NCBI RefSeq assembly: GCF_000001735.4
Contig: NC_003070.9
Coordinates: forward strand, 28,133,971-28,197,970
Origin: Arabidopsis thaliana
Taxonomy: Eukaryota; Streptophyta; Magnoliopsida; Brassicales; Brassicaceae
Reading direction: 5' to 3'
Length of the DNA: 64,000 nt
The notes below the pieces were generated by a model. The model was not told the origin of the DNA and did not search any database. It saw nothing but the letters and a program-made list of their open reading frames with translations. The translations under genes and the position numbers were made by a program. Positions 1 through 64,000 of the stretch are shown here, one piece after another. Within the stretch, counting starts at the first letter, position 1. Each line of letters opens with the position of its first letter.

Positions 1-1411
1 CGCCGGAGCCAATCTCAAACCACCGCCGGCAGATTCCGCCGCCATAGCTAAGCTTATCCTCTCTTCTCCGAACACAACTCACCAAGACGATCAATTTCTA
101 CTCTCCACCAAAACAACCCCATGGACCCCAAATCTCGTGAACTCTGTTCTCAAGCGACTCTGGAACCACGGCCCTAAAGCTCTCCAATTCTTCCACTTCC
201 TCGACAATCACCACCGCGAATATGTCCACGACGCTTCCTCCTTCGATCTCGCAATCGACATTGCCGCCCGTCTTCACCTCCACCCCACCGTCTGGTCACT
301 CATTCACCGTATGCGCTCTCTCCGCATCGGTCCTTCTCCCAAAACCTTCGCAATCGTCGCCGAGAGGTACGCATCCGCTGGGAAGCCCGATAAAGCGGTT
401 AAGCTGTTTCTGAATATGCACGAACATGGTTGTTTTCAAGATTTAGCTTCTTTCAATACGATTCTCGATGTGTTGTGTAAATCTAAACGCGTAGAGAAAG
501 CTTATGAGTTGTTTAGAGCTCTTAGGGGAAGATTTAGTGTTGATACAGTTACTTACAATGTGATTCTTAACGGTTGGTGTTTGATTAAAAGGACGCCTAA
601 GGCTTTAGAAGTTTTGAAAGAGATGGTTGAGAGAGGGATAAACCCTAATTTGACTACTTATAACACAATGCTCAAAGGTTTTTTCAGAGCTGGGCAGATT
701 AGACATGCTTGGGAATTCTTCTTGGAGATGAAGAAACGGGATTGTGAAATAGATGTTGTCACTTATACTACTGTGGTTCACGGGTTTGGTGTTGCGGGGG
801 AGATAAAGCGGGCGAGGAATGTTTTCGATGAGATGATTAGAGAAGGTGTGCTTCCTTCTGTTGCGACGTACAATGCTATGATTCAAGTTTTGTGTAAGAA
901 AGATAATGTGGAGAATGCGGTTGTGATGTTTGAGGAAATGGTGAGGAGAGGTTATGAGCCGAATGTGACGACTTATAATGTGTTGATAAGAGGGTTGTTT
1001 CACGCTGGAGAGTTTAGTCGTGGAGAGGAGTTGATGCAGAGAATGGAGAATGAAGGCTGTGAACCAAACTTCCAGACATATAACATGATGATCCGTTATT
1101 ATTCGGAATGCAGCGAGGTCGAGAAAGCGTTGGGTTTGTTTGAGAAAATGGGGAGTGGTGATTGCTTGCCAAATCTAGATACTTACAACATACTGATAAG
1201 TGGAATGTTTGTGAGAAAAAGATCAGAAGATATGGTGGTCGCTGGTAAACTATTGCTTGAGATGGTTGAGAGAGGGTTTATACCCCGGAAATTTACTTTT
1301 AATCGAGTTCTGAACGGGCTTCTTTTGACAGGGAATCAAGCTTTTGCAAAGGAGATCTTGAGATTGCAGAGTAAATCTGGTAGCCGGCTTCTCCGGAAGT
1401 TCAGGCTATGA
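1..1411 (+). CDS. OTP43: Mitochondrial P-class PPR protein (OTP43), 5' end missing
   Basis: A pentatricopeptide-repeat protein. The frame is open from base 2, upstream of the first internal ATG at 137, so the true start lies left of the window; about 469 codons are visible and the known protein is near 480 residues, so only the extreme N-terminus is missing. Repeats of about 35 residues run through nearly the whole protein, with the recurrent TYNVLI/TYNTML pattern and G-x-x-PN ends typical of P-class (no E or DYW extension). No intron is seen, usual for plant PPR genes. I recognise it as At1g74900/OTP43, which established work links to trans-splicing of mitochondrial nad1 intron 1 and so to complex I. 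It ends tail to tail with KJC1, 388 bp away. Identity is by recall of family and position; the PPR assignment itself is certain. Confidence 0.9.
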   Translation, partial: AGANLKPPPADSAAIAKLILSSPNTTHQDDQFLLSTKTTPWTPNLVNSVLKRLWNHGPKALQFFHFLDNHHREYVHDASSFDLAIDIAARLHLHPTVWSLIHRMRSLRIGPSPKTFAIVAERYASAGKPDKAVKLFLNMHEHGCFQDLASFNTILDVLCKSKRVEKAYELFRALRGRFSVDTVTYNVILNGWCLIKRTPKALEVLKEMVERGINPNLTTYNTMLKGFFRAGQIRHAWEFFLEMKKRDCEIDVVTYTTVVHGFGVAGEIKRARNVFDEMIREGVLPSVATYNAMIQVLCKKDNVENAVVMFEEMVRRGYEPNVTTYNVLIRGLFHAGEFSRGEELMQRMENEGCEPNFQTYNMMIRYYSECSEVEKALGLFEKMGSGDCLPNLDTYNILISGMFVRKRSEDMVVAGKLLLEMVERGFIPRKFTFNRVLNGLLLTGNQAFAKEILRLQSKSGSRLLRKFRL

Positions 1412-1799
1412 AGTTACTAGTCTGCATGTGATTGGGGATAGACTCTTGCTATGTTTACAACAATCAATACTTCCCCAAAGCATTGCATTGCAGTTAATAG
1501 AGACTGGACCAGGAAAGGCTTCATAGGATTTTGCAAGAACAGTTTATTATCAATGCCAAAACTACACAAGTGCTTTATTATTCTGGGCAAAAATTCAGTG
1601 CCTTTTACAGTAGCTGTGTTGTGAGTATAGAAAATGGAATTGATACAATGTTGGAAAATTCTTGGTGTAAATAAATGATACATGTGAATTAGTTCCCAAA
1701 TATTTGCTTATGTGGTTCTCCAGTAGATATTGAATCAGAGGGAGATAGTGTGGCTGCTCCCCACTGGGTTGGTTCCATTTTTCAACTTCCGTTTTTCAG

Positions 1800-4486
1800 T
1801 TACAAAATGATCTCGTCTTGAACACTGACGTTCAGTGTCTTGTTTGGAAGAACAATACTGCTGGTCACCACAACCTCGTCTTCAACTGCAACCGAGTCTC
1901 CTGTAACCATTATGTTTGAGGTTAGTTATCTGTCTATAAAGAGATTTTGCTTTCTGTATATAAAGAGAAGGAGCTACAATGGAGGAACAGTTTACCGAGA
2001 ATTGTAACTCCGAGTTTCGAATTGTAGACTCCCTCAGCCTGTGATCAACAAAGTACAACTTCAGGTTCACGATTGTAAAGGAATCAAACAAAAACATTTC
2101 AAGGTCCAAAAAGAATGAGTCAGGCTCTTAAGAGATGAGCAGAAGAGGGAAACATGCCTGGACGCGGGACCATCTCCCGATAGAAGATTTCCACCCAACA
2201 ATTGCGTTAGTCACCACTGCATTTTCCTGGGCAAAGAGTCACTGAAGGGTCAACCTCGAGAAAATTTAACCGTTTTTCACTTTGTGTCTTGTATAAGTAG
2301 ACATACCATGATCTCAACATCGTCAAGGATGATGCAGCTCATAAGCCTGACGCCCGGTCCAACACGAGCATTTGCAGAGATTGAGACGTTGGGACCAATC
2401 TGTTAATAGATGAAACTTAATGCTTTGTGATAAAAGTGGAATCAGAAGAAATTGCTTCAACGAGGGACAAAACCATATGTAAGTACCTTTGCAGTTGGGT
2501 GAACTTTTGCAGAAGGATGTATGTAAACATCACCAATCACAATGGCACTCCTTGTTCCATCACCACTAGCCAACAGTTGGGGAGATGTCAAGCGGAATTG
2601 GGAAAGATAGAGTCCTGAACACCTCAACGACATCCTGTGCAAAAGTCAACTCATAAGTCAGAGCCATAAACACTATCCCTGTTTCAGCTGCTGCTAAACA
2701 TTTTGTATCCTTGCGGCTTCAAAGAAATGAAAACACAAGGCAAGCAATACATACCCAGGAGATTTGATTTGCTCCCAGAAATCCATAGTCTCATAAGTAT
2801 ATAGCCGTTTCTTCCCAGCTAGAGGTGAAAGGATGTCTTGATCCAGTCTTACAAAATCTGTCGGGATCCTATTTTAAAGAAGTTAAAAGATCATTTTAAG
2901 AAGATGATTCGAATGGTTTTCAATTATGGACAAGGAGACAATCGACAAACCTTGTTGCCGGTTGAAGAGCTTCGAAGCTGGAAACACGTTTTAGAGTTGC
3001 TACAACAAAACAGAGGAAAAAGATGAGAAGTCTTTAAAGATAGAAAGCTAAGACAAGAAAACACAAATTATGTGTAAGATCTTTGTTACTGCTTTACCTC
3101 TATCTTTCCTCTGAGTAGAAACATCTCCTATGGCATTAAAAATTTCAGGTGTAAATACATAAACACCACAGTTAATTCGATCACTGACCTGTGTTTCCAA
3201 AATAAAACATAAGAATCAAAGCTTGAAGATGCTATAAAGATTGGGTCATCTCAGTAATAAATGTACATACAAAAGTTTCGGGTTTCTCGGTGTAATGAAG
3301 CAGCTCATTAGTAACTGGATCTGCAACCAATTCTCCAAATTGGCTGGCTGATTCAGGAGAGACCTAAAAACCAAAACGCAGAAGCAAATTTGATTGACCC
3401 GCCAAAAAAACAAAAACCAGACTAATCATATACAATCACAAACCTTGATCACAAGAAGAGTTCCAATTCCACCATATCCCCTGTGAGCCTCTGTTGATCA
3501 AAAGTAGCAATAGTTAAGAACGACCTTCAAAACCATAAGATGAGACCTCACAAGGTTTGGATTAATGAAAAAGAATATACCGAGCATTTTGGGCAAGGGG
3601 AAACTGCAGCAAACATCACAGTTAAGCAGGAAGATATGAGACTGCAAGAAGTAGATATAGGAACTCAGATGTGAGAAGAAGCATTTAGTCCATAAAACAC
3701 AAAAGAAGAATGATTCTATATAGTAAGATCCTTGGAGACTAACCGGACTATCTTCCATAATAAGATTTCTAAAGTGATACAGCCCACCAGCTGAACCATG
3801 TGGTTTGTCTTCTCGCAGATATCTAATTTGCAGAATCCCAAAAAAAAAAAACAGAGAAGAAAGATCAGAGCTACACGAATGAGCCACTGATACTTGAGCT
3901 GAAGCTAACGCAAAAAGAGGAGAGATTCACTAACCTAACAGGAACTTTAAGTTCATTAGAGATGGCTGAAACATAAAGTGCAAATTCCCTTTCCTCATAG
4001 AAGCCAACAAGATATATTTGAGCTAAATTTGGAATCTGCAGACAATAAGGGATTGGTATCATCATCTCTCAGTCTCTCCAGTGATCTGAATTGTTGAAAT
4101 CATGAGTGAAGAATATTACTCTTTTACAAGCTGAAATTGGATGATGCACCATTGGTTGTCCCGCAATAGGAAACAGAGGCTTTGGAATATTCAGCGACAA
4201 TGGCCGAAATCGAGTGCCTGTGCATCACTCAATAACCAATATTTACACAGAATCAGAACCATAATCATTCGGATACACGAAACTAATAACCAAACAAGAG
4301 AGAAACGCATTGGATATCAAAATCTAACGGAATTAGATTTGATCAATCGAGATTTCACAGTCATTTGCTTTTGAGGAGGAATCAGAAAGAAAGAAAGAAA
4401 AAAAGCAAACATATTTAGCGGTTACCTTTGGTTGGACCACCGACCATGATCACAGCCACCACTTTCTCCTCCATTGAGCTCCCCAT
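1800..4486 (-). CDS. KJC1: GDP-mannose pyrophosphorylase-like protein KONJAC1
   Basis: Multi-exon gene read right to left. Exon 1 starts [20 protein letters not shown] and joins to [20 protein letters not shown], the nucleotidyltransferase signature (normally GGxGTRLRPLT) with extra Pro-Thr-Lys residues in the glycine loop. The C-terminal third is a left-handed beta-helix of hexapeptide repeats ([37 protein letters not shown]) ending SVQDEIIL. The stop is TAA at 1800-1802. Established knowledge: KJC1 (At1g74910) raises the activity of the true enzyme VTC1 and so supplies GDP-mannose for glucomannan and ascorbate; the altered loop fits a regulatory rather than catalytic role. The penultimate exons are joined by a GC-AG intron (separate entry). 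The start was chosen because it gives the full nucleotide-binding loop. Confidence 0.9.
2039..2157 (-). other. GC-AG intron in KJC1
   Basis: On the minus strand the upstream exon ends in CAG (RVQ) followed by GCATGT, and the next exon begins GCTGAGGGAGTC (AEGV) after CACAG. Joining at GC-AG keeps the beta-helix reading frame. The only nearby GT, four bases into the intron, would shift the frame and meet a stop. The donor is therefore GC, a minor class in plants. Confidence 0.8.
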
Positions 4487-5204
4487 GTTCAAAGCTCAGA
4501 TCTTTTTAACAGACCCACAAAACTTTGACAGAAATTTCCCAACTTGCAGAAAAATGGGGACAGCAGTATCACAATTCAGACAAAAGGATTTGAGCTTTGA
4601 AGGAAGATCTCCTCTGAGAAACTGGAAAAACAAAAAAAGGTGAAGTTTTTGAGAAGATCTAATCGAAACTGTGACAGGTTAGTTGTGGTTATCGAGATCT
4701 AAGAAGCTGTATTGTTGCGGTGATGGGGTCCCTCCAAGTCACACTCACCATTCACCACAGTCCTTTAAGGATAAGCGCGAGACCTCTCGTCTTTACCTCT
4801 TTTTCAGATTTGGTTGCCAAACATTTTACTATTTAAAAAATGGAAAAAAAATCCACAAATCTTCAGATCTCATAAAATGTTTATTTCAAGCAATTATAGT
4901 AAAAAAAAAAGTTATGATTTGGAATTGATTGCCATGTGAGTTTTAACTTTGATGTGACTTGAAGGTGACATAAAATGGTTCATGTTCTTGATACTGCTGC
5001 ACCAGAGCCTAAAATGGTGCCTCAATACTGGCCTTTATAGAACAACCAATAATTATCAGCAAAGCATCTTTTATTCATTATAAATTCAACAGGTTTTACA
5101 AAAGAGTTTCAGGACCGAACTAGACAGACTGATAATAAAAGCACAAAGATTTGAACAGACAGCATTTGGTTTGGTTTCCATTTCCATGACAATGTATTCA
5201 TTAC
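4487..5204. other. Intergenic: KJC1 leader/promoter and ALDH10A8 3' flank
   Basis: About 720 bp between the KJC1 start and the ALDH10A8 stop, both on the minus strand. It must hold the KJC1 leader and promoter and the ALDH10A8 3' UTR. The short open frames here have no recognisable domain. I see no repeat or RNA gene. Confidence 0.6.
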
Positions 5205-8200
5205 TTAGTTGGGAGATTTGTACCATCCCCAGGGATCGTTTGAAGTGTAGAGAGTCACTTGCTTCACACTCAAGTAGTTATCAAGTCCCCTGAAGCACGC
5301 AAGAAACCAGCCATAACCAAGATTTGTTCAGTACAAGCCATCAAGATATAGTCTTTTAAAAACAAGATTCGAGATAGAAAAAGAAATGTACCATTCTCCA
5401 AGTTCTCGTCCAAACCCACTGCGTTTGACACCACCCCATGGGGCTTGGGTAAAGCAAGGCTGCGAGCAGTTAATCCAGACAATCCCAGCTTCAAAGGCCT
5501 AACAAAGTAGACACCAATTGTTTGTGTTATTTGATGGTATTGTTATTTCACTTGCTAGGCATTAAAAACAAATCTGAATGGTTCAAGAAACCGGTACTAA
5601 CCTCGCTTATACGGTCACATCTTTCTGTGTCATTAGATATCACTGCAGCTCCTAGTCCGTAACTGTCATTAATCAATGAATAATTTTCAGCCACATAAGA
5701 TCTTAAATGATAAATTTGATTTAAACACCAGTGTCAGCGGATGGGATTTGATCAGATTTCACTTTCTGGAGAAACGTTAACTTACTGAGAGTCATTTGCT
5801 AGCTCAATTGCCTCGTCCTCACTGGCAAATGTTTTCACGCAAAGAACAGGCCCGAAAACTTCTTCTCTCCATATTTGCATTGAAGTGGTTACATCAGTTA
5901 TGATGGTTGGTTCAATGAAGAAGCCCTTTTCCAGATGCTGTGAAATATAGATATGATATAAAAGGTCATCATCATAGTCTGGAAGAAACTGCATCAAGGA
6001 TAGGTAAGGGAGGGAGATGTAATACCTCAGGTCGGGAACCACCATGCAAGATCGTTGCTCCTTCACTCTTGGCCGTTGAGATAAACTTCAATATCTTCTC
6101 GTACTGTAATATTTACATTTGTCAGCTCAATCAGATTATATGATCATAGAAGAAAAGCACACCTACCAAGTAAGAACATGATAAGCGTGATGAAATATCA
6201 TATGCTAGATGTGATTTGATTGATGCTCTAAAAGCTAAACGGTTCAGAATTAGAGGGACAAAAGTTAATCACTATACTACAGAACTCAATTCTCTTTTCC
6301 TTTTTAGTCCTGGTTGTTGTATTGCAACCTGATGGGAAATTGACAAATAATATGAAGACAGAAAAAACGATCACTGGGATTTTACCTGTCCTTTGCTAAC
6401 TACAGGACCAAGCCTGCATCCTTCTTCCATGGGGTCTGAAATTTTAATGTTCTTGCTCCATTTTACAAGCTTCTCTATGAACTCAGATGCGATGCTTTCC
6501 TAAGATATAAAATAAAAAAATTTAGACAAGAGAGTCAGCAATTGTATCCCTGTTGGCATATCCACCAGAAGGTTTGATCTGAAATAAATGTCATTGTCAT
6601 TGACCTTAATGGAAACATCTTCCCGTATGACTTGGAACATTCACTTCTCCAGTAATAAATATTCGCATGTCATATTGGGAAGATCAGGTAAAACCTTAAA
6701 GCAAGTAGAAGATTGGGACTTACGTGAACAAGAAGGCGGGAAGTTGCACTGCAGATTTGACCATTTGTCCAGAAGCAACCGAAAAGAGCCCATTCAGCAG
6801 CTATCATTTGCCGGCGTCAAAACATACAAAGAGTTTAATTTTAAGATTAAGCAAATTTAAGTCATGTCTACTCGTCTCAAAGCAACAAAAGCATTAGTAC
6901 TATCTTGAATATAGCACAAGAAGAAGTTATTATAAAAAAACTCCAAATCCACTAAACTACTTTTTGTGACATTCACCTTTATCAAGATCAACGTCATCAA
7001 ACACAATGAGAGGGCTCTTCCCACCAAGTTCCATAGAAACAGGCTGCAACAATGCCATGAGTAATGTGTCATTGACATTGGTGATGAAACAAAAGGAGGA
7101 GAAGGAATATACAGCAGAAAGTTCAAAAATTGGAATTACCTTCACCAACTGAGCAGCGGCTGTCATGACCTTACTTCCTGTGGCGAAACTTCCAGTAAAT
7201 GCAATCTGCAACGAAATCATAACTTAGCATTGAAGCGTTTAAGAAACGCAGACGTTAAACTGAATGTTTAATCATAGCCTTTAGAGTTAATTTTGTTGGG
7301 ACTTATGTTTACTGTATTCTCAAAGACCAATACCTTGTCCACGCCAGGATGTGATGCCAAAGGAGCACCAGCTTCCGAACCGAAACCAGTCAAAACATTG
7401 AGGACCCCAGGAGGAAGACCAACTTCTCGACAAATATCAGCAAGCTCCAAACAAGTACTGAATTTAGAACCATGAGACGTGTTCAAATAAGGACCAATAC
7501 AGAAGCATAAGAGCAAAACAGATTATACACAATTACGTACACTGATGCCAGCTCTGATGGCTTGAGAATCGCAGTGCACCCTGCAGCAAGGGAAGGAGCC
7601 ACCTTCCAAACAGCCATCAAAAGGGGGTAATTCCTTCAACATCAAACCAGATCCATGAGTCAGTTTCTGGTCATATAAAATAGAATAGGTGCCATATAGA
7701 CTCAAACAAGTTAACCACAAAAGGAAAGCTACCATGGTGTAATAAGTCCCACAACTCCGAGAGGTTGCTTCAGAACATAACTCTTAAAACTCTCCATGGG
7801 AAGCGAGACTGGTGCTTTCTGCTTAGCATCTAATCCTTCAGCAAGGTCAGCATAAAATTCAAAACATCCAGCAACATCATCCTGCAAAAGATCAAACAAA
7901 CACATTTAAGATCAAACCTACAAAGAAAACCCTACATTTCACAAAAACAAAATGGAAGCAACAGTACCATATCCCATACTGCTTCATCCAATGGTTTACC
8001 ACAATCAAGCGCCTCGAGCTTTGCCAGATCCGTCTTTCTTTCATTTACCTACACATCAGATAACAGAAGACTAAAACTGATTACACAAAAGCCCAAACAA
8101 AACTGAGGCTTTGTCAACACAGCATCACAATCACAAACATAAAATGAATACCTTAGCAGCAATAGCACGTAAATACTTAGCACGAACAGCTCCAGGTGCT

Positions 8201-8603
8201 TTGGCCCAATCTTTCCCTTTATTCCTTGATAATGCTCTTCGAGCAGCGTTGACAGCAACATCCACGTCCTCCGTTGTAGCTGCAGGAATATCACCTATCT
8301 CATCCAACACATACAAATCCTTGGATCAACTTCAACTAAAATTCATGGAAAGAAAGTAGTCGATACAGCAAAAGATAGTCATGAATAGAGTTAGGAGCAA
8401 GTAATATCTCCACATCGAACTAAGAAGTAAACAAAAGTATACATTTTTACTTGGATCTAATCGAGCTGTGGCGGATTTTGAGAAAAGCGCTTACCAATGA
8501 CCTCTTCAGTAGCTGGATTAACGATCGGGATTCGCTTCTTCAAGATGGGTTCTCTCCATTCGCCGTCGATGAATAGCTGGCGAGTAGGCATCGGAATCGC
8601 CAT
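5205..8603 (-). CDS. ALDH10A8: Betaine/aminoaldehyde dehydrogenase, ALDH family 10
   Basis: NAD-dependent aldehyde dehydrogenase of many short exons starting [16 protein letters not shown] at 8603. Visible landmarks: [20 protein letters not shown]; the cofactor segment containing [18 protein letters not shown], then [12 protein letters not shown]; the catalytic Glu in [16 protein letters not shown]; the nucleophile Cys in GQICSATSR; and [13 protein letters not shown]. Family 10 enzymes oxidise betaine aldehyde and omega-aminoaldehydes from polyamine breakdown. The C-terminus is [11 protein letters not shown], with no SKL-type peroxisomal signal; this separates it from the paralogue ALDH10A9 and fits published leucoplast location. 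I recognise it as At1g74920. I did not verify every exon junction, but motifs occur in the right order with no break. Confidence 0.93.
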
Positions 8604-9091
8604 TGTTCTTATCTGAATCTAGAGCTCCGGAGATGGAGTTGCTGCTGCTCACTGGATCGTGGATTCGTGGTGCACCGTGCACGCACTTCAAGATTTGGAC
8701 TTTATAAGTAGCTTTCACTAATGAAGAAGAGTAGGAGGATCAAAACGAAAAAGCCTCTCTTTTTTCCTTGTTCTGCTGACACCAACCAGATCAACTTTTT
8801 TTAATTATAACTCTTTTACTAATCTAATTAAAAATGTGTATTTAGTTCCAAAATAATTAAAACAGAGATCAAATTTTCATATTATGAACAAAAATATATA
8901 GAAATTAGAAGAACTAAAAATCATACACAAAGTTAATTAGAAAAGGATTAGAGATCTTTAAACGTCACTTTTTTGTTTTGTTTTTTTGCAAGATAAGAGG
9001 TGAATCAAAATTGAAAAAGGAAATAAACATGTAATATATTCCAAACGTTGAGTAAAATCCTAAACCGGCAAGGATTAGGTTCCGTAAACCT
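8604..9091. other. Intergenic: ALDH10A8 upstream region
   Basis: About 490 bp of AT-rich DNA between the ALDH10A8 start and the TATA box of the phytocyanin-like mini-gene. The two units diverge, so promoters of both lie here. No gene or clear repeat is visible. Confidence 0.5.
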
Positions 9092-9100
9092 TATAAATAG
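9092..9100 (+). promoter_or_regulatory. TATA box of phytocyanin-like mini-gene
   Basis: TATAAATAG lies 118 bp before the ATG at 9210, at a normal distance for a plant core promoter with a leader of about 85 bases. It suggests that the short ORF may still be transcribed. Confidence 0.5.
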
Positions 9101-9209
9101 AGAGTTCGTATAGTCTTTGTTTTCCTCATCAATACTCAAATAACTCATCGACTTATATTCCTCAATCTTCCTTCTTCGATTTTCTTAATTTGTGATCTTT
9201 TGATCGATA

Positions 9210-9359
9210 ATGGCGACCACAACAACAAGAATCTTCTCCTTCATGCTCATGATGATGAGCTTCACCGTTCTAATGGGATGTTGTTGCTCAGCGAAAACCT
9301 ATAAAGTTGGTAACTCGGAGGGTTGGGGGCAATCTGTTCCGTGGGTTCTGAACAAATAA
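9210..9359 (+). pseudogene. Truncated phytocyanin-like gene or 49-aa secreted peptide gene
   Basis: A 49-codon ORF with a good start context (gataATGGCG). Residues 1-28 form a classic signal peptide: a short Thr/Arg head, a Met/Phe-rich hydrophobic core, then GCCCSA before KTYK. Residues 29-40 (KTYKVGNSEGWG) match the N-terminus of the mature phytocyanin (plastocyanin-like) domain, whose family usually has about 100 residues. The frame ends at TAA after VPWVLNK, and the following bases do not resume a copper-binding domain in any frame I could read, so all copper ligands are absent. It is either a gene truncated by a rearrangement or a mini-gene for a 21-residue secreted peptide. The upstream TATA box and intact signal peptide leave expression possible. 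Confidence 0.5.
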
Positions 9360-9985
9360 ATAATAGTAACAAACGATTTTCCCAAAATGGAAATTGATTA
9401 TTGAATCTAAGGGAGACTGTTCTTACACAAGGTTGTGTCACAAGTTCATTAGTAGTGGCTATCTCGAGCAAAGTATAATGAAAGTTAGTAGTGGCCACTG
9501 GCCTTCAATTCAATTATTGCTCCATCTTGAGAAGTGGGATTAAAAGAAGGTAACTTTTTTTAACTTATTTGGAAAACAGAATGCGTAAACAAAAGAGATA
9601 GCTACTGCTCTAAATAGTGTTCATGTATGAAACTTCTGTTTTGGTTCCACCTTTCTTCTTCTACGAATCTCAAGTTATGATCAACAGACGACTCGCTTCT
9701 TTCTTCAAAACAGTGAGTCATATACTTGCTTCTTAACTTCTTAATTAGTGTCCGCATCAAAAATGTCATGAGCCTAACCATTGATGCAAACATTTATAAT
9801 AACAATACTTATGTGTGTCCGATTCAACGCCCAATAATCTCTAAAATACAAAAGAAGAAGTAGTCTTAAAATTCTAGAAACAGAAGTCGCGACGAAAATC
9901 TCAGTATTTAAAACAAACGTGCCTAAACAAATAGAGATAATCATTCAGATATAATGCAAAAAGACAAAAGAGAGTTGAATTAAAT
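9360..9985. other. Intergenic upstream of ORA47
   Basis: About 630 bp between the phytocyanin-like remnant and the ORA47 proximal promoter. A 63-codon open frame on the minus strand (9602-9793) has no recognisable domain and I do not call it. No phytocyanin C-terminal half was found here. Confidence 0.4.
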
Positions 9986-9991
9986 CACGTG
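9986..9991. promoter_or_regulatory. Distal G-box upstream of ORA47
   Basis: CACGTG, the perfect bHLH/bZIP core, 283 bp before the ORA47 ATG and about 140 bp before its TATA box. MYC2-type bHLH factors that bind this core are established regulators of ORA47; binding at this site is inference. Confidence 0.55.
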
Positions 9992-10059
9992 GAAAACAAG
10001 GAACACGACAAAGCAGAACAGTCTCACTATTCCCGCGTTAGCCACTCAATACAATCCGC

Positions 10060-10065
10060 CACGTG
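10060..10065. promoter_or_regulatory. Proximal G-box upstream of ORA47
   Basis: CACGTG in the context CCACGTGTCC, about 60 bp before the TATA box, the usual position for a functional G-box. Together with the copy at 9986 it gives a paired G-box promoter, as expected for a jasmonate early-response gene under MYC2 and JAZ control. Confidence 0.6.
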
Positions 10066-10127
10066 TCCCATCTTCACGCGCCAGTCAGCGTTGATCTTCT
10101 TCCTCACTTGCCACTTCCACTTCTTCA

Positions 10128-10135
10128 TATATAAA
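10128..10135 (+). promoter_or_regulatory. TATA box of ORA47
   Basis: TATATAAA 141 bp upstream of the ORA47 ATG, with a leader of about 110 bases rich in A and C. Confidence 0.6.
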
Positions 10136-10268
10136 TCCCACACAGCCGCAAATTCGAAATCAACCAGATATAACAGAATTAACCTACACAACTGAAACTC
10201 GAGTTAAGAACCGGAAACAGAATCCAATTCAACCAAACCGAATCGAACCGAACCGGAGTTTTTATCCA

Positions 10269-10856
10269 ATGGTGAAGCAAGCGATGAAGGAAGAGGAGAA
10301 GAAGAGAAACACGGCGATGCAGTCAAAGTACAAAGGAGTGAGGAAGAGGAAATGGGGAAAATGGGTATCGGAGATCAGACTTCCACACAGCAGAGAACGA
10401 ATTTGGTTAGGCTCTTACGACACTCCCGAGAAGGCGGCGCGTGCTTTCGACGCCGCTCAATTTTGTCTCCGCGGCGGCGATGCTAATTTCAATTTCCCTA
10501 ATAATCCACCGTCGATCTCCGTAGAAAAGTCGTTGACGCCTCCGGAGATTCAGGAAGCTGCTGCTAGATTCGCTAACACATTCCAAGACATTGTCAAGGG
10601 AGAAGAAGAATCGGGTTTAGTACCCGGATCCGAGATCCGACCAGAGTCTCCTTCTACATCTGCATCTGTTGCTACATCGACGGTGGATTATGATTTTTCG
10701 TTTTTGGATTTGCTTCCGATGAATTTCGGGTTTGATTCCTTCTCCGACGACTTCTCTGGCTTCTCCGGTGGTGATCGATTTACAGAGATTTTACCCATCG
10801 AAGATTACGGAGGAGAGAGTTTATTAGATGAATCTTTGATTCTTTGGGATTTTTGA
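10269..10856 (+). CDS. ORA47: AP2/ERF transcription factor ORA47
   Basis: Single-exon gene of 195 codons. One AP2 domain spans about residues 19-77: [19 protein letters not shown], then [25 protein letters not shown] with an intact YKGVR marks the DREB-like side of the ERF family. The N-terminus is lysine-rich; the C-terminus is acidic and hydrophobic ([19 protein letters not shown]) and ends ESLILWDF, a probable activation region. I recognise it as At1g74930/ORA47, a jasmonate-induced activator of jasmonate biosynthesis genes that acts below MYC2. The start is the first ATG after the TATA box. Two G-boxes lie just upstream, and the jasmonate repressor gene JAZ2 is about 4 kb downstream on the other strand. 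Confidence 0.95.
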
Positions 10857-12313
10857 ATTCCCAAACATAATATTTTTTTAGAGCGAACTGTGAGATTTTC
10901 CTTGGAGTCATGGAGAAATCTGGAGATTTTTTGTAACACGGAGCTCCAATGACCCGGGAATTTCTTTCGTTTCGGATCCGAATTTGATGTGGATCATATT
11001 CACACCTATATTTTTTCATTTTTTTGTTGTAAAGAAAAATCGGATAAGATTCTAGTAATAAATGTTAAAAGTCCATTTCATTATTCTGAAGAATATCCTT
11101 CGAACACGATGAGTTTGGAAGATTATATTATCCGGCCCAAAATCTTATAGTTGGGCCTTAGTCATTAAACATTTTTCTCAGCCCATTGTTTTAAAAATTG
11201 ATTTTCGTGATAAAGTAGTTAACTTAAGTGAAGTACGAAGGTTCCCTTGGCCTAATTAAAACACAAGGGGGTTTCTATAAATGAAATATGATAAAATATC
11301 TTCCAAGCATTTCGATAGTATTGATGACAATTACAAAGTTCAACATCAATAAGTCAAGAAATTAGGATTGGAAATCAAGGAAGAGAAACGGTCTTCAAAG
11401 AAAATAGAATTGAATCGAGAAAAATATCAGTAATCGGAAAAAAAAATGAAAAAAAATTGGGGTGGATAAGATTCCCATCATTTTCAAATTGCCACCTGAT
11501 TTTCGGCTTAAATAAGAAAAACCATCACTTTCAATATAAACCACTATTTCATTCGAGACAAAATAAAAAAGAAAAAATAAAAACCACTAGCTAAACTAAT
11601 ACTAATAATCTAGGTGCTAATAAATACTAGAAAACAATCCACATTTCAAGTATAGATGAATTGGTCTATTAATATAAAATACGGTGAATTAAAAAATAAC
11701 ACAATTAAATTTACATAAAATTTAAAAATATATATCAGGTACATCACAGAATATATTTTTACATTAGAGAAAGTCTTGGATTCCCAATAATATAAAACAA
11801 AATATCAGAAAAAGACATTTGAATTCTTGATGTGGGTCCTCACGGTCCTACCACACTCCAATGAAATGCTTAAAAAAAAAGAAGAAAAGGAATCATTACA
11901 TAAGAAAAGAAAAAATAATATCTGAGCCTGCTCATATCAATAATTGTGTATATATAGAATTATATAGATGATGTCGATAAAAGAAACCAAACAAGATAAA
12001 TAAATACAAAAATAATAATGGTGATGGTGGGCCGTTCTATAAACTTCAATCATTAATCATAGCACACAAAATTCCAAACTTGAGAAATATAATCAGTGGG
12101 CTAAACTCTAAAGTCTCTCTACCTTTCTCCATCTCCTTCTTCTTCTTCTATCAGATTCTTTCTTTCCTATTACCTTTGCCTTCTTCTTCTTCCTTTCCTC
12201 TTTCTCTATCTTCCTCTCAATTCTTTTACTGTTTATTTTCTTTGTAATCAACAACAGTTTAACTCTTCTTCTTCTTTTCTTTATCAAGAACAGTAGTTTC
12301 TCAATTCTTGATT
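10857..12313. other. Intergenic: ORA47 3' flank and FLZ gene leader
   Basis: About 1.46 kb. The first part is the ORA47 3' UTR; the middle (about 11200-12050) is AT-rich with no credible ORF. From about 12110 to 12300 the plus strand is a long CT-rich stretch of TTCTTC and CTTTCT runs, typical of a plant 5' leader, leading to the FLZ gene start. A TATATATAG motif lies near 11948. Confidence 0.55.
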
Positions 12314-13095
12314 ATGATACTAAGCAAGAGACCTCATCTAATGATCCGTAAATTGTCTGAGATGTTGGTTCCAAGAAGCAGATCTGCTGCTATTAAACCG
12401 GAGGAGTACACGGCCAGTCCGAGAAGTCCGTTGGATTTGAACTTCCCCTCCCCGGTTCACTCGAAGCGGTTCGGTTCTGGTGGTGTCGGTTTGGGTATTG
12501 TTGCTGCGTTGGAGGAAACTAGCAACGGGATTAACCGGCATGATCCGGTTCGTTACTCCGGGAGATTCAGGTGCCCGGAGATTGATCTGTCGGATGAGGA
12601 ATACACTTATGTTACGAGCCCAAACGGGCCGACCAAAGTGTATTACAACGACGACGGGTTTGAATTGTCTGAAAATGATTATCGGAGAGTTCATAAACCG
12701 ATGGTTACCGTCGATGAACCACCGGTTATTGAAAGACAGAGTGTTAGGGGTCCAACAGAGTTTCTGAGTTCGTGTTGCTTGTGTAAGAAGAAACTTCAAG
12801 GCAAAGACATATACATGTACAAGTAAGTTTCATCGCATTATTGCTTCTTGGATCTTTGTTAAATTGGAGACTAATTCAATATTTTATTGGTATTTTTTCT
12901 AGAAACTGATCCTTTTTTTTTTGGGTTGTGTGCAGAGGAGAGATGGGATTTTGTAGTGCCGAATGCAGATCAGTGCAAATAATGAATGACGAACGACAAG
13001 AGCAATGTAAAACGCAAGTTTCAAGAAACGCCGACGTTTTGAGCTCTCCTTACGCCGCCGGACAGAGATTATCTGCCGGAGTATTCGTATTTTAG
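12314..13095 (+). CDS. FCS-like zinc finger (FLZ/DUF581) protein
   Basis: Two exons, 12314-12822 and 12936-13095, give 222 residues. The intron (GTAAGT...TGCAG) lies inside the zinc-finger motif. The spliced motif is FLSSCCLCKKKLQGKDIYMY joined to KGEMGFCSAECRSVQI: the C-x2-C...C-x3-C FCS finger with its signature phenylalanine, cysteine and serine. The rest is low-complexity with SPRSPLDLNFPSPV near residues 36-49, a conserved short motif in the family. FLZ proteins are plant-specific adaptors for SnRK1 kinase (established for the family). I believe this is At1g74940. The ATG at 12314 is used because the frame only extends upstream to a non-ATG codon. Confidence 0.9.
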
Positions 13096-14948
13096 GATGA
13101 TCACAATTCACAATAATACGAAGAGAAGTATATTTTATTTATATATAAAAAAAAAAGTGATCATCATTCCATTTTACCTTAATAGAAGAAAAAAGGTTAG
13201 AAAATAACAAAAAAAAAAAAAGTGAAATTTTTGGTTAGGTTAAAAAGCACATTGTATAGAAGTTTGCTTTTTGTTAACTTTTAATACCGAGTAATGTTTA
13301 TGGCTTTTCCTCGGAATCACATAAATCAATAATCATTTCGTGAAATAGCTTTGTAGAACAAGTATGTATGTATATATGCCAATTTCTCAATTCCCTGTAT
13401 CCAAAACATTGAATCAATCAATTGAAAATGTAAGATTGTGCAATACACATGTCTTTTTTTGTTTTTTCCACAAGTCTAAAACTTTGTGGCTAGAAGACTT
13501 GTTTGAATATGTTTACACTTTTTGATCAAAAATACAAAGTCCTGTGGGTTTACTTCTGTTTTATTTTAAAGAAAACGTTACCAATCAAAATATTTATAGA
13601 GGTATAAAATTAAAATTACGTTCAAAAATGTAATGTGTTGCTAATTTGCTATTACTCGAGTTCAGTTTCTTAATTACAAACAACTTAAATTATCTTTCAA
13701 AAAATAATAGAGAACGCGTACTATCATTTTAATGAAGAAACCAAAATAACGTTTTAATAAATTTAAGACTTGAAGAAACACAATTATGAGTTTTAAATCA
13801 TTATGATTCTTAGTGCAATGTATGCACGTGGGCCCTTAAATATGCAACTTGTTGTATCCTGGCCCGTTGTCAGAAATTAATAAAAGATCCTTTTCCCCAA
13901 CTAAAAAAACAATGATATTTTGGTAAAAACTTTAGTCCCTACCATTTTGAACAACTTTGATTAGATGAAGTCCGGGGCCGATTCTGTCCGATCCAAATTA
14001 CGTAGTCTTGGCGATTTGTTAATGCTGAAAAATTCAGTTATTTTTTTCCAAATCGGATAAAATTGGATCTTAGGTTCTTCGGGCTTATTAATCATAACGA
14101 ATTTCGGACCAGTCTTTGGACCAAATTTACGTTTTGTTAGTTGGATGATCATTGTTCAAGACCGAACAAATCATTGTTCAAGACCGAACGAAAAAAAGTT
14201 ATCGTGGGTCAGAATTCCCGTGGCCTACCAAGCCTGGTCTGATCTACTCCACTTATTGGATATTTATGAAGCTCTTTTTATTATGGACTTCGGATATTTT
14301 ACAAAGTTATAACTAGTATTTTGGGAAAAACAAAATTGTAACTGGCTTGGTATTTTAACCAAAAATAGTCTACATAGTTTGTGCCATGTATTTAACAACA
14401 AAACGAAAATGCTAATACTATAATGGATAGATAGGTTAAAACGTATTTTGAACAATAGCAGACTTGTTAAAGAAAATCTTTCACACGACAATACTTGATA
14501 GAAAATCATCATTTTTTAGACATTTCTTTATTTTCGAGAATGCTTTAAGTATTTCTGTTCCTTAACTGTAAGCTTCAGCTCTCAATAAGTGACGAACAAA
14601 CAATCGGATTAAATAAACTTGGATTATATTAATGGCCATCAACACAAAAACACAAGTGATGTTTCTTACAAAAGTTGCAAGCTAATGTTGAGATCGGCAG
14701 AGGAAAGGGTTATACACACTGGCTAAAACTTAAACCCCAGAAGCAAACATTGAACACTATTGATATTGATTTCATACAAATATAATGAGTTTTCGGGGGA
14801 GTTAAACAAACAAAACTACTAGGGGTGAAATTAATCTATAGAAAAAATGAACAGAGGAGCAGCTTGATATTTGTAACGATGGAGCATCAGAAGAATCTTA
14901 CAAGAAGGTCTCTCAAGTTGTGCCTTCTGGGTCGGACAGGCTCGAAGT
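13096..14948. other. Intergenic between FLZ gene and JAZ2 (tail to tail)
   Basis: About 1.85 kb between two converging genes. It holds both 3' UTRs, with A-rich runs near 13145-13220 consistent with polyadenylation of the FLZ gene. The piece 13960-14230 has a different, less AT-rich texture and contains a small tandem repeat (separate entry), suggesting a transposon remnant. No gene recognised. Confidence 0.5.
14148..14189. repeat. Two-copy 22-bp tandem repeat
   Basis: ATCATTGTTCAAGACCGAAC occurs at 14148-14167 and again at 14170-14189, a period of 22 bp. It lies in a patch unlike the flanking AT-rich DNA and may mark an old insertion. Confidence 0.75.
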
Positions 14949-16288
14949 TTACCGTGAACTGAGCCAAGCTGGGTTAGTAGGCTTGGAAGACGCTTCAGCT
15001 GAACCGTCTATTTGGTATGGTGCCTTTGATGTGATCCTGTTAAAGGTTTACGAGTAGGATATTGAGAAATTCGCTTAACAAGAACTTATGGAATAACAAG
15101 ATATTATGTTTTCATTAAAATGCATTACCTATCCTTCCTCTTCTCAAGGAACCGATGAAGTGAAGCTCTTCTTGCAATCGGGAGTTCTACAAATCAAAAA
15201 GAGAGAAAGTTAGAGAAATAGGACTAAGCCAAGCTCAGAGATGGTTGAACCAAAAGAGGCTGAGATCAATTACCGCAGGCTAAAGAGGCCGGGTTAGGCT
15301 GAATTGGCTCTTGTGCTGCGGTTTTTGCAGGACTACAAACAGGATTTGGGCTAGAAGCAATCTCTTTTTGAGAATAAGCACTATGGTTATTGTTTACTTC
15401 AGCTGTGAAACATGTGAAGCTTTTGGCACTTCCTTTGTTAGCCAAATCAATGACTTCTTTAGCTTTCTCAGCAGAAAAATCATCAAACACCATAACTCGA
15501 CCACCGTAGAATATAGTCAACGGAGCAGATTGAGACTCTGGCTTCACAGATCTGTTCAAAATCACACAAAAATTAGTTAAACTGATGAAACATAGCTTAC
15601 TATATGAGACGATTCTTTTCACTATATACATATAAACACATACTTAGTAGTCTCTTTGATCATCTGTACATCTTCTTTGGTCCCAGAGGAAGAGGAAGAA
15701 GAAAAGCTTGATTGTCTCGGAAACATAGTCTTCGGTTTAATGTCTTCTTGACCAGCAGAAGAATCCATTCCTGAAGCTTCACAAGGGAACAGATTCATCA
15801 TTGTAGGCTGACGTGAACCTCCTGCGAAAATTGATCCAAAAGTAAAGATTATTATCATTCACCAATCTCTCAAACAACTGCAAAACAAAATCTACTTAAT
15901 GACTAAACCAGGCCTATGGCTTTAGAGGATTATGCTTAAACCAAACACAGAACCATCTCCACAAATTCATACACATACATACATATATAGAAATTGATTC
16001 AAAATCCATTAATCATCGATTCTCTACAACGATTCAATTTCCAGACAACATGTAATCGATTCATAATTCGTAATTCGCAACAGGAAACTCAAAATTCGCA
16101 GAAACGAAATGAACAGATCTAAAAGAGAAAGGTTGATTACCATTAACGTCGGGCTTGCATGTCATCCCTAAGCTCAGATCTCCAAAACTACCCTTCTCCT
16201 TCAGGTAACGACTCAATCGAGTACATGTTTGTGAAAAGCTCGGTTTACGACCAGAGAAGTCCCAACACTCGGCAGAAAAACTCGACAT
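14949..16288 (-). CDS. JAZ2: Jasmonate ZIM-domain repressor JAZ2 (TIFY10B)
   Basis: Multi-exon gene starting [20 protein letters not shown] at 16288. Domains in order: an N-terminal cryptic MYC-binding/NT region; the TIFY (ZIM) motif [20 protein letters not shown]; and the C-terminal Jas motif [20 protein letters not shown] joined to ITSKAPYQ. The protein ends [10 protein letters not shown], about 249 residues. JAZ proteins repress MYC2-type factors, recruit TOPLESS via NINJA through the ZIM domain, and are degraded via COI1 when jasmonoyl-isoleucine is present. The Jas motif is split by an intron (separate entry), a conserved feature of the family. I recognise it as At1g74950/JAZ2. Two G-boxes lie upstream, consistent with feedback induction by MYC2. 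Confidence 0.95.
15037..15128 (-). other. Jas intron of JAZ2
   Basis: 92-bp GT-AG intron between the codons for LEKRKDR and ITSKAPYQ. If retained, the frame reads GAT AGG TAA, so translation stops immediately after KDR and the C-terminal X5PY part of the Jas motif is lost. Retention of this conserved intron is an established source of jasmonate-resistant JAZ variants. Confidence 0.85.
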
Positions 16289-16536
16289 CGTTGAAACCGA
16301 AATTGAAATCGTTTCGATTGAGAAATTGGAGCAAAAGGATCTTCCTTCCTGAGTTGTTGAATTTTCTCGAATCTTATAAAAAAACTTAGGGTTCTTGTTT
16401 ATCTTTCTCTGCCAAGTGCGTTTTGTCACGAGGAAGAAATGGAGGACCTCTTTATTACTTTTTTTTCGCTGGTTGCAGATACGGAAATTAGTAAAATATA
16501 CTCTTATAGTATTAATTAACATAGAGACATTTAAAA

Positions 16537-16542
16537 CACGTG
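16537..16542. promoter_or_regulatory. G-box in an 18-bp palindrome upstream of JAZ2
   Basis: CACGTG at the centre of the perfect palindrome TTAAAACACGTGTTTTAA (16531-16548), about 250 bp upstream of the JAZ2 start codon. MYC2 targeting of JAZ promoters through G-boxes is established; use of this copy is inference. Confidence 0.6.
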
Positions 16543-17141
16543 TTTTAATTTAATGTTTTAACGGCAGACCACTGTTTCAGATCACCACCGTCACCCACGT
16601 CCCCACGCTTCACACTTGAAATAACCATTTCACCCTCTTACTACTCCTGTTTTTACCATTTTACCCTTACAAGATGTTCAAATAAAATAAAAAATTATGA
16701 AAACGTAAAATCCTAAAATTAATTAGTTCAAACAAATCAATGTTCAGATGAAATTTGATTATGATAGTCTTTCAGTTATACCATTTAGTTGGTTCATATA
16801 TCCTTTTTTTTAAGATGAATCTCTTGGCATTAATTTATGTATTTTTAGCACTATTAATTAGTCTACTATTTTAATCTCATAGACCGGCGTGATATTTTAG
16901 CACTCAAAGAGAATTAACGGTATGATTTGGGGGAAAAAAGAGGATTAACGGCGTTAGATAGAGGGAACACGGTGTGGGTCTTACATAACCAAAACTCCAC
17001 CACCAATGCAAATTTGATCCATAAATCACGTTTTGTATTTTCCCTTTTATTAATTTTTTTTTAGTGTTTTATTTATGACAACAGTAATAAATAATTACAA
17101 AAAGCGGGAAGAGCACGTCTCCTCCATGAATCGCGACCTTA

Positions 17142-17147
17142 CACGTG
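17142..17147. promoter_or_regulatory. Distal G-box upstream of JAZ2
   Basis: CACGTG in the context ACACGTGTC, about 850 bp upstream of the JAZ2 start codon. It may be a second MYC site. Confidence 0.4.
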
Positions 17148-18593
17148 TCTAACTTAACTGCCCACATTTGAGAGAATTTTTCTTGTTGGTGTCGTAGTCA
17201 GAGTAATCACCTGTTACGCGGCTTATATAGCAGCTGTGTTCTCCTACGCACAATAGCCGTTGATCCTATCACTCTGTCTTTTATTCTCTTGTTATTATCC
17301 CATGCGTTTGTTAGGAACACACAAATAAGTTTGATTTTCTTTTATAACGTAACGTCCAACTTGTTATTTTATTGACTTGGATTGTAGTAATTGCTAACTC
17401 ATTACAGGTACATCGAGATAACGTAAGGTTCATAGAGTGGCTCGTGAGAAAATAAGGATGATTGGTTAATTTGGTTTTTAACTGTTTTATAAACATCTTC
17501 ACAAAATTTTATACATCACAAACATATCCATAAGAAACAAAATCAGAAGAAGCTGCAGGTACATACAATTACAAGGAAGAGGGGTCACAAGAAGAACCCA
17601 GAGCGCATAAAGACATCAAAGTCTGGATATTATTTAGAGTATGCAACCAAAAAGAAGAAGGCAAGTGGGGTGGTCACAAAAATGCAAGATAGAGGTCACA
17701 AGAAGAATAGAAGAACATAAGCTAATTAAGGAATAGTACTCTATATTCCTGTTTTTACTGTAGAAACTTTATCTACTTATGGCTCTCTTATACAAGGCTG
17801 ATTGATACCCTTTTAGCCATGTTTTTATACTTGCTCTTGGTTTTCACAGCTGATTCATTCCTCTTCTTTCTTTCACATATTTAACAGAAAATAAGCTTAC
17901 ATATGAAAGTGGTAAAACATTGGGCCCTTGGAATATATTTTTTTAGTTTTTACCTTTCAAAAGATGATTTAGTTACTCTCTATATATGTAATTAACAAAG
18001 GGAAAACTGTCAAGAGCTACTAAATTTAAAATTGAGAATTGATTTGGCATTTTTTGAGATTTCATGTTAAACAATAGAAATGTAAAGACTACAAAGATTT
18101 CCAATAAGAAGGTATCACAAGAAACAGAATTTTAATGGCGAATCCAAACTCTGATATCTCTAGCACGTTTTAGCTCCTGTCCAAGTCTTTGGCTCATCAG
18201 ATCTTGATCCTAAGAAACTTAGCTTAGCTCTTGGTAGTTGAACAAACTCTGTTGATTCCCTCGACGTAACACTAGCATAACATGGGAAACTTCTTGTAAA
18301 ACACTGCACATAATTTAAACACTCAGCTTCATAACAAATTCTTAGTCCATCCCAAATCATTTTAGAGCATTTCTGGACCGACAATACTTCAAAGGGAACT
18401 TGCACAAACTTCCAATTCATTATTGCCAATGATCCATCTCAGCCAAAGTAATAAATATAGAAAGGTCAAAAGAGTTAACTGTCCTTCAATTCCTCTAAGA
18501 ATCTGATGATACACAAATGTACAATGGATGTAACTTTTTACCTTACAGCAAGTTATACAATCAGGTTTGGAGTACAAGCAACTGCTTTCGCTT

Positions 18594-21500
18594 TCACTTG
18601 TAAGGAGCAAAAATGATGCTGGAGTTATGACCACCAAACCCGAATGAATTTGACAAGGCTGCTTTAATGTCCAGTCTCTCCTTCTTAGGACCCACCAGCA
18701 GCTTTGTATCCTGCTCCAATTTCATTTCACAGTACGATTATTAAAACTCCCAAGAGTTTTTTTTTACGAACATTAAAAGGTCTTTGTATAGGTATTGAAC
18801 TCATATGAAACTAACATACCACTCCACTGTCTGGATTCTCGAGGTTGATATTTGGATGAACCCATCCGGTCCGTATCGCCTGTAGATAGCAACAGAATAT
18901 TAACATTAAAAATGCGAAGATTGCACATAATTTCGCTCTATGCTAAAACTTGGTTTCAACAACACTTCCTTCCTTGTAGATACACCGAGTCAAATGAGTT
19001 ACCTGCACAGTTGCAACAGCCTCCACGGCCCCAGCAGCTCCCAGCAAGTGTCCAATCATAGATTTTGTGGAATTTACCTTAAGCTGCCACATCGAGAAAG
19101 ATCAAGAAAAGCACATAAAAAGGCACTTCGGAATTTTGTAACAAAGAACTGAAGCTACCTCAGGATTTTGGCCAAAACAGTGAGCAAGGGCTTGGTATTC
19201 CTTAATATCTCCAGCATGCGTTGAGGTTGCATGTGCATTTATGTAATTTATTTGTTCCTTGGAAATCCCAGCACTAGCTAACGCTCTCTCAATACAGAGA
19301 ATAACACCAGCCCCTGCGGATTTAAGAAAAATGGGATAATGACAAAAAAATTATAGAAAAAAGAGATTTCAAATTTGTAGTTGACTAGCAGACTAATATA
19401 AATTAGGGGAAAATGAAACTACCATCAGGGTGAGGCTCGGTCATGTGATAGGCATCACATGTGAAACTCCCACCGAGGAACTCTGCGTAGATAGTTGCAC
19501 CTCTTTTCTGAAAGAAAAGCAGAATACTTATGTTCTCACAACTCGTTCCATAGCAAGCAATAAAAAAAGCTTTGGATATAAGTTTCTTTTGTGATTTAAA
19601 AATGGGAAACAAGAAATGACAGAAAGAACGAATAAGTTATATACCTTAGCATGCTCGAGTTCTTCCAAAAGTAGAACTCCAGCTCCCTCTCCCATCACGA
19701 AACCATCTCGATTCTGTCATGCAATCAAGACCAGGTTAACAAAACAAGAAGAATTTCCAAACATAATACGCACGTTTCCTCACACTTTCTTTCCTACAAC
19801 ATTACAATGTAAGGGAAATTCCTGTTGGCAAAAACTCGATACAGTGTTTCTAGCATCCACCAAGATTAAAACAAAACCATAGAAGGGTACTAAAACATGC
19901 AAGTAACAAAAGGAATAGAAGACAAGACACGAAATTGTTTAAACTTACGGTATCCCAAGGACGTGAAGCTTTTGTGGGATCATTATTCCTTTGTGAAAGA
20001 GCCCGGCATGCAACAAAACCTCCCAACCCTGCATTGGTACACATACGATACGATTTCACGTCGCTTAAATTTCAAGAATAGATGGGACAATGTAAAATAT
20101 AAGAGAACGAGTTAGCACCTATTGGAATAATAACTGCATCTGAGCCACCACAGAGCATTACATCCTGAAAAGTTTAGTGGAAAGACAAACAGTCTATAAG
20201 TAGAAACAGAGGAAGTCTACCAAACTGTCGAATTTCCAAGTGTATGGAGGATACTTACAGCTTCACCTTTAATAATGTGGTTTGCTGAATTCAGAATGCA
20301 AAAGTTGCTTGTGGCACAAGCAGTTGAAATAGAATAGTTTGGCCCCATCCATCCCTGATACATGACCACAAAATAAAAAGGGTCAGTACTAAATTGCTGG
20401 TGGTCATCCATAATATATTAAGAGCATTTCAAATTTAATCAGACCAGATCCATGGCAAGCATAGCAGAACCCATGTTTGTTGTCGCAAAAGGTACACAAA
20501 AAGGATTCATCTTCTTGTAAGAGATTCTCAGAGCTTCAATAGCATCGTAAAAGACCTGTATTATTATAAGATTATTAGAAATGCAACGATTCGCAACAGA
20601 CTTCCTAATTTTTAGATTCAATATTCATGTGACTCTTTTGTTAGTGAAAGCATGGTTAAATGAAGGAACAATCAGGCGAGATACTGAACAGAAACCTTAA
20701 AATGAAACTGTTTTCATACTTTCTATACATTCAAGCCCGGGCTCGAGAAAGTACCTTCATTCCTCCCATTGCCGAGCCAATCAAAACTCCACATTTGGTT
20801 TTGTCAAACTCTGCCATTACTTCATCAGTAACCCCACCATCAGCCAAAGCTTTCTTACCAGCTGTGAGAAGATAGAGCATGAATTTGTCCATCCTTTTAG
20901 AAAGTTTTGGAGCAACCCATCCTTCAGTCGAGAAGCTTTTGATCTCTCCCGCAATTCGCTTGACAAAGGTAAAACAAAGAAAGATATTCTAGTACACACA
21001 AAAGCAAACGGAGAAATTCCGCACACCAAAAAGCTTCCAAGAGATCCTGATATAAATAATACGTACCGTAGGAAATTCAGAACAATCAAAATTTTCAATC
21101 TGGCTAATACCACTGTTGCCTTGTAGCAAATTCTCATAGAAGGTATGTGGGTCATGACCCAATGATGTTTCAACTCCCATGCCTGTCACTACAACTCGAC
21201 GCTGCTCCGTAGGTGGTTTCTTGTTAACCGCAGCTTCCTTTTCCATCTCCATCACTGCCATGGCTCCACCTAAAACCCACAAAGCCAGTTGATGGTAGAT
21301 AAACTTAATCAGCTACTATCCACAAACCACATCTCAATAGCAAGATAAACAAAAGAATCACAGCCAACTTCAAAATTTAGATATAAAAGTTCACTGCCAT
21401 TTGGTCAGCTTTCGAAGCTCTGTATCATCTAGAGACTAACCTCACAGAGTTTGCTTTCATATGAAAGATGATAAAACATGGAATCACAATAAAAATTCAA

Positions 21501-21978
21501 ACTTTCACATGTCAGCTGCTTCCCACTTCAACTTTACCTCTAAATTTCATCACTAACATAAACCCATAACAACATCGAACTATAAAAACTAAACCTTGCC
21601 ACATAAAAACAAAACCCCAGATTGGAAGAGAAAATAAAAAAAGGAGATAAATGTAATACCGGAGCTAGCAGCACGATTCAATCTCCTCTGGTTTCGATTC
21701 AAAGAAACACTATTCGATCCAAAGAGAGAAGACAATGCATTGTTGTTGTTGTAGTGAGTACAAGGACCAAAATCCAAACAAGAAGTGACGAGAGCCTGAA
21801 TGCTAGCGGATCCAGAAGCGACAGAGCATTTGCTAAGCTGCCTCCTTCGCCGACTCCGCCCACCAGATTGAAGAGCAACAGCCTGACGGCTATCTCCTCC
21901 ACCGTGAGAGACGGACATGCAAGCAGCAACAAACCAGGTACATAACGGAGATGCGTAAGAGGAAGACGCACCCACCAT
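18594..21978 (-). CDS. FAB1: Plastid beta-ketoacyl-ACP synthase II (KAS II)
   Basis: Condensing enzyme that extends palmitoyl-ACP to stearoyl-ACP in plastids. It starts at 21978 with a Ser/Arg-rich transit region of about 120 residues ([20 protein letters not shown]). The mature enzyme begins [20 protein letters not shown]. Catalytic residues are visible: the nucleophile Cys in [11 protein letters not shown], His in [12 protein letters not shown], and His in [16 protein letters not shown], followed by the C-terminal [15 protein letters not shown]. Exons are numerous and in correct order. I recognise At1g74960, FAB1/KAS2; fab1 mutants accumulate 16:0. Length about 540 residues, normal for the plant enzyme. 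Its leader runs into a (GA)n tract. Confidence 0.95.
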
Positions 21979-22221
21979 GGCATAAAAAGGAAGAGGCTTT
22001 GAGAAGAACCCAGATGAGAGAACAAAGGAGAAAGCGAGAAATGGGTGAAGAGAAGAAGAGAGAATCTAGCAGAGAGAAGGCAAATGGGATTCACGAGAGA
22101 TTTAAGAGAAATCGATCTGCGATCTCTCTCTTCTCTCTCTCTTTCAGGAAGCGTGCAGAGAGCTTCGATGCGTTAAATCGTGCGTGGAGACGCCAAAAAT
22201 CCTTCTCTGAAACAAACAGAC

Positions 22222-22240
22222 AGAGAGAGAGAGAGAGAGA
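22222..22240. repeat. (AG)n microsatellite
   Basis: An uninterrupted AG run of about 19 bp, 244 bp upstream of the FAB1 start codon. On the FAB1 strand it is a CT tract, common in plant leaders. Confidence 0.8.
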
Positions 22241-23790
22241 TACAACACTATACAAATACCAATCGACACTTCAAATCTCAATATTATCGATGACCATTAA
22301 ATTTTATTTATTTTTATCTCAATCTCAATTTTGTAACTAAAAAATATATACTATAACCTTTTTATCTATTTTTGTTAAAGTTGATGATATTTTATCAAAA
22401 AATAGCCCCACTTTTCAAAACTAAAAAACAAAATATTCCTAACTTATTTTCTTTTATTAGGTTTAGTTTTCAAGTACAAATCACAAAATTGAAAACAGTA
22501 ATTTCACAGAATGATAGGAAATCATAATTTATGTTGATGTAATGATATAATCAAAAAATAATTATACAGTAACGCTGCTGATTCAATATGTTCCACTACA
22601 ATTTTTGTTACATACACAGATTTGGTGACCTCGGTTTAATCGAAGGAAGGACACTTGGAAAATCATTATTTTATTTTGGATTACTTGTTTTTTGTTTTTG
22701 TGGCAGTGAAGTGTTACAGACTTGGGATAGTGATATGGCAAAGGAGCGCCACTGTTTTTTTTTTTAACATTTATTACTCTCATGATTTTTTGAAGTGACT
22801 AATCTTCAGAAATACACGTATAAAGTACGTATTTTATACATGAGTTTACTAGTAGTAGTGTTCATAAATAGGAAGATCATCAAGTGGTCCGGTCCGGTGA
22901 TGGTATTGGGAAGTAGATCCAGAAAGAAAAGAAGAAAAAACATTGATAAAAGTCATGGATTTGATACGTTAAAGCTGACTAATAAATATAATAGACCCCT
23001 CAAATTCATTAAATTCACACAATGAATGTCTCTTTTGACTTGTGTATAATCAAAAGTTTGATAGGATACACGTGATTTGTTTTTCCTACTGATCGAAACA
23101 TTACACACATCAAGTAGCTCTAATATTGTATCAAACCAAGTTGTATTAGAGAATTGGTTTATGTTGGTTTGAAATCCAACCCAAGAGTTCAGGTTTTTTG
23201 TTTTGTTTTTAAGTGATGGAAATGGAATAAAAGAAAACAGAGGAAGCAGGAAAGAGGGGAGCAAGCGAATATGCATGGAAAGAGTCAAAGTGGGTAAGCT
23301 CTCTCATACCTAACATTCCATTTTCGCATCACCATTCCCAGCTAAACCAGCCTATTTTATGCACACATACATACTATCTCACACTTGTCGATTTCTGATT
23401 CGTTCGGTATGAGCCCATCAAAATCAACATTACTACTTCAATATCAAAGGAATTAGATAGATACACAAAGTGATACAAGTGTGTTCAGGTATTGCTGCTT
23501 ATCCACTATCCATGAACACCTTTTGAAAGAAGCAAAGTTTTCACTTTCACCTGAAATCTAACTGATAAACGATTCAGAAGTGCATTTGTCTGATCACAAT
23601 TCATAAGTGCATTTGTTACAAAAGCATATCAACTTTGCGTTCCATTCAAACAAAACAGAGATTGTATTAGTTCGTCTACACATAAACATTAACATGAAAC
23701 AAAAGACCGATAATAGACAAGAAAAGTTTTTAAAAAAAATGGAGGCAGAGGAGTCTACTTGAAGAGTTGATCCAATGATATGTAAAACTC
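22241..23790. other. Intergenic between FAB1 and RPS9
   Basis: About 1.5 kb holding the FAB1 promoter and the 3' flank of the plastid S9 gene. An open frame of 111 codons on the minus strand (22953-23288) has no recognisable domain and poor protein character. No RNA gene or transposon recognised. Confidence 0.5.
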
Positions 23791-25232
23791 TTAACGCTTG
23801 GAGAATTGTGGGGCTTTACGCGCCTTCTTGAGCCCGGCCTTCTTTCTTTCAACCACTCTCGCATCTCTAGTGAGCAAACCTTCCTTCTTCAAAGGCGATC
23901 TGTGGTCTGCACTTACCTTCAGGAGTGCACGTGCGACTCCCAAGGTAATTGCTTGAGCTTGACCTGAGAGACCGCCTCCATGGGCTTTCACAAATATGTC
24001 GTAGCTATTCTCATATCCTAAAGTCACCAATGGTACTTTAACATACTGAAGCCACAATGGATTTCCCTGAAGGTACTCCTGAAAAAGGTTTACAATGATC
24101 ATCATCAGCAATATACGTATGGATTCAAATCTTTCCCATTCACAACAAAACAGCTTGTCAAAACCCCCCAAACTTTTATCATAATCTCTCCTTGTTAACA
24201 CTTTCTCAGCCACTTATCCTAAGTCTAAACAGCCTAGAATTTATCATATGAACTATTTGTTCAGAAATTTCTTCCAGTTTCACCTTAATCTATAACGTGC
24301 TGATGCAGCTCCCAGGTCACAAAGAACTACATACAGATAACGTCTGATCACAAGACTAATACCGATACAGTTTGATCACTTTCTCAGCCACTTATCCTAG
24401 TCTAAAGTCTAAATAGCCTAGAATTCATCATATAAACTATTTGTTCAGAGAGTTCTTCCAGTTTCAACTTAATCTGTAACGCGCTGATATAACTCATCTA
24501 TCAAAAAGAAGTACATAAAGATACAGTTTGATCACAAGACTAGTATACCCTACATAACAGAGAATATCTTCATAAAGGTCAAGACTTTCTCTCCTACAAA
24601 CTGCTACAATTTATACTACTAAATGCTTCAATCGATTACACACTATGCATGATGTCAGTCTCTTGCAGGTATCAGATATTCATATAAACCAAGAATATGT
24701 TCAAACGGGGGTAAGTGGACTGCTTTCATAGCTTTAGCTGTTAAAATACCAATTTCAAGTTCAAATCTTAATCTCATATGAGTAGTCAATTCTCAGCTGT
24801 ATAAACTCCAAATTCAAGGCCTAAGCAAACACATCAAGCGACTAAGCAACAGTGTAAAAGCCAATAAGATAATGAAATTAGAAATAAATTTACCTTGGCA
24901 TCACGATAGTTGATGATAACCTTCCCAGTACCTTCCTGAAGAACAACTCTAGCGATTGCGCACTTACGTCGTCCAGTGCCAATAATCTTCTGAGCAGCAA
25001 ATCCTCCGGGAAGCCTCGATTTGACGTATTTCTTCAGTTCAACTATCTCCTCCTCCTCCGGTGGAGCAGATACCGTGGCGGTGATAGATAGAGAAGCGCG
25101 GCGTGCGGATTTCGCCGGTAATGCGAATACTGAATTCGCGCGGGGGAAGGAAATGGTGTTAGGTCTTTGAGAAACTTGGGAGGAGAACGAGAGTGAAGAG
25201 AGAGAAGAGGCGAGGTTCGTAATCGACGCCAT
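23791..25232 (-). CDS. RPS9: Plastid 30S ribosomal protein S9 (uS9c)
   Basis: Two exons, 24894-25232 and 23791-24078, give 208 residues. The N-terminus is a Ser/Ala-rich chloroplast transit peptide ([19 protein letters not shown]). The mature part has the S9 hallmarks: [20 protein letters not shown], then after the intron [27 protein letters not shown], and the basic C-terminal tail ending [12 protein letters not shown], whose last Lys-Arg reaches the P-site tRNA in bacterial ribosomes. The intron falls after NYRDAK. Acts in the small subunit of the chloroplast ribosome. I take it as At1g74970. The single intron (815 bp) contains an internal duplication (separate entry). Confidence 0.95.
24201..24545. 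repeat. 178-bp tandem duplication inside the RPS9 intron
   Basis: The segment beginning CTTTCTCAGCCACTTATCCT occurs at 24201 and again at 24379. Both copies continue through CTATTTGTTCAGA and TTCTTCCAGTTTCA to GATCACAAGACTA. Copies differ by several substitutions and small indels, so the duplication is old but clear. Confidence 0.85.
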
Positions 25233-25866
25233 TGTCGCTGAACGAAGAAGATAACGTCGAGCAAAGTGAAGCTGAGCTCAGGAGTTTCGTTGAACAGGTA
25301 AAAAGGAAGAAGATAACGAGCAGAGTGAAGATGAGATTAGGCACGGTCCCTCTCGCTTCATGAGCTTTCCAACTTATTGAATCGGCCCATTAGAGCCCAT
25401 TAAAAACCTTCATTGGGCTTAACAAGGAGCTTGAAAACACAAATACTCTGTGTAGATTCGTTACATATGTTAACAAAAACAAAATGGTCAAAACAAAAAT
25501 TTACATCACATCATTGTCATTTAGTTAATTTCCATGTTCTTTTGCCATCTACTCCAAATTACACGATTAAATGTGAAGCTTTAAATTCATCTGTGCGATA
25601 ATCATATATTAAGGATCATATACTATAATCAGCATTCATGTTGATCAATCTGCAGATGTAGCACGAGAACAAGCTTATGACGATTTTTCACAAAGCGGAA
25701 GATTGGAGAATCAAATATTACAAGCAGATGCAAATTTTTTATAAGAATGTAAAAGTAGCTCTAAACATTAATTGTCAAAATAACAAAAATCGTAGACAAT
25801 GTATAATAATAGTTTCAAAAACATTGTCAAAAAAACAGACTCAGATTCATCAAAAGATACTTTCCA
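25233..25866. other. Intergenic between RPS9 and RING gene
   Basis: About 630 bp: leader and promoter of RPS9 and the 3' flank of the RING gene. GGGCTTAA and GCCCATT (telo-box/site II-like) motifs near 25386-25420 suit a ribosomal protein promoter. No further gene seen. Confidence 0.5.
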
Positions 25867-26280
25867 TTACAACAAGAAATTTGAAAACCGTAAACCAGTT
25901 GGCATGGCAGCAAAACTTGAATGCCCACCAAAGAAACTAGACCCATGATGTCTTTGTTCAAGACGAGGTCGAGCTGTTTCAGTCCTAGTCGCAGCTGGTC
26001 GATTAGGGACAGTAACACCACTATTGAGTTTCGATCTCGGATCAGAAGATGGCTTACCCATTCCATACAAAGGAACCAAAGTATCTTCCTTAACCAAAGC
26101 TTTACAAACAGGACAATGATTTGATTTAGAATGGTAATGGAGCCACTTGTAGAGACAAGGCCAACAGAACAAATGACCACATAGAGTCACGATCGGTTCT
26201 CTTGCCAATTCAAGACAGATATTGCATCCAAAGTTGTTTGATGCATCATCTTCTTCGTTCGTGATGGTGTTAATAGCCAT
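25867..26280 (-). CDS. RING-HC E3 ubiquitin ligase, short RMA-like
   Basis: Single coding exon of 137 residues starting MAINTITNEEDDASNNFGCN. The RING is near residues 19-62: CNICLELAREPIVTLCGHLF, CWPCLYKWL and NHCPVC, giving all eight C3HC4 ligands (C-x2-C, C-x-H-x2-C-x2-C, C-P-x-C). The region after the RING (DTLVPLYGMGKPSSDPRSK) is like RMA-type ligases, but the C-terminal transmembrane anchor of RMA proteins is absent; the chain ends GLRFSNFLL. It is probably a soluble E3. The frame extends ten codons upstream to another ATG, but that part is 5' leader intron sequence (intron 26297-26461), so 26280 is the start. Likely At1g74990. Confidence 0.9.
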   Translation of the reverse strand: MAINTITNEEDDASNNFGCNICLELAREPIVTLCGHLFCWPCLYKWLHYHSKSNHCPVCKALVKEDTLVPLYGMGKPSSDPRSKLNSGVTVPNRPAATRTETARPRLEQRHHGSSFFGGHSSFAAMPTGLRFSNFLL

Positions 26281-26296
26281 TGTAAGATCTTTTTTC

Positions 26297-26461
26297 CTGC
26301 ACACATGCAATGAAATTAACGAATGAGATGAAAAACTCTAAAACCCTTAAACGCGGTTTCATATAGAATTGATCAAACATGCAGAGAAATACAAAAATTT
26401 CACGTAGATTTGATTCAAAGTTTCGATTTTTACGAGAAGGGACAGCGTCTGAAAGATTTAC
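26297..26461 (-). other. 5' leader intron of RING gene
   Basis: A GT-AG intron with GCCGAG|GTAAATC as donor and TGTGCAG|GAAAAAAG as acceptor lies 16 bases upstream of the ATG. It decides the start codon by removing the upstream in-frame ATG. Confidence 0.65.
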
Positions 26462-27599
26462 CTCGGCGATGAGATAGAGGTTTCTGATGTACGATCGCAG
26501 AGATTAGAAGAGTCGGTGAAAGAAACTAGGAATACTGTTGTTTATATACTAACGGATTAACAAAACAAAAAAAAAAGGAAAAAAGTTGTTATTCTTCTTA
26601 TGGCTGACCAAGCTTCCTTCATGTAATTATCAGATGATTTTTAAAGATTTAATAACATAATTTAAATAAAATTAGTTTATTTCCTTGGTTTCAATTCAAA
26701 TTAAATGTCAGTTTTGACTTTTGACTAATAGTTTTGTTTACCAAAAATAATTATCGTTTTATGATTCTATACCTTTAAATTAAGTGAACGAATTACAGAA
26801 TTTTAGTACTCGATCAAAAACAATACTAATACATATTGAACATTGCATTAAATTTTGTTTTATCCCTACCAAAATAAATAAATTAGTTTCATTGTTACTT
26901 GAAAAATGCCCAACCTAACGTTAAAACACGTAGTAGTGATTATTGTTTACAACATTTGTCCAATTATTAAAGTCAAACAATCCATAAACTGTTTACGCTA
27001 AAACTTGTGATTTTGACGGTTGCGGGATTCTAGATGATCATTGGTCACCTTGTACCCAAAGAAATCCTATTATATTATTTTGGAAAGTACATTTGAAATG
27101 TAACCTTAATTTTTGTAATTAATTACATGACAATGATATTAGAAAAATTTAATCAAAAACAAAATCTTTTAATGACGTTATTAAGGTTACCAAAATTCAT
27201 TTAACGACAATATTCATTTCTTAATTATAGGGCTTATTGGATCTAAAGACGGGTCATCAAAGATTTTCTAAACTGAATCAAAATATACCGAATATTCAAA
27301 TATTTATCTCTTACCAAATATAAACAAATAAGTTCGTAAAACAATTTAATATTTTATATACGAAATCAATTAAATCTTAATTACATAAAAATTAGCACAA
27401 AAAAAAAGTATTCAACAATTACAATTTTATCAAATCTCTCTGTTATATAAGTTTTGATAATATATTCGAATAAAGTGTAATATAACTTTTCAATTTGTAC
27501 TCTTTAACTAATTTAAGCTAATTAATATATTTGTTAATCTTATACCTATCAAAACCGACTATCGTTTCTTATCTCTATAGTATTTTTGCAAGACTTTTT

Positions 27600-28351
27600 G
27601 GTGGATTTTGGTAAAAGTGCATTCGGGTCATATGGTACATTCTCCTATTAAATAAATATGGTGCACTCCTATGTTATTAGCTAAAATATTTAGATTATAA
27701 TTAGAGTCATATCATAAATAAAATTAATATTATTAAATAAATGGCTTTTTGGCAAGACAGATTTGGAGAAATGGGGTTTTGAATCAACAATAATAAAAAG
27801 GTAAAATATAATTAATTCACAATACGGGTTAAATCTTTAATTTATTATTTTTTAAGACCACTAATATTAAACATATCAAATCATCCTAATTTAGAAAAGG
27901 TTATATAAAACCAAAAAATTATGTGGTATGTATAATGTTACTATATATAAAATTAAACTATAAAATATAAATGTATTAGAGAATGATGCAATTTATAAAA
28001 CTCTTATATATAATAAATAATTCTTAAATTTTAAAAATTACTACTTTAAAAAAAATCACGGGACAGGTAAAGAAATTACAGAACGGGTTTTATTTTGGAA
28101 TTGGGTTATATGGTGGATGTATTTGAATCAATATTTATAAAATTTTAAAATATTATTAATATACTGTTTTAAGAAGGGTTAAAACTTCAGTTTTTTAACA
28201 ATTGTCTCATGGATTCGTGGTATAGCGTTACTTAATAACAATTATAAACTGTAAAATATAAATATTTTATAAAAATAAAATTTGTAAGTTTTAATATATA
28301 TTACCTTTAAAAAATAAATAGTCCCGCGGTATATCGCAGGTTAAAATCTAG
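27600..28351 (+). mobile_element. Degenerate non-autonomous Helitron (ATREP-like) remnant
   Basis: The 3' end is well formed: an imperfect GC-rich hairpin (CCCGCG-GTATAT-CGCAGG, 28323-28340) is followed eight bases later by the terminus CTAG (28348-28351) and a host T. This matches Arabidopsis ATREP/Helitron ends (hairpin then CTRR, inserted between A and T). The 5' end is not clear; the left limit is a guess from the texture of the block. No Rep/helicase ORF is present, so the element would be non-autonomous. Confidence 0.55.
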
Positions 28352-28549
28352 TAATTATATATTATGAATAAAATAATTTAGATAAAGTTAGAGATCAAAT
28401 CCTATTACATCTAGAAAAATACCAGTCTATATATTTGTGATTTTTATTGTTGTAACAATTGTGGTGATTAGTTTACGATTTTAAACATATCAACAACAAA
28501 AATAATTCAGAAAAGAAAACGCACTCAATTAATATAGTTTTTTTATAGA

Positions 28550-28807
28550 ATGAAACTTAAACCTTTTTACACGTATAAAATGCTTTTTAGTGTAACGGTT
28601 AAGACTTCATCTTCAGATAAATATTTTAGGACCTTAATATATAATGGTAACTTTAAAATTGTTCTAGACGACGGTATTATTAATATTATCAAATACTTAG
28701 TACAACGAATCAAATTGACTGGAACTATAGGAATGTTCGAAATGGAACATGATCCAACAAATATCATACGTGGTGGATTAACTTGCTTCACATATAATTT
28801 GTGCTGA
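28550..28807 (+). CDS. Orphan 85-codon ORF next to Helitron remnant
   Basis: An uninterrupted ORF from ATG to TGA in very AT-rich DNA where such length is unexpected. The product is of mixed character (IYNGNFKIVLDDGIINII, then GTIGMFEMEHDPTNIIRGGL), matches no family I know, and has no signal peptide or membrane span. It lies 200 bp past the Helitron end and may be a captured or decayed gene fragment. No promoter is obvious. Confidence 0.2.
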   Translation: MKLKPFYTYKMLFSVTVKTSSSDKYFRTLIYNGNFKIVLDDGIINIIKYLVQRIKLTGTIGMFEMEHDPTNIIRGGLTCFTYNLC

Positions 28808-29679
28808 AGTCCAAATAATAATATACATGGATTCTGGAAGTATTATAGTTGGGTATAAAGTCTTGTTGCATTTGCATTTATTTCTTGTACGCAATGCGGC
28901 TAAGCAACTTTCATTATCCTTACCATAAAAAGAACAAAAACAATCGTATCATATTCTCACTCTGCACGAAAAGTCAAGTCACGTAAATTGTTAAAAGATT
29001 GGGGATTTGAATATTGTATCAGAAAAATGTTATTTAATCTACAATTTTAAACTATATTAAAACACATAATTAACTAAGAAATCCTTTGTAATCTCTTAAA
29101 GTCACTAAAAATCTAATGCTTAAAATATTTCCAATCACAATGAATTTTAAAGTTTTTTTTACCAAATCAATTGTTCTATATTACTATATTTTATAACTTT
29201 TTAAAACTCTATGGTTGAATAACATAATATTTTGTTTTAACACAAATCATTTTAAATGGTAGATTGAATACACTTCCTTAGTTTTGAAAAAATACACTAA
29301 AAGTATGAAATGATGTTTTTTTTTTAATTACAAAACGATAACTCGAAAACGATGGTTTAATGAAATTATTTGATGAAATAAAGTTATCATAAACATCCTT
29401 AATCTCTTCTTATACATGTCAACTTTGACCATGACATGAATGGATCGCATTCCCAATTTACTAACACAAAAAAAAATGAGGAAATACGAAAACAGTAGTA
29501 TAAAAATAGAGCAAAGCCGGTGAGAAAAAACAAGAAACACAGAAACAGAACATAAATTAAAGAAGACTCACATTCAAGAATCTCTCTCTTCTCCTCCTCT
29601 CATTCTCTCAGCGGCTTCTTCTTCTTCCTTTTTCTTTCACATCACACAACACAACCACTGTGATCTTGATTTGTTACCA

Positions 29680-30616
29680 ATGACGACGTTCAATTACTAT
29701 TTAGCGGAGCATCCAACGATCGTTAACTTCCGTTGGAGTCCAACCCAATCCTACGCCTCCACGTGGTCTTTCCTCTTCACCGCCGTCTCATCTTACATCA
29801 TCGCCGCCGTCACTCTCCACCTCCTCCTCCTCATAACCCTCTCCCTCTCTAACCGCCGCCGCGGATTCTCCCTCGGTCCAATCCCAGCTCTACACAGCTT
29901 AACCATTTCCATAATCTCCGCCGTCATATTCGTCGGTATCCTCCTCTCCGCCGCAGCAGAGATCAGAGACACGCGGTGGCTATGGCGTCGCACCCGCACC
30001 ACTGCTCTCCAATGGTTCCTCTGCTTTCCCGTAGGTACACGCGCTTCGGGACGCGTGTTCTTCTGGTCATACGCGTTTTACCTCTCAAGATTCCTTCACT
30101 TGTTCCGTACTTTCTTCTCCGTGATACGACGTCGTAAACTCAGCTTCTTCCAGCTTATCAACCAGTCTTCTCTTCTCTGTATCTCCTTCCTCTGGCTCGA
30201 ATATTCCCAATCCTTTCAGGTATAAAATAACCGGGTTACCACACATTAAACCGGAATCAATTACCGAATTTATAAATTTGAACCGTTCTTCCTGGTTTTG
30301 GTTTCTGTAGGTGGTAGCGATACTATTAACGACCGTTTCGTACGCCGTTGTGTACGGTTACAGGTTCTGGACGGAGATTGGGTTGCGTGGCGCGTGTTTT
30401 CCGTTTGTCGGAAACTGTCAAGCCATTCTGTTAGGGTGTATGACGGTTTGCCACGTAGGCGTACTCTGTATACACCTGGTCAAACGCGGCGGTTGTAACG
30501 GTATCGGTGCTTGGTTGTTTAACTCTGTTCTTAACGCCGTTATCACGTTGCTCTACTTGAAGTTTTATTGCAAGACGCGTTCAATGATGACCAAGGCTAA
30601 TCACAACACCACATAA
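29680..30616 (+). CDS. ELO/GNS1-SUR4-like membrane protein
   Basis: Two exons, 29680-30219 and 30311-30616, give 281 residues. The start is the ATG at 29680; the frame extends three codons upstream only to a TTG. About seven hydrophobic segments are visible, including SFLFTAVSSYIIAAVTLHLL and LHSLTISIISAVIFVGILLS. The region FWSYAFYLSRFLHLFRTFF matches the ELO-family helix before the catalytic core, and SYAVVYGYRFWTEIGLRG matches its later segment. ELO proteins condense malonyl-CoA with very-long-chain acyl-CoA in the ER. However the family HxxHH box is replaced here by FLWLEYSQSFQ, so catalysis is doubtful. Probably At1g75000. Confidence 0.85.
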
Positions 30617-31023
30617 ACCTTAATCATTTTTGTATTATTGAAATCATCCGGAAAAAAAAAATCAGACTTCAGCTAAAATATGAAAACTGGAGATCAGATT
30701 TATTCTGTTGATGTTGTTGTTGTATGATAATTAGGAATAGGAATCATTGTAGTCTTGCTCTCCGACACAAAATATATTATATAATTTTGCATTATAATAG
30801 CTTATTTTGATCTTTTGAAGATTCGTCACTTTTCTCAGGTTGCAAGGAAAGAAAAAGTCAGGTAGCTTTCGGTATTGAATTCGTTTCTTTTAAACATCTA
30901 ATCAAAGAAAAGGAGTTTTTAAGTCACAGGAATACTTTTTATGAATCACGTTTTGTCATAATAATAACCTGAGAAAAGACAAAATCGATATGCACTATAT
31001 AGTTACAGCATTGCCGGATGATA
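30617..31023. other. Intergenic between ELO-like gene and ARC3 (tail to tail)
   Basis: About 400 bp shared by the 3' UTRs of two converging genes. No other feature seen. Confidence 0.5.
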
Positions 31024-34000
31024 TCAATCTCCGGCGTCCACTTGTTTCCGGTCAATGAGAACACCGTCGTCCCAAGTTTCAGAGTATCTGTAGGAAATAG
31101 CCGTCAACAATTTTGAATAAACTTGGGGTTGCTCCTTTTCTGATTAAGATAGGGAAAAGTTTTTTTTAAGAGTCACTGACCTTGTTCCATCCAAATCTAT
31201 ACAGAGGAATTGTCCGTGGCGCCAACCATCTTTGAAATGTCCAAAGAATATCTCACCGGACTTTGAATAGAACCGGCCTTCGCCACTGGCTTTTCCTTTC
31301 CAGAAATTTGCAAACCATCGATCACCTTTGTGGAAATAAAACCAACCCTGCAAGACAAATGAACAAGTTTTGTTTTTCTAATAAGAGATATATTTGTACA
31401 GTCCTTTATCAAACCTATTCGATATATTGGGGAAGTAGGAAACGCATTTTAAATGGCACCAGCTTGACAAAGTCTTAGGGACTTGGTGGTGAAACTAAGC
31501 AGTTGGTGCAAAAGTGTAGTCTCAATAAGCTAATCAAAATTCGAAAAGGTCAAAAGACTATTTCACCTTTCCGTGTATTAAATCTTCTCTCCATGTGCCT
31601 TGGAACACGTCTCCATTCTTGAAGTAGAATGTTCCGAGACCAGATCTTTTACCGTTGTGCCACATTCCATCATATATGCTTCCATCTCCAAGTACCAAAC
31701 GACCCTGGTGGGAATAGTCAGCTGTTACTTTCGGATTAACTAAGAAGTCTGTCTCAAACATAAGAAGAGGATCCATGGATGAATTGGTTTCAATGAATAA
31801 AACTAACAAGACAGATTACCTTTCCTTCGGGAAGGCCTCCTTGGCATCTTCCCTTGAAAAGTCCTCCTCTGTACTGCATCTCAAGAATAGGACTCCATCT
31901 TTTTGATGAATCTCGTTCAGCTTCCTAAGAATTAAAAATGGAAAATTTTCTCTCAGTTGGCATCGACTTGGACGATGTTTTTACAGAAAGACTCTTCATC
32001 ATGGTTGCAGACTGAACCAAGGAGAAAACTTTGCCTCTATATGCATTATTGTTTGAAAAAGCAGCCCACTAGTAAGAAGATGATTGATATCTCAACCTCA
32101 TAAGCTGGTACATTGCTACTTACCAGCATAGACGATGCTCGAGCGGATAGATTTCTTTGCTTTGTAAAATCAGCATATTTCTCAGATAGCAGGGTAGATG
32201 CAGTATCACTAGAGTCTTTTGTCGAGCCATTAGGGTTGAAAAATGATTCTTCTCTGGAATCAGCCTTCCTAGAGAGTTGACTGGCAACACTGAGATTACT
32301 GTTCAATTTCTTCGAAGGTCTCACACCAACAGGAAGGTTGACAATTCCCAGGCTAAGCACTGCAGTGTCTCCAGAATCAGCTTGCCATTTCTGCTCAATC
32401 TGATATCCCTGATCCATACTCCAATTGGCAATAGGCTCCCTCTGGATAGCACCAAAATCTACAAAAGATGACTTTCATTCACTTAATCACTTTTAAAGTA
32501 GTTTAGGGCGTCACTACTTCAGCACCCTATAAATAACAAGTAATAAAGCATCTCGACCAATACAACATACAAAAATAAGCAGCAACAGAAAGTTGTCTTC
32601 AATTTTGTACCTTCTACATTTTCATCTTTAAGATCCAGACGACTGTTTCTGGATGGTTCCCCCTCTTTTAATGGGTATTCACTATCATCACCGTTCTCAG
32701 AAACTTCCAGGAGGTCCTCAGAGTCAATTTCAAATTCCTCAATATTCTGATTGGAAGTTTTTACGTCAGTAGAGTCTGCTGAATCTTTAATTGAAACTGG
32801 CGTCTCTCCAAGTCCAATATTTGTTTCTTTTTGGAGCTGTGAACGATATCTCGTGAAGATATTTAAAACAAAAGGAACAAGACCAGAAAAAATGTTGCCT
32901 TTGTTGGATGTTTCCACTTCTGAAGAACTGTGATGACATTTGAGACTAGCATTAATGCTTAAAAGTGGTCACGAGAAATAGAATCTGAGTCTTGGTCAAA
33001 AGCATCATAGATCTTAATCAAACACATAAAAATATATGGTATAAATGCTGAAACCATATATTTACTTTTCTTTGTTGATTTTCAGCTAAATATGATACCA
33101 TATGCATGAGCTTGAAATTGTTAGCTGTCACTAAACATGAAGACACACCTTAGAATAAAAAACGTTGTGACACGCACTTTAGGCTCCAGATCAGGCTCAT
33201 GAACAGTAGATACTATAATATCTCCAGTGTACTCCATAGTTTGACGGAAAGTACGAAGAATTGTTTTCACGTCTTTCTTCTGGAGAGGTACCGAACTAGC
33301 CACAATGCATATAATAGCGTTTAGATCCTGCATGTTGGTAAAAGCATGGTTGAGACTTGAGAAGAAAAAGGTTACTTTGAATAACATAATTTCGTAAGAA
33401 TTATTTCAAGGAGCATATCATTCGAGAAAAATGCCAAAATACACACAAACAAAAATTTCAAATACCCTTGCTCCTTTGGGAGAGTGATACCATCTGTTTT
33501 ACCGGTTTTTTATAAGTCACTATGTTTAGATTTATTTTTTCCAATTATCAAATCCTCGAATTAATGTTTTTATATTCACTTTATTATCAGACGAATGAGG
33601 AAAAAATCAAACGAAGAACTTAAGTAGGCAGATGAATCTTCTGTCGAAAGCTCTTTAACAGATTAGAAATACCTTTAGACCAGGTCGAAAGAATGGGCAG
33701 TCATATATAGCTCGTAATATCGAAGTCTTAAGGTTGTGACCAACTCCAAAACCAACCTTTGCCTCTTTGTAACTTTCTAGAATCTGTACATAAGAGAGTT
33801 GAAGGATTGAAGACAAGCTGAAACTAAGGGTGACTATACCATACAGACAAATGAAATCTCAAGAATAGGTAAGACTATGAAGATTTTTACTACTAAAACC
33901 CAAAAGAAACAATTCCAAGAAACTTACCGTTTTAACTTCTGAACCTTCAAGTTCTTTAAGATCTTTATGCATCACATCGATGAAGTTTCCATGCATCCCC

Positions 34001-35971
34001 TAGATAAACCCATGTATGAAATGACAAAAAAAATTGAGTATAATATGAGAGACAGCTAGAGCAGAAAAGTAACCTTACACTTATCAGAGCGGAAGCTGCA
34101 TTTATTGCCATAGACACAGCATTGTTTGCATTTCTCAGCGCCTCGTCCAAAGTTACCAAATCCTTCTGTAGTAAAACCTCTATGTCGATATCTACAACGC
34201 CCAAATTAAAGTCAGTTCATGGCCAGCAGAACTACTAGAAGAAAAGGTAATTTTTCTGACGCTATTGTGTCAGGAAATATTTCACAATGTTAATAGACGT
34301 ACCTATACAGAAATTGGTGTGTTGCTGCAGTTTTCTAGCCAACTCGTTAACCTGCACACAACCTGGGAAATTAGAAAAAGAGAAAAGGCTCTAACTAGCA
34401 ATACTAAATGAAGTTGAACTTGTCTGTAGATAGGGACGTCATTTACTGGGCTGTTTTCAGTTTGTTATATGGAATACTGTATATATTAAAAAATGTTGAC
34501 AAGAAATGGAGATGACAGAGATTTGGGAAGGTGTGTTGTTGGAAAAACATGAAGCCACTCGAAGGTTCTCCACCTAGTTTTCTTCTCTATCAATTCAGGT
34601 ATACAAGTTCTACTTACAGCACCAATAAAAAAGTCCAAACACGTAACTAACTGCTTTAATCTTATTATCAAGACTCTGGGATGATAAAATGAAAGTCCAA
34701 ATTGGCTCTTTTGGTACATAGCAATCAACTACAACTTTAGAAGCAACAAAAAACTACCTCTTCTAGACGCTTTCGGCCTTCAAAGCTGAAAGGCTTTAAT
34801 AGCACAGCAACAGCTAAGTTACCCCCAGATCTTACTGCACTAAGAATATTAATAGCTTCAACCTGGTCAGAACCATATCCAGCACTAGCCACCTGGCAAG
34901 GGTAACAGTTTAAGCAGAATCAGATGCTCGGCCAATACTATTCCACGAAAATAAAATTCGAGAAAAATTGAAAACCATTAGCATTTCATTAAGAGCCTAA
35001 GCGAATTTCGGAACCATGGTTGTTAATAATCACTGATCAATTAGACACTGTGTATCTTTTGCTACCTATGGAACTGCGAAATTCAAAAACGTTTTTGTAG
35101 CAGAAAACAGAACACAAACAATGTTAGGCGAGAAAAGTACAAACAAGGATGAAGGCCCTTGGACGTGACTGTAACAGCTCAATTGGATTCATGGTCTTCA
35201 AGGCATTATCTGTAAACAGAAAGAGAGAAGCGATAAGTAAGAAAGATAGCATATCCCTCTAATCTTCTTGAACAACTAGCTAAATATATGCTAGTTGTTC
35301 AAGAATCTGTTTTTAATCAAATTCAAAACTCAAACGGCAAGAAGAAACAGGAAAAGAATAGATTATGGACCTTGGTGATTGAGCCTCTGCTGTAACACTA
35401 AACCTCCAGAGCTGTCCTTGCTAATACTCCTGAAAAAGTAGATTTGGCAATTAAATTTGATCCCTTTCACGAATACACAGAGCGTACGTAATCAATTCAA
35501 GCCATAAGCTTCGTCACTAGAAGAAAGCTACACAATTTAGGAGTGTGCTAGGAAAGTCAGTAACAATAAACTATCAGATTTCGAAAATTAGACTACAACA
35601 AAGTGGCTAGTAGATAAAACAGAATCATGGGCCGAACAAAAGTCGAGCATATACCAAAATCGCAGAGGAAGAGAAGGAAAAGGAGAATCCAAGCATGAAT
35701 CCATGATAGACTCCTTGCGACTACCGATGACAAGAACCTCAATGAACTCGTCAGACCCATCTTCTCCAGCTCTCTCGCACGTCTCTATCGGAGCAGAATC
35801 CCTCACTAAGCACATCACGCAAATCCGACGCGCCTTTCGAGATGTACAGTTCAATCGCGTCGTAGCACCAAGGGACGAAAACGGAACTCCAAAAGTAGGA
35901 AGTAAAGCTAAACGAGAGAACAATGGTACTCGGAGAGTAGAGAAAACTGGAAGTTCCATAGAAATCGGCAT
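31024..35971 (-). CDS. ARC3: Chloroplast division protein ARC3
   Basis: Large gene of many exons; coding starts MPISMELPVFSTLRVPLFSR at 35971 and ends VDAGD at 31024, about 740 residues. The N-terminus is a chloroplast transit peptide. Then comes a divergent FtsZ-like domain (RAFILVASAGYGSDQVEAIN; FCIDIDIEVLLQKDLVTLDE; VKVGFGVGH-type helices). A long acidic linker (ENIEEFEIDSEDLLEVSENG region) leads to C-terminal MORN repeats: YDGMWHNGKRSGLGTFYF, FQGTWREDLIHGKGWFYF and FANFWKGKASGEGRFYS. ARC3 (At1g75010) inhibits FtsZ ring assembly away from mid-plastid; the MORN region binds PARC6 (established). The GTPase motif is degenerate, as known for ARC3. Confidence 0.95.
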
Positions 35972-37808
35972 TGCTCCGCTTCTACGGAACCACTTCTTAG
36001 AATACAGAACAATTTAATAAGTCACATGAAATTGATAGATGATGAGATTCGGTCGGAGCATAGCATGTCTGAAGTTCTCCCGATAATTCTGAAGCAGAAG
36101 AGGGAAGAGTGAGAAAAATATCAAGTTCGCCGGCACCGTGAACTGATTATTTATTCATTAACCCTTATATTACTACTTATTTTAGTTTTGACCTCATATT
36201 TGTTTTTATTGCTTATGTACCCCTACTGTAAGTTGACGAATCGGTGGCGGAGATTAACTTTTGAACCGATCAATCACATCCTCATATTTGGTCTACTATC
36301 ACTTTTAATAGTTTACTTTCTTGGTCAATGATATATTTTATAATCAAATTGTTTCATTATAATAAAGAAAGAACTTATCTTAGTCTTCTACAATAATGAG
36401 TCCAATATATTCACTAAACAAACAGTTCTTTCTTAACAACAACTAGAGAAAACAATTTCAAGGAAAAATTTTACTTAGAAAAAATCAACTAGACACGATT
36501 TTTTCTTCAGCATTTTATACATGAATTGTTATATTTTTTTGGATATAACTTTATCTTAGAAGAAAATATACTTATACCATTGTAAAAATAAGGGAATTTG
36601 GTCAAAAATTCCAAAAAAAAACTTATACTATTGTAAAAATAAAAATAAATGACATCGAAATAATTAATAAAAACATCTGGTCCCCATGAAACTCGTATAT
36701 TAATACTTCAGATCCAAAATTTATGAAAAAATATCAAGCTCAATGTATTAAATTAAAAAATATAAATCATTAAAAGCTAGATTTTATTCTTGTTTGGTAC
36801 AACCAATAATAATAAGTGGGGAAAAGTATTAATTAGAGTTTGCTTCACGTTTGAGTTTCACAAAAAGTGTAACGACGCCAGGAGAATTTTATCGGGTCGC
36901 AAGTGTCACCTTTGTGGATTTTGTCTTCCCTGCAACTTTTGACCTTTTCGCACTCAGCGAATCAGATCGCTATAGTACGGTGCACCCTACCGTCTCTGAT
37001 CATCCCCACTGTCTTAATTAGATCCGACCCGAAACGTATCCTTCTCTGAAACTTCGTTTGAGATTCGCATTCCTCTGTTCTTCCACCATTTAACAATTAT
37101 CCTCTTTTGTCTTCGCCAACTTCTTCCGTTTCTTCATACTTCTCCAGGTACTTCGTCGAGTTCCTCGTGCTTTAGATTGTTTTTGCTTTTTTCGAAGATA
37201 CGTGAGAGAAGTGTTTCTCTTGCTCTGTCTCTTCTTTGATCTTATATCACGTGGGATCTGATTTTTTAGTTGCGGTATTCACAAGTCTTTCCCAATTTGA
37301 GGATGTTTTGTCTCCGTGATTTCTGTGTTTTTGTTTTGGAATATTGATGATTATAGATTCGAAATTATGCAGCTTTAGATACTAACTAAATGACGAATCT
37401 TTTCTCATTATTCGCTTGTTGAATCTTCCACTGAGCTCATAGATAAGGAATTCTCTGTTCATTGTTGCTTTTAGAGCTTAATTCATGTTCCTGAGATTCA
37501 AATTTGCAACCTTTTTCCCACTTATGTAAGAAAAAATGGCTTTTTATATATTCTTCATTCATGGCTGTGTTGATTAGGAATCTCTAATCTCTATGTCTAC
37601 TGTTAGATTAATTGTTTGGTATTGATACTCAAATTGCATATATTTAGGTTCTTGCATTGGTTTTTTATAGTATCTTTTCTGCAACTGAGTCTTTGTATTT
37701 ACCAAAAAAAGAAAAAAACTCAATCTTTGTGGGGAACTTAAAGGTGGCACTGAGTAATATTTGAATCTCATTGCTGCAGTTTTGTCTTGAGGTTTATCTG
37801 GAAAAAAG
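35972..37808. other. Intergenic: divergent ARC3 and LPAT4 promoters, LPAT4 leader
   Basis: About 1.8 kb between head-to-head genes. The part 36150-36850 is AT-rich without genes. From about 36900 the composition rises, marking the LPAT4 promoter and 5' leader, whose intron is listed separately. Confidence 0.55.
37148..37779 (+). other. 5' leader intron of LPAT4
   Basis: A 632-bp intron with donor CCAG|GTACTTCG and acceptor TTGCTGCAG|TTTTG, 29 bases before the LPAT4 ATG. The T-rich body is typical of plant leader introns, which often raise expression. Confidence 0.65.
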
Positions 37809-39387
37809 ATGGAAGTTTGCGGGGATCTGAAATCTGATAACTTAAAGAACCGCCCCTTGACTCCGCTTAGGATTCTGAGGGGCTTGATGATCCTGCTGGT
37901 GTTTCTGTCTACTGCTTTTATGTTTCTGCTGTACTTTGCACCAATAGCTGCTCTAGGTCTACGGCTTCTGAGTGTGCAACAATCTAGAAAAGTTGTTTCG
38001 TTAATCTTTGGTCTCTGGTTAGCTTTGTGGCCTTACCTGTTTGAAACGGTTAACGGGACAACTGTGGTGTTCTCTGGAGACATCATTCCGGTTGAGAAAC
38101 GTGTTTTGCTTATTGCAAATCACAGGACGGAGGTGGATTGGATGTATCTGTGGAATATTGCCTTGAGAAAAGGCTGTCTTGGCTACATCAAATACGTGCT
38201 CAAGAGCAGCTTGATGAAATTACCTATTTTTGGTTGGGGCTTTCATGTTTTGGAATTTATCCCGGTGGAGAGGAAGCGGGAGGTCGACGAACCTGTTTTG
38301 CTTCAAATGCTTTCATCTTTTAAGGATCCTCAAGAACCCTTATGGCTTGCTCTATTCCCTGAAGGAACCGATTTCACGTACTATATGCTCCCTATCTGAT
38401 TTAACTGCTCTAGATATATTAGCTAATACATTATTAATCTGAATCTTCGAAGATATCTTTCAGTTTCTCTTTGGTAGGATATTTAACACCATGCGCATCT
38501 GTCTTGCAAATATCTTAAACCAGTCACCCTCATTTACAATAATTTGCCTGCTATTGCATGAATGTTTGAAATGCTGCTCTTAGTATATCTTCTTTCTATT
38601 ACTGAGACCTTCCTTATTTGATATGCAGTGAAGAGAAATGCAAGAGAAGCCAAAAGTTTGCAGCTGAAGTTGGTCTTCCAGCACTATCAAACGTACTTCT
38701 ACCAAAAACAAGGGGTTTTGGCGTTTGCTTAGAAGTTCTTCATAACTCTTTGGATGCAGGTATGGTTCATGAAATTTTGTTACAAATGTTGGTGTACATA
38801 TAGTAGTATCTCAAGCCACATGTTATGCAAACACTTATGTGTTTTGACGACATTATGATGGCGTGCATATCTTCTATTTTTCCAATGACCCATGTGGGAC
38901 CTCATGACCACAATTAACTGAACAAGGCATTTCCTTTTATTGCAATGCAGTATATGATTTGACTATCGCATATAAACCTCGCTGCCCATCTTTCATGGAC
39001 AATGTATTCGGGACGGATCCTTCAGAAGTACATATCCACGTTCGGCGAGTTCTACTAAAGGAGATTCCAGCAAACGAGGCAGAATCTTCTGCTTGGTTAA
39101 TGGATTCATTTAAGTTGAAGGACAAACTGCTATCCGATTTCAATGCTCAGGGGAAATTCCCCAATCAAAGACCAGAAGAAGAACTCTCTGTTCTCAAGTG
39201 CATTGCAACATTTGCAGGGGTAATATCTTTGACAGTAGTGTTCATATATCTGACCTTGTATTCACATAGCTGTTTCAAAGTATATGCTTGTCTAAGCGGC
39301 ACATATTTAACTTTTGCTACATATTACAAGTTCCAACCCTCACCTGGCTGTTTTAGAGAAGATTCTTGTAAAGTTAAAAACCATTAA
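37809..39387 (+). CDS. LPAT4: Lysophosphatidic acid acyltransferase 4
   Basis: Three coding exons (37809-38377, 38629-38759, 38951-39387) give exactly 378 residues. N-terminal hydrophobic segments include [20 protein letters not shown]. The acyltransferase motifs are clear: NHRTEVDW (the HX4D catalytic pair) near residue 100, and FPEGTD at the end of exon 1 (glycerol-phosphate binding). A C-terminal hydrophobic pair ([38 protein letters not shown]) anchors it. It would acylate lysophosphatidate to phosphatidate in the ER. I recognise At1g75020/LPAT4. An orphan exon-like segment follows 480 bp downstream. A piece of its intron 1 (38480-38573) recurs at 41898-41986. Confidence 0.93.
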
Positions 39388-40375
39388 CTTTGTTGTAAAT
39401 ACAATTCTTTCTTTGTATACAAAGAAATAATATTACAGGCAGAAAATATCTCTGGGATGCCTTTTTCATTGTAAGTTCTTTGATCTTCAGTTAGTTAAAA
39501 TTGTATTCCATGTTGTTCTCTTGAAAGTTGAAACTCACATAGATAGTTTGTGTAGTCTTTAGTCACATTTTGGTTATGTCAAATTGTTTGAGTCTTGCAA
39601 GTGCCACTGTTAGCACTTTTCATTCAAAACTGTCACGGAGCAAACAGAATTTGGAAGGAAAAGTTGATATGTTGGAACTGTAGAACTCTTGTGTTTATTG
39701 AGTTAGAAACAACAACAGGTCACTAAACCATCTTGTCAAAAGGTGTTCTTACTTCTGAATCAGTCAAGTAAAGGAAGTTTCCATCTGAGCAAAACTTTGT
39801 CGGTGATCGACAAAGCATAGTAGAACCCACTTTGTCCCAAAAGAATGTTACCTTCTTTTTGCAGGTGATGAAAAAGAGAGTAAGAAGGCCGTTGCTCAGC
39901 ACCCTTTCACTGATACATTGGATCATCTTTTTCAGGTAGAGCATAGCATCTCCTGTTTTCTTTATATGCATATCTATAACTTGTCCACGTGTCATCTTAT
40001 CTCTTTATATGAGTAGGTGCAGATGAGCTCAGGTTAGTTTTGACTAAACCAACTTTCATGAACTTTCTTTACTTTTTTGGTTGGGAAAGATTTGAGAGGC
40101 ACAAAACAAAACAATGTCTATTGATACATTTCTCTTAGGACAATACAAGCTCATGTAGAATTGTAATTCTATATCTAACCACACAAAGACACATGTACAA
40201 TTGTAATCGATAACTATGAGACATAATCTTCTTTTTATTAACGCAAGAAAAAAAAAATCATCAAGGCAAATAAATGTTACACTGACAAAGAAAATGGGCT
40301 AACAGAGTAGGCACAGAAAATTATAATTAATTGAAGTTGATAACCCTAACTTTAAACCTCTGAGTCTCCAGCACT
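39388..40375. other. Intergenic: LPAT4 3' flank and TLP-3 promoter
   Basis: About 1 kb. It contains the LPAT4 3' UTR, the exon-like segment at 39865, and the upstream region of TLP-3. Nothing else recognisable. Confidence 0.5.
39865..39935 (+). other. Exon-like segment with splice signals, no gene
   Basis: 71 bases bounded by a pyrimidine tract plus TTTTTGCAG on the left and CAG|GTAGAG on the right. In one frame it reads GDEKESKKAVAQHPFTDTLD; in another VMKKRVRRPLLSTLSLIH. Neither matches LPAT4, whose coding region already ended. It could be a 3' UTR exon, an alternative LPAT4 terminal exon, or a gene remnant. An open 90-codon minus-strand frame overlaps it. Confidence 0.25.
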
Positions 40376-40384
40376 TATAAATAG
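40376..40384 (+). promoter_or_regulatory. TATA box of TLP-3
   Basis: TATAAATAG within CACTTATAAATAGAGAATC, 72 bp before the ATG. Nearly the same core promoter precedes PR5 and the third thaumatin-like gene, showing that the duplications carried the promoter. Confidence 0.7.
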
Positions 40385-40447
40385 AGAATCGGTGCCAGAG
40401 ATTCATCATCATCCACATCACATAAACACAAAATCCGGTTTTTAATA

Positions 40448-41285
40448 ATGGCGAAAATCTCCAGTATTCACATTCTCTTCTTCGTCTTCATCACAAGTAA
40501 CCAACAACAAAGCACACTCTGTTTTTGTTTCTTCTCTGTTTCACTTATGCATTTAGGTTTTTTGGTTGTATTTAACTGTTTTTGAAATTGCAGGTGGCAT
40601 TGCTGATTCCGCCACCGTATTCACTTTACAAAACAGTTGTGCGTACACCGTTTGGCCGGGAACTCTCTCCGGCAACAGCATCACCCTCGGCGACGGCGGA
40701 TTTCCCTTAACTCCAGGCGCTTCCGTGCAGCTCACGGCTCCTACCGGTTGGTCAGGCCGGTTCTGGGCTCGTACCGGCTGCAACTTTGACGCCTCCGGTC
40801 ACGGTACCTGCGTCACCGGAGACTGCGGCGGCGTTTTAAAATGTACCGGCGGCGGAGTTCCTCCAGCGACTCTAGCGGAATTCACCGTGGGATCAAGCAA
40901 TGCCGGCATGGATTTCTACGACGTGAGCCTCGTCGACGGTTACAATGTAAAGATGGGGATAAAACCACAGGGAGGATTCGGAAATTGCAAATACGCAGGC
41001 TGCGTCTCGGACATCAACGAGATTTGCCCTAGCGAGCTTAGGATCATGGATCCGAATTCGGGAAGTGTCGCGGCGTGTAAGAGCGCTTGCGCGGCGTTTA
41101 GTTCGCCGGAATTTTGCTGTACTGGTGCTCACGCGACGCCGCAAACTTGTTCTCCGACGTATTACTCGTCCATGTTTAAGAACGCTTGTCCTAGCGCTTA
41201 TAGTTACGCTTACGACGACGCATCGAGCACTTTCACTTGTACCGGATCTAACTACTTGATCACTTTCTGCCCTACCCAGTCTTAA
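40448..41285 (+). CDS. TLP-3: Thaumatin-like protein TLP-3
   Basis: Two exons, 40448-40496 and 40594-41285, give 246 residues. The 49-base first exon encodes most of the signal peptide (MAKISSIHILFFVFIT) and the intron splits a Ser codon. The mature chain begins with TVFTLQNSCAYTVWPGTLSG and carries the thaumatin signature GWSGRFWARTGCNFD and 16 cysteines expected for eight disulphides. It is apoplastic or vacuolar and belongs to PR-5. I recognise At1g75030. Its 3' flank is similar to that of the third gene, not only to PR5, which informs the duplication history. Confidence 0.95.
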
Positions 41286-41789
41286 AACCGGAGCTCCGGT
41301 TTAGATTTGGGTTGGGTTTCTCTCTCTCACGTTTCTTTTGCTTGTTATGTACGGAAAGAGAAATAAAGAAAGATATGATAAGGAAAAGCGACTATGATCC
41401 ATTTTTAAAGATTTTTTCCAGTGTTCTGTTGTTACACACACACACACCCATCTCATTTGCAAATTTGCAATGTTGCTTTGATTAGCACAATAGTATATTG
41501 AGACTAACATATCAATATCTGGATTACTAAAGACAGATGAATGCTTCATTAGGGGGTTAATAATTGTGTGTTTCAGGTCATTGGTTCTCTTCTTCTTGAT
41601 ATACTTACTAACATGAGAGAGCAATAAAAACTTTTAGTTCACCCAAAAGAGACAGAGCTAAATACATTTTCAGCCACGGAATGGTTAAAATATGTGACCC
41701 GCGCACAGATTCGATAAAGTCTACAAGACAGCTTGTTAATTTCTTAAGGAGATCGTACTAATGCAGTTAATATATCACTAGTGTTTATT

Positions 41790-41897
41790 GCTTATTTTGG
41801 TTTCCACTTGTAAGCTTTCTTTATTCCTGTGGCAGCCTAAACGAATCCTACAATAGCCTGAAGCTCATCCATTTTCTGTAAACCAGAGAATGTCTCA
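41790..41897 (-). pseudogene. Duplicated 3' end of AFR1, broken
   Basis: The minus strand is homologous to the last exon of AFR1 (47511 to about 47609) and the start of the adjoining intron. The 17-mer CCTGAAGCTCATCCATT is exact in both (41857-41873 and 47591-47607). The Gln codon CAG of AFR1 is TAG here (complement at 41837-41839), so the copy is dead. Similarity continues left through the AFR1/thaumatin intergenic region (TGTGACCCGCGCA at 41693 and 47451) and stops at 41897. Confidence 0.85.
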
Positions 41898-41986
41898 TAA
41901 TTCACACCACTGGGCATTGTCTTGCAAATATGGATAGACCAGTAACCCTCATTTTGCTAATTAGCAATGCATGGATGTATGAAATG
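41898..41986 (+). pseudogene. Fragment of LPAT4 intron 1
   Basis: Similar to 38480-38573 in LPAT4 intron 1: both contain TTGTCTTGCAAATAT or CTGTCTTGCAAATAT, then CCAGT(C/A)ACCCTCATTT, and end in GAAATG. It begins exactly where AFR1 similarity ends. No LPAT4 exon follows, so the rest of that copy was lost. Confidence 0.75.
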
Positions 41987-43701
41987 TTTATTGAATCAGG
42001 TTAGATGGTTCAAAGTAGGTTGTATTGTCGGTCTTAGTGGAACTTGGTTCGAGATAGACATAAGAACCATTATATATTTATCTCGGAGGTGTATTATATT
42101 AGAATTAGAATCTCACTCTAAAAGTTCTTGGACGGAGCTAAAATAACATATAAGAGACATGTGCAAATCCATTCAAAACCAATAAACTCTTCAACTGTAT
42201 TATAAATCTTACAACTATTAATGTCTAATTTTAGCTATTGCCACTACGGTCTAAAATCTTCGAAACCGTGTGGACCATATAACCCTGATGAGTGGGACTA
42301 ATAAGATTTTTAACATTACCCCTTAGAATAGAAAGGTCCTATGCTATGTATTAGTACAAGGAAATTTCAGCAGCCACGTTTTTTTACCACACCACTGCTT
42401 ATACTAATTAGGAGGATTACTTAGCTTGGTTTAAGGGTTTAGTAAGAAAAGTCCATCTTCTTCCTCTCTGTACGCCCTTTGAATCTCATCTCATAAAGAG
42501 ACAATTCTTTCTAGCTCCCATCACCCTTTTGCTGATTGCTGATTAGTTTTCCCTTTTCATATCAGATATTATATTTCGAGATTTGACATATATAATACAA
42601 TGTTTTCGATAAACTACAAAACCAATTTCGAAAAACATATAAGTTTTGCTGGAAAAAGCCGTCGTTGATCAAAGCCACACGACAGGTTTTATGCCTAACA
42701 ACGTTGACCCATTAATGAAAGGACTCAAAAGCAACCCTCATAGTCACGGCAAGATTCAATTACTTTTCCTCGGACCCAAAGTTGGTTCAATTTATGAACC
42801 AGTTTCTACGTCTAAGTCAGTCGTCTCACCTTATAATCTTTAAAGTCTCCCGCTGCACTAATCACTCCGTTTCATCGTTTTATATATCACTTGATTTTAT
42901 TTTATTTCATAAAATATTTTTTTTTAAATACAGATTTTTCTTCAACTATGTTCTAGACTTCTAGAAGCCATAAAAGATTACAATATTATTAAAATGCGGG
43001 ACAAAACTACATAACGATACCATTTAACGTACGAAATATTTCTAATTTACCTATTCGTTTATAACCAGATTTTATACCTGTTTAGATGTTTACTGTTTTA
43101 AAAACTACACATTCATGGTCATGGAGGATATGATATCTAAAACCTTAGGATTCAAGCTTTCGCGTTCAAGTAGCAAATCAGGCCTCTTATGTATGCATCT
43201 GTTCCGGTCTTATAATCGAGGATTCACACCAAATTAAAAAGCATCGATCTATTCGGGTTTCATACAATCATACTCATGGGTTACAACAGTCAACAAACAC
43301 ATCTATCTGGTCATCTGGATCTCAAACTCGCACCTCACAACACAATATCTAACCGATCCGGATCTCATATTCAATTCGTGGATCACAATTAGACACATCT
43401 AATTGGATCTCATAGTCGCGGATCACAATTAAATTCATCTATACAGATATCATACTCGCGGACCACACATCACATGACATAAAACATCACACTGAACCCT
43501 AAGGTTTAGTGTAGTGTGCATCAGCCATGGCCGAGTCAAAATGTTAAGATTTTTTTTTTACCATTTATAGTAAACTAATGGAAGTAAAAACCAGTAATGC
43601 AAAGAAAATTCAGAGAACCAAAGGAAATATCTATCAAGACACCAAAAATTCTAATTGATTAATCATGACAACATTACGTCGCTACCCCTCGAACCAACAT
43701 C

Positions 43702-43709
43702 TATAAATA
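43702..43709 (+). promoter_or_regulatory. TATA box of PR5
   Basis: TATAAATA within CTATAAATAGAGGATCGGTG, 82 bp before the PR5 ATG, matching the core promoters of both flanking paralogues. Confidence 0.7.
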
Positions 43710-43783
43710 GAGGATCGGTGCCATTAACATTCATCATCATCACCCACAGCACAGAGACACACACAAAAAACCCATAAAAAAAT

Positions 43784-44761
43784 ATGGCAAATATCTCCAG
43801 TATTCACATTCTCTTCCTCGTGTTCATCACAAGTAACAACATCAAACACACTCTATTTCTGTTTCTTCTCTGTTTCACTTATATATGTCTTATCTTTCTC
43901 CTTTCATTATTACATTCTTCACCTGTTTTGTCTGTTTTTAAGGAGAATAGCTTTCAATACTGTTTCTTAAGTTTCCTTTTCTGATGATTTCTTTTTCTTT
44001 TGTTCATCATCTTAGATCACAACATATTGCACCATTATTTCTCAAAATTGTTTCGTATTTTTGATGTTTTTGTTTTTTTTTAAACTGCAGGCGGCATTGC
44101 TGTTATGGCCACAGACTTCACTCTAAGGAACAATTGCCCTACCACCGTCTGGGCCGGAACTCTCGCCGGTCAAGGACCCAAGCTCGGCGATGGAGGATTT
44201 GAATTGACTCCAGGTGCTTCCCGACAGCTCACGGCTCCTGCAGGATGGTCAGGCCGGTTCTGGGCTCGTACAGGCTGCAACTTTGACGCCTCCGGAAACG
44301 GTAGATGTGTAACCGGAGACTGTGGCGGTCTAAGATGTAACGGCGGCGGAGTTCCTCCCGTCACTCTGGCTGAATTCACTCTAGTAGGCGATGGCGGCAA
44401 AGATTTCTACGATGTGAGCCTCGTAGATGGTTACAATGTCAAGCTGGGGATAAGACCATCCGGAGGATCGGGAGATTGCAAATACGCAGGCTGTGTCTCT
44501 GACCTCAACGCGGCTTGCCCCGACATGCTTAAGGTCATGGATCAGAACAATGTCGTGGCCTGCAAGAGTGCCTGTGAGAGGTTTAATACGGATCAATATT
44601 GCTGCCGTGGAGCTAACGATAAGCCGGAAACTTGTCCTCCCACGGACTACTCGAGGATTTTCAAGAACGCTTGCCCTGACGCCTATAGCTACGCTTATGA
44701 CGACGAAACGAGCACCTTCACTTGTACCGGAGCTAACTACGAAATCACTTTCTGCCCTTAA
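43784..44761 (+). CDS. PR5: Pathogenesis-related protein 5 (PR-5), thaumatin-like
   Basis: Two exons, 43784-43832 and 44091-44761, give 239 residues, the known length of PR-5. Exon 1 again encodes the signal peptide (MANISSIHILFLVFIT). The mature chain includes TDFTLRNNCPTTVWAGTLAG, GWSGRFWARTGCNFDASGNG and ends TCTGANYEITFCP. It is a secreted, salicylate-induced defence protein and a standard marker of systemic acquired resistance (At1g75040, established). It is the most diverged of the three local copies (acidic, shorter C-terminus). Confidence 0.96.
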
Positions 44762-46043
44762 AAACCGAAGCTTCGAGTTAGATACAGTCGGGTTTAATTA
44801 TCTCTCACGTTTCTTTTGCTTATTATGTACGGAAAGATAAATAAGGAAAGCTGATGACTATGAATCATCGTCTTCCACTTTTAAGCTTTTTTAGTGAGTA
44901 TTAGTCAGTTGTTACACTCAGCTGATTTGTTTACAAAGAAATAAAACAAAATGATTGATCTACGGATACTTATCTATTGCATTCCATGCTGTGTAAGTGA
45001 GAGATCATGTATCTTTCTGTTCGAAACGGAATTTTGAACGTTCTTTACCAAAGAAAAAGTCTATAGATACATTTTTCATCAACTCACTTAAAAGAAAACT
45101 TAACAGCTATTAATACCTGATAAAACCATGGCCGCATATATAGATTAAAACCGTGTGGACGATGTAAACTCTGATTTAAGAAACAAATAGAATTCTGATT
45201 AGTTAACATTGAGCGAGCCATTAATGAAATGGCCCTAAGATAATGAAAAGTTCAAGGAAATTAATCGTCACGACCGTTTACAAATAATAAAAACCATTTA
45301 CTACTCCGACACACAGTTAAGTAAATTTATGAAACTTGATTCTATGTTTAAGGTACTCTTCTCACCTTTTAAATTTCAAAGTCTCCCCTCTGTACTATTT
45401 CTGAACCCATTCGTGGAATGGTGTACACGAATTTTAGACGACATGTTTGTTTTTGTTTTAGAGATTAAAACAAAAACGTATTTTAGAGATTAGACGACAT
45501 GAAACGTATTTTTGTAAAGAAAAAAGGAATGCTAAAAGAAACTACCAGGGAATAAAAATAATGAAAATAGAAAGTCCAAAACAAAATAATAAAGGAAAAT
45601 ACAAGACACAATTGATGGAATCATGAGATTGGAAGACCATCACACGATTGTGGGATGTTCTTGCGCAGGATCATAGTTGTGGGTTGTTTTTTTTAACGGA
45701 ACCTCACACGTTCGTCTGGAAAATAGTACACGTGCGGGGATCTCTTCACGTCTCTTTGATTTTTTGGTTTTTAAGTTAAGAAAAATATTAACTATTGGGC
45801 ATGCTCTTTCACCATTACTGTTAAAAAAAGAAAAATATTAACTATGACCCACGATATTTCCTTTTAACCGTCAACTTTTTAAAAAACTTTAGTAAAATAA
45901 CGCAATAAATACCATTACTGCCAATAAACTTCACAGAGCCAAAGAACATGGGTTAACAATAGGCACAACTACAGTATATTTTTACTGTAAACTGAAAATA
46001 TTTACCAAAATTAAAAATGATAACACTACCTCGGAAAAGCACT
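44762..46043. other. PR5 to third thaumatin gene intergenic
   Basis: About 1.3 kb: PR5 3' UTR, similar to that of TLP-3 (TCTCACGTTTCTTTTGCTT shared), then upstream DNA of the third gene. No other gene. Confidence 0.5.
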
Positions 46044-46051
46044 TATAAATA
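46044..46051 (+). promoter_or_regulatory. TATA box of third thaumatin-like gene
   Basis: TATAAATA in CACTTATAAATAGAGGATTG, 102 bp before the ATG; the longer spacing than in its paralogues is due to an expanded CAT repeat in the leader. Confidence 0.7.
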
Positions 46052-46075
46052 GAGGATTGGTGCGAGTAACTGACA

Positions 46076-46077
<2 letters not shown>

Positions 46078-46107
<30 letters not shown>
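46078..46107 (+). repeat. (CAT)10 microsatellite in the leader
   Basis: Ten perfect CAT units just downstream of the TATA box. TLP-3 and PR5 have only two to four units at the same place, so this is an expansion specific to this copy. Confidence 0.9.
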
Positions 46108-46145
46108 TCACAGAACACACACACACAAAACTCGTTAAAACAAAG

Positions 46146-47092
46146 ATGGCGAATTACTCAAGTATTCACATTCTCTTCTTGGTCTTCATCACAAGTAAAG
46201 AGCAATCACACTCTGTTTCTGTTTCTGTTTCTCCTCTGTTTTATCTGTTTCTAAATGAGAATAATTTCGATACTATTTCTTAAAACTATATTTTTTTATG
46301 TTCATTCGTCTTCAAATCACAACATAATTCTCCAAAACATATCGTGTTTTTTCTTCGGATTTAACAGTTTTTATTGTTGTTGTTTGTTTTGAAATTGCAG
46401 GCGGCATTGCTGTTTCCGCCGCCACCGTCTTCACTTTACAGAACAGTTGTCCTTACACCGTTTGGCCTGGAATTCTCTCCGGCAACGACAACACCCTCGG
46501 CGACGGCGGATTTCCCTTAACACCAGGCGCTTCCGTACAGCTCACGGCTCCTGCAGGATGGTCAGGACGGTTCTGGGCTCGTACCGGCTGCAACTTCGAC
46601 GCCTCCGGCCACGGTAACTGCGGCACCGGAGACTGCGGCGGTGTTCTTAAATGTAACGGCGGCGGAGTTCCACCAGTCACTCTGGCTGAATTCACACTTG
46701 TAGGCGACGGCGGCAAGGATTTCTACGACGTGAGTCTCGTCGACGGTTACAATGTCGAGATGGGGATTAAACCTCAAGGAGGTTCCGGTGATTGCCATTA
46801 CGCCGGCTGCGTCGCCGACGTCAACGCGGTTTGCCCTAACGAGCTTCGGCTCATGGATCCACATACAGGAATCATCGCGGCGTGTAAAAGCGCTTGTGCG
46901 GCGTTTAATTCTGAGGAGTTCTGTTGTACCGGTGCTCACGCGACGCCGCAAACTTGTTCTCCGACGCATTACTCGGCGATGTTTAAAAGCGCTTGCCCTG
47001 GTGCTTACAGTTACGCCTACGACGACGCCACGAGCACCTTCACTTGTACCGGCTCTAACTACTTGATCTCTTTCTGCCCCACCCGGAACTAA
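46146..47092 (+). CDS. Thaumatin-like protein (third tandem copy)
   Basis: Two exons, 46146-46194 and 46401-47092, give 246 residues, the same structure as TLP-3. The signal peptide is MANYSSIHILFLVFIT; the mature chain has TVFTLQNSCPYTVWPGILSG, GWSGRFWARTGCNFDASGHG, and ends SNYLISFCPTRN. It is closer to TLP-3 than to PR5 in both protein (GAHATPQTCSPTHYS) and 3' flank. Probably At1g75050. An extracellular PR-5-family protein; the substrate or target is not evident from sequence. Confidence 0.93.
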
Positions 47093-47510
47093 AAAACAGG
47101 AGCTCCGGTTCAGATTTCACGTTTCTTTTGCTTAATAGCACTTTGGTTCATATTTTTCCATTTTAAAGATTTTTCTAGTACTCAGTTGTTACATTCATTT
47201 CATTGGCATTGTTGTTTTGATTTGTATCTTGTTTTATATTTTACAAAGTATTGATTTTGCATTACCTATTTTATTTGAGATCTGGAAAAACAAAGATGGA
47301 GGCTTCATTAGAGATTTTCTTTGTTTCATATCATTTTGTTCTTGATGGACCTAATTACATGAGAGAGCAATAACAACTACTAGTGTTTACCAAAAGAGAG
47401 AGAGCTAAACTATTTACCCAAACTTTTTAAGCCGCGGAATGATTAAAACATGTGACCCGCGCAGATATTTGTTAGTCTATTAAAGGAGATTTAGCTGATG
47501 CAGTTAAGGA

Positions 47511-49315
47511 TCAGTGTTTCTGGCTTCTTTGGTCTTCCACTTGGCAAGCCTTCTTCATTCCTGTTGCAGCCTGAACGAATCCCACAATAACCTGAAGCTC
47601 ATCCATTTGCTGTAAACAAGAACATGTCTCAGACTAATCCAAAATCAGAAGACAACATTCACAAACATATCATAGCTTTGATGTCTACCTGAGACATGAA
47701 GTGTCTCTGAATAATGTCAATTAGTTGCTCCTTTGTGGGATTCGGAAGAGCATCCACCTATACGAAAAAGAGATCAATGAATCACCTGTTGTAAAAAACA
47801 AAACACTCTCTTCCACAATAATCAGTAACATAAGATTGTTTCTTTTGAACTCACGAGGTTAAAATGTCGCCAATATCTCAGTAATGCAGCCATATCCAAC
47901 TTGGTAAGATCAACCTTCTGCGTTAAAACAATATTCCCAAATCAGTAACACATAGCATTAACATGAAAACCCCCACCAAGTAGAAGAAATTTGAGGCCTT
48001 ACCATGTTCAGACGAGGAGTAATACTCGAGATTTTTGAGTGTGAGTCACAAGAAACTTCCCTGTACAAAGCCTTTTGAGATAACCGCGATGATCTGTGTC
48101 CTCTCTTCTTCGACTTATGAGGCTTCAAAGTGTCCTCAGTTGCTGCAAAAGACAATCAAAGAACGGTCTTTATGAAACATTTCAAAAAGACTAAAATTTG
48201 GTACTTTATTGCAGAGACAAGGAACCAAACTTACTCATATCGGAGGGATGATTCCACTGTGTAGAATGGTCGACTTCAAGATCATTGTCTTCTTCGTTCC
48301 CTGTAGGATGTTCAAGAACACTAAGCGCATTCCTCTGCAACTTCACTTCAATTCCATTAGTCAAAACCTGAAAATTTAAAGCAAAAAGGACAAAGATTAA
48401 AAATTGAACTCCACAAACAAAGTAAAGTTTGGGACTTTTTGAGAAATGGGAATGGTTGGAGACAAGAAGTGGTGGAATTTGATATCGATATTAGTAAAAA
48501 AAAAAATGATGCTTTGGGTTATGAGGAAATCGTATAAGATACTGATTTTTATTGTATAGCTAGAGAAATGATCAAAAAAGGATCAAAGAAAGTAAAATTG
48601 ATAATATAAAAACTAGGAAGCCTAATGAAACGGAGAACATCTATAAAAAGTTTAACATTTTTCAGTGGATGAAAATGACCAATCTGAAAAAGAAAGAACA
48701 AAAACCCTAAATATTATTAATTAAAGTATATCAAAATTAGTGACTACAAGTAAAACAAATCTAAAAGCCAGCTTGAACCCACAAAGATAAGGATTCTCAA
48801 GGAATTGATTGAGAAAAAGTAACACAAAAGTTAAAAATAAATATAAAAAGTGCAGATCGTTATGATGCAATTTAACAAAATAAAGTTATGATATTTTAAG
48901 AACAATCAATCTAATCGGTAACATAGAACAACCATTGATTTTATTGCATTATTGAGCTAATGATTCTGGATCTTTTGTTAATCAGTTTTTAAAAATCTAC
49001 TCTACTGGGGGAATAAAAACACAGACAGACACAAAGATGCAAAAAAGACAAAACGAGGTAAAGAAGAAAGCGAAGTTGATCTTTGCTCACCAGCCAATGC
49101 CAACCACCGAGTCCGACGGCTTTCTTAACGACGCCTTGAAGACCGACGAGAACAGATTTGGTACGGTTGTTTCCAGTAACGACAACTTTGGTATGACGTG
49201 GCAACACTGACAATTCTTCTTCGCTACTGCAATCGCCGAAGCAACTCTGTAGCTGAGAGAATCCTCCTCCTCCTCCATTGAGGATGCTTGACTTGTTCAC
49301 CGGAGCTTCCAGCAT
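47511..49315 (-). CDS. AFR1: SAP30-like histone deacetylase complex subunit AFR1
   Basis: Several exons; exon 1 is 49091-49315 (MLEAPVNKSSILNGGGGGFS...WHWL), followed by a 723-bp intron and an exon whose top is 48367. The N-terminal half has GNNRTKSVLVGLQGVVKKAV and a basic stretch (KPHKSKKRGHRSSRLSQK). The C-terminal half is the SAP30 Sin3-binding domain: VDLTKLDMAALLRYWRHFNL, LPNPTKEQLIDIIQRHF, then GFVQAATGMKKACQVEDQRS. It would tether HDACs in Sin3-type complexes; AFR1 (At1g75060) is reported to act with AFR2 on FT. The start at 49315 is preferred; the frame extends 18 codons up to another ATG in a serine/glutamate-poor leader. Its 3' end is duplicated at 41790-41897. Confidence 0.88.
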
Positions 49316-50561
49316 TTTGTGTTTTCTCTCTCTCTCGTTTTTTCCCTCTCTATTATCAGAAAGTACCACAAGCTTTTTTACGATCTCGGAAATGGAAGTT
49401 GGTGCATTTTGTGAAGGATTGAGAAATGGAGTAAGAGAGAAATCGAGCTGAGAAATTAGGGTTTGTTTTTGGTCTGATGAAGAAAGACAGAGTAAGAGTG
49501 AGAGAAGAAAGAGGAAAAAGCAGAGTGTATTATGATGAGTAAGAGAGAGAAAGATAGAGATACAGAGGAGGGAAGGGAAGGGACGATAGGCGATAGCGAC
49601 CGCCTTCCTATCGTGACCAATAAGGTATCAACACGTGTGTTTTGTACTTGTATCATTTGCACTGTGGAAATTGAGCGGTTTTTTCATGGATGGGTACCAA
49701 AACCTTTTTTTGTTTTTTACCGAGAGCTTTTTTACTTTTTACTCTCTAATAAAGATGAATTCATTTGTTGGAAAACTTGTATTACTTTTTACTCTTTATT
49801 CACTGTATTACTTGTCTTGTCTTGGTTGTGAAGATTTAGATTTTGTAAAAACGAAATTGAAACAAAAAAGAAAGGAGTGGATACGTTTGGTTAATTTGTA
49901 TGAAACATTTTGGGTACTAATTTGTATTGGAATCTGAGATTGATGCTTTTAGAGGGTTTTAAAATGATCAAAAAAGGAAAACGAGGGCCACACTTCGTAA
50001 ATTTTGTGTAATGTCTACACGCGATCGACGTGAATATGAATGGTTGACTGGGTTTTTTCAAAATAAAAAAAAAGTCAGGAGTTATGGGGCCCATGCATGC
50101 GTAAGTTACGATTATACCCCTATTGTTTATTTGTTTTCGTTCCTCTCCAATGTAATTTGAATTTGAAATCACGCCTCTATTAAATATGTCATCGTATAAT
50201 GTCCATATTGAACATTTAACTAAACTAAAACAATGTTCATGGAGTGATTCTTAAGCCAACATTTTTTCTTGTTCAAGACATAGCATTTTGTAAGTTTGAT
50301 GGTTTAAAGTAATGTACTTATTGTCCAAAACGAGTTAGCTAGGTAACATGGAGTTAATCGGAAAAACAGAACATATTTCCAAAAAAAACATACTTAACAC
50401 ATAATCTACTTATTATCACAAGTAGGTTACTAGTGCCAAACCAAAGAAGAAAACCCCTAAATTCCTTTTAATGCTAGAAACGAAAGCTGGTATTAAGATT
50501 TAACTGATGATTTAAAACGTATCACCAATAATTAACACATAATCGCTCGATTAGCAACAAA
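49316..50561. other. Intergenic between AFR1 and tRNA-Asp
   Basis: About 1.25 kb, mostly AFR1 leader (purine-rich near 49320-49570) and promoter. Open frames near 49532-49937 have no recognisable domain. Confidence 0.5.
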
Positions 50562-50633
50562 GTCGTTGTAGTATAGTGGTAAGTATTCCCGCCTGTCACG
50601 CGGGTGACCCGGGTTCGATCCCCGGCAACGGCG
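50562..50633 (+). tRNA. tRNA-Asp (GUC)
   Basis: A 72-base cloverleaf. The acceptor stem GTCGTTG pairs with CAACGGC (one T-G wobble), discriminator G. The A box is in TAGTATAGTGG; the anticodon arm CCCGCCTGTCACGCGGG gives anticodon GTC; the T arm CCGGGTTCGATCCCCGG contains the B box GGTTCGATCC. No intron; no encoded CCA, as usual for nuclear tRNAs. T-rich DNA follows for termination. Confidence 0.97.
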
Positions 50634-51535
50634 ATTACTTTAGTTTTGCCTAATTCATCGAACCCTCTGATTCATTCCAAATGTTTCCCAACTCGCGTTG
50701 ATGGTTCGGGTTCCTCTGCTTTTAAGACATTAGTTACATGCTCCTGCACTTTCTACAAAATAAACGTCATAATCCAAAAATATTACATGATCATACATCA
50801 TATATGCCGCCGAACCTTGTTATGGGACAAACTCGTAAACCCCTTTTTCCTTTTATGTTCAATGAACTATACAAGTTTTGGTTATGAATACATAAATAAT
50901 GATGGACCCAGCAATTAATCCAAAATTTGGATATTAGATACTAAAGCTTAAAATCAACATGTAACCAAACTAAATACTTTATAGAACATAGTAAATGGTA
51001 TTCACCAATCTTTATATCATTTGTAAGGTACGAAGAAGGTAAAAAAAAGAGAGAGCCAGTGTACATACAACTAATCAGGACAAAAGTAGTCAAAATTGTT
51101 TCTAAAGTGAGATTTGTATGCAAGAAAAAAGTGATAATTTTTAATTGAATATATCATTATGATGTTAATCACACGGCTTCACTGTATAAAATAAAATTTT
51201 AAAAACCAATCAAATGGTGTGTTTTTCGGTCACACAAGTAAGGGACCCACACTGAAGAAACGGTCCCACTGTGTCTCCTCCTTTCTTTTCTCTGTATTAT
51301 TTGGTCATTACTCATTTTACATACTCACAGAAAAAAAAAAAGATTAGAACATAAACACACGTTACTAAGCGTAGTTATCCTCTGCACCTTAACATACACC
51401 TCTTATATTCACCTCACGTAATCTCACCCTTCCAAAACCATGTATTTACACGTGGACGATCGATACACAAGAACAATGATTCTTAATATGAACTCAATGT
51501 ACTTGAACACACACACGACCCAATTTTTACATTAG
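50634..51535. other. Intergenic: BZR1 promoter
   Basis: About 900 bp upstream of the BZR1 leader. AT-rich with no recognised gene or repeat; GGGACCCAC and CACGTGGAC (near 51451) motifs lie in the proximal part. Confidence 0.5.
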
Positions 51536-53093
<1,558 letters not shown>

Positions 53094-53676
53094 CATAAAC
53101 AACTAGGCAAACCCAAATGGCATGTCATTGGAATATGAGAAACTAATCCTCTTGAGTATTTTCTTCTTCGTCCAGGTATTTGGATCTTTATGGAATCTCA
53201 TATGTTCTTCACTTATTATCCAAATATGCTGCCCAAAGCCTTCTCCATGGAAGCATTGGAGTGTTAGAGTGGTTATTCAATTCATGAATTTGGTTTCAAA
53301 AGCATTATTTGTAGATAAAAAAATCTTAAGATGTATGATTCTGTTTCCTTACATATGTTACATTAATTAGTGGCTTGAAACTGTCTTGTGTCTTGTCAAA
53401 TTGCTTAGTCATATATCATTTCTTGAGCCGATTCTGTCTCTTAGCATCAAGATCCAAAATTTGCAAAAACATTTGCTTTTACAAAATGTTAAATTCTTTA
53501 TTTCCCTGCAATCAATCTTTTGGTCAAACACTAACACATCATCAAATATCTAGTTAGACAAAGCTAGCTAGGATAGTAGCATAATCAATGAACACAGCTA
53601 GCTACAAATGGTACATTCCATAACGAATACAAACACTGGTCACTCATCTTCTTAATAGTCCAATCCCTGTTTCTGA
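53094..53676. other. Intergenic between BZR1 and DNA glycosylase gene (tail to tail)
   Basis: About 580 bp containing both 3' UTRs. No other feature. Confidence 0.5.
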
Positions 53677-55642
53677 TCAAACAAGTAATGGAGAATGCAG
53701 ATCCAGTTTGGTTTCAGTCTCATGGCTTTTTGTTTCTCTCTCAGTCTCAACATTACATTCTTGGTATCTGAAACAAGCTGTGAGATGATCATTAACAATG
53801 CCAGAGGCCTGCAAGAAGGAATACATAACAGTAGGACCAACGCAGCGAAACCCTCTCTGCATCATATCTTTGCTAATGTACTCTGCCTTTGGGGACTTAA
53901 CCGGTACTTGACGACCATATCGATAGCCATTTCTTAATGGCTTGTGGTTCACAAATCTCCAACAATAATTACTGAACGATCCAAATTCCTGCTTGACCTG
54001 TTTTCAGATTACAACCAAAGCTATTTCAGTAAACACATAGTATCTACAATTTCATAGCAAAACACACAGTGCCTACCTTGAGAACAGATTTCGCGTTCTC
54101 TACAATTGCTCGCAGTTTCTGTTCGGATAGAATTAGACACCCATTAACTCTAAGAGACATCAACCTCTTCTCTGTGAATTGTGCTATAGCTGAAGGATCA
54201 AACTCTTCAAAGAGCTTCCTACAAAAAAGAAACCAAAACTTCTGATATCACACCAAACCAAAACACAAAATAGCAAATTCACCGTCCTAAGTTTACCTAA
54301 AGTCGTCTCTTCTGCGTAGGATTGAAGGCCAGCTAAACTCAGCCAAAGCTTGTGAGAAGACAAGTAGCTCGAAGAGTTTCTTGTCATCACGAACTGGAAC
54401 ACCCCATTCCTCGTCGTGGAACAAAACATAGATCGGGTCTGTTTGATCAATCACCATTATTATTATTAACTGAAAAACTTACATATCCAATGTCATCAAT
54501 CATCTTCTACATTTTTTTTTGTCCTTATTTATCAACTACAATACCTAGTTTTTGCTAGGTGCAATTAATGTGTTGTTGACATCTATGAAAACTGATTGTA
54601 ACCTTTATTAACTTTAACGTATTATCAAAACAAAATTACATTTCGAAAACCATAAAAAGCCATTCACATGGCATCAATTTATAAAGTCGATTGAGATATT
54701 TTATTGGGGCCAAAAACGAAGAAATTTGGTAAGTATCTTTTAATTCTTTGCAGATTCATTAAATGTTGTGACAAGGACAACAAGTCTCTACATAGTGTAA
54801 AACATTTTATTCCTAACAATAAAACCTAAAAACTAATATTTTGTTTTATTCTTTAAAAATATACTCCCTCGTTCCTTTTTGTTTGATTGTTTAGAAAAAA
54901 AAATTGTTTCAAAAAGATTAATTTTTTAGATTTTCAATACAATAGTTATTAGTTATAATTGATAAATTGTAAACTTCAACACAAATTAGTGAATATCATT
55001 GGTTTAAAGTTATTGAAAATTGTAAATCACAAAAAATAATACATTTAAATGCAACATTTATTATGTTTTCTTAATATTTGTGTATTTTCTAAAAGATCAA
55101 ACAAAAAGTAACAGATGGATTATATACTTCCTCGTTATTCACGAAATTCAGAGGTAAAAAACAGAATTTTCTCTAAATAAATGAGAGAAAAAATGTGAAT
55201 TTAAATTAAAGTTAAATGAGGCAAAGAGGGAAAAAAAAAGGTGTCAGACAAAGAGACCTGAATTAGGTGTGATCCAGTGGCATCTCTTGACCGGTCCCGG
55301 AATTTTAGGACTAATGTCTTCAACGACGGCGACGGAGGCAACGACATTATTGAGCTTCTCAACTCCGTTCCGTTTCGACGGAGTGGTTACTTTCCCAGAG
55401 TTTGTCGTGTTCACTGACGAACGTTCCGAGGATGAAGAAGAAGAAGAGGAATCATCAGTCGAAACTGAGAAATTGGAATCGGGCTTCTTCGTCGCCGGAG
55501 ATTTCGTCACTCGTGGATTCAGTTGTGGCTTCTTCGTCATTTCTGTTTTCGTAACCTTAAATCTGTTCCCGGTCGAACAGAGGATAGCTCGTGACTCATC
55601 TATTGGTTTAACCGGAGAACGAAGCTTAGAGACTATAGACAT
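53677..55642 (-). CDS. TagI-type 3-methyladenine DNA glycosylase
   Basis: Starts MSIVSKLRSPVKPIDESRAI at 55642; exon 1 ends at 55258. A Ser/Thr/Lys-rich N-terminal extension of about 115 residues precedes the TagI domain, which begins KRCHWITPNS and continues across intron 1 as DPIYVLFHDEEWGVPVRDDK. The zinc-binding set of the family is complete: Cys in RCHW, His in FHDEEWG, and His and Cys in VNDHLTACF. FSWPSILRRRDDFR and GFRCVGPTVMYSFLQASG (the helix-hairpin-helix region) are also typical. It would excise 3-methyladenine in base excision repair; the basic N-terminus suggests nuclear or organelle targeting. About 329 residues; probably At1g75090. A MITE sits in intron 1. Confidence 0.92.
54864..55120. 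mobile_element. Stowaway-like MITE in intron 1 of the glycosylase gene
   Basis: A 257-bp element flanked by TA on both sides (54862-54863 and 55121-55122). The left end CTCCCTCGTTCCTTTTTGTT matches the reverse complement of the right end (ATCCATCTGTTACTTTTTGT); similarity continues through TTGAT and TTTAGAAA. The ends fit the Stowaway consensus CTCCCTCYGTT and TA target site. The interior is AT-rich without an ORF. Confidence 0.8.
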
Positions 55643-57138
55643 CTGAGAGAAGCTTTGAATGGTAGGAGATGGAGAATTCGAAGGTAACGTGAGGGTAAAA
55701 TTGGAAAGATAAGGAATGAAATGAGATCAGTGAGAAAGAGAGAGAGAGATGGAACAGAGTATGAAAGAGCTTAACGAAGGTTTTTAAAAACTGTAGAACG
55801 GTAACAGATAAAGAAAGCATGTAAACCGGTCATAGCCGGTGATTATTGCTTACGTGTCGGTTAATTTTCTGTTTAATCCTTGTTGGTTTCAGAAAAAGGA
55901 CACCAAATGGTTTATTACATGTCGTGCAAATTACGCTTTTGTCATTTAATTCCGGATTAAAAGTTTGCCGCCTGCATTATTTTCTAACTTATGGTTAATT
56001 AATTTTCGTTCAATAATTAAAAATAGGTGTTTTGGAGAATGCATCAAAAAGTCCTACTATGCTTTATGACTTTGAACTATATACAGTAAAAACTTGACGA
56101 AAAAACTACATTAGGTTAAACTCTAAAGAATGTTTTGGAGAATGCACCCAAAGTCCCCGCATGCTTTATGACTTTGTGACCAGTCCATATACAGTAAAAT
56201 TGATGAAACAACTGTACATTTATTTACTTCAACCTCGAATTAACTGCTTCAGTAGCTCGTGCTCAATCACAGCTTTTGGCTTCTCGAAGAGGGGCAAGTA
56301 CAATGATTGTAAATCAACCAAGATTATTTGACCTCTTTTTTTTTTATGTTATTTATTGGTTTTATAACTACTCAAGCATTGGAACTAGAAAACCAGAATT
56401 TTTACCCATTACATTCCATTCATTATTTGTTTCATTCTAAATTAAAAATTCATCAATTGGCAAATAACTAGTAGATTGTTTTATGTTCTATCTTATCTGA
56501 TATCTCAACAGTAGGATTCTTGATATGCAAATCGAACCGATGATCCTTCTAGCCATTAGATAATTAAAGCTAACCGATCAAACAAATTGTAGGCCAAACC
56601 GGTAAAAGTTCCAATTCTGATACACTTGTGTCATTTGTATCTATGTAAAAAAATAGTTGTAATTTTACGGAGGGCATAAAGGTTGAGAGGTGGGCTGAGA
56701 GTCAGAGTCTAATTTGGTGAAGTGTATGTGGGTGTTGGAACACGAGTGAAGGGTAAAATTGGGAAAACAAAAGCTTTAAGTATAAGTTAAGAAAGTAGCT
56801 TACCGTTAAGAAAAAGAATCGTAAAAGCCAACACAACACCAACTCCACAAACTCACCTGGCTTGCCTTTTCTTTAATTTCTAACGGCTAACCACTAAACC
56901 CTCTTTTAATGGGCTTTTAGCCCAATCAATTATATGGCCATAACTACAACACCCACATCTCTCTCCGTACGTACTTAATGATCCCTTTAGATTGATGCAA
57001 GTCTCAACAAACCAACAAAAATTTGATGTAAGTATACCTGTGACAACTAAAATTCTGCAACATCTTTTGATTCAGAACCGTATCTGTACATAGCCTTTGT
57101 GTAAAGAACTAAAAGACTAAAGACTCGTTTTCTTCCTT
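55643..57138. other. Intergenic between DNA glycosylase and JAC1
   Basis: About 1.5 kb. The left part is the glycosylase leader and promoter; the right end is the JAC1 3' UTR. The middle contains a diverged direct repeat at 56028-56205 (separate entry). No gene recognised. Confidence 0.5.
56028..56205. repeat. Diverged direct repeat, period 103 bp
   Basis: TGTTTTGGAGAATGCA begins at 56028 and again at 56131. Each copy continues with AAAGTCC, TGCTTTATGACTTTG and ATATACAGTAAAA. The copies differ by a small indel. Confidence 0.85.
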
Positions 57139-59799
57139 TAAACCGGTCCGAGAGTGTTGAAGTGGTCCCATGCTTCCTAAATGATTGGACCAAACAAAAA
57201 AAAGGACTTAAGATTTTAAAGATCCTGCAATGTTTTTAAATTGTCATAAACCAATGTTTATAGTAACAATAAGAACCTGTAATAATTCGAAAACTTTCTC
57301 GGCCATGTATTTCTGGTTTGCAGAAGCACCCTTTTGTTGTAGTTTGTCTGGATGAAGTATTAGTAATGCCCTCTGGTACGATTTTCGAACCGCGTTTCCT
57401 TCGATCATATCCATTAGAGGAACCGGCTTCCACCCGCTCCCAGACCAAAGAATCTTTAAAATAAAACTTCAAAATTCATCACTTATGCACTGATGCATAG
57501 TTTCCAACAATGTTATGTGTTATACATCAACAAGAATACTTACATATTGCAGCGTGGATAGAAGAGACCGAATGTTTCCACTCTTTCCGCTTGACCACTT
57601 GCGGATTTTAGCATCGATGTTCTGCAGAGGTTCGGATTCCGTTTTCTTTTAGTTTTGAGGTTATTTTCAGGTAAAAGAATCGAAAATATACATATCTTTG
57701 CAGTTGCAGTAGTATTACCTTGATTTCTTCAGCATCCTTATTGGCCTCTTCCATTTTGTTTTCATCTTGTGTTATATCCTCCACCTGCACAACACATTAC
57801 AAGTTCCATGTCAATTATAAATAGAAACATACACATTTTTAGATTGAAAAACTGAAAGGTGGAAGGGCGCGTTAAATTACATCGAAATTTACATGGAAGG
57901 GCTCATCTATATCCTCTGAGGTAGTATGTGCTGATAGAAAGAAAAGAAAAAAGATGTTATTTAGTTGTGTAGTAATAACAAGATTTAAAAACAATCAAAG
58001 AACTTACTTGTGCTAGGTTCTTGTCTCTCTTCTTGTACAGTATCACCAGGAGCCTTATAGTTCATGCTCTCCCGGTCTGAATCTTTTTTCTGAGTTGACT
58101 GTGAAGGTTTCTGATCCCGATTCTGCAACGATATTTACAGGTAAGGAATCACAAACCAAGGAACATATAGCAAGTAGGATCTTGATTTTCTGATTAAGTA
58201 CCATAGCGGGGATATCTGGAGTCGATTTCTTTTGTTGATCAGGAATGTTTACAGTTTCCTTGGCATTAGAACCATCATGAATGATATCAGTCTTGGGAGT
58301 TTCTTTAGCTCTCCATCTAGAGCTTTGTCCAAGAGATTCCCCACCTGCTCCAACTGAAGCTCCTTTACTGAAAATCTTAACGAAGTCACTCACTTTTCCT
58401 TTGACTCCATCTTTGCCAACTTCTGGTGCTGCTGATGAACTTGCGAAGCTGGATTTATCGGGTATCGGGCTACTATCCAAAGAACTTTTAGTGCCTTGTG
58501 ATTTCTTCTTGGTTCTTGAATCTTCGGTAAAACTTCGAGTGTTCTTCGCTTTGCTTTTACCTTTTCTCACTTCTCTCTCTGATACTATTTTCTCATCTGC
58601 AATGACAAAGAACCAAATGCACAGTCAACAAAAGGAAGTTAACCCAACCAAATGTAACAAATATACATGTCTGCAGAAACCAACCTTGTCTCTCATCTTC
58701 TTCATGAAAAATTGAATGAAGAGGCTTCACAGTAGTAGCTTCATGTGCTTTTGACACACCAGAGAAGGCCTGTTCAGACTCAACTGAATCAAGAGGCTTC
58801 ACATTAGCCTCACGTGCTTTTGAGACACCAAAGAAGGCTTGTTCAGACTTCAAATCTGTTTCTGTTTTCTCTTCTTTTGTCTGGACACCAGGACGCTTTA
58901 GCGAGGTCTTCTTCACATCTTTCAAACCAGATAAACCACTTTTTCCATCTCCTTCTTCATTTTTACCCAATTTCTCAACAACTGAAGTTTTTCGATAATC
59001 ACTCAATGGTACAGGTGTTGTCTCCTCAGCTTTAGACATAGAACTCAATCTAGAGCTTCCCCAAATAACAACAGGAACTCCTTTATTAGGCCACTTGTAG
59101 ATAGAGAAATGAAATTGCCTTCCTTTCCCAGTAACAAAAACTTGTGGAGGATCATCACAATCATCTGAATATGATTTAGCAGTAGAGACCACATCTGCTT
59201 TGCTTGAAGTTCTTGACAAAGGAGAGCTCGAAACAGTTTCTTTGTTCTTGTTCAAACTACGAGTAGCTGCTAAATTAAATGTTGGAATCTCTGTTGCTTT
59301 TGCAGGAAGACTGAGTAACAAAGTCAACAATTATACAAATTAGCAACGAAACTTATCTCTTCGTTTAAATTAGTTCAAAGAAAACAGACCTGAATTGGGA
59401 TGGAGACGAAGTCCCTGAAGAAGATTCGGGTTTGTGAGCCGGGCTAAGGATCCGAGAACCCGGAAGTGATGATGATTCATTAACTCTGAAAATATCGTCG
59501 AAGAAATCATCAGTGGTGAAACGACGCCGGACAGATGATGTATCTTCGCCGAATACAGGCTTCTCGTCTTGCGGAAGCAGATCGCCGACGTCGACGATGA
59601 CGTCACGACGCCGGAGAGCGGATTCACTGAAGCTATGTCGTGTGACTTCGTTACTAGTAACTTTAGAGCGTCTCTTAGGAGGACCACCAAACACGTCACC
59701 AAAATCGATGTCCACGTCATCGCCACCGGGACTACGCAACACAGGTGGTGCTGAGTTGGAGCCTAAAAGAACGGTTTCTGAGCTTGGTAATGTCTGCAT
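57139..59799 (-). CDS. JAC1: Auxilin-like J-domain protein JAC1
   Basis: Several exons encode about 650 residues starting MQTLPSSETVLLGSNSAPPV. Most of the protein is a polar, Ser/Lys/Glu-rich, probably disordered region (VTGKGRQFHFSIYKWPNKGV is one ordered patch). The C-terminus is an auxilin-type J-domain: GNIRSLLSTLQYILWSGSGW, then YQRALLILHPDKLQQKGAS with the HPD motif, and VFELLQ joined to EAWDHFNTLGPV by the last intron. JAC1 (At1g75100) is needed for the chloroplast accumulation response to weak blue light (established). An in-frame ATG at 59862 would add 21 residues; 59799 matches the start I know. Confidence 0.93.
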
Positions 59800-60377
59800 A
59801 GCACAAAGACACAGAATTTGCAATTGCTCCGGAGAGGGAGATACATACAGAGGCTGAAACAAAAGGCTTTAAGAAAAAGACAAAGACAGAGGTAAGAGTG
59901 GGGTTCCATTTGATTTGAAACCACAAAAAAATGGGATTTTCCGGTCATTACAGAGAGAAGAATCTTAAAGAGTCTTGTTTGTGGATAAAACCCACATACA
60001 TCCAAAACTCTTACACTCTCTTTGTCTTCCTTGTTCTTCCATATCTCTCTTTCTTGCCTAATCTCTCGTTTGTTGTCTCTCTCATAATTTTTTTTTGTGG
60101 TCAGGAAATAATGCATAGTTAAAAAAAGAGAGACTTTTCTGACTAAATAAGAAACTGTGGTCAACAATACAGTATTGTTAATAAGACTCTTGAGTTTTTC
60201 AGCTATAGGCTACACAAGATTCTTAGTAGAGAAGAAGAACTAGGAACCTAAAAGGATAACTGATTATAACAACAGATGTGGGAAGATGAAACTTAGCCTA
60301 CCTTTTTTCTTAACTCGAGGAAGAAGAAGATGATTGGGTTTTTCGATATCTTGCTTAACAAGCATCCATCTCTTTTA
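59800..60377. other. Intergenic: JAC1 leader/promoter and RRA2 3' flank
   Basis: About 580 bp between two minus-strand genes. No other feature recognised. Confidence 0.5.
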
Positions 60378-61915
60378 TCAATCTGAACCATCGGGAAAGC
60401 TATCCAACGCATCTTGTTTGCCATTAACGTAGAACTCTACCACAGCGTGCATTCGTTCGAGTTTATCTGGATGGTAATTGAGATGCACAATCACTGGCTT
60501 CAACTTCTTCAGTTCTTGATTCTTTCTCACTGTTTTGAAGAGTACCTTACTGTTCATGAACTCGTACATATCCATGACTCTCTTGGAAGCGTGTAAGCCA
60601 GTGTACCCTGGATGCGAAGGGTAAAAGAGTTGCTCGTTGAAAACCGCTTGGTCCCATGCCTCTGACTTAGAGAGTGTATCTGCCACACGATCGAGTAGGT
60701 CTATTGAAGGAATAGTTGGTCTTAGATAGAAAAACCCTGAATTGAAAACCCATATCCTCATTGTGTGTGCATACCTAGCCCATCCCATTGATGGTTCATC
60801 AAACACATCGTTGAAGCCATAAGCCGTGTTATTGTCGTGACCATCACTCATTGACTCAACATCAGAGTCTCTGTGTAAATGACTAAAAGGATTCTGCAAG
60901 AAGACAATGTCCACATCCGATAGAAGAACACTGTAACCAAGCTGCAAGAACTCTCTTAAGACGCGGAACTTCAGTCCGGAAACAGCGTGATTACCTCCGC
61001 TTTTTCCAACCATGTCCACTGCTTTATCTGGATCTCGCTTGTAAAACACAACCTCCTTCGATTCGCAGAAACTTTCCATGGAATCATCCAACGCGACAAT
61101 GAGGTAGTTTTGAATACCAACTCTCTTTACACTAGCAATCTGCAACTCCAACATTGGTTTCACATTTGAATTTGCAAGAACCACAATGATCTCTTTATTG
61201 ACAGCTACTTTCTCTAAAAGCTTAGCTAATCTCGGGTTAACAGACTCATCAGGAACAACAGTTGGATTAGTTCTCAGACTCTTGACAGTACCAAAAGGCC
61301 CTGCCTTTATCTCTGATCCCAAAACTAAGACTTGTTTCCTTGCATTCTCTGTTTCCTGTTCCGCCAACCGTACCTTCTCCGTTAGTTCTCTTACCTGCTT
61401 CCTTAACTCTGCGTTCTTTACCGAGATAATTGAAAAGTCTGATTTGAGCATTTTGACTCGTTCAGATGATTCACATGAAGCCAATCCATCCTGAACAATT
61501 CAAAAAACAGAGAAAAAAAATGAAACTTCACCAGTTAAACTCAAATGTTCAAGACATGCAATTTGTAGTTCTACTCAAAAATCCATGAAGATTTTGAATC
61601 TTCATAACAAACGCAAGAGACTCAAATTCTCAAATTCCAACAAACACTAATTCTAATCACAAATCGAGAGCTCGAGATTACAGAAAAATTTCTAAAAAAA
61701 GGAATTTGTAGATGTTTAAAGCATAAGATCTCTCTCAGTACCGTAGAGGTTGATTTCGAAATGCGTTCTTCGTTAGCAATCAAGGATGATCCCGAGTTAA
61801 AGAAGCCGTTCGGGAACAAGACGGAACAGACACAGCCGATAAGAATTCCGACAAAGATGGCAATCGCAATTCGAGATCCACGGAGCTGTTGGATCCTGTC
61901 TCTGCGACCCGCCAT
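60378..61915 (-). CDS. RRA2: Hydroxyproline arabinosyltransferase RRA2 (GT77)
   Basis: Two exons, 61742-61915 and 60378-61490, give 428 residues. It is a type II Golgi membrane protein: short basic head ([15 protein letters not shown]), one membrane anchor ([19 protein letters not shown]), a coiled-coil stem ([20 protein letters not shown]), then the GT77 catalytic domain with the DxD motif in [17 protein letters not shown] and [23 protein letters not shown] enzymes add the second arabinose to hydroxyproline-linked chains of extensins and root-hair wall proteins (established). I recognise At1g75110. RRA1 lies 1.1 kb to the right in the same orientation as a tandem copy. Confidence 0.94.
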
Positions 61916-63051
61916 TGCCGAAATGACGCAGAAGCCAAATTGATAAACCCTCTCTTATTCTGTGATCAAACTGTATTTCTGCAAGTTCATTTTATATGAG
62001 CCATTTGTATTTTTTTCTTTAAGTTTCATTTACTGTCTGTTGATCTGTTCTATAGTTCATTCTATTAACATACCATCCTGATAGAGAAATAAATAAGTGG
62101 GTTCTAATTTTTAAAATCATGTTACAAGGTTAACAAAATTATAATAATTTATATACTACAGTCTATAAAGAGTGGACTTGATCAATCATTTATGTACTAG
62201 TTAGGCAAAATTTGCCGAACCTACCACAAACCAAACTTCCATTCAATATTTAATTAAGCAGGATCGATAAGACTGTTCATTATTAAGGCTAAAGAGTAAT
62301 TAAGTTGAGCTAGACACCATCACAAGTAGGGGAAAGACATGGATTCATACAAACAGGATAAATGCACTTCTTGCAAGTAGATGATGATGTATTTACTACG
62401 GTTCCGATGAGATATCTGAGATCAGTCAGATCAACATGCAAAAAACGAGAAAAGCTATCTCCAAAAATCGCCGTAATGAAACAGTTTTGTAATGGATTTG
62501 GATAGCTTCACACTTTTTACAAGTATCGAACTGATGTCAGAGATGCCATCACTTCTTCCAAACCAGCCTTCGTGGGATTGGGCTTCATTGCTTCTTGATA
62601 AGCCATATTCTCCCCTTCTTTTCTTTCTTAAGAGACCAACGAAGCTCCTCTTCGGCGGTGGCTGACGGCCTTAAGGAATCAGAGCTTTCGTTTAGCCCTA
62701 AAATATAAAAGAGAAGTCGAAGGAAACCCTTAAAAATATAATGTGCTTGTTCGCCCCAATCAATTCCATCTCCCGCCAAGTATTTCTAGATTCGGCTATA
62801 GTATTCAAACTTAAATAACAAACATCATCTTATTAGTGAACACTTTCGTCTTCTGTGATCAAGCCCATAACATACTGACAGAGAAAGAGAGAAGTTGTTT
62901 AATTTTTCGATCGAAACGAAAAGAAATGGTTCCAATTTTCCTCAACCAACTTCCAAGTTTGACAAAACAAAAAAGCGGTTTAATAACCTAAACATCAGAA
63001 GAAGAAGAAGTTTGGTTCTTTCGATATCTTGCTTAACAAGCATATACTCCT
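61916..63051. other. Intergenic between RRA2 and RRA1
   Basis: About 1.1 kb: RRA2 promoter on the left, RRA1 3' UTR on the right, and a small ORF pair near 62517-62779 (separate entry). Confidence 0.5.
62517..62606 (-). CDS. Possible 29-residue ORF or gene fragment between RRA copies
   Basis: On the minus strand ATGGCTTATC opens a 29-codon ORF (MAYQEAMKPNPTKAGLEEVM, then ASLTSVRYL). A second open frame of 64 codons (62585-62779, MAGDGIDWGEQAHYIFKGFL at its start) lies just upstream and overlaps it in a different frame. Both have protein-like composition. They may be two pieces of one frameshifted gene remnant trapped between the tandem copies, or a small transcribed gene. I do not recognise a family. 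Confidence 0.25.
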   Translation of the reverse strand: MAYQEAMKPNPTKAGLEEVMASLTSVRYL

Positions 63052-64000
63052 CTATGAACCATCACGGAACCTATCAAGCGCATCTTGCTTGCCATTAACG
63101 TAGAACTCCACTGCAGCTTGCATTCTTTCGAGTTTATCTGAATGGTAATTCATATGAATAATCACCGGCTTCAGCTTCTTCATTTCCTCATCCTTTCTCA
63201 CCGTTTTGAAGAGGACCCTACTGTTCATGAACTCGTACACATCCATGACTCTCTTGGAAGCGTATAAGCCAGTGTATCCAGGATGCGAAGGGTAAAAGAG
63301 GTGCTGATTGAAAACTGCTTGGTCCCATCCCCCCGACTTAGAGAGTGTATCTGTCACCCGATCTAGTAGCTCGATTGAAGGAAGAGTTGGTCTTAGATAG
63401 AAAAACCCTGAATTGAAAACCCATATCCTGTTTGTGTAGACAGTCCGAGACCGTGTCATGGTTGGGTCATCAAACACATCGTTGAAGCCATAAGCTGTGT
63501 TATTGTCATGACCATCGCTCATGGACTCCACATCAGAGTCTCTGTACAGATGACCAAAAGGGTTCTGCAAGAATACAATGTCCACATCCGATAGAAGAAC
63601 ACCATAACCAAGCTGCAAGAACTCCCTTAAGACGCGGAATTTCAGTCCAGATACATCAGAACTCCTTCTGCTTTTCCCAACCACATCTATCGCGTTATCT
63701 GGATCTCTCTTGTAATATGCGACTTCATTCGATTTACAAAAGCTTTCTAAGGAATCATCCAACGGGACGACCAAGTAGTTTTGAATACCCACTCTCTTTA
63801 CGCTAGCAATCTGCACCTCCAACATTGGTTTCACATTGTTATTTGCAAGAACTACAATGATCTCTTTATTGACAGCTACTTTCTCTAAAAGCTTAGCTAA
63901 TCTGGGGTTAGCAGACTCGTCGGGAGCCACAGTTGGATTAGTTTGCAGACCCGTGACAGTGCCAAAAGGCCCTGCCTTGATCACTTCTTTTTGTTCCGCC
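63052..64000 (-). CDS. RRA1: Hydroxyproline arabinosyltransferase RRA1, 5' part outside window
   Basis: About 316 C-terminal codons, in frame to the window edge, so the N-terminal anchor and first exon lie to the right. Strongly similar to RRA2 throughout: [20 protein letters not shown], the DxD segment [20 protein letters not shown], and [20 protein letters not shown]. Differences cluster in [10 protein letters not shown] ([10 protein letters not shown] in RRA2) and [14 protein letters not shown] ([14 protein letters not shown]). The product is a Golgi GT77 extensin arabinosyltransferase; I take it as At1g75120. Confidence 0.93.

Follow-up and report, generated by a model that had tools for sequence, protein, structure and literature searches.

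The locus studied here raises the question of how three adjacent thaumatin genes of Arabidopsis thaliana arose and what left a short stretch of DNA resembling two of their neighbors between the first two of them. We compared positions 36001 to 50000 by self-BLAST with the whole 64,000-nucleotide stretch analyzed (the window, C1:28133971-28197970) and searched the plant's own genome (119.7 Mb, 7 contigs). The genome-wide searches scored the best candidates only, so the counts of places given below are lower bounds, and several of the alignment tests were devised after inspection of the sequence. TLP-3 (40448 to 41285), PR5 (43784 to 44761), and a third thaumatin gene (46146 to 47092) are two-exon genes on the forward strand, and a full-length thaumatin domain was found above the Pfam cutoff in all three (280 to 281 bits; profile positions 1 to 209 of 209). 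To their left lies LPAT4 (coding region 37809 to 39387, forward strand), with an acyltransferase domain in exon 1 according to a profile search; its exons at 37809 to 38377 and from 38629 onward splice to an open frame, which sets intron 1 at 38378 to 38628. To their right is the 3' region of AFR1, on the reverse strand (47288 to 47631, by alignment). A SAP30-binding model had no match in the plant's own genome or in 14 controls and thus did not confirm the AFR1 domain. The names LPAT4, TLP-3, PR5, AFR1, and AFR2 are those of the initial annotation or of general usage. About 10 TCA units form a microsatellite (46077 to 46107) directly before the start codon of the third thaumatin gene, a tRNA-Asp (GTC) gene lies to the right of AFR1 at 50562 to 50633, and 44 bp of LPAT4 exon 1 (37833 to 37876) have a 93% match on the minus strand at C2:2188596-2188639, with no longer match there.

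Two matches meet between TLP-3 and PR5. Positions 41529 to 41897 resemble the AFR1 3' end (47288 to 47631, plus strand, 382 columns, 71.5%, E = 7.1e-52), and positions 41897 to 41986 resemble part of LPAT4 intron 1 (38479 to 38573, plus strand, 97 columns, 76.3%, E = 5.4e-9); the overlap is a single base, 41897. Junction 1 accordingly lies at 41897 to 41898, its exact base being uncertain within about 10 bp. On its left is AFR1', a decayed reverse-strand copy in which the 3' flank of AFR1, its last exon, and the start of its last intron are represented (41529 to 41897; 331 aligned bases), and on its right is LPAT4', a forward-strand remnant of intron 1 (41898 to 41986; 88 aligned bases). The initial annotation had described this switch from AFR1-like DNA to LPAT4 intron 1, and the description held, the local alignment of 41898 to 41986 with the intron being significant. 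The AFR1-like DNA had been said to start at 41600, which was conservative, since the similarity extends left to 41529 and beyond. Colinearity with the third gene's 3' side continues through the TLP-3 3' flank (41286 to 41528, forward strand, against 47093 to 47287; identity at 133 of 175 aligned sites) and reaches the TLP-3 stop codon (41285). TLP-3 itself also matches the third gene, and the colinear stretch thus comprises gene and 3' flank and runs on into AFR1. Genome searches placed 41895 to 41990 in at least two places at an E value of ≤10 (itself and LPAT4 intron 1), the whole of LPAT4 intron 1 in at least two (itself and the scar), and 41529 to 41897 in at least three (itself, AFR1 over the whole length, and 123 bases of the AFR2 last exon). 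Right-flank DNA thus abuts left-flank DNA, in the parental orientation on both sides, between two copies of the segment. A head-to-tail duplication of an LPAT4-thaumatin-AFR1 segment would leave this order and orientation and is supported by them.

We consider it probable (roughly 0.6) that the scar preserves the junction left by an old head-to-tail segmental duplication, accompanied by a second tandem duplication and a later deletion. A segment reaching from LPAT4 intron 1 to the last intron of AFR1, and carrying one or more thaumatin genes, would have been copied beside itself, and nonhomologous joining would have brought LPAT4 intron 1 to lie immediately after the AFR1 3' end. A later deletion would have removed most of the LPAT4 copy, sparing about 90 bp of the intron, and the AFR1 copy would have decayed. 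The second tandem duplication, with cuts in the LPAT4 3' untranslated region (UTR) and a thaumatin 3' flank, would have parted PR5 from the third gene and produced a second junction (junction 2), and gene conversion would since have mixed the gene bodies. The event itself is of an ordinary kind and its scar unusually well preserved; a present function is not expected of the scar.

The initial annotation had invoked unequal crossover between the AFR1 3' region and LPAT4 intron 1. Homologous exchange of this kind is unsupported, because no homology was detectable between the parental breakpoints (289 of 500 shuffles scored as high over 201 bp, and 91 of 500 over the inner 61 bp), though homology may have eroded since. 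With the breakpoints at the shuffle level, end joining or replication template switching appears likelier than homologous unequal crossover; at the present divergence, any short run of bases shared at the joins cannot be read with confidence. The two halves of junction 1 are similarly diverged. The K2P distance was 0.200 (0.15 to 0.25) for the AFR1 half, with 0.258 in its noncoding part, and 0.179 (0.10 to 0.30) for the LPAT4 half; mismatches numbered 58 of 331 and 14 of 88, respectively (P = 0.87), a comparison of low power with 88 bases on one side.

It had also been proposed that a second LPAT4 copy was lost. LPAT4 exons 2 and 3 are indeed missing after the intron piece, as is most of the spacer between LPAT4 and TLP-3: a search for 38574 to 40231 in 41987 to 43563 gave nothing at an E value of ≤1e-3, and a tblastx search for the LPAT4 coding sequence in 41987 to 43783 gave nothing better than an E value of 0.33. 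At each of four settings, all 20 of the simulated copies (16 to 35% substitution) were detected, and a repeat simulation left none of 20 undetected per setting, with a median recovered fraction of 0.50 at the harshest. Decay alone is thereby ruled out as a means of hiding a second LPAT4 copy, and the missing part was either deleted or never there; the proposed loss therefore stands beside the possibility that this part was never copied.

The DNA that follows LPAT4' (41987 to 42192, forward strand) may be copied from the right-hand end of the LPAT4-TLP-3 spacer (40020 to 40231), for which there is moderate evidence. The two stretches are identical at 120 of 192 sites, and their global alignment score was reached by none of 1,000 shuffles and none of 954 real segments (4 and 2, respectively, with softer gaps). 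The signal resides in the 3' half (0 of 1,000 shuffles), the 5' half being nonsignificant (103 of 1,000), and in four negative controls 296 to 798 of 1,000 shuffles scored as high. A free local search was weak and nonsignificant (97 of 500 shuffles) yet suggested the place; depending on the scoring scheme, further searches gave 40 to 237 of 500 for the full flank and 8 to 102 of 500 for the right end. Against the left edge of the third gene, the stretch gave no match (under the standard scheme, 183 of 500 shuffles scored as high), and its divergence equals that of the neighboring TLP-3 and PR5 promoters (72/192 versus 45/128; P = 0.72). The resemblance falls where a segmental duplication predicts it and counts in favor of that reading. 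If it is true, the LPAT4 remnant is followed by its own spacer, which would favor block duplication with an internal deletion over the insertion of filler.

The absence of LPAT4 exons 2 and 3 and of most of the spacer means that block duplication needs an extra deletion. No deletion of LPAT4 exons would be required if PR5 and the third gene had been duplicated first and a copy of about 1.7 kb, comprising the third gene and the AFR1 3' end, had later been pasted between LPAT4 and PR5, with a 90-bp filler templated by LPAT4 intron 1 during repair of the break; a second LPAT4 copy would then never have existed. Filler DNA at plant break repair sites is a short copy of nearby DNA between the joined ends. 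The piece in the scar, in contrast, is the very one that tandem duplication predicts, in the predicted orientation, and an inserted filler would agree with that prediction in source neighbor and orientation merely by chance; nor does such an insertion predict the spacer-end resemblance of 41987 to 42192. We regard it as unlikely, although it is the best of the alternatives. Less likely still is the duplication of a larger LPAT4-thaumatin-AFR1 block, after which a deletion joined the last intron of the AFR1 copy to intron 1 of the LPAT4 copy; it yields the same junction, and deletions are required in any case, but it needs a further large deletion, and the surroundings of the scar showed no further AFR1' or LPAT4' exons. 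Chance similarity or a dispersed repeat can be dismissed, as nothing was found in its support, the E values are 5e-9 and 7e-52, only the parents (for the LPAT4 piece, its one parent) were matched among the genome matches listed, and the two matches abut with orientation kept.

The segmental duplication is also supported by a second LPAT4-derived edge, between PR5 and the third gene. The PR5 3' flank matches that of TLP-3 as far as 44920, and from 44926 a chain resembling the LPAT4 3' UTR and, after it, the LPAT4-TLP-3 spacer keeps their order (39412 to 39652 and then 40059 to 40136). The right-hand limit of PR5 is thus probably a junction between thaumatin 3' flank and LPAT4 3' UTR (junction 2, 44920 to 44926), which the initial annotation did not contain, and 44926 to 45093 (forward strand) would be a remnant of the LPAT4 3' UTR and the LPAT4-TLP-3 spacer (from 39412 to about 40160, interrupted by large gaps). 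The chain score was 305, compared with maxima of 232 among 1,000 dinucleotide shuffles and 229 among 616 real segments, and the scores of seven control segments taken from this array were 142 to 184. Across four scoring schemes, the score was reached by 0 to 2 of 500 shuffles, 0 to 2 of 614 real queries, and 0 or 1 of 114 real targets, and the two parts of the chain tested separately were equaled by 0 and by 0 to 5 of 500 shuffles. Ordinary local alignment of 44921 to 45020 with the LPAT4 3' side was no more than suggestive, its score being reached by 6 of 500 shuffles and 8 of 986 real segments; a longer LPAT4 3' target gave 22 of 500 and 31 of 986, and 45020 to 45120 gave 34 of 500 and 63 of 978. 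It was the score tolerant of long gaps that made the match firm, in a test designed after these weak local matches had been seen. The whole-genome DNA searches, in which the best candidates were scored, did not report the match, and 44921 to 45075 gave no signal against four other array stretches, including 41987 to 42187 and LPAT4 intron 1. A near-perfect inverted self-match of 28 bp (a palindrome) occupies 39404 to 39431 in the LPAT4 3' UTR, where the stretch copied at junction 2 has its left edge.

Farther right, spacer-like DNA upstream of the third gene (to 45093) meets a block shared with PR5 (from 45076), which resembles an uninterrupted site and so suits an inserted copy of the third gene and AFR1 3' end. 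The shared distal upstream blocks of PR5 (within 42188 to 42860, forward strand) pair 42188 to 42366 with 45076 to 45262 and 42769 to 42860 with 45304 to 45397; they were not found upstream of TLP-3. Of 42188 to 42860, 40% was recovered upstream of the third gene, and of 80 simulated copies over four settings 1 was missed, at the harshest setting. The weaker upstream matches were not picked up by the whole-genome DNA searches, again with the best candidates scored. These blocks differ at 69 of 261 sites, compared with 72 of 419 for the junction 1 halves (P = 0.005; P = 0.09 for noncoding sites only), and the higher divergence leans toward an older PR5/third gene duplication. The TLP-3 and third gene upstream regions are likewise more diverged than the AFR1 half (42/130 versus 58/331; P = 0.001), so that a single simultaneous duplication would fit only with conversion or misalignment. 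A 40-bp unit is repeated 2.3 times (78% matches) upstream of PR5, at 43376 to 43467.

The phylogenetic signals within the array conflict. Of 239 third codon positions, shared states joined TLP-3 to the third gene at 45, TLP-3 to PR5 at 30, and PR5 to the third gene at 17, whereas the corresponding noncoding columns (134 of 388) numbered 36, 43, and 55, a further 31 being different in all three; the coding and noncoding distributions differed (chi-square P = 3e-4). Upstream columns alone were even (26, 30, and 28), and the intron and 3' flank carry the lean toward PR5 and the third gene. An inserted copy of the third gene fits the coding lean but runs counter to the noncoding one. Coding trees were rooted on the AFR2-block paralogue, and no tree was rejected by approximately unbiased (AU) tests on any of four data sets (the complete coding sequence, the same minus codons 99 to 126, these codons alone, and third positions), for which IQ-TREE warned of too few replicates. 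AU values for TLP-3 with the third gene, TLP-3 with PR5, and PR5 with the third gene were 0.81, 0.24, and 0.24 for the full coding sequence and 0.905, 0.157, and 0.092 without codons 99 to 126. The best tree joined TLP-3 and PR5 both on codons 99 to 126 alone and on third positions alone, and for the latter the bp-RELL column marked PR5 with the third gene as excluded. Codons 99 to 124 of the third gene share PR5 states (window scan P = 0.001 to 0.009 over four window sizes), and a longest-run gene conversion test was significant for no pair (P = 0.23 to 0.86). The third gene looks like a mosaic, mostly TLP-3-like with a PR5-like patch around these codons, in the region 46440 to 46530, that shares PR5's indel. 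Conversion between the gene bodies, which probably mixed them, is the simplest reading of the conflict. The proposal that PR5 arose last, within the right-hand block, is not established: junction 2 would fit a duplication of PR5 and the third gene there, but the coding sequence leans toward TLP-3 with the third gene.

The same chromosome carries a paralogous block (C1:6676000-6685900) with a single thaumatin gene and, after it, a convergent AFR2; among the blastn matches listed for the block, none was LPAT4-like. The YN00 dS values to its thaumatin paralogue were 1.16 for TLP-3, 2.40 for PR5, and 1.10 for the third gene, compared with 0.39 (TLP-3/third gene), 0.52 (TLP-3/PR5), and 0.68 (PR5/third gene) within the array. 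By this comparison, the three-gene array probably formed after the two blocks split. The single thaumatin gene beside AFR2 is the simpler, ancestral arrangement and was counted in favor of segmental duplication.

Known tandem segmental duplications with a retained breakpoint show the same head-to-tail join of right-flank and left-flank fragments between intact outer copies. Nothing essential differs here, with flank copies of about 370 and 90 bp and seemingly two junctions, and nothing in the locus departs from known duplication biology. Tentatively, and at slightly less than even odds, we suggest that both junctions were kept, with LPAT4 cut twice at different places, and that conversion acted largely in the gene bodies, so that the coding tree differs from that of the flanks. 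PR5 is a standard marker gene for salicylate-dependent defense; if this suggestion is true, its regulatory DNA and its protein have separate histories, and its upstream region starts in former LPAT4 DNA. The history of the cluster would be readable from two scars, independently of a coding tree that conversion probably blurs. The scars are single-copy landmarks that can be looked for at once in the genomes of other crucifers, and they suggest assigning orthology among TLP-3, PR5, and the third gene from the flanks together with protein trees. A tandem thaumatin-like gene cluster in poplar has been attributed to transposable-element activity (PMC3048497); both arrays consist of tandem copies of a stress-responsive thaumatin-like gene, but no repeat was among the genome matches listed for the scar in the PR5 array. 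TLP-3, PR5, and the third gene are listed among six Arabidopsis homologues of a plum PR-5 (PMC3063165). Particular terms searched in open-literature titles and the starts of abstracts yielded no description of these scars among the matches listed.

The reading frame of AFR1' shows its decay. On the minus strand, AFR1 translates as MDELQVIVGFVQAATGMKKACQV... and AFR1' as MDELQAIVGFV*AATGIKKAYKWKPK* (asterisks, stop codons). The CAG-to-TAG change reported earlier is present in the translated alignment, where AFR1 has VGFVQAATG and the copy has VGFV*AATG at the same place, and a further in-frame TAA follows downstream of the TAG. Between AFR1' and AFR1 there is also a frame difference of one base, and AFR2, compared by eye in the printed sequences, has the frame of AFR1'. 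Because AFR1' and AFR2 agree, the one-base frame change may lie in AFR1 itself.
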